Positions 1 to 43,961 of a DNA stretch of 43,961 bases are shown in pieces. Origin of the DNA: Methanosaeta sp. PtaU1.Bin112 (GTDB lineage Archaea; Halobacteriota; Methanosarcinia; Methanotrichales; Methanotrichaceae); the NCBI GenBank assembly GCA_002067705.1, contig MVRL01000091.1:1-43961 (forward strand), in the 5' to 3' direction. A program made the translations under genes and the position numbers. Positions within the stretch are counted from its first letter, which is position 1, and every line of letters starts with the position of its first letter. The notes below the pieces were generated by a model. That model was not told where the DNA came from, searched no databases, and was given only the letters and a program-made list of their open reading frames with translations.

Positions 1-33
1 AGTATTTATCCTTAGAGGAATGAATTAGATGGG

Positions 34-75
34 ATACAGGGCAAGCACAAATTACAGCAATTTTGGCACGCTACC
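34..75. repeat. short dispersed repeat, copy 1
   Basis: About 42 bases here match 34278-34318 at roughly 34 positions with one single-base gap. Shared blocks are ATACAGGGC, AAATTACAG, GGCAC and CTACC. The copy ends exactly at the stop codon of the truncated small gene at 71-247, so it may mark a junction. The function is unknown and no transposase is nearby. Confidence 0.45.
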
Positions 76-247
76 AATTGTTTTCGAAGGTGATCTTTCC
101 TTCTTTGAATTGGCTCTCCGCATTCGAGAACTCATCCTGAGATACGATCTTATCTCCGTCCAGATCTCCCGGCACGGCCCCATGAACTGAGGCTATTGCT
201 GCCAGGATCATTAGGACGATTAAATTTGCTCTTAAGCTAATACTCAT
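71..247 (-). CDS. 58-residue secreted EF-hand protein, probably a truncated substrate-binding protein
   Basis: The ATG at 245-247 opens a 58-codon frame ending in TAG at 71-73. Residues 1-23 form a signal peptide (MSISLRANLIVLMILAAIAS, then VHGA). The mature part begins VPGDLDGDKIVSQDEF, a canonical calcium-binding loop with Asp at positions 1, 3 and 5 and Glu at 12. The chain then ends after NNW. Signal peptide plus one EF-hand is how some archaeal metal and cobamide substrate-binding proteins begin, and five full-length relatives follow immediately. I infer a gene truncated after its N-terminal segment, although a stand-alone small secreted protein is possible. A weak GTGA ribosome site lies five bases before the start. 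Confidence 0.5.
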   Translation of the reverse strand: MSISLRANLIVLMILAAIASVHGAVPGDLDGDKIVSQDEFSNAESQFKEGKITFENNW

Positions 248-317
248 AATATCACGTCGGCTAATCTGTTTTAATCATACAAATCCATACGTTAATATTA
301 AATCGTGCTTTTGCATT

Positions 318-330
318 CATATATTTATAG
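318..330 (-). promoter_or_regulatory. TATA-like element upstream of the EF-hand mini-gene
   Basis: On the minus strand the sequence reads CTATAAATATATG about 70 bases upstream of the ATG at 247. This fits an archaeal TATA box with a leader of roughly 50 bases. It is a motif reading only. Confidence 0.35.
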
Positions 331-413
331 TCATTCATCGAGATTTGTCAGGATTTATGCTGAGAAAAAAGGGTTCAGAGAAAAAGAGAGATAAGAATCA
401 ATTAGACTGCCCG

Positions 414-1622
414 CTATACCTTTCCAGGTTTTGGCGAAAGCCGTATTCCGTAGAGCTCCTCGGTGTAGTCCCGGTAAGTCTGATTGAAATTTATATCGGC
501 AAACGATTCGGGATAGGCTTTCATGGCATAATCCAGCACAAGAAGCTCTATCTCTGGGGACCAGGAGGTGATGTAGTAGTCTTTGTAGACCTTCTTCTCA
601 TTAACTGCTCTGAGACCCTGCCACTTGTCGCTTCCGTAGATCTGGTCGGGCGAGCCGCTCCAGTACCAGATATTAATGATATCCGGATCCCAATTGACGA
701 TCGTCTCAATCTCAACTTCCGATCCGGATTTGGCGATCTTTCCTTCGGCGAGATCAACGATCCCTGCGATCTGCCATTTCTCGCCCAGAGTTCTAACCTT
801 TGCTGGCTCGACAGAATTCAGAGATATTCCTTTAACCCTCTTTTCCTCCGGTATGACAGAGACCCTGCTTCTCACCAGATCCTCAATTCTGTTCATGGAT
901 GAGATGATCTCTCGTGCCTTATCCACCTTATTGAATAAATAGCCGAACTGCAATAGCTCCTCCCGGAATGAGTCAATTTTTTTATTGTTTTTGGTAGTAT
1001 TTATTTCGAAGACATTGATTCCCAATTTTTTAATGTCCTCGATCTCAGCCGGATATTGATCCCATACTATCATGACATCCGGTTTGATGGCTGCCAGAGC
1101 CTCCCGGTCGAAGCTTCCCGTCTTGCCGTAATCAGGAAGATTCTTTATGTCCGGGTAAATCTCGGTCAGGACATCATCGGTGAGCATATAGCTTGGCACG
1201 CCGACAACCTTAGAAAACTCACCCAGGGCAATGATGAACTCCGGCATATGAGCTACTGCCAGCTTCTCAATGGGCAGATCAAAGCTGACAACGCCGTCGG
1301 ATCCATCTACCAGCATGAGCTTCTCTTCTGTTCCATTGATAATCTGCCTGATATAGTCGGCATCGCTGGAATCAATTGAGCCATCGTAGTTGGCATCGCA
1401 TAGATCGTTCTTAGAATTCGTTCCATTAATGACCCCTTCTACGTAAGCGATGTCCTTTTCATCTATGATGTCATCCTCATTGGCGTTTCCCAGGATGTGA
1501 AGAGTTAGATTTAAAGAGGGCAAATTATTTGCGCTCTTATCATCCTCTGCTGCACTCCCTGAGAGTGCAGATATCATCAGGAATGCCAGCATAACTCCCG
1601 CAAACTTCCACGAACCATTCAT
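414..1622 (-). CDS. dockerin-containing ABC-type metal/cobamide substrate-binding protein (paralogue 1)
   Basis: The 402-residue protein has a signal peptide (residues 1-25). Two dockerin-like calcium loops follow at about 45-100, beginning NANEDDIIDEKD and DANYDGSIDSSD. A TroA/BtuF-type periplasmic binding domain runs from about residue 118 to the end (IKPDVMIVWDQYP is the typical 'this is where the ligand signal lies' strand). The family binds cobalamin, haem or ferric chelates outside the membrane and passes them to a BtuC/FhuB-type permease. AGAGGTGA lies eight bases before the ATG. This is the most divergent of the five tandem copies: it lacks the FVYPP-like C-terminal ending and has its own 89-base upstream region with two copies of CATTGTGC. 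The ligand cannot be read from sequence. Confidence 0.85.
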   Translation of the reverse strand: MNGSWKFAGVMLAFLMISALSGSAAEDDKSANNLPSLNLTLHILGNANEDDIIDEKDIAYVEGVINGTNSKNDLCDANYDGSIDSSDADYIRQIINGTEEKLMLVDGSDGVVSFDLPIEKLAVAHMPEFIIALGEFSKVVGVPSYMLTDDVLTEIYPDIKNLPDYGKTGSFDREALAAIKPDVMIVWDQYPAEIEDIKKLGINVFEINTTKNNKKIDSFREELLQFGYLFNKVDKAREIISSMNRIEDLVRSRVSVIPEEKRVKGISLNSVEPAKVRTLGEKWQIAGIVDLAEGKIAKSGSEVEIETIVNWDPDIINIWYWSGSPDQIYGSDKWQGLRAVNEKKVYKDYYITSWSPEIELLVLDYAMKAYPESFADINFNQTYRDYTEELYGIRLSPKPGKV

Positions 1623-1656
1623 TCCGATTTCACCTCTCTGTTTCTATGCATGAATT

Positions 1657-1679
1657 CATTGTGCTTTTTCGCATTGTGC
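1657..1679 (-). promoter_or_regulatory. paired CATTGTGC motifs, possible operator
   Basis: CATTGTGC occurs at 1657-1664 and 1672-1679, 15 bases apart, in the short spacer before paralogue 1. A third copy (TCATTGTGCT context) lies at 5572-5579 upstream of paralogue 4. Recurrence in spacers of related genes suggests a shared regulator site. No regulator gene is adjacent. Confidence 0.25.
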
Positions 1680-1711
1680 TCGTTCAGAGAATCACATCCA
1701 ATCAAAATTCA

Positions 1712-2971
1712 TCACTCCAAGGGGGGATAGACATAAGCGCCTCGATAGGAAATTCCCTGCCAGTCTTCGAAGTACTCTTCAAGGATCTTTTGGGGCTTAA
1801 GGTCTTCAAATAGATCCGGGTAGAAGTACTTGGCCAAGTAGGCCATACCTGCCACTTCTATAGGTCCACGATTGAGGTCCGTACAGATAATGAAGACTTT
1901 TCCATCCTTGCCTGCGTTCGTTAATTTGATGGCCGAGTCATTTAGAAGCCTATCTCTCACATTCTTCATATACTCGATTGAAGATTCATTTGCACTGTAC
2001 CCTGCCTTTGCCTCGCCAGCACTCAGGCTTCCGATGATTACATCGGGATTTGCCGCTATCACCCATTCTGGGTCTACATCTGCTGTGCCTGAACTGCTGT
2101 TAAGATCGTAGGCAATATTTATTGCGCCAGCACCATCTAATGTAGCCTGAATTCCGCTCTCACCGGTTCTTGCCTTTAAGATTGGATAGTATGTATCTGG
2201 AAAGCCATAAAACATTACCTTAGGCTTCTTATCTTCAGAAACGCCTGCGGTTCTCTCCTGCACATTGGTCCTGTAATCCTGGCACCAATCAACCAAATCA
2301 TTTGCAGTTTCTTTTCTCTTGAACAGCTCTCCCAGGATCAAGATATCGCTGTATAGGGTCTCGTAATCGTGGCAATTGAGGCTGATTACAGGAACGTTTA
2401 TCGTCTCATACTTTTCAAAGGATTCATCCTTGTGTGGTTTTTTATATAAGATTACCAAGTCCGGCTTGAGTTTAGCAATCTGCTCATAGTCAGGGCTTCC
2501 ATATGTTATGCTGGCTTTGTCTTGAAGCTCCGGCCAGTATAATGGATCTTTGAGGGCATAAGACGTAACCCCTACAAGAACCGTCTTGAGGTCTGCTCCA
2601 ATGGCCCGCATTATCTCCATTGAGCCGCTATTTATGGCGATGGCTCTTTTAATGGGCACATTCAGTGTGACGTTTCTGCCCTGAGCATCGACAATGGTCA
2701 ACTCACTCTCTTCTCCTTTTATGATCTCTCCAATTCGATCCAGGTCGGTTGAATCTATCCTGCCGTCCTGGTTGGCATCAGCCAGCTCCGTAGGTTTGCT
2801 GTTTCCGCTGATTATCTCCTGAACATAGGAGATGTCCGCATCATCGATGTTTTCATCCATGTTGGCGTTGCCGAAGATCTCCAGAACATAATCTGTTGCA
2901 GAAACTCCAGGAACGCCCCCTAGAAATGCAAACGATGCCAGATACAGAAAAATAAGAGATATGGCTCTCAT
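1712..2971 (-). CDS. dockerin-containing ABC-type metal/cobamide substrate-binding protein (paralogue 2)
   Basis: The protein has 419 residues: a signal peptide to about residue 25, then LEIFGNANMDENIDDADI and DANQDGRIDSTD as the paired dockerin-type calcium loops, then the binding-protein domain from about residue 105 (VPIKRAIAIN onward, with IAKLKPDLVILY). It ends with the AYLAKYFYPDLFEDL and YVYPPLE blocks shared by the neighbouring copies. The ATG follows immediately after the TAA of paralogue 3, with GGAGGTGA in the end of that gene as ribosome site, so the two are translationally coupled. Expected location is the outer face of the cytoplasmic membrane. The likely ligand class is an iron chelate or corrinoid, by family only. 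Confidence 0.87.
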   Translation of the reverse strand: MRAISLIFLYLASFAFLGGVPGVSATDYVLEIFGNANMDENIDDADISYVQEIISGNSKPTELADANQDGRIDSTDLDRIGEIIKGEESELTIVDAQGRNVTLNVPIKRAIAINSGSMEIMRAIGADLKTVLVGVTSYALKDPLYWPELQDKASITYGSPDYEQIAKLKPDLVILYKKPHKDESFEKYETINVPVISLNCHDYETLYSDILILGELFKRKETANDLVDWCQDYRTNVQERTAGVSEDKKPKVMFYGFPDTYYPILKARTGESGIQATLDGAGAINIAYDLNSSSGTADVDPEWVIAANPDVIIGSLSAGEAKAGYSANESSIEYMKNVRDRLLNDSAIKLTNAGKDGKVFIICTDLNRGPIEVAGMAYLAKYFYPDLFEDLKPQKILEEYFEDWQGISYRGAYVYPPLE

Positions 2972-4231
2972 TTATTTCACCTCCATCAGCGGATATCCAT
3001 ATACCCCCTTGAAATCCTCTCCAAGGAACTTCTGCAGCCACTCATTATGAATTGCCACAGGGTCCATATCTTCAAAGAGCTCGGGATGCAGCCATTTAGC
3101 GACATATGAATTGAATATGGATGGATGTAATGATGCCGCATCACTGGATAGAATATAAACCCGCGAATTCTTGACGGCGTCCATGTTCTCCCAACCCGTG
3201 CGGTTCATGATATCCTTTGCCTTTTCAGCCATCTGAGAACTATTGGTGGCATCATATCCGCTCTGGGGGATATAGGTAAGAAACGTCATCTTGATAATAA
3301 CCTGCGGATTTTTCTTTAGAACTTCCTCCGGATCTATCTCCTTTGTACCATTTATCTCTTTGAAGATGTTGATGCCGCCGCAAGGCTCGATGGCGCGGCT
3401 GACACTATTGCCTGAGCCCGTTTGCAGATCTTTGTAGCTCTCGCCGAATACGCGCGGCTTCTCTTCGTCCTTCAGATCTTTTACCCTATCTTTTATGAAG
3501 TCCATATGCTCTTGCTCGAAATCGATGAGCTGCTCGACCCGCTCTCTCTTGTTCAGCATCCATCCGAGCTTTCTAGTCTCGTTTTTATAGGTTTCAGGAA
3601 CATGGAAATTCAGTTGGACCAGGGGAATACCTGCTTCCTGCAGAATTTTTCTCTCCTTCGAATAATCGTAAATCGCATAGGCAAGGACGATATCAGGCTT
3701 CAGCGTTAGAATTTTTTCCATATCCCACTCGGTGGTCTTTCCCACTTCCGGAGTGTCGTTGATGAATGCTCTTAACTCCCCCCTCTTCTTTACATCATTT
3801 ACAATAGCAACGATCTTATCTTCCTCTCCGAGGGCGCAGAGCATTTCGGGACCGTAAGTGCCCGTCAATGCGGCTATGCTCTTTATCGGCAAGGGGACTG
3901 TAACAGGCTCCCTTGTGGCAGATGGTGCCGAATGCGGCTGGATGATCTGCATTATCGTGAGGTTCTTTTCCTCCCCAGCAATGATCTGCCTGATCTGCTC
4001 TATGTCTTTTTCATCAACCGTTCCGTCGTAATTGGCATCGGCAAACTCTGTAGGCTTATTTGTGCCGCCAATAATTCCTTGAATGTAAGCTTCGTCGTCG
4101 GCATTTATTGTATCATCCATGTTGGCGTTTCCGAAGATCTCCAATGTGTCTTCCGAGGCCAATCCGGACATAATTGCCAGCGTTGCGAATGCCGCCAGAA
4201 AAAGCGGCAAAAAATATCTCAATTTTTTCAT
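2972..4231 (-). CDS. dockerin-containing ABC-type metal/cobamide substrate-binding protein (paralogue 3)
   Basis: I place the start at the ATG at 4229-4231, six bases after GGAGGAG. A TTG three bases upstream is too close to that site. The product has 419 residues: signal peptide (MKKLRYFLPLFLAAFATLA), dockerin loops NANMDDTINADDEA and DANYDGTVDEKDIE, then a TroA/BtuF-like domain with ILTLKPDIVLAYAIYD. The C-terminus carries VAKWLHPELFEDMDP. A proline/serine insert (HSAPSATREP) between dockerin and binding domain is peculiar to this copy. It is coupled to paralogue 4 upstream, whose TAA sits three bases before the ATG, and abuts paralogue 2 downstream. Confidence 0.87.
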   Translation of the reverse strand: MKKLRYFLPLFLAAFATLAIMSGLASEDTLEIFGNANMDDTINADDEAYIQGIIGGTNKPTEFADANYDGTVDEKDIEQIRQIIAGEEKNLTIMQIIQPHSAPSATREPVTVPLPIKSIAALTGTYGPEMLCALGEEDKIVAIVNDVKKRGELRAFINDTPEVGKTTEWDMEKILTLKPDIVLAYAIYDYSKERKILQEAGIPLVQLNFHVPETYKNETRKLGWMLNKRERVEQLIDFEQEHMDFIKDRVKDLKDEEKPRVFGESYKDLQTGSGNSVSRAIEPCGGINIFKEINGTKEIDPEEVLKKNPQVIIKMTFLTYIPQSGYDATNSSQMAEKAKDIMNRTGWENMDAVKNSRVYILSSDAASLHPSIFNSYVAKWLHPELFEDMDPVAIHNEWLQKFLGEDFKGVYGYPLMEVK

Positions 4232-4234
4232 CAA

Positions 4235-5485
4235 TTACTCCTCCAATGGTGGATAGACGAACACTCCGTGCTTGCTCAGGTCGTAGTCCAGCCTCTGGAA
4301 TTTTGTCAGGTACTCCTGATGGAGGGCCTGCGGATCCAGGTCGGCGAAGAGATCAGGGTAGAAAAACTTAGCAAGATACGCAACTCCGATGAAGAATGTT
4401 GGTTTTGCGGCATTGCTGTCCGAGAGCATGAAAACTCTATCATCCTGAACAGCCTCGATGTTCTGCCATCCAGTGCGATTCAGGATGGTCTCCCTCAGAG
4501 CCCTGGCATCGGTGGAATTTTCCTTCTCGTATCCCATATACTTATTTCCGTGATTTGCGGTCTTTACTATTACCTCTGGATTCTCCTGGATTACCCATTC
4601 CGGATCTACCGTAGGGGATGATCCTGCAAGGCCCAAGGCAATATTGTCCCCGCCTGCCAATCTGCACATATCATTGAGGCCAGATCCATTGCTGGCGGCA
4701 GTGAAATCCTTGTTCTGCTCCAGATAAACCCGAGCACGTTTCTCTTTGGGAATCTGGCTTACTTTCTCATTTATCGTATCCAGGTAAGACTCATAAAAGT
4801 CGATGAACTCATAGGCCCTCTGCGGATTTCCCATGAGGTATCCCAGCTGTGCCATCTCCTGTGAGATGTTGTATGGCTGATATAGGTTGATGCCAATGAC
4901 GGTCACATGAGGCTCAAGGCTCTTGGCGTATTCGAGAGAGCTTGAGATGGCCCCATTCCATCCATAGGCAACGGCTACCTCTGGATGCAGGGAGAGAATC
5001 TTTTCAAAGTCGCAATCCGATCCGGACTTGACCACGGGCAGCTTGGATAAATCAGGAAAAAACTCGGTCTTATCCGCAACATACTGCTCGACTCCGATTA
5101 TTTTTTCTTCCTCTCCCAGGATTTTAATGCATTCGGCTGAGTGCTGATTCAGGGATACCAGAGTGTCTATGGGGTATTTCACTGTTATTGTACTATTGGC
5201 AGAATCGATGATTGTGAGGTTCTCTTCCGTTCCGGTGACGATCTTTTCCGCCAAAACGGCATCATTTTCGTCTATCGTGCCGTCGAGGTTGGTATCTGAA
5301 AACATCGTAGGATGCTGCGCTCCCGAAACGACCCCTCTGATGTACTCGACATCCTTTTCGTCAATAACGCTATCCATATTCGCATTTCCATAAATCTTGA
5401 GCGTGAAGCTCCCGGCAAGTGCTGGTAAAATTAATGCAAAAGCACATAAGATTACAGCAAGCCATACGAAATCTTTCTTGAACAT
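4235..5485 (-). CDS. dockerin-containing ABC-type metal/cobamide substrate-binding protein (paralogue 4)
   Basis: The ATG at 5483-5485 is preferred over the TTG just upstream. AGGGGA lies about seven bases before it. The product of 416 residues has a signal peptide, the loops NANMDSVIDEKD and DTNLDGTIDEND, and a binding domain with ILSLHPEVAVAYGW. It ends VAYLAKFFYPDLFADLDP, then FVYPPLEE. It is the first gene of the tightly packed run 4-3-2. The 160-base spacer upstream contains a T-run terminator for paralogue 5 and one CATTGTGC motif, so this is probably where a second transcript begins. Several N-x-T/S sequons suggest surface glycosylation. Confidence 0.87.
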   Translation of the reverse strand: MFKKDFVWLAVILCAFALILPALAGSFTLKIYGNANMDSVIDEKDVEYIRGVVSGAQHPTMFSDTNLDGTIDENDAVLAEKIVTGTEENLTIIDSANSTITVKYPIDTLVSLNQHSAECIKILGEEEKIIGVEQYVADKTEFFPDLSKLPVVKSGSDCDFEKILSLHPEVAVAYGWNGAISSSLEYAKSLEPHVTVIGINLYQPYNISQEMAQLGYLMGNPQRAYEFIDFYESYLDTINEKVSQIPKEKRARVYLEQNKDFTAASNGSGLNDMCRLAGGDNIALGLAGSSPTVDPEWVIQENPEVIVKTANHGNKYMGYEKENSTDARALRETILNRTGWQNIEAVQDDRVFMLSDSNAAKPTFFIGVAYLAKFFYPDLFADLDPQALHQEYLTKFQRLDYDLSKHGVFVYPPLEE

Positions 5486-5571
5486 CAATTTTCCCCTGAA
5501 GATACAATTTTCATATTACTTATTAATATGATTATCAGATAAATTATGACATAGATAGAATCATTGTGCTA

Positions 5572-5579
5572 TTAATAGA
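5572..5579 (-). promoter_or_regulatory. single CATTGTGC motif upstream of paralogue 4
   Basis: This is the same eight bases found twice before paralogue 1, about 90 bases upstream of this gene's ATG. It is a candidate operator, by recurrence only. Confidence 0.22.
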
Positions 5580-5593
5580 TTGTGACAAGCATG

Positions 5594-5610
5594 CTAAAAA
5601 GAGAAAAAAT
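5594..5610 (-). terminator. T-rich terminator after paralogue 5
   Basis: On the minus strand the sequence reads ATTTTTTCTCTTTTTAG, about 40 bases beyond the stop codon of paralogue 5. Archaeal termination typically occurs at such T-runs. It separates paralogue 5 from the 4-3-2 group. Confidence 0.5.
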
Positions 5611-5647
5611 AGCACCCGACGGATTGTACCGGCGAAAAGGAGAGCGT

Positions 5648-6919
5648 TCAGCTCTCATTTAATGGCGGATAAATAAATGCGCCGTGTTCTGATACACTGA
5701 AATTTATGTATGAGTAGAACTGATCCATGAAGTCTTGATGTATCTTCCCGGGATTGAGGTCCGCGAAGGCTGCCGGGTGCAACATTTTTGCCATGTATGC
5801 CAGAGAGATGAAGTAATCCGGACCAAATGCGATATCGTTGCTGAAAATATGAACGCGATTGTTTTTAACCGCGGAAATTCCTTCTGATCCTGGCATAGAG
5901 ATCATTGCATCATAATGATCTTTTAGCTGCGTTAAATTGTCCGCTCCGTATCCGCCCTCCATCCCAAAGTCGCACCCCAAAATGACATCAGGATTTTGTG
6001 TAAGTACCCATTCTGCACTAACTGTCGGGTTGGATGCAGAAAGGGCAGATGCTACGTTATCTCCACCGGCATTCTCGCAGAGCTGGTGCACGCCATCAGG
6101 AGCATTTCTGGTCCTTCGATCCGATGTTCCCTCTGCCACCCTAGCGTCTAAATAGACTTTGGGGCGCTCATCGCCGGGGATTTCTGCAATCTTTTCTTTT
6201 ATCTGTTCGACTACATCATCGTGAAACTCTAGGTATTTATTTGCATTTTCCTGTTTTCCGAAAATGTATCCCAGCTTTTCGACCTCATCTCTTAACGTTG
6301 CCATCCTCCACAAATCCATTCTAATAACCTTGATGCCTGTACCTTTGAGCTTGTCCTCTAGCAGTTCCGCTTTAGGCGAATTCACGTATACAAATACAAT
6401 CTCTGGATTTAGGTCCAATATCATTTCGATATCAGGAGCTGCTCGAGTCCCCATGCTTTCTTTAGCGCTAAGCTGAGGCAAGAGGACGTTCTTTGTCTTT
6501 GTAGATTCTTCAACTCCGACTATTGTCTTATCATCAACGCCGAGAATGTACAGAAATGCCTCTCCATAATACGAGCTACCAATGACGATTTTTTGCACGG
6601 GCTTATTAACTGTCACAGTCCTATTGGCAGAATCGATAATTGTAAGCTCTTTATCCTCTCCATTGATGATTTGCCTGGTCTGTGCTATGTCATCTTTGTT
6701 CACCATGCCGTCGTAATTGGCATCGCTCAAATTAGTGGGGGGATTTGTTCCATTTATCACTCCTTCGAGATATGTGATGTCATTTTCATCAATTGCTCCA
6801 TCCATGTTGGCGTTTCCAAATATGCTCAGTGTGAATGCCGCCGCAGAAGGCAAAACGCACAATAAAGCATACAATAAAAGCCCGGCCGAGGCATTATGCA
6901 TTATGGCTGATCTCTTCAT
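5648..6919 (-). CDS. dockerin-containing ABC-type metal/cobamide substrate-binding protein (paralogue 5)
   Basis: The protein has 423 residues: signal peptide to about residue 28, loops NANMDGAIDENDI and DANYDGMVNKDDIA, and a binding domain from about residue 108 with ILDLNPEIVFVYVN. It ends LAYMAKMLHPAAFADLNP, then FIYPPLNES. The start at 6919 has GAGG eight bases upstream, while the nearer AGGAG is too close to serve. It is the 5'-most copy and is followed by a T-run terminator, so it is probably a single-gene transcript. A TATA-like element lies at 6974-6985. Ligand unknown. The family role is capture of corrinoid, haem or ferric chelate for an ABC importer encoded elsewhere. Confidence 0.87.
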   Translation of the reverse strand: MKRSAIMHNASAGLLLYALLCVLPSAAAFTLSIFGNANMDGAIDENDITYLEGVINGTNPPTNLSDANYDGMVNKDDIAQTRQIINGEDKELTIIDSANRTVTVNKPVQKIVIGSSYYGEAFLYILGVDDKTIVGVEESTKTKNVLLPQLSAKESMGTRAAPDIEMILDLNPEIVFVYVNSPKAELLEDKLKGTGIKVIRMDLWRMATLRDEVEKLGYIFGKQENANKYLEFHDDVVEQIKEKIAEIPGDERPKVYLDARVAEGTSDRRTRNAPDGVHQLCENAGGDNVASALSASNPTVSAEWVLTQNPDVILGCDFGMEGGYGADNLTQLKDHYDAMISMPGSEGISAVKNNRVHIFSNDIAFGPDYFISLAYMAKMLHPAAFADLNPGKIHQDFMDQFYSYINFSVSEHGAFIYPPLNES

Positions 6920-6973
6920 GCTCCTATCCTCTTACTTTATTTTTAATTATTATGACTTTTTAAGTTTAGTCTA

Positions 6974-6985
6974 GTAATATTTAAG
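6974..6985 (-). promoter_or_regulatory. TATA-like element of paralogue 5
   Basis: The minus strand reads CTTAAATATTAC about 55 bases before the ATG at 6919, giving a leader of about 30 bases. It is a plausible archaeal promoter judged by position and composition. Confidence 0.4.
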
Positions 6986-7076
6986 ACTGACTTACAACGA
7001 AATTTAAAAGGTCATATGACTGGGACAGGACCTATTCGTGATGAATGAAAACCGAGACCTACCGACAATATGACTT

Positions 7077-7150
7077 TTTACCATGAAAGCACTCCGATAA
7101 AGGAGGATGTATCGACCTATCCTCCTTTATCGGAGTGCTTTCATGGTAAA
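7077..7150. repeat. perfect 32-bp inverted repeat with 10-base loop
   Basis: Bases 7077-7108 are the exact reverse complement of 7119-7150. The loop is GTATCGACCT. The arm contains AAAGGAGGAT, a sequence resembling a strong ribosome-binding site. The element lies between divergent genes, so it is not an obvious terminator for either. It could be a small inverted-repeat element, a structured RNA or a transposon scar at the edge of the bacterial-like segment that follows. Confidence 0.85.
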
Positions 7151-7155
7151 GATGC

Positions 7156-7194
7156 GCACGTTTTACGCACGATCTGGCACGTTTACTTTATATA
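7156..7194 (+). promoter_or_regulatory. direct repeat plus TATA-like element before the 7211 gene
   Basis: GCACGTTTTAC at 7156-7166 and GCACGTTTAC at 7177-7186 are near-identical direct repeats 21 bases apart (two helical turns). They run directly into TTTATATA at 7187-7194. Operator half-sites beside a TATA box are a reasonable reading. The TATA is only 17-24 bases before the ATG, so the transcript would be leaderless. Confidence 0.35.
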
Positions 7195-7210
7195 GTGGGG
7201 CATAGGATAA

Positions 7211-7423
7211 ATGAACCTAAAAAACGAAGAATCCGGCGTCTACCACGCCTACCTGCTGCGCTTGTGGCGGAGCGAGTACCAGGGCCGCAGGCAGTGGCGC
7301 GCCTCCCTTGAAAGCCTGCATACCGTTGAGCGCCAGTTGTTCTCTAACTTGGAGCAATTGTTCGCCTTCTTGAGCGAGCGGTGTGAGGGCCAGCCACCCT
7401 ACGAAGACTGGCGTCCGATCTAA
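7211..7423 (+). CDS. small conserved protein of bacterial type, function unknown
   Basis: The 70-residue protein has a YLLRLWRSE start, a central WRASLESLHTVERQ and a C-terminal LEQLFAFLSER helix. This resembles a family of small proteins I recall from Chloroflexi and cyanobacteria, where they lie beside unrelated genes and have no assigned role. It has no signal peptide or membrane segment. The codons are richer in G+C than the methanogen genes on either side. Together with the next gene it looks like a horizontally acquired pair. Confidence 0.6.
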   Translation: MNLKNEESGVYHAYLLRLWRSEYQGRRQWRASLESLHTVERQLFSNLEQLFAFLSERCEGQPPYEDWRPI

Positions 7424-7519
7424 TGGATATTCTAGCCCCTAGAAAGGAGGAGCTATTGAAATCTTACAAATCTGATCGAACTCACCTGAATCAGGGGCGA
7501 GGTTGGGAAGGGGGGGACT

Positions 7520-7600
7520 ATGGAGAAAAATAGAAACGGTTATGCGGAAACAAAGTACGGCGAAACGTTCGCCGTGCATCGATCGATGTTCAAAAGATAA
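7520..7600 (+). CDS. possible 26-residue leader ORF before the sulfatase-like gene
   Basis: An ATG at 7520 preceded by a run of seven G opens a 26-codon frame. Its TAA at 7598-7600 overlaps the AAGGAG ribosome site of the gene at 7613. Such an arrangement could couple translation. There is no sequence similarity to support it, so this is a weak call. Confidence 0.2.
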   Translation: MEKNRNGYAETKYGETFAVHRSMFKR

Positions 7601-7612
7601 GGAGAAAAGGCA

Positions 7613-9430
7613 ATGAAAACGAAATTCCAACTTTTGGCCCTCGTGACCATCCTGGCTCTGGCCGGGACAGCTGTTTGCGTAGCGGTACAAGCACCTGAAG
7701 CAGTATCGGCGCCATATGAGCCGGAGACTGTACCGGTCAATCCGACGCTCCTGGCCAAGTATGAGGAGTTCTTTCCACCCGCAGTGTTAAACGTAACAAA
7801 CGATGTCTGGGTTGCCAGAGGGTACAACCGGGACAATCCCTTGCTGATTGAGGGCGTCGACGGTTTGATTGTCGTAGATCCAGGGGAGAGCATCGCCGCG
7901 GCACAGAAGGCCAAGGATGCCTTCAATGCCCACCTGGACAATATCTTCGACAAGAAATCCGTCAAAGCAATCATCTACACCCACCACCACGACTGCCATG
8001 TCAACGGCGCCTCTGTCTTTGCCAACGAGCAAACGGAGATCATCGGTCACGAGAACCTGCTGAGTTCCATGTTCAGCGAGTGGTTTGGCCCGGTCTTTCC
8101 GTCGCGAGCCGAGGGCGGCCTCAAGATGGCAGGAGTGATGTTCCAGGACGCACCCGTCCAGGACGGAGAAGGCTGGTATGCCGGCTACGCGCTTGCTGGG
8201 CCGCAGATTCTCGGGCCATCAGGCTTCCTGGCGCCGACAAAGACCATCAAGGAAGAGACAATGTTGACGATCGCCGGCGTTGATGTAGATCTCATTCCCG
8301 TAGCCGGTGAGACGCAAGATGTCCTCTTTGTGTGGCTGCCGCAAAAAGAAGTCCTGATCCAAATCGCCGTCGTCTACGAGGCATTTCCGGCTATCTCGAC
8401 CATGCGAGGCAGCCGCCTGAGGGATCCACTGGATTACGTCAACAGCCTGAAGATTGCCAGGGGACTTAATCCCGAATACCTGGTGGCGATCCATGGCCCC
8501 AATCCCGTCACCAGCGGAAAAGAAAACGTCAGCCAATACCTCACCAACTTCAGCGATGCAATCCAGTTCGTAAATGACCAAACACTCTACTACATGAACA
8601 GAGGCTATACACCGGGGGAGATGATGGACCTGATCGTGTTGCCGCCCCATCTTGCCTCCAGCCCCTATTTGCAGGAGATTTATGGATCGAAAGAATGGAA
8701 CATCGTCCACATCTTCCGCTATTATCGCGGCTACTACACCGGCGAGGTAAGGGATCTATTTCCACAGACTACCCTGAGTGAGGCAGAGATGTCGGCCTTC
8801 CTCGCTGAAGGCGATGGTGATCTGGCAAGTAAAGCCCAGGCGGCTATGGATATCAACCTGGAATGGGCATTGAGACTCGCCGACGATGCGCTCTTGCTGG
8901 ACCCGGATAACCCTGTGGCGTTCGAGACCAAGAAGGCGGCCATGCTGGCCCTGGCAGAAAACACGATGAATTCGCAGGCGCGCAACATGCTTCTGTCCGA
9001 CTACTTGTTGATGACTGACCAGGCCCATAGGGACTTCGGCTTCGGGGACCCAAAGCTTGCTTTCTCGAGCATCCAAGATAACTTTGTTGAGTTGATGCCC
9101 ATGGCTACCCTGCATCGCATCCTGGCCGTCAGTCTCAATGCATCGAAATCGATGGACAAGGACATCGTCGTTAGCCTTCAGCTGACCGACATCAAGACGA
9201 ATGACCCCAAGGTGCCAGATCACTACACGTTGAACGTTCGTAAGGGCATCCTCGAGGTGGATCCTCCGTCCGCGAGCAAGGGCCAGTTCGAGATCGTGAC
9301 CGACTCGCTGACCTGGAAGCAACTGGTTCTGTCGAAGCTCGATCCTGAAGACGCCGTCGCAAATGGAAAGTTGGTTATTTCCGGAGGAACTCCAGAAAGC
9401 TTCTATTCTTTCATGGAGCTTTTTGAATAA
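7613..9430 (+). CDS. secreted alkyl-sulfatase-like metallo-beta-lactamase-fold protein
   Basis: The 605-residue protein starts with a signal peptide (residues 1-25) and has AAGGAG eight bases before the ATG. It shows the three-part layout of the SdsA1/BDS1 alkyl sulfatases: metallo-hydrolase domain (about 30-280), dimerisation domain (about 290-440, with NDQTLYYMNRGYTPGEMMDL) and a C-terminal SCP2-like domain (about 490-605). The family hydrolyses sulfate esters with two zinc ions. Here the usual HxHxDH motif is HHHDCH, so the aspartate ligand position is cysteine. The segment that normally supplies a second glutamate ligand reads IAVVYEAF. PGET-like AGETQD and a late His (AIHGPNP) remain. 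Activity may therefore differ or be lost. The base composition and relatives suggest transfer from bacteria. Confidence 0.8.
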   Translation: MKTKFQLLALVTILALAGTAVCVAVQAPEAVSAPYEPETVPVNPTLLAKYEEFFPPAVLNVTNDVWVARGYNRDNPLLIEGVDGLIVVDPGESIAAAQKAKDAFNAHLDNIFDKKSVKAIIYTHHHDCHVNGASVFANEQTEIIGHENLLSSMFSEWFGPVFPSRAEGGLKMAGVMFQDAPVQDGEGWYAGYALAGPQILGPSGFLAPTKTIKEETMLTIAGVDVDLIPVAGETQDVLFVWLPQKEVLIQIAVVYEAFPAISTMRGSRLRDPLDYVNSLKIARGLNPEYLVAIHGPNPVTSGKENVSQYLTNFSDAIQFVNDQTLYYMNRGYTPGEMMDLIVLPPHLASSPYLQEIYGSKEWNIVHIFRYYRGYYTGEVRDLFPQTTLSEAEMSAFLAEGDGDLASKAQAAMDINLEWALRLADDALLLDPDNPVAFETKKAAMLALAENTMNSQARNMLLSDYLLMTDQAHRDFGFGDPKLAFSSIQDNFVELMPMATLHRILAVSLNASKSMDKDIVVSLQLTDIKTNDPKVPDHYTLNVRKGILEVDPPSASKGQFEIVTDSLTWKQLVLSKLDPEDAVANGKLVISGGTPESFYSFMELFE

Positions 9431-9738
9431 AGAAAGACACGGAAGCGGCTCATATAGATATGAGCTTACGGGACGTGGTGAATAAGTCACCTCGTCACCC
9501 CATTCACCATGTGGCGATAGCACTGAAGTAAAGGAGATACGGAGACGCGGGTAACCCGTCTCTGTGTCTCTCCGTCGCCGTCACTCCACTTCACCACCTT
9601 TCCAGACTTAATGCAGCCCTCAAGGACCTGGGAATGGCAAGCTATTAGCAGCTGATTTAGATTCCTGCAAGTGGTTCTATGACATTATTTTAGCTATTTG
9701 TGAAAATGTCATACAACCAAATAAATTTCGAGGTTCTC
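9431..9738. other. intergenic region with a long imperfect hairpin
   Basis: No convincing gene is visible. The stretch contains an imperfect palindrome at 9533-9573, several short CACC/GGTG-rich segments, and an AT-rich end before the baseplate-like gene. The junction between bacterial-like and methanogen-like sequence probably lies here. Confidence 0.5.
9533..9573 (+). terminator. imperfect hairpin downstream of the sulfatase-like gene
   Basis: GGAGATACGGAGACGCGGGT pairs with ACCCGTCTCTGTGTCTCTCC, with a few mismatches and a very short loop. No T-run follows, so it may instead be a bacterial repetitive palindrome that came with the upstream gene. Confidence 0.35.
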
Positions 9739-10242
9739 ATGACCGTCGATTTTACAGAATTTCTTGATATGACCGCAGAAGAGCTGTATGAAGACTGGCT
9801 CAATTTCATAATCACCCGCGATCCCCTGCTGCAGGACACCTCTGCTGCCACTTTCAATAGCATTTTGGCGGAAGCAGTTGCTTCGGAGTTCTGGATATTC
9901 CTCCAGCTGCTCAAACAGAAGGTCAAGGACTCCAGCGTTCTGACTGCAGAGGGCGATGCGCTATCTGCTATTGTGCTTTCCATGCTCCCTGAAGGCAGGC
10001 GGGCGGGAACCCGGGCCAAAGGTGTCCTCCTCTTCAGAAGGCTCACCCCTGCCCAGAGCGACATCATCATCCCGGCTGGGACCATCTGCGCTGCGATGTC
10101 CGACTCCGGCAGCCTTATTGAGTTCCAGACTGACGAGGTCGTTGTTCTGGCGGCCGGCAACAAATCGGCCTACATTGTATTCAACGGGCTCACTGATGGA
10201 TATCCGAAGATCGGCTGGGAGTATATTATCTGGCCAAGGTGA
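9739..10242 (+). pseudogene. N-terminal remnant of a phage baseplate J-like protein
   Basis: The chosen ATG at 9739 has GAGGT six bases upstream. The product opens MTVDFTEFLDMTAEELYEDW, continues through TFNSILAEAVASEFW and SSVLTAEGDALSAIV, and reaches IIIPAGTICA and FQTDEVVVLAAG. This is the order of the N-terminal half of baseplate J (gpJ/gp47) proteins, which form the wedge of contractile tails. A full protein is normally over 350 residues. This frame stops at 167, and its last ~24 residues belong to a different protein (see the next entry). It is therefore a fused, truncated relic of a phage or contractile injection system. Confidence 0.65.
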
Positions 10243-10358
10243 TCCATCCTGAGGCAAATCTCGACCCGGAGTCTGTTTACAAAGAGTATCTGAAAAAGAT
10301 AGGGCTTGAATATCCAGAAGGAAGGATATTCGTTTACCCTGAGACCGATGCAAAGTGA
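10171..10358 (+). pseudogene. C-terminal fragment of a substrate-binding protein, frameshifted
   Basis: Two adjacent frames together spell the tail of a binding protein like those at 414-6919. YIVFNGLTDGYPKIG is read in the baseplate frame. After a one-base shift near 10215-10220 the text continues VYYLAKVIHPEANLDP, then VYKEYLKK and IFVYPETDAK, ending at TGA 10356-10358. Compare AYLAKFFYPDLFADLDP and FVYPPLEE in paralogue 4. The fragment begins right where baseplate J similarity ends, so two unrelated genes were joined by deletion or insertion. Confidence 0.7.
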
Positions 10359-10549
10359 AACCGGTGTTGGAGAACTATTTATGCGTTCTGCTGGCTATGT
10401 TGCCCAGCAGTCAAAATTTTATAGACCAGCCAAGAATCCATTTTAGTCCATCGAGCATCTCGCTCTTATGCTCCGATAACTTTAGAATGTCTCTAGCCTA
10501 ATCCTGATCTGGCGAGATATGCCTGCTAGCATCCGATGTTAGCTGACCT

Positions 10550-10867
10550 TCAAGGGTTATGGGATGCGCTCTCGACTTTGCCAAAGCTGAATGCGCCAAG
10601 ATTGACGGTCGCACCATCCCCATTGTTGCCCAATCCAAGCGGATACATCCCGCAAGCGGACATCAAATTGCAGACAAATTCCCTAAGCACCGGAATGCTG
10701 GCACCGGTACCGATTGATCCGATAATTCCAGGAGCTGGCACGGTATTTAAAGTAGTGTTTCCGATCTCGCTCGATGGATGGCCAATTGAATATGGGTGTG
10801 CTATTGAATATGAGCAACAGACCATAATCAAGATAAGAGCCATAAATATGGGCTTTATCAGTTTCAT
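10550..10867 (-). CDS. small secreted protein, function unknown
   Basis: The 105-residue product starts with a clear signal peptide (MKLIKPIFMALILIMVCC, cleavage near SIAHP). The mature chain is about 80 residues, rich in Gly, Pro and Ser, with two cysteines (FVCNLMSACG) that could form a disulfide. GGAGGG sits five bases before the ATG, and a TATA element lies at 10900-10908, so expression signals are strong. I do not recognise a family. Confidence 0.6.
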   Translation of the reverse strand: MKLIKPIFMALILIMVCCSYSIAHPYSIGHPSSEIGNTTLNTVPAPGIIGSIGTGASIPVLREFVCNLMSACGMYPLGLGNNGDGATVNLGAFSFGKVESASHNP

Positions 10868-10899
10868 TTTTTCCCTCCAGCATATTCTTGTAGCGCTCT

Positions 10900-10908
10900 A
10901 ATATATAT
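10900..10908 (-). promoter_or_regulatory. TATA box of the small secreted protein
   Basis: The minus strand reads ATATATATT, placing the start site about 10 bases upstream of the ribosome-binding site of the gene that starts at 10867. Spacing and composition fit an archaeal promoter well. Confidence 0.5.
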
Positions 10909-11027
10909 GCTCTTTCCAAAAGATCTACCTATTTGTATCTTATTTGTACTATCTAATATGCAAATATGTTTTTCCGATATTGTTTTCCGGCCAAACTACA
11001 TATTCTTGCCCGCAGAATGTGCTCGTC

Positions 11028-11261
11028 ATGGCAGCAATCCTTAAGCATCTGTTTCGGCTGCAGAAGAGGTCCGTGGAGCATTGCACAGCTGTAAAGAGCC
11101 AGAAGGCCCTGGAGCTGGAGGCGGCCAGAGAGATCCTTGCGGAGGTCTTTGGGGTTCTGCCCTCGGAGGTTGATGAGATGATCCGGAATCGTTTCCAAAG
11201 CTCAGACAAAAAGGCCCCTGGCGAAGGTCATGGAACCTGGCCTCAGGAGTTCTGGGTGTAG
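11028..11261 (+). CDS. small helical protein, function unknown
   Basis: From the ATG at 11028 the 77-residue product is mostly helical and charged. A central ALELEAAREILAEVFGVLPS is followed by EVDEMIRNRF and ends TWPQEFWV. An in-frame GTG lies nine bases upstream. No clear ribosome site is visible. Location near the baseplate J relic hints at a phage-derived origin, but that is only context. The frame stays open for a further 100 codons beyond the TAG stop (see findings). Confidence 0.45.
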   Translation: MAAILKHLFRLQKRSVEHCTAVKSQKALELEAAREILAEVFGVLPSEVDEMIRNRFQSSDKKAPGEGHGTWPQEFWV

Positions 11262-11789
11262 GAAGAGGAGATAGCACCTAGTTCTTTTTTCGCGAAAGGC
11301 TTTGCTTGGCTTCAAAGGCCGGCAGATATCGTCGAGGGGCATTATTCCACTGGGCAGATAGAAGCCCCAACAGGTTTAAAAATACAAAACAGATGCCACT
11401 ATGGTATTCGAAGGGAGGCCAATCGTTCTATGGCCAGAATCAGCAACGGAAGAGATACTCCAAATCTCACCAGCCCTTTCCATCCGGAGAGGATCAAAAT
11501 GCCTAATGCCCATAGGAACAGGAATGCAATTGCGAATCCATTCATGGGAGATCACCATTATTAATAATGATTAACTTGTATATGCATCTTCCGCTCCGCA
11601 GGGAAAAAACCGGCCAATCTGCGACACTCATGGACAAAACATACCCTGAGACCTAAATATCCTGAGGTGCTTGCTGCCGATCGAAGATTAAATCTTCAAA
11701 ATAATAAAAATAATGATTGAAACAAAATCTCAATTTTTTGCCGAGCTAATATGCTTCCGGGATAGCTTCCGGGATACTGGATAGGCCTG
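11262..11789. other. 528-base region without a supported gene
   Basis: The plus frame continuing from the preceding gene is open from 11262 to the TAA at 11562-11564. It includes segments such as GQIEAPTGLKIQN and RDTPNLTSPFHPERIKM, but has no start signal and no family I recognise. From 11565 onward the sequence is AT-rich with no ORF. It may be the decayed remainder of a longer gene. Confidence 0.4.
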
Positions 11790-11996
11790 CTAATCCCGGA
11801 TCTCCACCTTGTAGCCACTAAAAGGCCCATCCTGAGTATCATCAACTATTTCGTACTCATGAATTTCGATGACCCGTTCACTGGAGCTACCAGCGCCTTT
11901 CATTGAAATCCCATCAGGCCAGAAGCTCTCTTTGATCACCTTGCCCAGCAGAGCAAGCCCCGCGGCAGTCATCATCATTCCGACCAGCATTGACAT
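11790..11996 (-). CDS. small membrane protein, function unknown
   Basis: From the ATG at 11994-11996 the 68-residue product has one N-terminal hydrophobic segment (MLVGMMMTAAGLALLGKVI) followed by an acidic soluble tail (IEIHEYEIVDDTQDG). A GTG at 12017 in the same frame lies almost against the TATA-like TATATATT, so the ATG is the more likely start. No ribosome site is evident, suggesting a short-leader transcript. No family recognised. Confidence 0.45.
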   Translation of the reverse strand: MSMLVGMMMTAAGLALLGKVIKESFWPDGISMKGAGSSSERVIEIHEYEIVDDTQDGPFSGYKVEIRD

Positions 11997-12255
11997 ACAA
12001 GGTACTACTATGTACACAGGCCAATATATATCTATCCCGGTCGCGCAGATCCAGCTAGCTGGGCCTTCCTATGGCCATCCGTCGCCTGCCAGCCTGATGA
12101 GGCTGCCTGATAGGACCTGCTGCAGTTAAGGCTATTCCGTTCCATTCAGGGTATATCTTACTGCCGCTTGCGCATGTATCTTCATAGTGTCGAAGATCGG
12201 CATTCTTATACATCACAAATATGTATTTGATCAGAAAAGAAGAAAATCAAAAGGG

Positions 12256-13302
12256 ATGCGGTATAGTATGAGTATGATGATTAAAGGGTATATTGCCCTA
12301 TTTGTCTTGGCAAGCGTTCTTATGCCATCAACGGCCTTTGCGCTCAGGCCCACTCTCGCCGACGCAAATCAGAACACATCCGACCAAGTTGCTCTTGACC
12401 CTCTGCCATCATGGAACGAGGGCGCGGCAAAGACTGCCATTATAAATTTTGTGGCGAATGTGACCAACACAAGCAGTCCGAATTACGTTGAGCCGGCAGA
12501 GCGCATCGCCACCTTTGACAATGACGGAACACTGTGGTGCGAGTATCCGGATTATGTGCAGTCTCTTTTCATGCTAGATCGAATAAGGGATATGGCTCCG
12601 GAGCACCCGGAATGGAATGATACGGAGCCGTTCAGATCGATCCTTTCCGGGGAAAAGTTTGCTACCAGCAACTTCAGCGCCATCGAGTCAATGCAGATCT
12701 ATGTTGCTATCAGCGCTAACCTGACCCCTGAAGAGTGCATAGGTCTGGCAAGCGACTGGCTGAGCAGGTCTAATAATTCCGAATTGGGAATGCCGCACAC
12801 CAGTTGCGCGTACAAACCCATGCTGGAATTGATGAGCTATCTGCGAGATGAAGGCTTCAAGACCTACATTGTGACTGGAGGAGACGAGGACTTCGTGCGT
12901 TCCTTCTCGGAGGAGGCATATGCAATCCCGCCAGAACAGGTGATAGGATCAGCCTTCAAGCTGCAATATGTCGAGAACAACAGCAGTTGCTATCTGGTGA
13001 AGCTGCCGGATATTTTGGTCATCAACGACGGTCAGGAGAAGCCCAAGGAAATTGGACAGAACATCGGACTATGTCCCATCCTTGCCTATGGAAACTCAGA
13101 CGGCGATATTCCCATGCTGAAATTCGCCACCCGCGGGAATAGATACAGCCTGGGTTTATTGAACTGCCACGATGATCCTGTCCGCGAGTTTGCCTACGAC
13201 AACACCACTGCCGTGGGAAAACTGGACAAGGGGCTAGCGCTAGCTGTTCAATGGGGCTGGCAGGTGGTCAGCATGAAGGATGACTGGAAGGAGATATTTT
13301 AA
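12256..13302 (+). CDS. secreted HAD-superfamily phosphatase
   Basis: From the ATG at 12256 the product has 348 residues; an ATG at 12268 is an alternative start. A signal peptide (GYIALFVLASVLMPSTAFA) precedes the catalytic domain. The HAD motifs are present in order: DNDGTLW (nucleophile Asp and general-acid Asp) near residue 93, VTGG (motif II), a Lys in EKPKEIG (motif III) and GNSDGD (motif IV). The closest functional type is a phosphoserine-phosphatase-like hydrolase acting outside the membrane on small phosphate esters. Substrate unknown. The flanking genes give no pathway clue. Confidence 0.75.
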   Translation: MRYSMSMMIKGYIALFVLASVLMPSTAFALRPTLADANQNTSDQVALDPLPSWNEGAAKTAIINFVANVTNTSSPNYVEPAERIATFDNDGTLWCEYPDYVQSLFMLDRIRDMAPEHPEWNDTEPFRSILSGEKFATSNFSAIESMQIYVAISANLTPEECIGLASDWLSRSNNSELGMPHTSCAYKPMLELMSYLRDEGFKTYIVTGGDEDFVRSFSEEAYAIPPEQVIGSAFKLQYVENNSSCYLVKLPDILVINDGQEKPKEIGQNIGLCPILAYGNSDGDIPMLKFATRGNRYSLGLLNCHDDPVREFAYDNTTAVGKLDKGLALAVQWGWQVVSMKDDWKEIF

Positions 13303-13645
13303 ATACCTACATCTTCTTTTTTCAAAAAACTAATATGATCTCCTGGCAGGTATCATGCCCAAAAGATGAAAACCCGGCGAGTCATAAGCTGCACTGATAT
13401 GAACAGTGAAGGGTAATCCAATCTATCAATACATTGGAAGGGAATACATTTAATGCAACAAAGGCTAATGTCAAATTATTTATAAATAACCATATAAGCA
13501 TATACCATGTGATATCTTCAGAAGCAGAGTTTGCATCATTAGAGCCTGGAAAACGGAAATTAAGAATACAACAGACGCATATATAGATGTACCCACTGCA
13601 TTATTATTGTTATTAGAAAAATTAAATTTTTTTATTTAAAGGGGC
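13303..13645. other. AT-rich intergenic region
   Basis: I see no gene here. It separates the plus-strand phosphatase from minus-strand small genes. Beyond the stop of the gene at 13646 the minus strand is T-rich (TTTAATTTTTCT), which could terminate that transcript. Confidence 0.5.
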
Positions 13646-13942
13646 TTACCCAAACATCGCCCCCATGCCTGCCTCAGCTGCCTCGGCTTCGTCCCGGAAG
13701 GCCTTGAGCAGCAACTCGCCCTCCGCGCCTTTCAGCTCCTTGGCTGCGGTATCGGCGAGCAGCTTCTGGGCCTCCTGGGCCAGCTCGTCCTTGGCCTTGA
13801 TGTAGAGGCACATTCCCTCTTTATCCAGCCCCATGGCCTTGCACTCTCGTACCGTGGGCCCGAGCCGCTTCCAGAACTCCTCATCCAGCATCTTGGCGAT
13901 AGCCTTGCTGCTATCCATCGCATAAGTGTAAACCAATTCCAT
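13646..13942 (-). CDS. small helical protein, function unknown
   Basis: The ATG at 13940-13942 has GGGAGA six bases upstream and is preferred over the longer frame. The 98-residue product begins MELVYTYAMDSSKAIAKML and is almost entirely helical and rich in Ala, Glu and Lys, with two cysteines. It follows the next gene by only 26 bases in the same direction, so the two probably form one transcript. No domain recognised. Confidence 0.6.
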   Translation of the reverse strand: MELVYTYAMDSSKAIAKMLDEEFWKRLGPTVRECKAMGLDKEGMCLYIKAKDELAQEAQKLLADTAAKELKGAEGELLLKAFRDEAEAAEAGMGAMFG

Positions 13943-13968
13943 TTTATATTCTCCCAAAGTAGATTCTT

Positions 13969-14172
13969 CTAAAGATCTTTCATCGCTTTTTTGAGCATCT
14001 CTGTGCACTGGTCCATGAGGACCGCAGCCTGCTCAATATCCCGGGCCGCCTTCTCGCTCACCTTTGCGACCTGAGCCGCCCTGTCCCGAAATGAAGCGCT
14101 GTGGCTCTCGTTGTGCTCTATCCAGTGATGCAATAAATGATTTGCGGAATCTTTGCTGAACTCTTTTTCCAT
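13969..14172 (-). CDS. small conserved helical protein (HHWIEHNE motif)
   Basis: The 67-residue protein contains LLHHWIEHNESHSASFRDRA, followed by a second helix ending MLKKAMKDL. I recall this two-helix pattern with a His-rich WIEHN core from short conserved proteins of methanogens and other anaerobes (a DUF8180-like domain), often beside metal or cofactor genes. The clustered histidines could bind a metal. This is inference. It is the first gene of a likely two-gene unit with the 98-residue protein. Confidence 0.55.
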   Translation of the reverse strand: MEKEFSKDSANHLLHHWIEHNESHSASFRDRAAQVAKVSEKAARDIEQAAVLMDQCTEMLKKAMKDL

Positions 14173-14234
14173 ATATCTATCGCCTTCGGTCTTCGTGGAG
14201 CGTGCTACGCAAAATAGTTTTTCATTGAATTGGC

Positions 14235-14441
14235 TTGCAGGCAGCCGTAAGAGCCAAAGCTATCCACATCGTCTGGATCTCCGGAGATCCAATCGCTGAT
14301 TACCGGCTCAAAGGAAAGCATGCCGAATATAGCCGCAGCGAAGAGGATCTGACCGGCGTCTTCTCAATCGAGAAGTTCATTCCGCTCTGGGGCAATTCCA
14401 CCTGCGTGGCCATCAGCGTCGACTGGCTGCCCTTCGCATAA
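14235..14441 (+). pseudogene. duplicated C-terminal fragment of the secreted protein at 26916-27767
   Basis: The frame encodes IADYRLKGKHAEYSRSEEDL, then TGVFSIEKFIPLWGNS and AISVDWLPFA. The intact gene at 26916-27767 ends with ADNQLKGRHAEYGRSVEDL, TGVFSIEKFIQLWGNS and AISVDWLPCV. About 60 residues align with only scattered changes, and both end at the same place. The first few residues are unrelated and there is no signal peptide, so this is a broken partial copy. Confidence 0.75.
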
Positions 14442-14544
14442 GCATTGTTCATTGAATGGAGCTTTTCGAGATTGTGGTGTGATCTGCAGATTTTTCGCTT
14501 TATGGAAAAAAGATTGCAGGATGACCTGCAAGCCACCCTGCCCC

Positions 14545-15990
14545 TCACTTCTTGCTCGACATCTCCAGCACTCTTGCCGCATGCGCCCCAGCTTCCAGAA
14601 TATCCAGATTCTTAGGGATAAGCTTGGGCTTTTTGGCAAATGTCACCTTGAAGGCATTGCCATAAGCCTCACGGGGCAATCCAAGATTGCCGGCCTGCAT
14701 CAGAGCCCCGAACATGGCGGTATTGGCCGCCTGAGGGATGCCGCGCTCCTCAGCGATCCCAGTGGCCGGAACGGATATGGCTCTTACCCCATCCGGTGCC
14801 TGGAACGAACCTGCCTGAGAGTCATAGAGGATCAGGCCGCCCTTCTTGACAGTCGGCGCAAACTTCTCCAGAGATGGCCGGTTGAAGGCCACCAGCACAT
14901 CCGGATGATCCACTACCGGAGAGCCGATGGGCTGACCGGAGATCACCACTGAGCAATTCGAGGTCCCTCCCCTCTGCTCAGGCCCGTAGTCCGGATAATA
15001 CGACACGTAACGCCCGCTGCCAAAGCTCGCCTGAGCCAAGGCCAAGCCCATGCTCAGCACGCCCTGTCCGCCAAATCCGGCGATCTTCACGCCCTTGGCA
15101 ACAAACTCCGGGTCATCCTGGAACTGAACGCATACACCGCTCTCGCAGCCGAAAGCTTTATCCAGCGCCTCTTGGGAGAAGTCGCTCTCTGCCCTGTTAA
15201 TGGACCCTGCTTCTCCTGATCTGTCCCGGAACCGCTTTAATGGAAACTCCTTTTCCATTTGCTCATTGACGAAGTTGGCTATGGCCTTGGCATCCATCCT
15301 CAGGATCGTGGGACAGGGGGAGAGCAGCTCCACAAAGGCGTATCCCTTCTTGTCCCTCTGAATCTCCAGAGCCTTCTTCACCGCGCGGCGCGCCTTTCTG
15401 ATATGCTCGATATCGGAAAGAGATGCGCGCTCGATGAATACCGGTGCCTTTAGCGTATCCAGCAGCTCGCAGATGTGAATGGGATAACCCTGCTCCTGGG
15501 GATCGCGTCCTGTAGGCGTCGTGGCCGTGACCTCTCCAATCAGGGTGGTAGGCGCCATCTGGCCGCCGGTCATACCGTAAACGCTGTTGTTGACGAAGAA
15601 CACCGCCAGCTTCTCACCTCGATTGGCAGCCTGGATGGTCTCGTTCAGGCCGATGGAGCCCAAATCGCCGTCTCCCTGGTAGGAGATGACGATGGAGTCA
15701 TTCTCAGCTCGCGATATGCCTGTGGCGATGGCCGGTGCACGACCATGAGCGGCCTGCATGTGACCGCAATCCAGATAGTAATAAGCGAAGACTGCGCACC
15801 CCACAGGACTGATTACAACGCATCGATCCTGGATGCCTAGATCTGCCATGGCCTCGCCGATTAGCTTATGCAAAATGCCGTGACCGCAACCAGGACAGTA
15901 ATGGGTGGCGGTAGGAGCGGCTCCTCCTTTTCTGGGAAAAGTGGCATACATGCCGGGATGCCCTCCAATCACCTTCTCAACCGCTGCCAT
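14545..15990 (-). CDS. vorA: VOR-type 2-oxoacid:ferredoxin oxidoreductase, fused beta-gamma subunit
   Basis: The ATG at 15988-15990 follows GGAGGTGG and lies two bases after the vorB stop. The 481-residue product joins a thiamine-diphosphate beta domain with a gamma domain. The beta domain (about 1-280) has [23 protein letters not shown], the GDGDLGSIG...NN metal/TPP motif and [10 protein letters not shown]. The gamma domain (about 305-481) has [14 protein letters not shown] and [11 protein letters not shown]. The length and fusion match the ~478-residue VorA of Methanothermobacter as I remember it. The enzyme oxidatively decarboxylates branched 2-oxoacids to acyl-CoA with ferredoxin, or runs in reverse. 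It is the last gene of the operon. Confidence 0.85.
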
Positions 15991-15992
15991 CT

Positions 15993-17036
15993 CTAAGCCA
16001 CCTCCTTTATCTTGCTCAAGACCGATTCCATCCCTATCAAATTGCCTCCGTAACGGCTGACCAGCCCTACCGGCTTGCAGCCGGTGGCAAGGCGAATGTC
16101 CTCTCGCATCTGTCCGTCGCTCATCTCCACGGAGATGAACTTGCAGCCGCGCTCGGCCAGGGCCCTCAGTGCATTCACCGGGAAGGGGAAGAGCGCAATG
16201 GGCCGGAAGAGGCCTGCTTTGATGCCCGCCTTTCGAGCTGCATCCACTGCGGACCTTGCAATCCTGCTGCTGATGCCATAGGAGACGAGAACCACACTGG
16301 CATCCTCCAGCCGGTAACCCTCCCACGCCACCTCGTTCTTTCTTATGCGCTCGTACTTCTCCTGTAGCTTGTAGTTGTGCCTTTCCATCTCATCGAAGTT
16401 GAGTTCTATTGAGGTTATCAGGTTGCCTCTTGTCTCGGCGCTGCCGGCCACCGCCCATGTGGGGTCAATGACGGGCACGAACGCATCTTTCGGATACTCC
16501 AGAGGCTCGACCATGTGTCCCAGCACACCGTCTGCCAGAATCACTACAGGGTTTCTGTACTTAAATGCCAGATCGAAACCCTTGCGGGTCAGATCGCACA
16601 TCTCCTGGACGCTGGCCGGCGCCAGAACGATGTTATGATAGCAACCATGCCCGCCCCCCTTGCAGGCCTGGTTGTAGTCCGATTGCTCCGGACCGATGTT
16701 ACCCAGTCCAGGCCCGGCTCGACAGATATCTACGATAACGCAGGGAAGCTCTGCACCGGCGATATAGGTTATCCCTTCCTGCTTCAGGCTCATGCCAGGG
16801 CCGGAAGAGGCCGCCAGCACGCGGTGCCCTGCGCCTGCCGCCCCATAGACCATGTTTATTGCCGCTTCTTCAGATTCAGCCTGCACGAACTTGCGGTTCA
16901 CTTTGGGAAAATAGCGAGATGCCTCATGCAATATCTCGCTGGCGGGAGTAATTGGATAGCCGAAGAAGCAATCACATCCCGCGTAAAGAGCACCCACAAT
17001 CACAGCTTTGTTTCCATCAATTAACTGAGATGCCAT
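15993..17036 (-). CDS. vorB: VOR-type 2-oxoacid:ferredoxin oxidoreductase, alpha subunit
   Basis: The start at 17034-17036 ([17 protein letters not shown]) sits four bases after the stop of the synthetase gene, with AAGGAA before it. The longer upstream frame overlaps that gene and is rejected. The 347-residue product has [41 protein letters not shown] and the [14 protein letters not shown] block of the alpha subunit. This subunit forms the pyrimidine side of the thiamine site and part of the CoA site. Length and motifs fit the 2-ketoisovalerate (VorB) branch better than the pyruvate branch. Substrate preference is not provable from sequence. Confidence 0.85.
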
Positions 17037-17040
17037 TTCC

Positions 17041-18942
17041 TTAGTTCTCCTCTGCTTTCTTCTCTTTCTGAGGCACATGAACCTCAATGGCCAGCGGCTC
17101 AGGACAGGTGTAATAGCATGCTCCGCAGCCAATGCAGCCGTCACCGGCATAGACAACATAATGATAGCCTCGAGCATTCAGCTCATGGCCCATCTTCAAT
17201 ACATTCGCGGGACACGCCTCAATGCACCGCTCACATGCCTTGCATTCCAATGTATTGATTACAGGGTAGGGCTTATCTTTGTCCCTGATCTCCACCCTCC
17301 GGATCTTCCCGCTTATGGTCTTGGGCAGCTCAGAAACGAACTCGATGATCCTCGGATACTTGTAGGGCGCAGTGACCTTCTTTACATGGTCCTGCAACTC
17401 TTTTTTCAGCTCTTCGGATGCGGTGAATCCCTTAGCTAGGACGACAGTTGCCTTAACCACCTGTCCTCTAATGGCGTCAGGAACACCGGTAATGGCCACT
17501 TCCATCACGGATGGGTGAGACATGAGGGCGCTTTCCACCTCAAACGGCCCCACGCGGTAGCCGGAACTCTTGATCATATCATCCGTCCGGCCTATGAACC
17601 AGAAGTATCCGTCCTCATCCCGCCAGGCGGTGTCTCCCGTATGATAGTAATCATCATGCCATGTGCTCTTTGTCTTATCGGGATCGGAATGGTAGTCGGT
17701 GAAAAGGCCGACGGGCTTTCCTTTGTCCGTCTTGATCACAATCTCGCCCTCTTCACCCACCTCGCATATCTTATCGTTCTTGCCCACCAGCACAATATCA
17801 AATCCGGGTGCCGGCTTTCCCATAGAACCGGGCTTGGGATTCATCCAGGGATAATTGGCGATGCAGACCACAGTCTCAGTCTGCCCGAATCCTTCCATGA
17901 GCCGCAGGCCGGTGGCCTTGAGCAAGCTCTCGTAAACCGAAGGATTTAGAGGCTCTCCTGCCGTCACTGCGTACTTCAGCTTGGAGAAGTCATATCTGGA
18001 CATATCGCTCTTGATCATGAACCTGAAGATAGTCGGCGGAGCGCAGAAGGTCGTGACCCCGTATTTGCCCATCTCGTCCATCATCTTTCCGGCATCGAAT
18101 CGATCGTAATCGTAGACAAAGACCGCCGATCCAGCCAGCCACTGGCCATAGATCTTGCCCCAGGCGCATTTTGCCCATCCTGTATCGGCAACGGTGTAAT
18201 GAAGTCCGTCATCCTCCACATTTTGCCAGTACTTGGCAGTGAGAATGTGGCCCAGAGGGTAAATCTGATCATGTTTAACCATCTTCGGATATCCCGTTGT
18301 TCCCGAGGTAAAATACCCGAGGAGGATATCCTCATTTCTTGTCGCCTGATCTCCAGTGGGACGGACGAAATCAGACGATGCCATCTCCAGCTCTTTATTG
18401 AAATTTATCCAGCCATCCCGCGTCAGGTCAGCATTGCCTGCAAGGGCTTTAACCAGGGGAACATTGCCCAGACTCTTGTGGGCCTCATCGAACTCGCCTG
18501 GAACCCCGTTCTCAGCTATGCAGACGATCATCTTCAGATCGCCCTTCTTGATTCGATAGACGAAGTCTTTGGCCTTTAGCATGTGCGTAGAGGGTATAGA
18601 GATGGCACCGATCTTGTTCAGGCCCACCATGCAGACCCAGAATTCCCAGCGGCTCTTGAGGGTGAGCATGACGGTATCCCCTTTTTTCAGTCCGCATTTG
18701 GAAAAGATATTGGCAGCCTTGTCGCTAAGGACCTTCAGATCTTTGAAGGTGATGATCAACTCATCACCATGATCATTGCACCAGACCAAGGCAAGCTTAT
18801 CTGGATATTCTGCCGCATAGGCATCAACTACATCGTAGGCAAAATTGAAGTTCTCGGGAACCAGGATCTTGAAGTTTCCCTTAAAATCCTCATATGACTC
18901 GTAATCTACCCGAGAGACGAACCTAGGCAATAATGACGTCAT
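17041..18942 (-). CDS. AMP-forming acyl-CoA synthetase with C-terminal two-cluster ferredoxin domain
   Basis: The 633-residue protein has GAGGA eight bases before the ATG. Residues 1-555 are an acyl/aryl-CoA synthetase of the medium-chain (MACS) type: [14 protein letters not shown] (about 211), [27 protein letters not shown] and the catalytic-lysine motif [10 protein letters not shown]. From about 563 a dicluster ferredoxin domain follows, with [12 protein letters not shown] and [12 protein letters not shown]. It is equivalent to the separate VorC subunit of other methanogens. The protein would ligate a carboxylic acid to CoA and carry electrons for the VorAB catalytic pair encoded next. Fusing the two jobs in one chain is unusual and ties acid activation to the oxidoreductase. 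No signal peptide; cytoplasmic. Confidence 0.88.
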
Positions 18943-18961
18943 TTTTGTTCCTCATTCAAAT

Positions 18962-19510
18962 CTACATGACCACAGCCAGAAGCTTCACTGGCTTGTCATT
19001 TAAGGCTTGCATATAATGATTATAAGACGAATCGAAGAAGATGGAGTCCCCTGGGTTTAACACTACATCATTATCATGAATAGTGATCTTCAGAGTACCC
19101 TCAAGCACATATTCAAACTCCTGACCAGGATGACTGTAGAATGAAGGGCTGTCTTTCCTGGGATCGATGGTAACGATAAACGGCTCGGCTTTCTTATGAG
19201 CGAACTTTCTTGCCAGGCTCTGGTAGTGATACTGCGCTCTGCGTTCCACCTCTACCGCTTCGCCATTTCGAGTAATAGTGAAGATGCTCATCTTGGACTC
19301 TTCGCCGGTGAGAAGCAGGCCTGTATCTACGTTGAGTTTTCGCGCCATGCCGATGAGAATGCTGGCAGGAATGTCCAGCGTTCCATCTTCATAGCATTTG
19401 TATGTCTCCACAGGCACATTGAGGTGCTCTGCCATTTCCTCAGACGATACCCCATTCAGTTCCCTCAGCTCACGAAGACGTGAACCTATCTCATCAAGCC
19501 TCTCCTTCAT
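18962..19510 (-). CDS. HTH-cupin transcriptional regulator of the VOR/acyl-CoA synthetase operon
   Basis: The ATG at 19508-19510 ([13 protein letters not shown]) has GAGGAG at a spacing of six. Nearer and upstream Met codons lack one. The 182-residue product has an XRE-type helix-turn-helix (about 8-62, with [16 protein letters not shown]) and a C-terminal cupin (about 110-182, with [17 protein letters not shown] and [18 protein letters not shown]). Members of this class bind a small carboxylate or CoA-related ligand in the cupin and control the neighbouring operon. It leads the operon with 19 bases to the synthetase gene, so autoregulation is likely. Confidence 0.82.
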
Positions 19511-19544
19511 ACTCATCTCCTCAGCGCATTGTGACTGCCCCATA

Positions 19545-19556
19545 TGCATATTTTAA
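19545..19556 (-). promoter_or_regulatory. TATA-like promoter of the regulator-VOR operon
   Basis: The minus strand reads TTAAAATATGCATATG about 35 bases before the ATG at 19510. This gives a leader of around 15 bases that still contains the ribosome site. Confidence 0.45.
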
Positions 19557-19888
19557 TCTATCTAATCATGAGCAATTTCTTGGGAGGCAAATCTCAGATC
19601 AAATATCAACGGGAAAGGCATGCAAAGAGTTATCACTGGGAAAAAAATGAAAGTGCATAGGTCAAGAGGCTCATGCACGAATACGCGAACAATATGCGGT
19701 AGGATCATTCAAGGATTTTAGATAAAATATATATAGAACATAATACATATGAATGCTTCCAAGAATGTATTTATAGAATGATATATCCCTCATCGGTAAA
19801 GCGCAAGTGAAACGTCGGCAGCGTACCCATGCCGCAGGCCGTAGGGAATTATTTTAAAATAAATTACTGCAAATAATATTATCAGTCA
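19550..19888. other. intergenic region, possible small RNA
   Basis: There is no ORF of note. Around 19726-19733 lies AATATATATAG, and about 60-130 bases further on there is a more GC-rich patch (19795-19850) containing CGGCAGCGTACCCATGCCG, which can fold into a small hairpin, followed by an AT-rich end. A promoter followed by an isolated GC-rich island in an AT-rich gap is typical of a non-coding RNA, but I recognise no family. Confidence 0.3.
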
Positions 19889-20254
19889 TCATGAGGTCCA
19901 GTCATCCTCATCAAGCCAGTTTTGAGCTTTTTTCTTTGTGCCGATCGCGGTTTTTTTGGCAGAGGATTCGGTAATATTGCGCGACGCTGATCTATAGCCG
20001 GAATTTCCGCGCATGAGATTGTAAGCAATCTCCGGATCAATGCCATGTTTATTTAGATACTCCTCGCGAGAGAGATGCTCTCCCAATCCGGATATATATA
20101 TCGCCTCGCCTATAACAGGAGTAATTTTTCCTGCAGGCAAAATCCACTCGAAGCCCTGAGGAAGTGTGCATTTGAGCCAATCGCCATCGCTTTTTAGATC
20201 CGCTTCCGTCGCAACATTCAGGGCGCCGCAGTTATTGCAGATGAACTTCTTCAT
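19889..20254 (-). CDS. conserved hypothetical protein with N-terminal CxxC knuckle
   Basis: The start ATG at 20252-20254 follows AGGTGA by five bases. A GTG nine bases upstream overlaps that site and is rejected. The 121-residue product begins MKKFICNNCGALNV, a single CxxC that could bind zinc or form a redox pair. A beta-rich middle follows, then HGIDPEIAYNLMRG and a lysine/serine-rich tail with a DEDDW end. Only one CxxC is present, so a complete zinc ribbon would need a partner. No family identified. Confidence 0.6.
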   Translation of the reverse strand: MKKFICNNCGALNVATEADLKSDGDWLKCTLPQGFEWILPAGKITPVIGEAIYISGLGEHLSREEYLNKHGIDPEIAYNLMRGNSGYRSASRNITESSAKKTAIGTKKKAQNWLDEDDWTS

Positions 20255-20485
20255 ACCACTCACCTTCAGTCAGCTCTATTGTCCATAACAGTATATATAA
20301 TTTACTTAACAAATGTTTTAATCACAGCTCCATCATTTTTTATATAGGAATAACGAATATATTATTATAATGGGACAAAATCCAGAGACTTGGCAAAGGC
20401 TTCAATTTATTGCCATACATTCGCTATTACTGCAAGCCAAACACTATTTTTTAGGGGGCGAAGGAAGTCCAGATGGGTGTTGCAG

Positions 20486-20748
20486 ATGATATCAAGAAAT
20501 CTATTGATTGCGTCATTGGCGCTGTCTTGCCTTCTGATGCACGTTTGCGCTCTTGCAGAGACCTCGGAGCAGGATGATCAAGACAAAGTGGATCTAATGA
20601 ATAGCAGTCTATTGCACATCTGATACCGGTGCAGCATTTGCCGTGGAGACACTGAGAGTCTATGCAGATCGCGAAGCATTTATTCTTTCGGGCGGAATTG
20701 ATGCCTGGCAGACAGCGGAAATGCCTGTTGTCAGCAAGAGCGAATCTT
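20486..20748 (+). pseudogene. broken secreted rhodanese-like gene
   Basis: An ATG at 20486 starts a signal peptide (SRNLLIASLALSCLLMHVCA) and then ETSEQDDQDKVDL, stopping at 20623. In a different frame across the same point the sequence reads YCTSDTGAAFAVETLR, then AFILSGGIDAWQTAEMPVV. That is the active-site cysteine loop and GGI.AW signature of a rhodanese C-terminus. The N-terminal two-thirds of a rhodanese domain is missing, and the loop has Asp/Thr where CxxGxR is usual. I read this as an internally deleted, frameshifted gene for a secreted sulfurtransferase. Confidence 0.6.
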
Positions 20749-20814
20749 TGCATAACTCAATAAATTTTTTATCGATCGTAAAAGTTATAAACTTTAAAAA
20801 ATATCTCTTTATGT

Positions 20815-22053
20815 ATGAAGGACTTTGCTGGTTCGAGCGTAACCTATTACGGTCTGGCTCGCGAAAAATTAATAAATAAATATCCCTGGCTGGTAAACGT
20901 TCTTATCATATTGGCGTTGGTCTGCATGACCGGTCTGGCCATATATCTCATATCCGATCTCGTTTCTTTTGCATCTGATTCGGATTTCAAGGGTGCTAGC
21001 ATCGGACCTGATCACAATGGTCCGGAAAACGACATCCCAAATACGGGAAACGATACGAATGAGCGTGGAAATATCGGCACGAATTCCTCCCTAAAGACAA
21101 GCCTTCAAAGCAAGGAACAGAGTCCATCCAACCTGTCGAAGATAAATTCGTCGCTGAAGTCCGGTCAGGCCGGAACAGGAGTCATTGCCACAGGCAAATC
21201 GCCTGGCAGCAGCTCGCAAAGTTCGGTTAATAAAAAGAGCGGCAATCCCTCTACTTCAAGACGCAGCTCATCATCGTCTTCATCTTCCAAATCATCATCT
21301 GCAAATTCTGCAAAAATTAGCGAAGAAAAGAACAACCAGACCAATGAGACAATAGGTGTGCCACTGCCTGCCACAGAGACAGCGACAGAGTCATTGACTG
21401 CCAATGAGACTGCTGCAGCGCAGCTGCCTGCCACAGAGACAGCGACAGCGTCATTGACTGCCAATGAGACTGCTGAAGCGCAGCTGACTGCCACAGAGAC
21501 AGCGACAGAGTCATTGACTGCCAATGAGACTGCTGCAGCGCAGCTGACTGCCACAGAGACGGTGACAGAGTCATTGACTGCCAATGAGACTGCTGCAGCG
21601 CAGCTGACTGATCAATCAATAGGCGGTACTCAAGGAGCTGAGGTCACGCCCGCTACGGCCTTTTCATCCTTGCCATCTGATGCCATTAGCAGTCTGACCG
21701 GTCCCGCAAGAGATAACCCGGCAAAAGAGCCTGTATCAATGATTCAGTTCAAGACAGAAGCGACACTCAGTCCTGAATCTGAGAAAGAGGCCAGTTCGGG
21801 TAGCGGTGCAAGTACCGATGAGGCATCTGTCTCAGATAATGCCGACAAAGCGAAAAGCTCGAAAGCTGCAACGAAAAATCTCAAGTTTAAGACTGATAAT
21901 GCTAAGAGCACCACCGCAAAGAAGAGCAAAGTGACCGCCTCAAGCCAAGCCGCAAAGGTAAAGGAAGCCAAGGAGAAGATGAAAGCCAAAAAAGATAGCA
22001 TTGAGGAGAATATGAAGAAGAAAGCAGCCCAAATGCGAAGCAAAGCAAAATGA
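20815..22053 (+). CDS. membrane-anchored low-complexity repeat protein
   Basis: The 412-residue product has one membrane helix at about 26-50 (LVNVLIILALVCMTGLAIYL). A long Ser/Thr/Asn-rich region then runs to about residue 180. Four 20-residue repeats (ATETATESLTANETAAAQLT type) at about 183-262 and a Lys/Ala-rich helical C-terminus (from about 355) complete it. Many N-x-T/S sequons suggest a heavily glycosylated extracellular stalk. The basic tail might bind nucleic acid or acidic polymer. No ribosome site precedes the ATG; a short-leader transcript is possible. No catalytic domain recognised. Confidence 0.65.
   Translation: MKDFAGSSVTYYGLAREKLINKYPWLVNVLIILALVCMTGLAIYLISDLVSFASDSDFKGASIGPDHNGPENDIPNTGNDTNERGNIGTNSSLKTSLQSKEQSPSNLSKINSSLKSGQAGTGVIATGKSPGSSSQSSVNKKSGNPSTSRRSSSSSSSSKSSSANSAKISEEKNNQTNETIGVPLPATETATESLTANETAAAQLPATETATASLTANETAEAQLTATETATESLTANETAAAQLTATETVTESLTANETAAAQLTDQSIGGTQGAEVTPATAFSSLPSDAISSLTGPARDNPAKEPVSMIQFKTEATLSPESEKEASSGSGASTDEASVSDNADKAKSSKAATKNLKFKTDNAKSTTAKKSKVTASSQAAKVKEAKEKMKAKKDSIEENMKKKAAQMRSKAK
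21361..21600. repeat. four 60-bp tandem coding repeats
   Basis: The units 21361-21420, 21421-21480, 21481-21540 and 21541-21600 differ at only a few positions. Each encodes 20 residues of the Thr/Ala/Glu-rich stalk. In-frame unit length means copy number can change without breaking the gene. Confidence 0.9.
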
Positions 22054-22094
22054 GATCGGCCTCTGGAAGGCAGGCCGGCAAGTCCTTCATATTT

Positions 22095-22568
22095 CTAAGT
22101 CTGTTGAGATGAGATCCTCATGATGCATCCATCATCAGTATGCTCTACTTCCAGCTTCATCTTCAGATCGGAGAAGACCTTCTGCCAGTGGCTTTCCACA
22201 CAGGTCTTGCAGTGTTCCTTGGCGATCAAGCTGGCCCCAACGCGGGCAAAGGATTTTGCGCCCTCCATCAACCCGCAACGATGCCGTTTGATCTCCACAA
22301 CGCCTTCACCCACCGCCACCTCCACCACGCTTCCGAAGAGATTCTTGTCGTTGGTCGCTATGGCCACGGCCACATCTTCGGGCTTTTCCAGGCCGAGCTG
22401 CTTGAATGTGGCCGCTACCTGGTGAGCGCCGATTCCCTGAAACTCGCGCAGACCTTTCTTGCCTAGCTTGCGAGCTACATAGCCGCTGCTGCCATAGAAG
22501 CTGCCCATCCACATGGCCACTACACGCTGCTGGATCTGTTCCAGGGGGATATCAGGGACGTCTGTCAT
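22095..22568 (-). CDS. conserved hypothetical protein with clustered cysteines
   Basis: The 157-residue protein has an amphipathic N-terminus, a central GVVEIKRHRCGLMEGAKSF and CKTCVESHWQKVFSDL near the end. The Cys-His-Cys pattern could hold a metal. It vaguely resembles the small alpha/beta proteins grouped with L-2-amino-thiazoline-4-carboxylate hydrolase/DUF6125, but I am not certain. AAGGAG abuts the ATG with no spacing, so initiation may be atypical. It lies 25 bases beyond the stop of the TOPRIM-like gene, in the same direction. Confidence 0.55.
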   Translation of the reverse strand: MTDVPDIPLEQIQQRVVAMWMGSFYGSSGYVARKLGKKGLREFQGIGAHQVAATFKQLGLEKPEDVAVAIATNDKNLFGSVVEVAVGEGVVEIKRHRCGLMEGAKSFARVGASLIAKEHCKTCVESHWQKVFSDLKMKLEVEHTDDGCIMRISSQQT

Positions 22569-22593
22569 CTCCTTTTGGCTATGCGGAAGTGCA

Positions 22594-23448
22594 TTATAAT
22601 ACTTTGCGTCCCAATTGCCGACCGGCTTTCTGATGCATTAGAATCTCATCGAGAAAGCAAGCTATTCCGCCGGGGTAATAAACCTCCAGTGCGTCGATCT
22701 CTCCTATATTCTTGGGGTCAAGAGAAAATGGCGCAAGGTATTTTTTAAATTCGTCTTTATTCTCTTTTGCCTTGGGTGCTCGGATCATAGGAATCTTCAG
22801 CTGCTGGATCTGCTCAGGCAATAGAGCAATTCTTTGGACATCGACCTTTAAACTGCTCGCCTCTGGCCGGTATCTTTCGATATCCTTTGCCAGCTCTTGA
22901 GAGAAAAACGCCTCTCTTTGGCTCAGATCAGACAGGCAGAGAATAGTGGTAGGTGAATTATGGCGTCGGAACAAGTCCGCGATTGTATCCTGAGACGGCC
23001 TGCCCTGGACCAAGACCAGAACGATCCCATGCCTCTCGCATACTGAGTACAACAGAGGACCGGCTGCAGATTTGCTCAGCCAGACTTCTATATGCGGCAG
23101 GTCGCAGTTGCCTGATTCCAAAAAGAATTTATGCGGAAAGATTGTATGCTCTCCAGGCATCTCCTCAAGAATGGAATCAGCAGGAATAAACCCCAATGAT
23201 CTTGCTTTTTTCGTCCATTTGGCCAGCTTTTCTCCATCATTCTCGTGATAAGGCCTCGTGATTCTAATCTCGCCTACAAATCCTCCACAGATAGGATAAT
23301 CGGATACTGTCCTTTGCAGCGCATAATAGAAGAGGCCGCGCAGAGTGGTCCTTGATCTTCCCATCTCCTTGACAAAATCTTGATAGACCTTTGCAACCCA
23401 TTTGGACTTGGTACGATCCGTTTCCGTATATGAAGATGCTTGCATCAT
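22594..23448 (-). CDS. TOPRIM-like (topoisomerase VI A/Spo11-related) protein with degenerate active site
   Basis: The 284-residue product follows the layout of stand-alone topoisomerase VI A-like proteins of phages and plasmids. An N-terminal winged helix (SRTTLRGLFYYALQRTV) is followed by WTKKARSLGFIPADSI, a TOPRIM-like core from about 120 (HIEVWLSKSAAGPLL, VLVLVQGRPSQDT) and a C-terminal EQIQQLKIP...GEIDALEVYYP block. In active members I expect a glutamate in 'WVEK' and a D-x-D in the 'GDHDPSG' strand. Here they read WLSK and LSDLSQREA, so metal-dependent strand chemistry is doubtful. No ribosome site is visible. It probably shares a transcript with the gene at 22095. Confidence 0.55.
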   Translation of the reverse strand: MMQASSYTETDRTKSKWVAKVYQDFVKEMGRSRTTLRGLFYYALQRTVSDYPICGGFVGEIRITRPYHENDGEKLAKWTKKARSLGFIPADSILEEMPGEHTIFPHKFFLESGNCDLPHIEVWLSKSAAGPLLYSVCERHGIVLVLVQGRPSQDTIADLFRRHNSPTTILCLSDLSQREAFFSQELAKDIERYRPEASSLKVDVQRIALLPEQIQQLKIPMIRAPKAKENKDEFKKYLAPFSLDPKNIGEIDALEVYYPGGIACFLDEILMHQKAGRQLGRKVL

Positions 23449-23559
23449 AACAATGCGATCCCATAAGTTCCAATCGAGATTTGAGCGGATATTCTACGGA
23501 TGCCAGATATTTATGGCAGAGCGTTTCAAAAAGTATACTATGAAAGAAAATTATGAAGA

Positions 23560-23586
23560 GAGACCCCAGGTATATCCTGGAGTCTC
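23560..23586. repeat. 11-bp stem hairpin, possible terminator
   Basis: GAGACCCCAGG, a TATAT loop, then CCTGGAGTCTC form a stem with one mismatch. It is about 90 bases beyond the stop of the minus-strand lipoprotein gene and 110 bases before the TOPRIM-like gene. Termination or an RNA structure are both possible. Confidence 0.4.
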
Positions 23587-23676
23587 AGGGCGGTATAGTC
23601 AGCCCACCGGACGCGACATGACTTTATGCGTAGTTGCAGGCCACGCCCTTCAGGACGCGATAGTTGACTGCTACCC

Positions 23677-24048
23677 TTACATCACCTCGATCAAGACGCT
23701 TCCCTGAGCAGAAACCCCAGACGCATCAGTGACCTTTAAAATGATCACATGGCCGCCTTTGCTCAGCCGGGAAGGGTTCTGGTTGAATTTTCGGCTTTTG
23801 GAGAGCTCTCCATCGATGCTGGAGGTCCAGCGGTAGGAAAGAGGCTCCTTCCCGCTCGCCACGGCATCAAAGCTTACATCTCTATTTCCTTGCAAGATCT
23901 CTCCTGCCTTGGGCGAAGTTATGGTTACAGTCGGCACCTTATCGCTATTATCCATGTTGCTATCGCCATTGGCAGTGCCACCCTTTTGCTCCAGGCACCC
24001 CGCGCCGAAGAGCAAAAGGCACATTGCGATCAAAACGATCCATCTCAT
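23677..24048 (-). CDS. lipoprotein with an Ig/PKD-like domain
   Basis: I start at ATG 24046-24048 (MRWIVLIAMCLLLFGAGC), which gives a complete lipoprotein signal with lipobox FGAGC. The longer frame upstream lacks signals. The 123-residue product continues with a short Gly/Asn/Asp linker and then a beta-sandwich domain from about residue 45: VPTVTITSPKAGEILQG, LSYRWTSSIDGE and VIILKVTDASGVSAQGSV. The pattern is that of PKD/Ig-like adhesion domains. The membrane-anchored protein would face outward. AATATATTC lies about 35 bases upstream, so the transcript has a short leader. Confidence 0.65.
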   Translation of the reverse strand: MRWIVLIAMCLLLFGAGCLEQKGGTANGDSNMDNSDKVPTVTITSPKAGEILQGNRDVSFDAVASGKEPLSYRWTSSIDGELSKSRKFNQNPSRLSKGGHVIILKVTDASGVSAQGSVLIEVM

Positions 24049-24206
24049 GGATGGGTTTGAGATTCTACACGAATATATTGTTTGTTGCGACAGAAACGCA
24101 ATATTTAAAAAAGCAAAGCTAGATATCCTCAAAATCCTCAACCGCGCCCTTCCAGCTCTGGGCAAGAAAGGCGCCGGTGATCGCCATTGAACTTGAGGTA
24201 TTTGGT

Positions 24207-24842
24207 TTAAGATGGAGCAGCGGTCGCTTCAGGTGCAGGAGCAGGTGCTACCGCTCCTATGGCTGGCTCGGCCTTTATCTCAGTCTTGCGCACTTCCACG
24301 CGCCTGAGGGGATAGATAGTCTTGGCCTCTTTGTAGATATCCAGAGAGATCTTGCCACCCACAGCTTCCTGGATCAACTGATTTAGGTCCAGACTCTTTG
24401 ACCTCTCTAAGACTACCTTCTTGGAGAGCTCTCGGATGCATTTGACCTGATTGGCCCGCGCCCTCTTCACTGTAAAGCAGCTGGGCTTGACCCGGACATG
24501 GTAGCCATCCGTGGTGATTACGTCCACAATAGAGTCTATTCTGGAGGTCCTTCTCTTGACCAGAGAACGCACATAATCGGTGGTCATCTCGTGACCCAGG
24601 AACTTTGTATATGCCGAATCACCAGCCACGCGATCTACCTTGAACTTGAGTTTGGTGTTCTGTTTGGAGAAGTTGTTGGTAAGGTCCCCTAGAGTGGTCT
24701 CCACGATCCTGCCCACAATCCTCTCCGGGTCGTTGGCTATCGTTTCGCCAAAGGGAACTCTGCCGAATATCTCCGGACTTACAACCTTATACCATTGCTT
24801 GGCCTTTCTGCTCTCAGCCTTTCTTTGTGATCTTCTTGCCAA
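24207..24842 (-). CDS. rps3ae: 30S ribosomal protein eS1 (S3Ae)
   Basis: The 211-residue protein shows the archaeal/eukaryotic eS1 sequence: KAKQWYKVVSPEIFG, IVGRIVETTLGDL, HEMTTDYVRSLVKRRTSRID and YPLRRVEVRKTE. It binds the 30S platform near the mRNA exit site. The start is a TTG at 24842 (read as Met), with GGAGG seven bases upstream. The nearby ATG is in another frame and stops quickly. The C-terminus has an Ala/Pro extension (VAPAPAPEATAAPS). TATA-like GTATTTAAAC at 24891-24900 could drive it. Confidence 0.95.
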   Translation of the reverse strand: MARRSQRKAESRKAKQWYKVVSPEIFGRVPFGETIANDPERIVGRIVETTLGDLTNNFSKQNTKLKFKVDRVAGDSAYTKFLGHEMTTDYVRSLVKRRTSRIDSIVDVITTDGYHVRVKPSCFTVKRARANQVKCIRELSKKVVLERSKSLDLNQLIQEAVGGKISLDIYKEAKTIYPLRRVEVRKTEIKAEPAIGAVAPAPAPEATAAPS

Positions 24843-24889
24843 TAAACATCCTCCGAGGTAATATCAATCCGAAGTCCGTTCAAGCTCAC

Positions 24890-24901
24890 GGTATTTAAAC
24901 C
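24890..24901 (-). promoter_or_regulatory. TATA-like element of rps3ae
   Basis: The minus strand reads GGTTTAAATACC about 50 bases upstream of the TTG start. It is palindromic and well placed for an archaeal promoter. Confidence 0.45.
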
Positions 24902-24908
24902 GATCGCC

Positions 24909-24928
24909 CAAAAAAGATAAAATAAAGA
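24909..24928 (-). terminator. T-rich terminator after the 24947 surface protein gene
   Basis: The minus strand reads TTTATTTTATCTTTTTTGG just downstream of the stop codon at 24947, upstream of the rps3ae promoter. T-runs of this kind terminate archaeal transcription. Confidence 0.5.
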
Positions 24929-24946
24929 AATGGTCGCATTTAAGAA

Positions 24947-26599
24947 CTAGTCTGCTGGCCACACGTAGACGTAAACGTAGTTGGACCAATCATTGCAGCA
25001 GTAGCTGAGTATATGCCAACCGGGATTATTCGCCATAAACCAGGTCTGGTACCATCCATTGCTCTTGTAGCCGAAGTTCTTGACGTCAGGAGGAGAGTAG
25101 TAGCTTGGCCCGCTGCAAGCCGTCCACTCGAATGACCAGTATATACCAGGCCGGCTCACTTTTGACCACAATGGCAGCCATGATCCGCAAAACACACCTG
25201 CCACGGTTGCCAGCCTTCCTGGCCAGCTCTGGACGTAGTACTCATTGCACCTGTAGAGGGATGGAACAGGATAGACGGTCTGATAGCCATGAGCTACGTA
25301 GCCATAGGGCGCGCTCTGGCTCGCGACAACGGCACAGTTCGGACAATTTGCTTCATAGGGATAGCTGCTGGAAACACCAGCCGCAATTACCGTGGAGCTC
25401 GTACAGGTAGTGCAGGTTTGGCGAGAAGCGCTCGCCTGCCCGGGCAAGACGGCTGAACCAGCAAAGGCGGCTTGATCTTGAGAATTGGTGAGCGCTGGAT
25501 TTGCGACAGCGAGACTTCCGGCCGGTCCAATCTCAGCCGACGAGAAGGCAGAGCCAAACGAATTGGGATAAGACGCAAACTGGCTGCTGCCTCGCGCAGG
25601 ATAATCTGCATAACTGTAGCCATTTTCATAGGACTGGCCTGTAATCGGCCTGTAGAGGTTGAAGTCGGGCAAGACAATCCTTTCTGCAGCCGGATCAGGA
25701 GGAACAGGAGCATCCAGGGGCAGAGATGCAGCGCTCATACTTGATGCTGCGTTTGAATAGCCCGACTGCGCAGATCGGAGGGAACCTGCCGGATAGACAT
25801 AGATGTAGATATAGTTCGACCATATGCCGCTGTTGTAGCAGAGGATATGCCAGCCGGAGACGTCTCCGAAGAACCAGCCCTTCTTCCAGCCGCTTCCTGT
25901 CCAGCCCCACCATCGCACCGTGGGAACGGACGAGCCGGGATACCATTCGTAGACATAAAAGTTGCCGCTTGATTTGATATCCGCCCACAGAGGAAGATAG
26001 CCACGGAAGCTGCACCCGCCAACGGTTCTCAAACCAGAGGCGGTCTGGACATAGAATCTGTTTGCCGAAACCAGAGAACTGGGATAATACCACATGCTTG
26101 AACCAGGTATCGCTGCCTGAACAGAGGGCGATGCTGATGAGGAGACTGATAACTGCACAGGCGCGGATGTTATCTGAGCAGAGTCAACGGGCTGCGATGC
26201 TGAGACAAATCCCAGATATCCGTCGGGAGCGAAGCTCTCCATCTGCGGCTGGGAGAGTCCCAGCTGCTCTGCAGTCATTTGCTCTTGCATCGGCCCGCCG
26301 ATCTCAGGAGCCGGATACGAGGATTGATGACTCTGGGATTTTTCCTGCCCCTGTGCAGGATAGCTGCCATAAGGCGAACTGCCAGAAAGTGAACCGCTAG
26401 ATGATGATAATATCGGCTGGCCTATTGATGCCTGACCGGATTGCTCGGGCACATAAGAACTTGTTTGCATACCCGCCAAAGAGCTTCCTTCTTGCTGAAG
26501 TGCTGCTGACGATTCCAAGATACCTGCATCGCCTACTGCACCCAAGGCAGTATTGGCCGTTAACAGAAAGAGAACTGCCAACTCAAGATAGAATTTCAT
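24947..26599 (-). CDS. secreted surface protein with two copies of a Trp/Tyr-rich domain
   Basis: From the ATG at 26599 (MKFYLELAVLFLLTANTALG) the product has 550 residues. An in-frame GTG nine bases upstream is the alternative start. After the signal peptide comes a Ser/Gln-rich disordered region. A first domain lies at about 165-280 (NRFYVQTASGLRTVGGC, GYLPLWADIKSSG, GWHILCYNSGIWSNYIYIYV), then a linker with a CxxC pair (TCTTC), then a second copy at about 440-550 (NEYYVQSWPGRLATVAGVF, GSWLPLWSKVSRPG, GWHILSYCCNDWSNYVYVYV). The domains are clearly internal duplicates. It is probably an envelope or sheath-associated protein. The family is unknown to me. Confidence 0.7.
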   Translation of the reverse strand: MKFYLELAVLFLLTANTALGAVGDAGILESSAALQQEGSSLAGMQTSSYVPEQSGQASIGQPILSSSSGSLSGSSPYGSYPAQGQEKSQSHQSSYPAPEIGGPMQEQMTAEQLGLSQPQMESFAPDGYLGFVSASQPVDSAQITSAPVQLSVSSSASPSVQAAIPGSSMWYYPSSLVSANRFYVQTASGLRTVGGCSFRGYLPLWADIKSSGNFYVYEWYPGSSVPTVRWWGWTGSGWKKGWFFGDVSGWHILCYNSGIWSNYIYIYVYPAGSLRSAQSGYSNAASSMSAASLPLDAPVPPDPAAERIVLPDFNLYRPITGQSYENGYSYADYPARGSSQFASYPNSFGSAFSSAEIGPAGSLAVANPALTNSQDQAAFAGSAVLPGQASASRQTCTTCTSSTVIAAGVSSSYPYEANCPNCAVVASQSAPYGYVAHGYQTVYPVPSLYRCNEYYVQSWPGRLATVAGVFCGSWLPLWSKVSRPGIYWSFEWTACSGPSYYSPPDVKNFGYKSNGWYQTWFMANNPGWHILSYCCNDWSNYVYVYVWPAD

Positions 26600-26752
26600 A
26601 TACCCCACTTCTCCCTATTATTTTGCTTTCTCCGTTCTTTTAAAAGCGCTCAATCTATTTAATACTTGGCTTAGGGTTCCGAGATCAGGAAACCAATTAG
26701 TTTGTAATAATAATATTTGCAAAGCTAATTCGTTCAGCTGAATTAGAATAGT

Positions 26753-26778
26753 ATTAATAACCAGAATTAATAACCAGA
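26753..26778. repeat. 13-bp direct repeat, two copies
   Basis: ATTAATAACCAGA occurs twice in immediate succession, about 160 bases upstream of the duplicated-domain surface protein. It could be a regulator binding site. Confidence 0.6.
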
Positions 26779-26888
26779 TGATCGCATATTGCTGATGGCT
26801 GCTGAAGCAGGATCCAAAGAGAACCCCTCAAAGGAATCTGGCTAGCAGTAGGTTGCAAGCCACCAGGAAGCCGTTTAGCTTACTGATC

Positions 26889-26900
26889 AAAAAAAAGAGA
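26889..26900 (-). terminator. T-run terminator after the 26916 gene
   Basis: The minus strand has a run of eight T (CTCTTTTTTTTGATC) within 30 bases of the stop codon, a typical archaeal terminator. Confidence 0.55.
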
Positions 26901-26915
26901 TGAGATCGAGCCCAT

Positions 26916-27767
26916 TCACACGCACGGCAGCCAGTCAACGCTTATGGCTCCGCATGTAGAGTTGCCCCATAGCTGGATGAACTTCTCAATGGAGAAGACG
27001 CCTGTCAGGTCCTCTACGGATCTGCCATACTCGGCATGGCGGCCTTTGAGCTGGTTGTCAGCTTTTGGATCACGGGAGAGCCAGCCGATGTGGGCTACAC
27101 CGATGACGTTGCTGTTGAGGTTGGCCTCGAGAACGCCGGTGCAGCAAGCCGGGCAGCTTCCATCCCAGCCGTTTTCCCTTACACTATCTAGCGTTATTGA
27201 GCCATATCCTCTGGTCTTGACCTCTGTGGTCTTCTGAAGGTGCTCAGCATGGGTATACATCTCAGTCAGCACCGCGCCAATCCTGTAGTTCTGCACGCAC
27301 AATTTCTCAACCCACTTCTGATCGTAGGTGCCGGTTTGGTAAGAGACGGGCATGTACTCGAACTCAGCTTCCTTGGTGAAGTTGATATAGTCCATGGGGC
27401 ATGCTATGCCAGTTGGCCAATTGCATAGTATTGACCCGAATCCTATTGGGACCCAAGATCCTATATCAAGGAATCCATTGTTTGCATCTGAGTTTGGCGA
27501 AACAGGAGGCAAGTCCACGATGCCCTTGAATCTCTCTAGCTGTCTCTCGGCCTCAAGCTCAGTCCTCTCGGTGATAATGTTGCCTGATCCGGACTCTTTC
27601 TCTACCAGCTTCTGGCCATTAAAGCCCGTCTGGGTGGAAATAATCATCTCTACATTCTTGTAACCGACACCTTTGACGGATGCTTTTTCGTACATATAAT
27701 TCGCAGCGCCAGCCACGCTGATCAAAGCAATAGCTACCATTGCCAGAGCGAAAAATCTATTGGTCAT
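26916..27767 (-). CDS. secreted protein of unknown function, intact copy
   Basis: The ATG at 27765-27767 has GGAGG four to five bases upstream. The 283-residue product has a signal peptide (MTNRFFALAMVAIALISVAG). The mature protein includes NVEMIISTQTGF, GFGSILCNWPTGIACPMDY, a CPACC cluster and a C-terminal GVFSIEKFIQLWGNS block. Cysteines are paired in a way that suggests disulfides outside the cell. A partial copy of its last 60 residues lies at 14235-14441. It is likely an abundant envelope protein specific to this lineage; no enzymatic motif is seen. Confidence 0.65.
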   Translation of the reverse strand: MTNRFFALAMVAIALISVAGAANYMYEKASVKGVGYKNVEMIISTQTGFNGQKLVEKESGSGNIITERTELEAERQLERFKGIVDLPPVSPNSDANNGFLDIGSWVPIGFGSILCNWPTGIACPMDYINFTKEAEFEYMPVSYQTGTYDQKWVEKLCVQNYRIGAVLTEMYTHAEHLQKTTEVKTRGYGSITLDSVRENGWDGSCPACCTGVLEANLNSNVIGVAHIGWLSRDPKADNQLKGRHAEYGRSVEDLTGVFSIEKFIQLWGNSTCGAISVDWLPCV

Positions 27768-27976
27768 ATTTCCTCCTACGCTAATGAGCATGGTAAGATA
27801 TCATGTTTTATAAGATTAACCATGAAGATCTAAATCTTTGTGTTCATGAAGTTTTGGCTAAATTCGTTCCCGCTTGCAAGATAGCGGCGATGTCCTAGGC
27901 TTTCCCCGATGTCCAGCCCCGCTTGTCTGTAGTGTCTCATCGTTGCCATGATTTTGAGATAGTGTGACACTACCAT

Positions 27977-28369
27977 TTGGCAAGGGGCCGCCTTCGCAGC
28001 GCAAGCGTGCTTCCTGCCCGGCGCGATTGGCCGCTTATCGACCTTTGCGAAGTCGATCTCGTTTGTAGTCCTCACGGCAAAATCGTTAAACATCTTTTTG
28101 AAGCAATCAATCTCCGCGCGCAGGCCTCGCATCCCCCGGTCAGGATAGGCGCTAGATCCTGGACTGACAGGCACAGGGTATCATCGGTCGGCGTGAAGGC
28201 GGCATTTACCGTGACTTATAGGCTGGGAAGCATTGCGCTTTTCAATCTCGATGGTTCCTATGATCCTCAGCAAGATCTCATCTGTGAGGGGCCGAAAGCG
28301 GTGCAATGGGGGGGCAGAGAGCTGTTCGAGCACTACCTGAGACAGGCTAGGCATGTGAAACGCTTTTAG
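27977..28369 (+). CDS. hypothetical protein
   Basis: A plus frame of 130 codons reads naturally in its second half: VSSVGVKAAFTVTYRLGSIA, then LFNLDGSYDPQQDLICEGP and GRELFEHYLRQARHVK. That part resembles a folded alpha/beta domain. The first 20 residues are arginine-rich and uncertain, and the start (TTG at 27977) has no ribosome site. It may be the surviving part of a longer gene. A competing minus-strand frame at 27830-28174 looks less protein-like. Confidence 0.35.
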   Translation: MARGRLRSASVLPARRDWPLIDLCEVDLVCSPHGKIVKHLFEAINLRAQASHPPVRIGARSWTDRHRVSSVGVKAAFTVTYRLGSIALFNLDGSYDPQQDLICEGPKAVQWGGRELFEHYLRQARHVKRF

Positions 28370-28498
28370 CTTACCGGTAAAAAGGAGACGGGATCAGAAA
28401 TTCAATATAACCGCATGAAACAGCGAGGAGCCTGACCGAGTATTATTGGCACTGTGATCGCACAGCATTGCTAAAAGATTTGTGATTCTTCTGGCAAT

Positions 28499-29263
28499 CT
28501 ATTGACTGCAACCCCTGGACCAGTTGCTTCTTACCATCTCTGCCAGACGGGGATTGGTGAACTGATTGTATATATCCAGGTCTGTAGTATAGCCAATAAA
28601 TGGATCTATCGTGCCTTTCTCCAGATTCATTATCCAAATATTGAGGCCTTTGTCCTCTGCAGCTTGTCCATTTTCCTGGAAGAACTGCACAAATGGCTGC
28701 AAAGTCTCGCTGCTTGGCACCAGGACTATGTAATCAATTCCCGTCTCTGGAGTGTAATTGTTGATATCAAGGGACTTTACGCTTGTGACTGCAAAAGCTT
28801 TAGCAGTGCGTTTCTCTGCTCTAAATGTCAGTTCTTGCTGGCTCTGTGCAGATAGAGTGTACCCGGCATCCTCCATGAAAGCTATGAGTCTATCCATCAG
28901 GCACTTTTGCAGTATGATCTTCAGCTGGGGAAGAGAGCCATGAAGTCTCTCAGCCGCTCTTTTAAAGTCTCTTTTGCCATATTTCTTGGAATGGGAAAAA
29001 TGAAAGATCCGACCGTCAATCTGGGTGTAGGTATCAATTATGGGAAGGCTCGAAAATATCGGCTCTTTGCTCATGATGCTCGCAAAGATGCCGGGGGCAA
29101 TTCTCTCACCCACGGCCTCAACCAGCTCCCGTCGCTCCTGATCGCTCAATTTTGCCGAACCGACAATATCATAGGTGCGAAGGAGAAGCTCACACCTGGC
29201 AATGATCTCCCTCTCTTTGAGCAGCTCTCTGAGAGGGCCGGCTATGCTTTCAATCTCAGTCAT
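28499..29263 (-). CDS. conserved hypothetical protein downstream of mptA
   Basis: I start at ATG 29261-29263 (MTEIESIAGPLREL), with AAGGG seven bases upstream. The frame overlaps the last bases of mptA only if longer starts are used. The 254-residue soluble protein has a helical N-terminus, a middle region with IIDTYTQIDGRIFHFSHSKK and RDFKRAAERLHGSLPQ, and a C-terminal alpha/beta segment GIDYIVLVPSSETLQPFV. No known motif stands out. It is probably in one operon with mptA and the 81-residue gene, so a link to methanopterin synthesis or its control is possible. Confidence 0.6.
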   Translation of the reverse strand: MTEIESIAGPLRELLKEREIIARCELLLRTYDIVGSAKLSDQERRELVEAVGERIAPGIFASIMSKEPIFSSLPIIDTYTQIDGRIFHFSHSKKYGKRDFKRAAERLHGSLPQLKIILQKCLMDRLIAFMEDAGYTLSAQSQQELTFRAEKRTAKAFAVTSVKSLDINNYTPETGIDYIVLVPSSETLQPFVQFFQENGQAAEDKGLNIWIMNLEKGTIDPFIGYTTDLDIYNQFTNPRLAEMVRSNWSRGCSQ

Positions 29264-29273
29264 CATTGGTCCC

Positions 29274-30236
29274 TTATTCATCAATCCCTTTGACGCGAGC
29301 CAATTCTGCTCGCAGCTCGCCCATCTTTGCCGTTCTCTCTGCAAAGGCATTATGCTGGTGAATGCTCTCCTCATTGATCTGCTTTAAGGTCACTGCCGCG
29401 TCATCAGGAAGATCGGAGAACGCATCTACCAGTTTCTGGGCCATGGTTCTTACGCAATCTTCCACAAACTTGGGATTGCTGTGCGCCCTCTTCACCACTA
29501 CCGCTTCGTCCGGACGCTTGAGCAGCCCAAAGACTCTGGAGCTCATGGACTCTTCAATGATTTTGATGATCCGGTCGATTGAGACGCAGCGCCTGTCATG
29601 GACTTCAACAGAGATGCTGCCTCGGCCGCGCTGATTGTGCGTGGCCACGGGCAGCCGCTGGGCAATCTCTGCCGCCGCATCGGCTGATAACCCAGCTCTG
29701 GCCAGCTCCTGGCGAACCTGATCTCTCATGATCTCCTGAGCGCAGGGACAGGCAGTCATGCCCAAAACCTCGGCCCCCACTGTTTTGCGCAGATACCCGG
29801 TGGGCCCGGCTCTGGCTACCGCCTCGGCAAATATATCCACCACCTCCTGGCAGGTGGCTTTTGTCACCGGAGTCAGTCTGCGCACAATGTACTCGCTCTT
29901 CATCTTTACTTCCGCTCGAGAAGCATACTCATGCCTGGATAGCAGTCTCTTGGCAATCTCTCCACATAGCTCCTCGATCTCGTAAACGGGGCAGTTTATG
30001 GCCTCTTCCAGAACTTCGTCGATTACCTCGAAGTTGCGGGAGAGATTGGCCCCTTTGCGGTCAGAAGGAAGATCGACAAAGACCTCAAAGTTTGAGATGA
30101 GAACTACGGGCCTCTCATCGTTGCCACGCTCAACTTTCACCAGCTTCTTAACGCCGGTCACACCCACTCTGGTCAAATTGAAGGGATAATCAGGTTCGCA
30201 GGCTTGAATGTCAGGCAGGCTATCCACTAAATTCAC
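29274..30236 (-). CDS. mptA: GTP cyclohydrolase MptA
   Basis: The 320-residue protein belongs to the FolE2/MptA branch of GTP cyclohydrolases. It shows [32 protein letters not shown] (metal-binding Cys), [18 protein letters not shown] and the C-terminal [13 protein letters not shown]. MptA opens the GTP ring to 7,8-dihydroneopterin 2',3'-cyclic phosphate, the first step to tetrahydromethanopterin (sarcinapterin), the C1 carrier of methanogenesis. It is Fe(II)-dependent. Its ATG overlaps the stop of the preceding 81-residue gene by four bases, indicating co-translation. Confidence 0.95.
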
Positions 30237-30478
30237 CTTACCCTCGATTGCTCATCCTCATCTTCGAGCGACTCGTCATCCAGCGACTCGCCCTCAATCT
30301 TGTCTATGCGGGAGATGAGTTGATCTACCTCCAGCATCATCTCCTCCAGGGTATCGCTGATCCGCTGGTGGCGCTCATCTGATAGCTGGAAAGTCCTCTC
30401 AATTTCCGCCATTAGCTCCTCATCGCCCATGTCGAGCATCCTGCATATCATTTTCTCGACGTCATTGGATCCGGGCAT
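30233..30478 (-). CDS. small acidic coiled-coil protein upstream of mptA
   Basis: The 81-residue protein consists of helical heptad-like segments ([39 protein letters not shown]) and a strongly acidic tail ([13 protein letters not shown]). Its stop overlaps the mptA start. No domain is recognised; an oligomerising or regulatory partner is conceivable. The minus-strand TATA-like AAATATATC lies about 25 bases before the ATG. Confidence 0.6.
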
Positions 30479-30616
30479 GAAAGGTCATCTGGGCGCAGAT
30501 ATATTTGAGACTTTGCTTTTCCGAGAGCGGCCTCATCTTGCCCCTCATGATATAAGCCAATGAGCGGTCAGATATATCTATGCGAAGCTCTACGTTAAGA
30601 GAAAGGAGTTCTACAG

Positions 30617-31276
30617 ATGATCAAGCGTTGCCCTCAGCATGGATTTTTCAGGGGTGAGCAGTGTGAGTGCGGCTCTGCCGGTCAGCTTCTTTTAGATGAT
30701 GCCAAGACGGAGCAGCTGGGCCGGCTGGTCGCCGGGTGCCTCCGGCATTTCCCTGGTGATCTGGGCCTGGTTATGGACTCACACGGCTGGGTTGATCTCA
30801 ACAAGCTCGGACAGGTGGTGACGAGCAGACATCGCTGGGCCAATAAAGAATTGGTGATTGCGCTTGTAATGTCTGATTCCAAGCAGAGATACGAAATCCT
30901 CGGCGATAGGGTCAGGGCCAGATACGGCCATTCCGTAGATGTGGAGCTCGACCACCCGGAGAATAAGCTGCCTAAACTCTATTATGGAGCCAGCGAAGAG
31001 GAAGCGGACAGGATCCTGGAGATAGGCATTAAATCTGCATCACAGAGGTACGTACATCTATCGACCACTCCAGAGAAGGCCTGGCACGTAGCGACATTTC
31101 GCACCGGCAACCCGAGAGTGATTCAGGCCGATGCCGCCGCAGCGCAAAAGGCCGGTGTGAAGATGATGACCGTCAACGATGATATCATTATCTCGGAAAC
31201 GATTCCCGCTCGGTTCCTAGCCATCCTTGCCGCGAAGGACATTGCCATACAGACAAGGACAGATCAAGAGAACTAG
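30617..31276 (+). CDS. kptA: RNA 2'-phosphotransferase (KptA/Tpt1 family) with N-terminal zinc knuckle
   Basis: The 219-residue product begins MIKRCPQHGFFRGEQCECG, a four-ligand knuckle often found in archaeal KptA. It continues with the KptA fold: VMDSHGWVDLNKLG, SDSKQRYEI, ARYGHSVDVEL, KLYYGASEEEADRILEIGI and VHLSTTPEKAWHV. The family removes an internal 2'-phosphate from RNA using NAD+. The usual LYHGT at the NAD site reads LYYGA here. AAAGGAG lies eight bases before the ATG. The stop TAG overlaps the stop of the convergent gene within CTAG. Confidence 0.9.
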   Translation: MIKRCPQHGFFRGEQCECGSAGQLLLDDAKTEQLGRLVAGCLRHFPGDLGLVMDSHGWVDLNKLGQVVTSRHRWANKELVIALVMSDSKQRYEILGDRVRARYGHSVDVELDHPENKLPKLYYGASEEEADRILEIGIKSASQRYVHLSTTPEKAWHVATFRTGNPRVIQADAAAAQKAGVKMMTVNDDIIISETIPARFLAILAAKDIAIQTRTDQEN

Positions 31277-31884
31277 CGTCCGAAGCGCCTCGCCCTTCTC
31301 TGGCAATCCCGGATGGCCCGCAGAAAATCGATCTTTCTCAGCTCCTGCCAGTTGACATCGGTGAAATAGAGTTCGGAATAGGCTGCCTGCCAGATCATGA
31401 AATCGCTCAGCCTCTTTCCGCCCGCTCTGATCACCAGATCCGGCTTCTGGGAGAATCGCAGATGAGATTCGATGGTCTTCTCGTCGATCTCTTCAGGATC
31501 GAGATCGCCCATCTCTACCTTCTTGAGAATGCCCCGGAATGCTTCTGTCACCTCGCGCTTGCCACCTAAGCCCAGAGATATTTCAACCTTGAGGGGGCCG
31601 CCGCAGCCCGTCTGCTCCACGCCATCTGCGGTATGCAATCTGATTTGGGCAGGCGCCGCCGCAAGTTGGGCAGAAATCTTGCGCAGGAGCTGGGGCGCAT
31701 CGTCATTCACGTAGAGCACCAGGGAGGAAAGGCCAATGGATCGGCTCCATTCCAGCAGCTGGCTGAGGCGCAGCAAGCCTTCGCCCATCAGATCGCCGCT
31801 GCTCAGGACTACTGCCACACAACCGGGCAGATTGCTCTTTGCTATCCTGGATTGCAGATGATGCTCGTAGAGACGGTAAATCAT
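31273..31884 (-). CDS. cis-prenyltransferase-like protein lacking the catalytic N-terminal motif
   Basis: The start is placed at ATG 31882-31884 (MIYRLYEHHLQSRI), giving 203 residues. The C-terminal half clearly matches undecaprenyl/dehydrodolichyl diphosphate synthases: KPDLVIRAGGKRLSDFMIWQ, AYSELYFTDVNW and RRARRFG. The N-terminal half keeps the fold (CVAVVLSSGDL, LSQLLEWSRSIGLSSLVLYV), but the catalytic MDGNRR signature is replaced by LSSGD. This is the pattern of the non-catalytic subunit (NgBR/Nus1-like) of heteromeric cis-prenyltransferases. It may support synthesis of a glycosyl carrier polyprenol with a catalytic partner elsewhere. It is divergent from the DUF92 gene 65 bases away. 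Confidence 0.8.
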   Translation of the reverse strand: MIYRLYEHHLQSRIAKSNLPGCVAVVLSSGDLMGEGLLRLSQLLEWSRSIGLSSLVLYVNDDAPQLLRKISAQLAAAPAQIRLHTADGVEQTGCGGPLKVEISLGLGGKREVTEAFRGILKKVEMGDLDPEEIDEKTIESHLRFSQKPDLVIRAGGKRLSDFMIWQAAYSELYFTDVNWQELRKIDFLRAIRDCQRRARRFGR

Positions 31885-31949
31885 AGTCTGCCCCGATGTA
31901 CATCTCCATAGGCAAAGTATTTTTGCAATGAAAATTGTCATGTAGCTTT

Positions 31950-33155
31950 ATGGAGCGGGAGGATATTGCCCGGATAGCCATCGGACTGATGGTCCTGTTG
32001 CTGCCCTATGCCGGAGCTTTCACTGTAATAGCTTTAGCTGCGGTATTCTTCCTGGACAAGGGCTCTCGGCTTCTCTGTGCGTCCCTGGCCATGCTGCTTC
32101 TCATGAGGCCGGCGCTCATCCTCACGGATACCAATCTACCGCAATACGTCATAGCCATCTCTTTTGTGGCCTCGACCTTCGCCCCACTCGCCTTCCGCAA
32201 GTTCGATTCCCTGGCGGGCAGCATAATGTATCTGCTAATCAATGTGGGACTTGGCTATCCCGTCGCGAGCCTTATCTCAGCAGGCTCTCTCTCCTCAGAG
32301 AGGATATTATTCCTGGTCATCTTGGGAGGGCTGTCCGGCGCTTTTCTGCACCACGTCTCAAAAGAGCGGGACTTCACCGTGCCCTTCGGAACTGCCATGG
32401 TGATGTGGCTCTTTTCATTCGATTACCCATTGCCTGAGCTGCAACGCATCCTGCTCATCTGCATCTTCGCCCTGGTGCTGGGAATTGGTGCCTACTGGGC
32501 AAAAGCGGCAGATTCGGATGCCGTGTTGAGCGAGACCATAGTCTGCCTGCTGGTGATTCTCTTCGCCGGCATATCCTGGTTTATCCTGTTGCTCGCGTTC
32601 TACCTGCTGGGTGGGGGTTTTACCCGCTACGGATACTCGCACAAGTATAAGCTCGGCATAGCCCAATCACATGGGGGCAGACGCGGCTACAAGAACGTCT
32701 ACAGCAACAGCCTGGTGCCTCTTGTCCTGGCCATCTGCTACGGAGTCTATGGCAATGATGTCTTCCTGTTCTCCTTCATCGCCTCTGTGGCTACCGCCAA
32801 CGGGGATACTCTGGCCAGCGAGATTGGTGAGACCAGCCGGTCCAAACCCCGCATGATCACCACCCTCAAAGAGACAGAACCTGGCGTGGACGGAGGCGTA
32901 ACGCCCCTGGGCGAAGCAGCTTCGCTCGCGGGAGCGATCATCATCGGCCTGCTCGCCACCGGCATGGGGATGGCGGGCGTCTCAGGCATTGTGGTCGCCG
33001 CGATTGGCGGATTTATGGGAACCAACTTCGACAGCCTTCTCGGAGCTACGCTGCAGAGCCGGGGCATTTTGAGCAATAATGGTGTGAACCTGGTGGCTAC
33101 GGCCTTCGGCGCCCTCGTGGGAGGCGCCCTCTGGTATATTATGCAATTTATTTGA
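31950..33155 (+). CDS. DUF92 family integral membrane protein
   Basis: The ATG at 31950 (MEREDIARIAIGLMVLL) gives 401 residues with about ten membrane helices. The C-terminal half has the DUF92/TIGR00297 signature: GRRGYKNVYSNSLVPLV, FIASVATANGDTLASEIGE, PGVDGGVTPLGEAASLAG, FMGTNFDSLLGATLQ and NNGVNLVATAFGA. Plant relatives (VTE6) act as phytyl-phosphate kinases, so the archaeal members may phosphorylate isoprenoid alcohols or phosphates. Divergence from a cis-prenyltransferase-like gene supports an isoprenoid role. The aroE gene overlaps its stop. Confidence 0.85.
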   Translation: MEREDIARIAIGLMVLLLPYAGAFTVIALAAVFFLDKGSRLLCASLAMLLLMRPALILTDTNLPQYVIAISFVASTFAPLAFRKFDSLAGSIMYLLINVGLGYPVASLISAGSLSSERILFLVILGGLSGAFLHHVSKERDFTVPFGTAMVMWLFSFDYPLPELQRILLICIFALVLGIGAYWAKAADSDAVLSETIVCLLVILFAGISWFILLLAFYLLGGGFTRYGYSHKYKLGIAQSHGGRRGYKNVYSNSLVPLVLAICYGVYGNDVFLFSFIASVATANGDTLASEIGETSRSKPRMITTLKETEPGVDGGVTPLGEAASLAGAIIIGLLATGMGMAGVSGIVVAAIGGFMGTNFDSLLGATLQSRGILSNNGVNLVATAFGALVGGALWYIMQFI

Positions 33156-33163
33156 TGATTATT

Positions 33164-33991
33164 ATGAAAATATTCGCAATCTTCGGTGATCCAATCGAGC
33201 ACAGCCTCTCGCCAGCCATGCAGAATGCCGCCTTGCGGGCGCTGGGCGAGGATGGCTGCTACCATGCTTTTCGCGTTTCACAAAAGGACCTGGAAGCTGC
33301 CCTCCGCGGTGCGGCTGCCATGAGATTTTCCGGGCTGAACCTGACCATTCCCCTCAAGGAAAAGGCGCTGGAGCTGGACTTCCTGAAGCTTGATCCACTG
33401 GCCCGGGCCATCGGAGCAGTGAACACGGTAGCCTTCGGCCCGCAGGGGGCAACGGGCTACAACACAGACGGCTGGGGCGCGCTCCTGGCGCTGCAGGATG
33501 CCGGGGTTGTGGTCCGCGGCAGGAATGTGCTGATCATCGGCGCAGGAGGAGCGGCGCGGGCCATAGCCTATACCCTGAAGCAAGAAGGAGCGGAGATCTC
33601 TATTGCCAATCGCAACGAGAAGAGGGCAGAAGAGCTGGCGGCCTGCGTCGGTACCAGGGGCTACTCGCTCATGGAGCTGGAGAGGCTCGTCCCGCAAGCG
33701 GACATAATAATAAACTGCACATCGGTAGGCATGCGAGCGGGCGACCCAAGGCTGCTGGAGACAAGGCTCCTTCAGAGCCGCCAGGCGGTTTTTGATATAG
33801 TCTACAACAGAGAGACACAACTGCTCAAGGATGCACGCGCCGCCGGAGCGGTGGCTGTGGACGGGGTCATGATGCTTGTTTATCAGGGTGCAAAAGCTCT
33901 GGAGATCTGGACGGGCAAGAAGGCTCCTTCTGATGTGATGGAAAGGGCGGTTCGAGAGGCACTGGTGAGCGGGCAGGCAGGAGGAGGATAG
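33164..33991 (+). CDS. aroE: shikimate dehydrogenase
   Basis: The 275-residue enzyme reduces 3-dehydroshikimate to shikimate with NADPH in aromatic amino-acid synthesis. Motifs: FGDPIEHSLSPAMQNAAL (substrate serines), NLTIPLKEKAL (catalytic Lys), GYNTDGWG (catalytic Asp), IIGAGGAARAI (NADPH loop), INCTSVGM and MLVYQGAKALEIW (C-terminal Gln). I take the ATG at 33164, which begins MKIFAIFGD. An ATG at 33155 overlaps the stop of the DUF92 gene (TGATG) and could be used by coupling. No ribosome site is visible. Confidence 0.95.
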   Translation: MKIFAIFGDPIEHSLSPAMQNAALRALGEDGCYHAFRVSQKDLEAALRGAAAMRFSGLNLTIPLKEKALELDFLKLDPLARAIGAVNTVAFGPQGATGYNTDGWGALLALQDAGVVVRGRNVLIIGAGGAARAIAYTLKQEGAEISIANRNEKRAEELAACVGTRGYSLMELERLVPQADIIINCTSVGMRAGDPRLLETRLLQSRQAVFDIVYNRETQLLKDARAAGAVAVDGVMMLVYQGAKALEIWTGKKAPSDVMERAVREALVSGQAGGG

Positions 33992-34261
33992 AAAAGAGGG
34001 GCGTTGTGCGGTCTAAGAGAGATAAAAGCTGCCATGTTGTTCAGGATTTCAAAATGCAGGACCATACTCAACGATCTCCCTTACGATCAAGAAGAGCCTG
34101 GCGATGAAAGTGAAATCACCAAAGGGCTTATGAGACACTCACAGCAGATTCTATCCAAATGAGTGGAGGACGAGCGCGCATGGGTTAGCATACTGATCTT
34201 GGAGGGGCACAGGCCAGAATGGTTCTGATTTGCCCGCTCCTTCAAGGAAAAAGGCTTTGAT

Positions 34262-34594
34262 GTGACTATATGGGGTCGAATACAGGGCCTGCAAAATTAC
34301 AGAAGATTCGGCACACTACCGCCTCAAAATATATTATCACAGGGCCATCTCATAAAAGCAATCAAAATTAAATTTGGCTGGAGATTGAGGTGCATAATGC
34401 ATAAGGATTTGCGATCCCATCCATATGTCCCAGGCCCGGACGGGATAATAATGGAAAGCTCTGTTATTTCAGGACAGACCGGCCTTCTGAATCAGGGATT
34501 TTATGGATTTCGCCTGAGAGATCTGCCCGAAGGCTTTGAAATATCTTACGGGAAATCCCAAGGATTTTCTCATATGCAACCCAAATTGAGCTGA
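34262..34594 (+). CDS. doubtful hypothetical protein
   Basis: The 110-codon frame contains MTIWGRIQGLQNYRRFG (overlapping the dispersed repeat) and then HPYVPGPDGIIMESSVISGQ, GLLNQGFYGFRLRDLPEGF. The second part looks protein-like, but there is no start signal and no family. It may be a relic. Confidence 0.2.
   Translation: MTIWGRIQGLQNYRRFGTLPPQNILSQGHLIKAIKIKFGWRLRCIMHKDLRSHPYVPGPDGIIMESSVISGQTGLLNQGFYGFRLRDLPEGFEISYGKSQGFSHMQPKLS
34278..34318. repeat. short dispersed repeat, copy 2
   Basis: This matches bases 34-75 at about 34 of 42 positions, including ATACAGGGC, AAATTACAG, GGCAC and CTACC. It lies in a region of decayed coding sequence. Confidence 0.45.
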
Positions 34595-34650
34595 GATCAC
34601 TTCATCACAGAAAAAATTAGGCTGAAGGCATTATCTCAGCCAGTTCTCTG

Positions 34651-36231
34651 TTACTTCTTCCCAAATATGCTATGGAGTATCTGCGTCACTGCATCATAGA
34701 ATTGCTGCACGGTCACGGCTTTGAGACGCTCGCCGCCCGAATGGGGATTGACTATGGTCGGACCGATGGATATGCAATCTATGTCACTTCCATATTTGGC
34801 CACGACCTGGCTGCATTCCAGGCCGGCGTGGATCACCGTAGCATCATATTGAGGATATTTGCCCTGGTATACCTCTTTTGCTATTGCCAAGAGCGGAGAA
34901 TTTTCGTTCGGCTGCCAGGCAGGATAACCATCGGTATATTTCACAGCATAATTAAAGCATGCGCCTATGTTATCCAGGATATTCTTTAAAGCCGTCATGT
35001 GAGAATCATTGGAACTGCGGTTTGAGCCCCTTATAACCGCTATGTCATTGCCGATCTCAATGCTCGCCAGGTTGCTCGATGTCTCGACCAGCTTGACGTT
35101 TTCCGGAATCATCCGGAATACGCCGTGAGGTATCCGGCAGAGAAGGCAAAGAAGCGCATCTGTCGATGCCCTGCTCAATGGCTTTGCCTGAACCTCCCCC
35201 TGCCAGCAGACCTGCCAGCTGAACTTGTCCTCCTCCGGCTGATAGAGAGACTTTATGGCTTCGCACTGAGTGGCAAGAGCATTCTCAAAGCTCTCCTTCA
35301 TATTCCTGGGAATGGCCACAACCGCACTGGCGCTGCTGGGGATGGAGTTCATCTTGGCCTGCTCATCCCTCTGCATGGAAATGAGACGCAGGTCGAAGCT
35401 GGAAATCCCCCCATTATCCCGGCAAGCGGTTCGCTCATTGAGATTGATGAGAACTTCTGCAATTCCTTTAATGGCATTGAGCCGACCTTTGTTGATGTCA
35501 ACCCCTGAGTGCCCTCCGCGAAGACCGGAGATAGAGACCCTCAGGACTGTGAAACCAGTCTCCATTTCGTCTCGCTCAACATTGCCCGAGAATGAGAAAT
35601 CAGAGCCGCCTGCGCACCCGTAGAATATGGTCGTTACATTCTCAGCATCAAGGTTAATGTATTTCCTGCCCAAAAGCAAGCTCTTATCGAAGTGCTCTGC
35701 TCCGCCCATGTCATTTTCTTCCTGGACGGTAAAGAAGCACTCCAGTGGGTACTCTTTTAGCTTTTCATCCTTCAGGAGCGCGAGCGCAGTTGCCACTCCG
35801 ATGCCATCATCCGCGCCCAGAGTGGTGCCCTTTGTTGGATCATTGACGCTATCCGGATCCCCGGCCTTTATCCATTTATCCCCTTTGAGGTCGTATTCAA
35901 AGACCTTTAAGGGGAAGATATCATTCTTGGGGAAGCATACCATGTCCATATGCGCTTGAAGGGTGACATACGGGGCCTGAGAAAAATCCCCGGACCCCTT
36001 TCTGCGAACTACAATAACCCTCTTGCCTGCGTCCGTTGCTCCCTCGTCGTAGAATATGGGCTTCTCGATATTATCAATACTATTGGCACAGCTGGCCACA
36101 TATCTTCGCACCTCATCCTCATTGCCATCTTCTGGATGGGCTTCATCACGAGAAGGATGCTTCAATGTAGTTATATTCATGAAGTGCTCGAAGACTTCTT
36201 CCGGCCCGAAATAGTCGCCATCGTTCGGCAT
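34651..36231 (-). CDS. pepD: aminoacyl-histidine dipeptidase (M20C, PepD)
   Basis: From the ATG at 36229-36231 (MPNDGDYFGPEEV) the product has 526 residues, slightly longer than the ~485 of bacterial PepD. Metal-binding and catalytic motifs are in order: TLQAHMDMV (His, Asp), LGADDGIG (bridging Asp), TVQEENDMGGAE (catalytic Glu-Glu), LDAEN, HAGLEC and IVNPHSGGERL (last His). The enzyme is a di-zinc cytosolic dipeptidase of broad specificity including carnosine. AAGGTG lies about nine bases before the start. The flanking genes suggest no pathway. A bacterial origin is possible, as the family is mainly bacterial. Confidence 0.93.
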   Translation of the reverse strand: MPNDGDYFGPEEVFEHFMNITTLKHPSRDEAHPEDGNEDEVRRYVASCANSIDNIEKPIFYDEGATDAGKRVIVVRRKGSGDFSQAPYVTLQAHMDMVCFPKNDIFPLKVFEYDLKGDKWIKAGDPDSVNDPTKGTTLGADDGIGVATALALLKDEKLKEYPLECFFTVQEENDMGGAEHFDKSLLLGRKYINLDAENVTTIFYGCAGGSDFSFSGNVERDEMETGFTVLRVSISGLRGGHSGVDINKGRLNAIKGIAEVLINLNERTACRDNGGISSFDLRLISMQRDEQAKMNSIPSSASAVVAIPRNMKESFENALATQCEAIKSLYQPEEDKFSWQVCWQGEVQAKPLSRASTDALLCLLCRIPHGVFRMIPENVKLVETSSNLASIEIGNDIAVIRGSNRSSNDSHMTALKNILDNIGACFNYAVKYTDGYPAWQPNENSPLLAIAKEVYQGKYPQYDATVIHAGLECSQVVAKYGSDIDCISIGPTIVNPHSGGERLKAVTVQQFYDAVTQILHSIFGKK

Positions 36232-36387
36232 AATATACCACACCTTGAAACAATCTAGTTATGCTGTTCTTGGCGACATCTACATAAACTTTGCTTGAAT
36301 TCAGGCCAATGGAATCCGAACCTCAGCCCGTCTTGCTAAAAATCATGATTCTTGAAGGTCAAATGCTTTTTTTTATTTTATCTTCAT

Positions 36388-36852
36388 TCAGCCAATCAGG
36401 ACCTTGCCGTGCTTATCAATCTTCCCTTCATAAATCCTGGTTGAGCTGATGCGCACGAGGTCCTCTGCCATCTGATACTCGATAACCGATATCTTTAGCG
36501 GTCTCAGGTTCTTTTTAGCTCTCAGCCGGTTGATCTTTTCCGCCATTGGCAGGGTTTCGGGAGAGACGACAATATAATCGAAGTCCTCATAGATAGAAGA
36601 GCCGCATTGATCATCAATCTTTATAATAAGAGCATGTTCGATGCCAAAGCACCTCTTCACGACCGCCCGCAAATTCCTGGACCGCACCTCAAAATCGCTA
36701 ACGAAGCGGGTCCGGCTCTCTCTGGCCATCTCGTCCGAGGTCAGACCTATTACTACCTCTCCCTCATTTCCCAACTCATAAGCACGTCTCAGCAATGAGA
36801 TATGCCCATCATGAATGGGATCAAAGGTCCCTCCTACTGCAACTCTGGCCAT
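36388..36852 (-). CDS. coaD: phosphopantetheine adenylyltransferase (archaeal type)
   Basis: The ATG at 36850-36852 (MARVAVGGTFDPIHDGH) gives 154 residues. The nucleotidyltransferase motifs GGTFDPIHDGH and RISSTRIYEG, together with GLTSDEMARESR, identify the archaeal/eukaryotic CoaD branch. It transfers AMP from ATP to 4'-phosphopantetheine, the penultimate step of coenzyme A synthesis. A TATA-like TACTTATACC lies about 25-35 bases upstream, so it probably has its own leaderless transcript despite the ribL operon 52 bases away. Confidence 0.93.
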   Translation of the reverse strand: MARVAVGGTFDPIHDGHISLLRRAYELGNEGEVVIGLTSDEMARESRTRFVSDFEVRSRNLRAVVKRCFGIEHALIIKIDDQCGSSIYEDFDYIVVSPETLPMAEKINRLRAKKNLRPLKISVIEYQMAEDLVRISSTRIYEGKIDKHGKVLIG

Positions 36853-36904
36853 CAGGCCCGATGACGAGAGAGCGGTATAAGTACTTGACGGCATCAAACT
36901 GAGA

Positions 36905-37336
36905 TCAGATCCGCCGCCCACGAAAACGCTCCAGGATCTTGGTTACGATCCTGCTGGAGCTGCAAAGAGGGCCAGCCTCATGATCCTCAATACGCACAAT
37001 TTTAAGACAAATTCCACGACGAAATAGCTCAGATTGGAGGGTTTCCTTATCAAAGTGCTGATCATAGCCAAGTGTGATTATATCCGGTTTGAGCTGTTCG
37101 ATCGTGCGGAAGATATCCGTCTCCTCCCCTAGCACCGCTCTGTCTACAACCTTAAGGGATGAGATCATCCTCAACCTTTGCTGCTCGGGAAGTATGGGTT
37201 TGGGCTTGTGGCGCACATTCACATCCCTGGCGACAATGACCACCAGCTCATCGCCCAGGGCTCGCGAGCGTTCCAGATAAAGGACGTGGCCGGGGTGAAG
37301 GAGGTCAAAAGTGCCAGTGGCCACTACTAGGGTCAA
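36905..37336 (-). CDS. ribL: FAD synthetase RibL
   Basis: The 143-residue cytidylyltransferase-like protein shows ATGTFDLLHPGHVLYLER, LGYDQHF and CSSSRIVTKILERF. Archaeal RibL adenylates FMN to FAD, and the ADHCXXC-type tail seen in some members is represented here by HEAGPLCSSS. The start is a TTG overlapping the TGA of the JAMM gene (TTTGA). A GTG 12 bases further in is the alternative. Overlap indicates co-translation. It is the last gene of the pycA-birA-JAMM-ribL run. Confidence 0.88.
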   Translation of the reverse strand: MTLVVATGTFDLLHPGHVLYLERSRALGDELVVIVARDVNVRHKPKPILPEQQRLRMISSLKVVDRAVLGEETDIFRTIEQLKPDIITLGYDQHFDKETLQSELFRRGICLKIVRIEDHEAGPLCSSSRIVTKILERFRGRRI

Positions 37337-37761
37337 AGCCGATCCCCATCATATTCATCATCAAATCCTTCATCCTCAAAATTCACATCCAGAATCTCCA
37401 GATCGCGCATTCTGCCCGCGCTGTCATAGCAGGCGAAGCTCTGCTCGTCAAATGGCGGGCCGACGATGATGTTGAAGTCCCCGGTACGCGAGAAGAATAT
37501 GAGGTCCTGCTCAGACGGCCTGAGATCTCCAGAAGGATGGCTATGAGCTGATCCCGCCACGGACATATTGGGAAGCATGTAGAGCCGAACCAGAGCGCTC
37601 ATCCGAGAACTTTCCGTTCCGGGAAGAATGAGAACCTCGGTGATGACCTCCTCATCGACCTGAAGCAGCCCCGCAAACTCCATAGGCGAGGAGGATCGGG
37701 ACGCTTCCAGGATGAAACGCAACGTATCCCTGGCAATGCCTCGCACCGTTCTCGGCTTCAT
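37333..37761 (-). CDS. JAB1/MPN (JAMM) metalloprotease-like protein
   Basis: The 142-residue product has the JAMM signature: Glu in PMEFAGLLQ and AHSHPSGDLRPSEQDL, supplying the two His, Ser and Asp. Such archaeal proteins cleave isopeptide bonds of ubiquitin-like SAMPs or other amide bonds. The C-terminal tail is acidic (FEDEGFDDEYDGD). It overlaps birA by four bases and ribL by three, so all are co-translated. The biological link to its cofactor neighbours is not apparent. Confidence 0.87.
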   Translation of the reverse strand: MKPRTVRGIARDTLRFILEASRSSSPMEFAGLLQVDEEVITEVLILPGTESSRMSALVRLYMLPNMSVAGSAHSHPSGDLRPSEQDLIFFSRTGDFNIIVGPPFDEQSFACYDSAGRMRDLEILDVNFEDEGFDDEYDGDRL

Positions 37762-38744
37762 CTTCCCTCCACGACTGCTGCCGCCGTTGCATCTCTCAGG
37801 TGAATGCAGTCTCCGGCAAGCACCCTTTTTCGCTCGTCTCCGATTTGAATGACAAGCGCCCCGTCCTCTGCCAGGTCCACGGCCTCACCTATCAACTCGC
37901 CAGAAGCAGAGGAAATAAGCACCTGCCGATTCAAGGTGAGAGAATGGCGGCGCCATTCTTCATAGATCTCAATGCCACCCATATTTTCGTATGCCTCTTC
38001 AATCTCCTGCAGAATTCTGCAGATAAGATCGCATCGGTCGATATCATGGCCCAGCTCCATTGCGATGGAGGTTGATCTCCACTCCGCAGGAAAACGAGAT
38101 GTGTCATTGTTGGCATTCAAGCCAAGGCCAACCACCACATAGTCCAACCGGTCCACCTGTGCACCCACCTCCATAAGAATGCCGCAGATCTTCATCTGCC
38201 CGATCAGGAGGTCGTTGGGCCACTTGATGCCTGCGTCCAGGCCGAACAGATCTGATAGAGCCCGGCAGAGGGCGACGCTCACAGCCATGTTGATCCGGTA
38301 GACATGATTGAGCGGCATTATCGGCTTCAGGACTAGGCTCATCCAGATTCCGCCAGGCGGCGAGGCCCAGGGTCTGGAGAGCCTGCCCCGGCCCTCAGTC
38401 TGGGTCTCGGCGAGGATTACAGCGCCATTGGGCAGGGAGGAGATGCTTGAGATGGCTGCTGCATTGGTGGAGCTGACCTGCCCGATGATTTGCAGATCTC
38501 TTCCCAGCCATCGCGTATTCAGGCTGCCTCTGATGCGATCCGCATCCAACAGGTCGACCTTCCTTGCCAGTCGATAGCCTTTCCCGGAAGAGGATGAGAT
38601 CTCATAGCCTCTCTGGCGAAGGATCTTAACCTGTTTGCAGACGGCGGCTCTGGAGATGGAAAGCTTCCTGGCGATCTCTTCGCCTGACACCCAATCTCCC
38701 GAGGCTAAAAATGAGAGGATATCGTGTGCTGCCACCTTCAGCAC
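37758..38744 (-). CDS. birA: biotin-protein ligase with DNA-binding domain
   Basis: The 328-residue protein has an N-terminal winged helix (SGEEIARKLSISRAAVCKQV, residues ~20-45), as in E. coli BirA. It continues with the ligase domain: TEGRGRLSRPWASPPGGIW (biotinyl-AMP loop), KWPNDLLIG (catalytic Lys) and VVGLGLNAN. The C-terminal SH3-like domain begins near 275. It attaches biotin to the carrier protein of pyruvate carboxylase and can act as a repressor. It starts three bases after pycA, its obvious functional partner. Confidence 0.95.
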   Translation of the reverse strand: MLKVAAHDILSFLASGDWVSGEEIARKLSISRAAVCKQVKILRQRGYEISSSSGKGYRLARKVDLLDADRIRGSLNTRWLGRDLQIIGQVSSTNAAAISSISSLPNGAVILAETQTEGRGRLSRPWASPPGGIWMSLVLKPIMPLNHVYRINMAVSVALCRALSDLFGLDAGIKWPNDLLIGQMKICGILMEVGAQVDRLDYVVVGLGLNANNDTSRFPAEWRSTSIAMELGHDIDRCDLICRILQEIEEAYENMGGIEIYEEWRRHSLTLNRQVLISSASGELIGEAVDLAEDGALVIQIGDERKRVLAGDCIHLRDATAAAVVEGR

Positions 38745-38746
38745 CT

Positions 38747-40231
38747 TCAGCTCTTCTCCTCGGAACGGTTCTTGGCCAGGTATGACCCTACAGCCGCAGA
38801 TATGGCGGCGATCTGCCGGTTGTCTGCACCCAGTGCGGAAGCCAGCGACATGCCCTTCTCGTAATCCTCCACGGCTACGACCTTGACTGCTTCGACGATA
38901 TTCTCATCCTTGATGAAGTGAGTGTTGATATCGCCACTCCGGAACCGCTTATTTCTGAGAACTGCTTTGTGGAATATCAGATTGGTCTTAACACCCACAA
39001 TGATGTACTCGTAGAGGGCTCGCTCCATTCTGGCGATGGCCTCTTTGCGGTCTTTTCCGTGGGCCACAAGCTTGGAGATGAGAGAATCGTAGAATGGCGG
39101 GATGACATAGCCGGTATAGACACCGCTGTCCACTCTTATCCCCGGACCGCCCGGGCTGCGGTAGCGCTTGATCTTTCCCGGACTGGGGGCGAAATCGTTT
39201 AGCGGGTCCTCAGCATTTATGCGGCATTCGATAGCCCAGCCTCTGATCTTCATGTCGGACTGGTCGTAACCCAGGGGATAGCCTGCCGCCACCAGTATCT
39301 GCTCTTTGGCCAGGTCGACACCGGTTACCATCTCAGTGATGGGATGCTCTACCTGCAAGCGGGTGTTCATCTCCAGGAAGTAAAAGTCTCCCCGCGAGTA
39401 CATGAACTCCACTGTGCCGGCGCTGGAATAACCGATAGCTTTCGCGGCCTTGACGGCGATGGAGCCCATCCTCTCGCGCAGCTCTTCGGTCATTACGGGC
39501 GAAGGGGATTCCTCAATCAGCTTCTGGTGGCGGCGCTGAATGGAGCATTCCCGGTCTGAGACGTAGATGGTCTTGCCATGGTTGTCTGCCAGCACCTGAA
39601 ACTCGATGTGCCTTGGCTCTAAAAGGTACTTTTCGATGTAGATGGTATCATCACCGAAGGCGCTTCTGGCTACGGACTGGGAAGAGGTCAAAGCGGGCAT
39701 GAGCTCTTCGCGGCTCTGCACGATCTTCATGCCGATTCCTCCGCCTCCCGCTGCAGGTTTAAGGATGATGGGGTAGCCGATTCCCTCCGCGATATCTACG
39801 GCTTCATCTGGATCGCTGATCCCCTCCTCGATGCCTGGCACGATGGGAACGCCCGCCTCTTTCATAGTCTGGCGAGCGGTGATCTTGGAGCCCATGGCAT
39901 CGATGGATGAGGATGGTGGGCCTATGAAGACGATGCCGTTTTCCGCGCAGGCCGCTGCGAAGTGCGTATTCTCGGAAAGAAAGCCGTAGCCAGGATGTAT
40001 TGCCTGAGCTCCGGTATCTAGAGCTGCTTTGATTATATTGTCTATACGGAGGTAACTCTGACGGGAGGGTGCCGGCCCGATGAAGACTGCTTCGTCTGCA
40101 TATTTGGCGAAAAGAGCGTTTTTATCCGCTTCAGAGTAGACGGCCACTGTCGAGATGCCCAGCTCCCGGCAGGCGCGCATCACCCGGATGGCGATCTCTC
40201 CCCTATTGGCTATCAGGATCTTGTTGAACAT
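38747..40231 (-). CDS. pycA: pyruvate carboxylase subunit A (biotin carboxylase)
   Basis: The 494-residue protein begins [20 protein letters not shown] and has [10 protein letters not shown], the ATP-grasp loop [30 protein letters not shown] and [17 protein letters not shown]. It carboxylates biotin with bicarbonate and ATP. In methanogens this subunit, with PycB (not in the window), makes oxaloacetate for biosynthesis, since no fatty-acid synthesis needs acetyl-CoA carboxylase. birA follows directly. No ribosome site is visible before the ATG. Confidence 0.92.
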
Positions 40232-40384
40232 TCCATGTGCAAAGATGCTGCCAAGGTAAAACCTTTTTGGCGGAAGGGTTTTAGGGAGGGGGTTGATCTT
40301 GGCTTCGTGGCAAAATAAGTGATAATAGTAGGCAAAATATTATATCCATAGCGCTAAATATTTAGTATTTGAAGGGGATGTAAA

Positions 40385-40627
40385 ATGGTTAACGTGAATT
40401 TGGCCTCGGTGATGGGAGTGCTGGTAATTCTCACTGGAATTGCTCTGGTTGGGGTGCAGGTTTTGGATAGCAAGAGCGGAGAGATGCAGAACGGCAGCTT
40501 CAAGCTGATAGGTGCGGAGGCTGGATCTACCAAGTTTCAGGTAGAGACGGCATTTCCGGGCGTGCCCATGATTGCCCTGGGAATGATTCTGCTCATAGCC
40601 GGTGCTTTCTTTTCGGGCCGACCATGA
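40385..40627 (+). CDS. small membrane protein with two helices
   Basis: The 80-residue protein has membrane segments at about 9-26 (MGVLVILTGIALVGVQVL) and 58-77 (MIALGMILLIAGAFF), with a short extracytoplasmic or cytoplasmic loop between. A GGGGAT ribosome site lies five bases upstream and TATA-like AAATATTATAT about 35-45 bases upstream. No family recognised. Confidence 0.6.
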   Translation: MVNVNLASVMGVLVILTGIALVGVQVLDSKSGEMQNGSFKLIGAEAGSTKFQVETAFPGVPMIALGMILLIAGAFFSGRP

Positions 40628-40678
40628 GGCATTCAGAAGGCAAAAACTAAAAATGCAAGAGAGCTGTATTCTTGCTTC

Positions 40679-41107
40679 ATGAAGCCAAGGGATCTATCTC
40701 CGGATGAGTGCACGAATCTCCTTTCTGCAGCCAGATACGGCAGGCTGGCCCTGTCCAAAGACAATCGGCCTTACATTATTCCCATGTCTTATGTTTATCA
40801 TGACGGCAAGATCTACCTTCACTCTCGGGGCAGGGGAAAGAAGGTAGAGTACGTCACGGAAAATCCCCGAGTATGTTTTCAGATAGACCTTTTAGAGAAG
40901 GAGAGATGGTCGAGCGTCGTGGCCACTGGCATAAGCCGCCTCTCGGATAGCGTCGAGGCAAAGCAGAAGATGTTTGACGCCTTCACCAGCAAGGGCTTGG
41001 GCGGGCATGGAGGCAAGAAGTTCTCCCGCGAGGAACTGGAGAGGATGCCCATGACCATTTGGGAGATTGAGATTGAGGAGATGACCGGCAGAGAGGGCAT
41101 CTGGTAG
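40679..41107 (+). CDS. pyridoxamine-5'-phosphate-oxidase-like flavin-binding protein
   Basis: The 142-residue protein has the split-barrel FMN-binding pattern of NimA/PNPOx-related proteins: RYGRLALSKDNRPYIIPMSY, YLHSRGRGKKVEYV, VCFQIDLLE and WSSVVATGI. Members bind FMN or F420 and reduce small molecules such as nitroimidazoles. The physiological substrate is unknown. No ribosome site precedes the ATG, so the transcript may be leaderless. A degenerate CTGGTAGTCAGTTAG-like repeat (several partial copies) fills 41108-41160 after the stop. Confidence 0.82.
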   Translation: MKPRDLSPDECTNLLSAARYGRLALSKDNRPYIIPMSYVYHDGKIYLHSRGRGKKVEYVTENPRVCFQIDLLEKERWSSVVATGISRLSDSVEAKQKMFDAFTSKGLGGHGGKKFSREELERMPMTIWEIEIEEMTGREGIW

Positions 41108-41175
41108 TCTGGCAGCCAGTTGGACTGGTAGTCAGTTAGACAGGTAGTCAATTGTTCTGGCAGTTCTGAGGTAAA

Positions 41176-42831
41176 ATGCCCCCTGCGGTGAAGTGGACTG
41201 AGAAGTACCGGCCCGATACTCTCAAACAGGTTTTAGGAAACGGCAAGGCCATCGATGAGCTGAGGGCCTGGGCAGAGTCCTGGGAGAGGGGCAGGCCCAT
41301 CACAGGAGCCGCGATACTCTACGGGCCGGCGGGAACCGGCAAGACCTCGGCGGCTCTGGCCCTGGCGCGGGAGTTGGACTGGGACTACATCGAGATGAAT
41401 GCCTCTGACGCCCGCACGGCAGGCATGATTGAGAAGATCGCCGGGCCGGCCTCGCGCTCCATGACCTTCTCAGGCAAGCTTCGCCTGGTTATTCTGGATG
41501 AGGCGGACAACCTGCACGGATCTGCGGACCGGGGCGGGGCGGCGGCAATGCTGCGCCTGGTCAGGGATACCCGCCAGCCGGTTCTGCTCATCGCCAATGA
41601 GTATTATGAAATCGAAAAGCCCCTCCGGGACGCGGCCAAGGGGATACAGTTCCGGTCGGTGCGCTCCACCACCATCGCCCAGGCTCTGAGGGAGATCTGC
41701 CGGGCGGAGGGCGTTGATTGCGATCCCGATGCCCTGATGATGATAGCCGAGCGGGCGGGTGGGGACATGCGCTCCGGAGTCAACGATCTGCAGGCCGCCG
41801 CCCAGGGACAGACGGCCATCAGGCCGGAGGACGTGGCCACGGCGGAGCGCGACGTCAAGTCGTCCATCTTCCGGGTTTTGGAGGTCATCTTCAAAGGCAA
41901 TAGCGCCCAGGAAGCCCTTCAGGCCAGCTACGCGCTGGATGAGAGCCCTGAGGATCTCATCGGCTGGGTGGACGAGAACCTGCCTCTGGCCTACAAGGGC
42001 GAGGACCTCTGGAGGGGATATGAGCAGCTGGCGCGGGCGGATGTCTTTTTAGGAAGGGTCCGGGTCAGGCAGAACTACGGGCTGTGGCGCTATGCGAGCT
42101 TTCTCATGACCGGGGGCGTGCAGGCTGCCAAGGCCGCAGCCCGGCACGGCTACGTCGCTTTCAGGCCTCCCAGCCGCTGGAGGCAGATGGGCCAGACCAG
42201 GAAGGCGCGCAACATTCGGGACTCTGCGGCCAAGAAGATCGGCAGGCACTGCCATGTATCGGCGGCTTTTGTGCGGGCGGAGCTGATGGGCTTCATTGGT
42301 CTTCTTCTGGCGGACAAGAGGAAGGCCATCCCCTTGGCTGCGGAGCTGGAGCTGGATGCCGATGAGATTGCTCTGCTCCTGGGAAGCACTCCTTCCACCA
42401 AGAAGGTGCAGAACATCTTCGAGGGGGCGATGAAGCTGCGGGAGGCGGAGGAGTATCAAGATATCGAGCTGTCCTGGGCGGGCAGAGCCCAGCAGCCGCT
42501 TGGGGCCGCGCCCGTCAGTTCAGTACGAGAGGAGGGCGGGGCCGGGCGGGCGGATGCAGGCCAGGCGCAGGCGGGCGCGACTGAGGCGGTGCAGGCCAGC
42601 GCTGAGAAAGCTGGGAAGACGGAGCCGCCCAGGGTAGGGGCGCCAGCCACGGCAGCGCCTGTGGTCGTGCCCCAGCAGGAGGAGGCTCCCGCTGCCGGAG
42701 GGACGGAAGGGGGCGGGCCAGCCCAGCCACGCAAGAGGGGCAGGCCGAAGAAGGCAGAGGGCGAGGGCCGGGCGGAGCGGAAGGCACCTGCGGCTGGGGA
42801 GAAGAAGCAGAAGTCGCTGTTTGATTTCTAA
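41176..42831 (+). CDS. rfcL: replication factor C large subunit
   Basis: The 551-residue clamp-loader subunit has a Walker A (YGPAGTGKTSAAL), Walker B (LVILDEADNLHG), a sensor region and the RFC lid and collar (AGGDMRSGVNDLQAAAQ; WRYASFLMTGG). It loads PCNA onto primed DNA with the small subunits. After about residue 435 comes a 110-residue Ala/Gly/Glu-rich linker, an AT-hook-like RKRGRPKKAEG and a terminal PCNA-binding PIP box (QKSLFDF). GAGGT precedes the ATG by four bases. Confidence 0.95.
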   Translation: MPPAVKWTEKYRPDTLKQVLGNGKAIDELRAWAESWERGRPITGAAILYGPAGTGKTSAALALARELDWDYIEMNASDARTAGMIEKIAGPASRSMTFSGKLRLVILDEADNLHGSADRGGAAAMLRLVRDTRQPVLLIANEYYEIEKPLRDAAKGIQFRSVRSTTIAQALREICRAEGVDCDPDALMMIAERAGGDMRSGVNDLQAAAQGQTAIRPEDVATAERDVKSSIFRVLEVIFKGNSAQEALQASYALDESPEDLIGWVDENLPLAYKGEDLWRGYEQLARADVFLGRVRVRQNYGLWRYASFLMTGGVQAAKAAARHGYVAFRPPSRWRQMGQTRKARNIRDSAAKKIGRHCHVSAAFVRAELMGFIGLLLADKRKAIPLAAELELDADEIALLLGSTPSTKKVQNIFEGAMKLREAEEYQDIELSWAGRAQQPLGAAPVSSVREEGGAGRADAGQAQAGATEAVQASAEKAGKTEPPRVGAPATAAPVVVPQQEEAPAAGGTEGGGPAQPRKRGRPKKAEGEGRAERKAPAAGEKKQKSLFDF

Positions 42832-42901
42832 ATTTTTCCCCATTCAAGCCGTTCAGAGATACAAAACCTTTTTCTGGATTGATGAAGAGTTATTCGAACT
42901 G

Positions 42902-43603
42902 ATGGACTGCAAAATGGTCAGAGAGATTAGACCTGTTATACTAATAATATTAATAATATTAGTAATATTCTCTTTCAGCCCAATATCATGCAGCAATAAC
43001 AGCAGCATTAATCTCAGTCACAGTTCAATCAGCAATGCTTCTGACAGATCCTTTCCCCCATCAGATTATATTTCAGATACTGCAAAGGCCGATCTGGTCG
43101 AACTTTTTGATCAGCTCGATTGGATTGAAAAAGTTATATCAATCATTGTTGGCATATTGACGATCTTCGGAATTCTGGTTGGACTTTATCTTTGGCTCCG
43201 TCCGAGTGCCCGGAATAGCGCACGAAGAAGAATCCTTGGTCTGCTCAAGACAATCGGACTTTCAGATAACGATTCTGATGAAGATCAGGATCGCACAGGC
43301 AAAAAGAACGAAACCGAAAAGAGCTTCCTCAAATTGCCCTATCCGCCAAACCCTAATTTCACCGGCAGACAGTCATTTCTGCGCGCCCTGGAGAAGCAAC
43401 TGAATGATGCTGCCCTCGGCCCCAAAATCTTTGCCCTTGTCGGCAATGGTGGCATGGGAAAGACTCAGATTGCATTGCAGCATGCTCGCAGACCGGAAAA
43501 CAACTTCAAGTATGTCTGGTGGCTGCGCTCCGAAGAGCCAGCAGTGCTCCTCGATGGCACATCAAAATCGCCGAGGACCTCAATCTTCCCGGATGGAATC
43601 TGA
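42902..43603 (+). CDS. membrane-anchored STAND (NB-ARC) ATPase, N-terminal part before a frameshift
   Basis: The chosen ATG at 42902 (MDCKMVREIRPVILIIL) avoids overlap with rfcL; an ATG at 42914 is an alternative. Two membrane helices (VILIILIILVIFSFS; VISIIVGILTIFGILVGLYL) flank an Asn/Ser-rich loop. An acidic linker follows, then NFTGRQSFLRALEKQL and the P-loop VGNGGMGKTQIALQHA of the NB-ARC class. YVWWLRSEEPAVLL follows, after which the frame runs out at 43603. The neighbouring frame continues the same domain (next entry). STAND ATPases act as molecular switches, often in defence or signalling. The effector here would be the membrane segment. Confidence 0.7.
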   Translation: MDCKMVREIRPVILIILIILVIFSFSPISCSNNSSINLSHSSISNASDRSFPPSDYISDTAKADLVELFDQLDWIEKVISIIVGILTIFGILVGLYLWLRPSARNSARRRILGLLKTIGLSDNDSDEDQDRTGKKNETEKSFLKLPYPPNPNFTGRQSFLRALEKQLNDAALGPKIFALVGNGGMGKTQIALQHARRPENNFKYVWWLRSEEPAVLLDGTSKSPRTSIFPDGI

Positions 43604-43961
43604 GGGACACCGATCGGACCGTAAAATCCGTGAAGCAATGGCTGGAGAGCGAGAACGGCTCCCTATGGCTGCTCGTTTTCGACAATGCCCTAAAGCAGGA
43701 TGACTTGATCAGGTATATTCCTGCATCTGGCCGGGGCCAGATAATAATAACCTCTCGATTATCAGTCTGGGACGGCATGGCCGAGACTCTGGAAGTTGGC
43801 GTCTTTCAGCGAGATGATAAAAATGATGAGGCGGTCGAATTCCTCATTAAAAGAACCGCAAAGAACGACCGAAATGCAGCCTTAAGCCTCGCCCGAGAGC
43901 TGGGTGACATGCCGCTCGCTTTAGAGCAGGCTGGAGCCTACATCAAGGAGAGCGGAATCAC
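43555..43961 (+). pseudogene. continuation of the NB-ARC ATPase in the shifted frame, open to the window end
   Basis: From about 43555 the frame offset by two bases reads WHIKIAEDLNLPGWN, KSVKQWLESENGSLWLLVFD (Walker B-like VFDNA), GRGQIIITSRLSVWDG and LARELGDMPLALEQAGAYI. These are the next NB-ARC motifs (kinase-2, RNBS-B and the GxPLAL lid). No stop occurs before the window ends. One inserted or two deleted bases near 43549-43556 would restore a single protein. C-terminal repeats expected in this class lie beyond the window. Confidence 0.65.

Follow-up and report, generated by a model that had tools for sequence, protein, structure and literature searches.

Tandem class III substrate-binding proteins with dockerin-type modules in a Methanosaeta genome in which no cohesin was detected

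The five-gene array

The window analysed here is an entire contig of 43,961 bases (C91), from a 3.44 Mb archaeal genome of 200 contigs (Methanosaeta sp. PtaU1.Bin112), and the relatives recovered by sequence were mostly Methanothrix/Methanosaeta records. The ORF listing of the window places five tandem genes, encoding 402-423 aa each, within positions 414-6919, all on the minus strand. A first-pass annotation had read them as tandem dockerin-bearing substrate-binding proteins, which was borne out, since all five matched both the Pfam family Peripla_BP_2 (E 6e-21 to 9e-28) and a profile of the two-loop module (E 2e-28 to 6e-31), the latter being built from rows that include the window copies themselves. 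The features are as follows.

71-247, minus strand: secreted ORF of 58 aa that contains one EF-hand loop (VPGDLDGDKIVS, VPGDLDGDKIVSQDEF), from frame translation and comparison with the relative locus L096
414-1622, minus strand: binding protein copy 1, the most divergent, 402 aa; EF-hand module 1314-1505; Peripla_BP_2 585-1235; AF2 pLDDT 90.7, pTM 0.85
1712-2971, minus strand: binding protein copy 2, 419 aa; EF-hand module 2696-2890; Peripla_BP_2 1886-2638; AF2 pLDDT 94.4, pTM 0.90
2972-4234, minus strand: binding protein copy 3, 420 aa; EF-hand module 3956-4147; Peripla_BP_2 3140-3850
4235-5488, minus strand: binding protein copy 4, 417 aa; EF-hand module 5213-5407; Peripla_BP_2 4421-5158
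5648-6919, minus strand: binding protein copy 5, 423 aa; EF-hand module 6641-6835; Peripla_BP_2 5849-6544

The module comprises 65 residues after a hydrophobic segment and carries two calcium-type loop-helix repeats (NANxD...ID..D and DANxDG.ID..D), so that both calcium loops noticed earlier were recovered in every copy; the signal peptides also proposed agree with a hydrophobic N-terminus in all five, as judged by hydropathy alone. When the five copies were searched as whole proteins, Pfam Dockerin_1 passed its cut-off in copy 2 only, which marks the module as a divergent dockerin type; genome-wide, this model matched at 15 places. A crude motif scan found no lipobox in the five window copies, and the few lipobox-like matches that the motif gave across 67 frames were mostly in binders lacking the module. 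Likewise, no C-terminal membrane segment or anchor was present in the 67 frames read, window copies included.

The 58-aa ORF at 71-247 is likely a remnant of a 'VPGD'-type binding protein that has lost all but its beginning, as suggested by its translation. The same array in L096 holds full-length binders of this type, which also occur on contigs C2, C81, C88 and C155 of the genome studied. On the other side of the array, an inverted repeat that is nearly perfect, its arms about 28 bases long (CCATGAAAGCACTCCGATAAAGGAGGAT), was recognized by eye at approximately 7081-7147, and may represent a terminator or some small mobile element. It precedes a plus-strand gene (7613-9430) for a 605-aa protein with a signal peptide, which by eye has the look of a metallo-beta-lactamase-fold alkylsulfatase.

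The module of the copy 2 model was predicted with high confidence (pLDDT 94-98). YiuA and FepB were the best structural matches of this model, and those of copy 1 were a Veillonella binder, MolA and the Helicobacter nickel-histidine binder CeuE; bacterial heme-binding proteins were also among the closest folds. Two glutamates, one per lobe, are conserved in the module-bearing copies (E163 in 30/30 and E302 in 29/30). In BtuF such lobe glutamates contact the permease, and we take E163 and E302 to be their putative equivalents. Judging by domain and glutamates, and by modelled fold for copies 1 and 2, the five copies are class III (cluster A) substrate-binding proteins (PF01497). The earlier label of a cobamide/iron-type domain is correct for the family without specifying the ligand; the closest solved folds include binders of siderophores, molybdate, nickel and heme.

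Importers and gene neighbourhood

The array is transcribed toward the first base of the contig and runs off its end, and neither a permease nor CobN lies inside the window. The absence of a transporter, as originally remarked, holds for the window but not for the genome, which contains 17 FecCD matches (12 near full length, one with an internal stop), together with 69 Peripla_BP_2 matches and 32 modules. Thirty-one of these modules lie in frames of binding-protein length, the remaining one belonging to a binding protein cut by a contig end, and a module-profile search found none on other surface proteins of the genome. The array belongs to a family of secreted class III substrate-binding proteins that has expanded in this lineage.

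Permease and ATPase genes are linked to binders on contig C88 of the same genome, where a single FecCD gene and a single ATPase gene precede a tandem run of nine binding domains with the module; nitrogenase-like D, K and H genes come next, along with one more binder of this kind. One further module-bearing binder lies upstream of the permease, for a total of about 11 in the cluster. The proposal that several binders feed one importer finds its gene arrangement here, in which the importer would be shared. The wider region (C88, about 28-90 kb; L065-L068) contains module-bearing binders, FecCD/ATPase pairs, methyltransferases, FmdE-like proteins, the nitrogenase-like genes and a BchH-type chelatase over the NCBIfam cut-off, and looks like a tetrapyrrole uptake and modification locus. 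Within it, a single 834-aa frame (C88 69285-71789; L067 9285-11789) encodes two complete module-bearing binding proteins head to tail, which could be a real fusion or the result of a lost stop.

CobN-family chelatases were found in 18/43 module-bearing contigs vs. 1/39 module-free control windows (Fisher p about 1e-5, a rough value, like any drawn from this comparison, since the evenly spaced controls come from two relatives' genomes only and some contigs share a genome). Against the same controls, FecCD was present in 13 of 43 vs. 2 of 39, and nitrogenase-like proteins in 5 of 43 vs. 0 of 39. Linkage of a CobN-family chelatase to binder and FecCD/ATPase genes is seen at these relatives' loci and in the C88 cluster, the array itself stopping at the contig start. 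The CobN relative HmuS strips heme of its iron; the role of its archaeal homologues has been called unclear (EMBO J 2025; PMC12583661). Consequently, metal-tetrapyrroles are our leading guess for the cargo, with other metal chelates next, as gene association suggests. The arrangement resembles the Hmu heme uptake system, in which genes for a FecCD-type importer and a binder lie near a CobN-family chelatase; it differs in occurring in archaea without the rest of the hmu operon, where heme or another tetrapyrrole is a candidate cargo.

Cohesins and the recognition face of the module

The first-pass annotation had envisaged docking at the cell surface through cohesins, an idea that the genome search does not support. 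No cohesin was found in the genome with Pfam, nor did a profile derived from 29 archaeal cohesins yield one at E<=1, the positive controls being found in both searches. The archaeal profile rules out a cohesin missed by the bacterial Pfam model. In the family, the module occurs in 34/50 genomes (0-43 copies per genome; the order-level set comprises the same 50 genomes) and cohesin in 1/50, this one lacking the module, so that 0/34 module-bearing family genomes have a cohesin by Pfam. In the rest of the class, cohesin is present in 94/150 genomes and in 19/23 of those bearing the module.

Cellulosomal dockerins touch the cohesin through residues 10, 11, 17 and 18 of each repeat. Almost no variation is seen at these sites in ANME-type loci (MQEL/MQEL, MRKL/PLKL and close variants), a grouping made by record title with which the recognition code agrees in 30/32 cases. 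Eight of these loci (L119, L127, L135, L144, L145, L156, L163 and L165) hold cohesin domains together with module-bearing binders of near-constant code. In Methanothrix-group loci no cohesin domain was found, and the genome under study has 27 different codes among 27 copies, on a polar and variable face. Among its own copies, identity is 0.23 at the recognition positions, 0.31 in the binding domain, 0.50 in the rest of the module and 0.92 at the calcium ligands. Both the calcium ligands and the fold appear to be retained, and calcium binding is predicted. As in cellulosomal type I dockerins (PF00404), of which it is a weak to moderate Pfam match, the module has two calcium loop-helix repeats; unlike them, it has neither a cohesin in its genome nor recognition residues shared genome-wide, and is carried by ABC substrate-binding proteins only. 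Lack of a matching cohesin, along with the drifted contact face, indicates that the dockerin has probably outlived its docking job.

In a tree of the binding domain alone, ANME-type and Methanothrix groups are intermixed (25 changes vs. a shuffled mean of 29.5), with 14 mixed, partly nested clades at support of 0.95 or more, and 18/32 ANME-type proteins have their closest binding domain in the Methanothrix group, which never supplies their closest module. In cohesin lineages, the module resembles those of its own paralogues (0.66-0.91) more than that of the binding-domain orthologue (about 0.5). The reverse is true of the genome studied, whose modules are nearer the orthologue's (0.57) than those of their own paralogues (0.45), as also observed in several other Methanothrix-group genomes. 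Hence, the recognition code goes with the host wherever a partner is present and has been released in this genus. In two other Methanotrichaceae genera (G013 and G049), the modules are still nearer their own paralogues despite the absence of cohesin, hinting at residual host matching. The difference in code between groups could reflect either a loss in Methanotrichaceae or a gain elsewhere.

What the module now does can be read in more than one way. An integral structural role is favoured by the confident joint model of module and binding domain and by the drift of the two together. Its main rival is a new partner, namely a sheath or S-layer protein or the permease, bound by the module through a different face, which we regard as a real though minority possibility. 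The module is well conserved beyond the calcium ligands (45% vs. 31%), as an unrecognised partner could explain, and this rival would also account for the residual host matching in G013 and G049 and for the lack of any other anchor in a cell type without an outer membrane. However, a large share of the conserved positions are calcium ligands or hydrophobic, the module tracks its own binding domain and not its own genome, and binders of the same genome that lack the module are equally devoid of C-terminal anchors. Gene conversion as a source of the conservation was rejected, because synonymous codons are mixed at many conserved positions; similarity at four-fold sites of the module is somewhat above the chance level (0.42 vs. 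0.27), and there may be weak homogenisation of modules.

A broader version of this idea, which we consider rather doubtful, is that the docking code belongs to the host and can be swapped: binding domains would be shared or exchanged across archaeal lineages and the dockerin face rewritten in each host, and in Methanothrix this face would have lost its tie to cohesin and come to serve a new partner (sheath, S-layer or permease) by which dozens of metal-chelate binders are arranged about a small number of importers.

Working dockerins, plugged into cohesins of the cell surface or sheath and holding the bank of binders near the importers, are improbable. The two canonical EF-hand loop-helix repeats and the want of a C-terminal anchor on any binder would suit such docking, and in ANME-type genomes proteins of this architecture keep their recognition residues constant and have cohesins encoded in their own loci. 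Moreover, dockerin-bearing ABC substrate-binding proteins of the NikA/OppA and TroA types have been described in ANME genomes with cohesins (Chadwick et al., 2022; PMC9012536). Against this stand the negative cohesin searches, with two profiles in the genome and with Pfam in the module-bearing genomes of its family, and the variable, polar recognition positions.

Pocket divergence and the favoured reading

Copies 1-4 have orthologues in other genomes at approximately 53-75% identity, and copy 5 has none as close. In the cleft-lining segments, which were picked by hand from the secondary structure of the model, members of an orthologue group share 60% of their residues and different copies share 18%, compared with 60% and 29% in the rest of the binding domain, and 64% and 57% in the module. 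Each orthologue line thus preserves its pocket, which differs from those of the other lines, the pattern that different ligands would give. The comparison of pocket residues, as well as the recognisable orthologues of four of the five copies, supports the ligand specialisation suggested at first pass. Plain gene amplification, with one ligand and a benefit of dosage, would fit the tandem arrangement, the common architecture and the single importer of the C88 cluster, but is very improbable given that the copies are just 27-33% identical to copy 2, do not form one clade in the tree, have conserved orthologues with differing pockets and, for copies 1 and 2, differ in their best structural matches.

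We favour, with a probability of about 0.62, a specialised metal-chelate capture family served by few FecCD importers, in which the dockerin-type module has been decommissioned or repurposed and is not a cohesin plug. The secreted class III binders would capture different chelated metals, most likely metal-tetrapyrroles, and deliver them to a small number of probably shared FecCD-type importers, each binder docking on the permease through its two conserved glutamates, by analogy with BtuCD-F. In ANME-type relatives, the same fusion would act as a true dockerin matched to the cohesins of its host. In Methanothrix, where cohesins are absent, the recognition face would be unconstrained while calcium ligands and fold are kept, and the module would survive as an integral element of its binding protein, stabilised by calcium, or else by pairing with a new partner other than cohesin.

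In this context, the proteins look like ordinary binding domains in unusual number, with a module resembling a dockerin freed from its partner. They share binding-domain fold and sequence, and the two glutamates at presumed permease-contact positions, with YiuA, MolA (HI1472), CeuE, ShuT and BtuF, from which they differ in their N-terminal EF-hand module, the lack of a visible lipid anchor and the many paralogues per importer. The ANME proteins already known likewise join a substrate-binding domain to a dockerin-type module in Halobacterota, and related binding domains occur in ANME-type loci, making the present family a variant of a known architecture; unlike those proteins, it is of class III (PF01497), expanded, without cohesins and variable in its recognition face (PMC9012536). 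No published description of these proteins in Methanothrix was found in the literature searched, of which journal coverage was partial.

The two groups offer a natural experiment on the keeping or losing of a docking code, strict with cohesins and variable without them, on related binding domains, and the ANME-type loci that combine binder modules with cohesins are good material for dockerin-cohesin pairs. Furthermore, the gene neighbourhoods give a concrete context to archaeal CobN-like chelatases (PMC12583661), and the family is a candidate metal-uptake route in acetate-using methanogens, at least one of which has been reported to lack FeoB (PMC8351635). Binding proteins of Methanothrix type were also encountered on two contigs filed under a Bacteroidales MAG (L094 and L116), which are probably mis-binned archaeal sequences.
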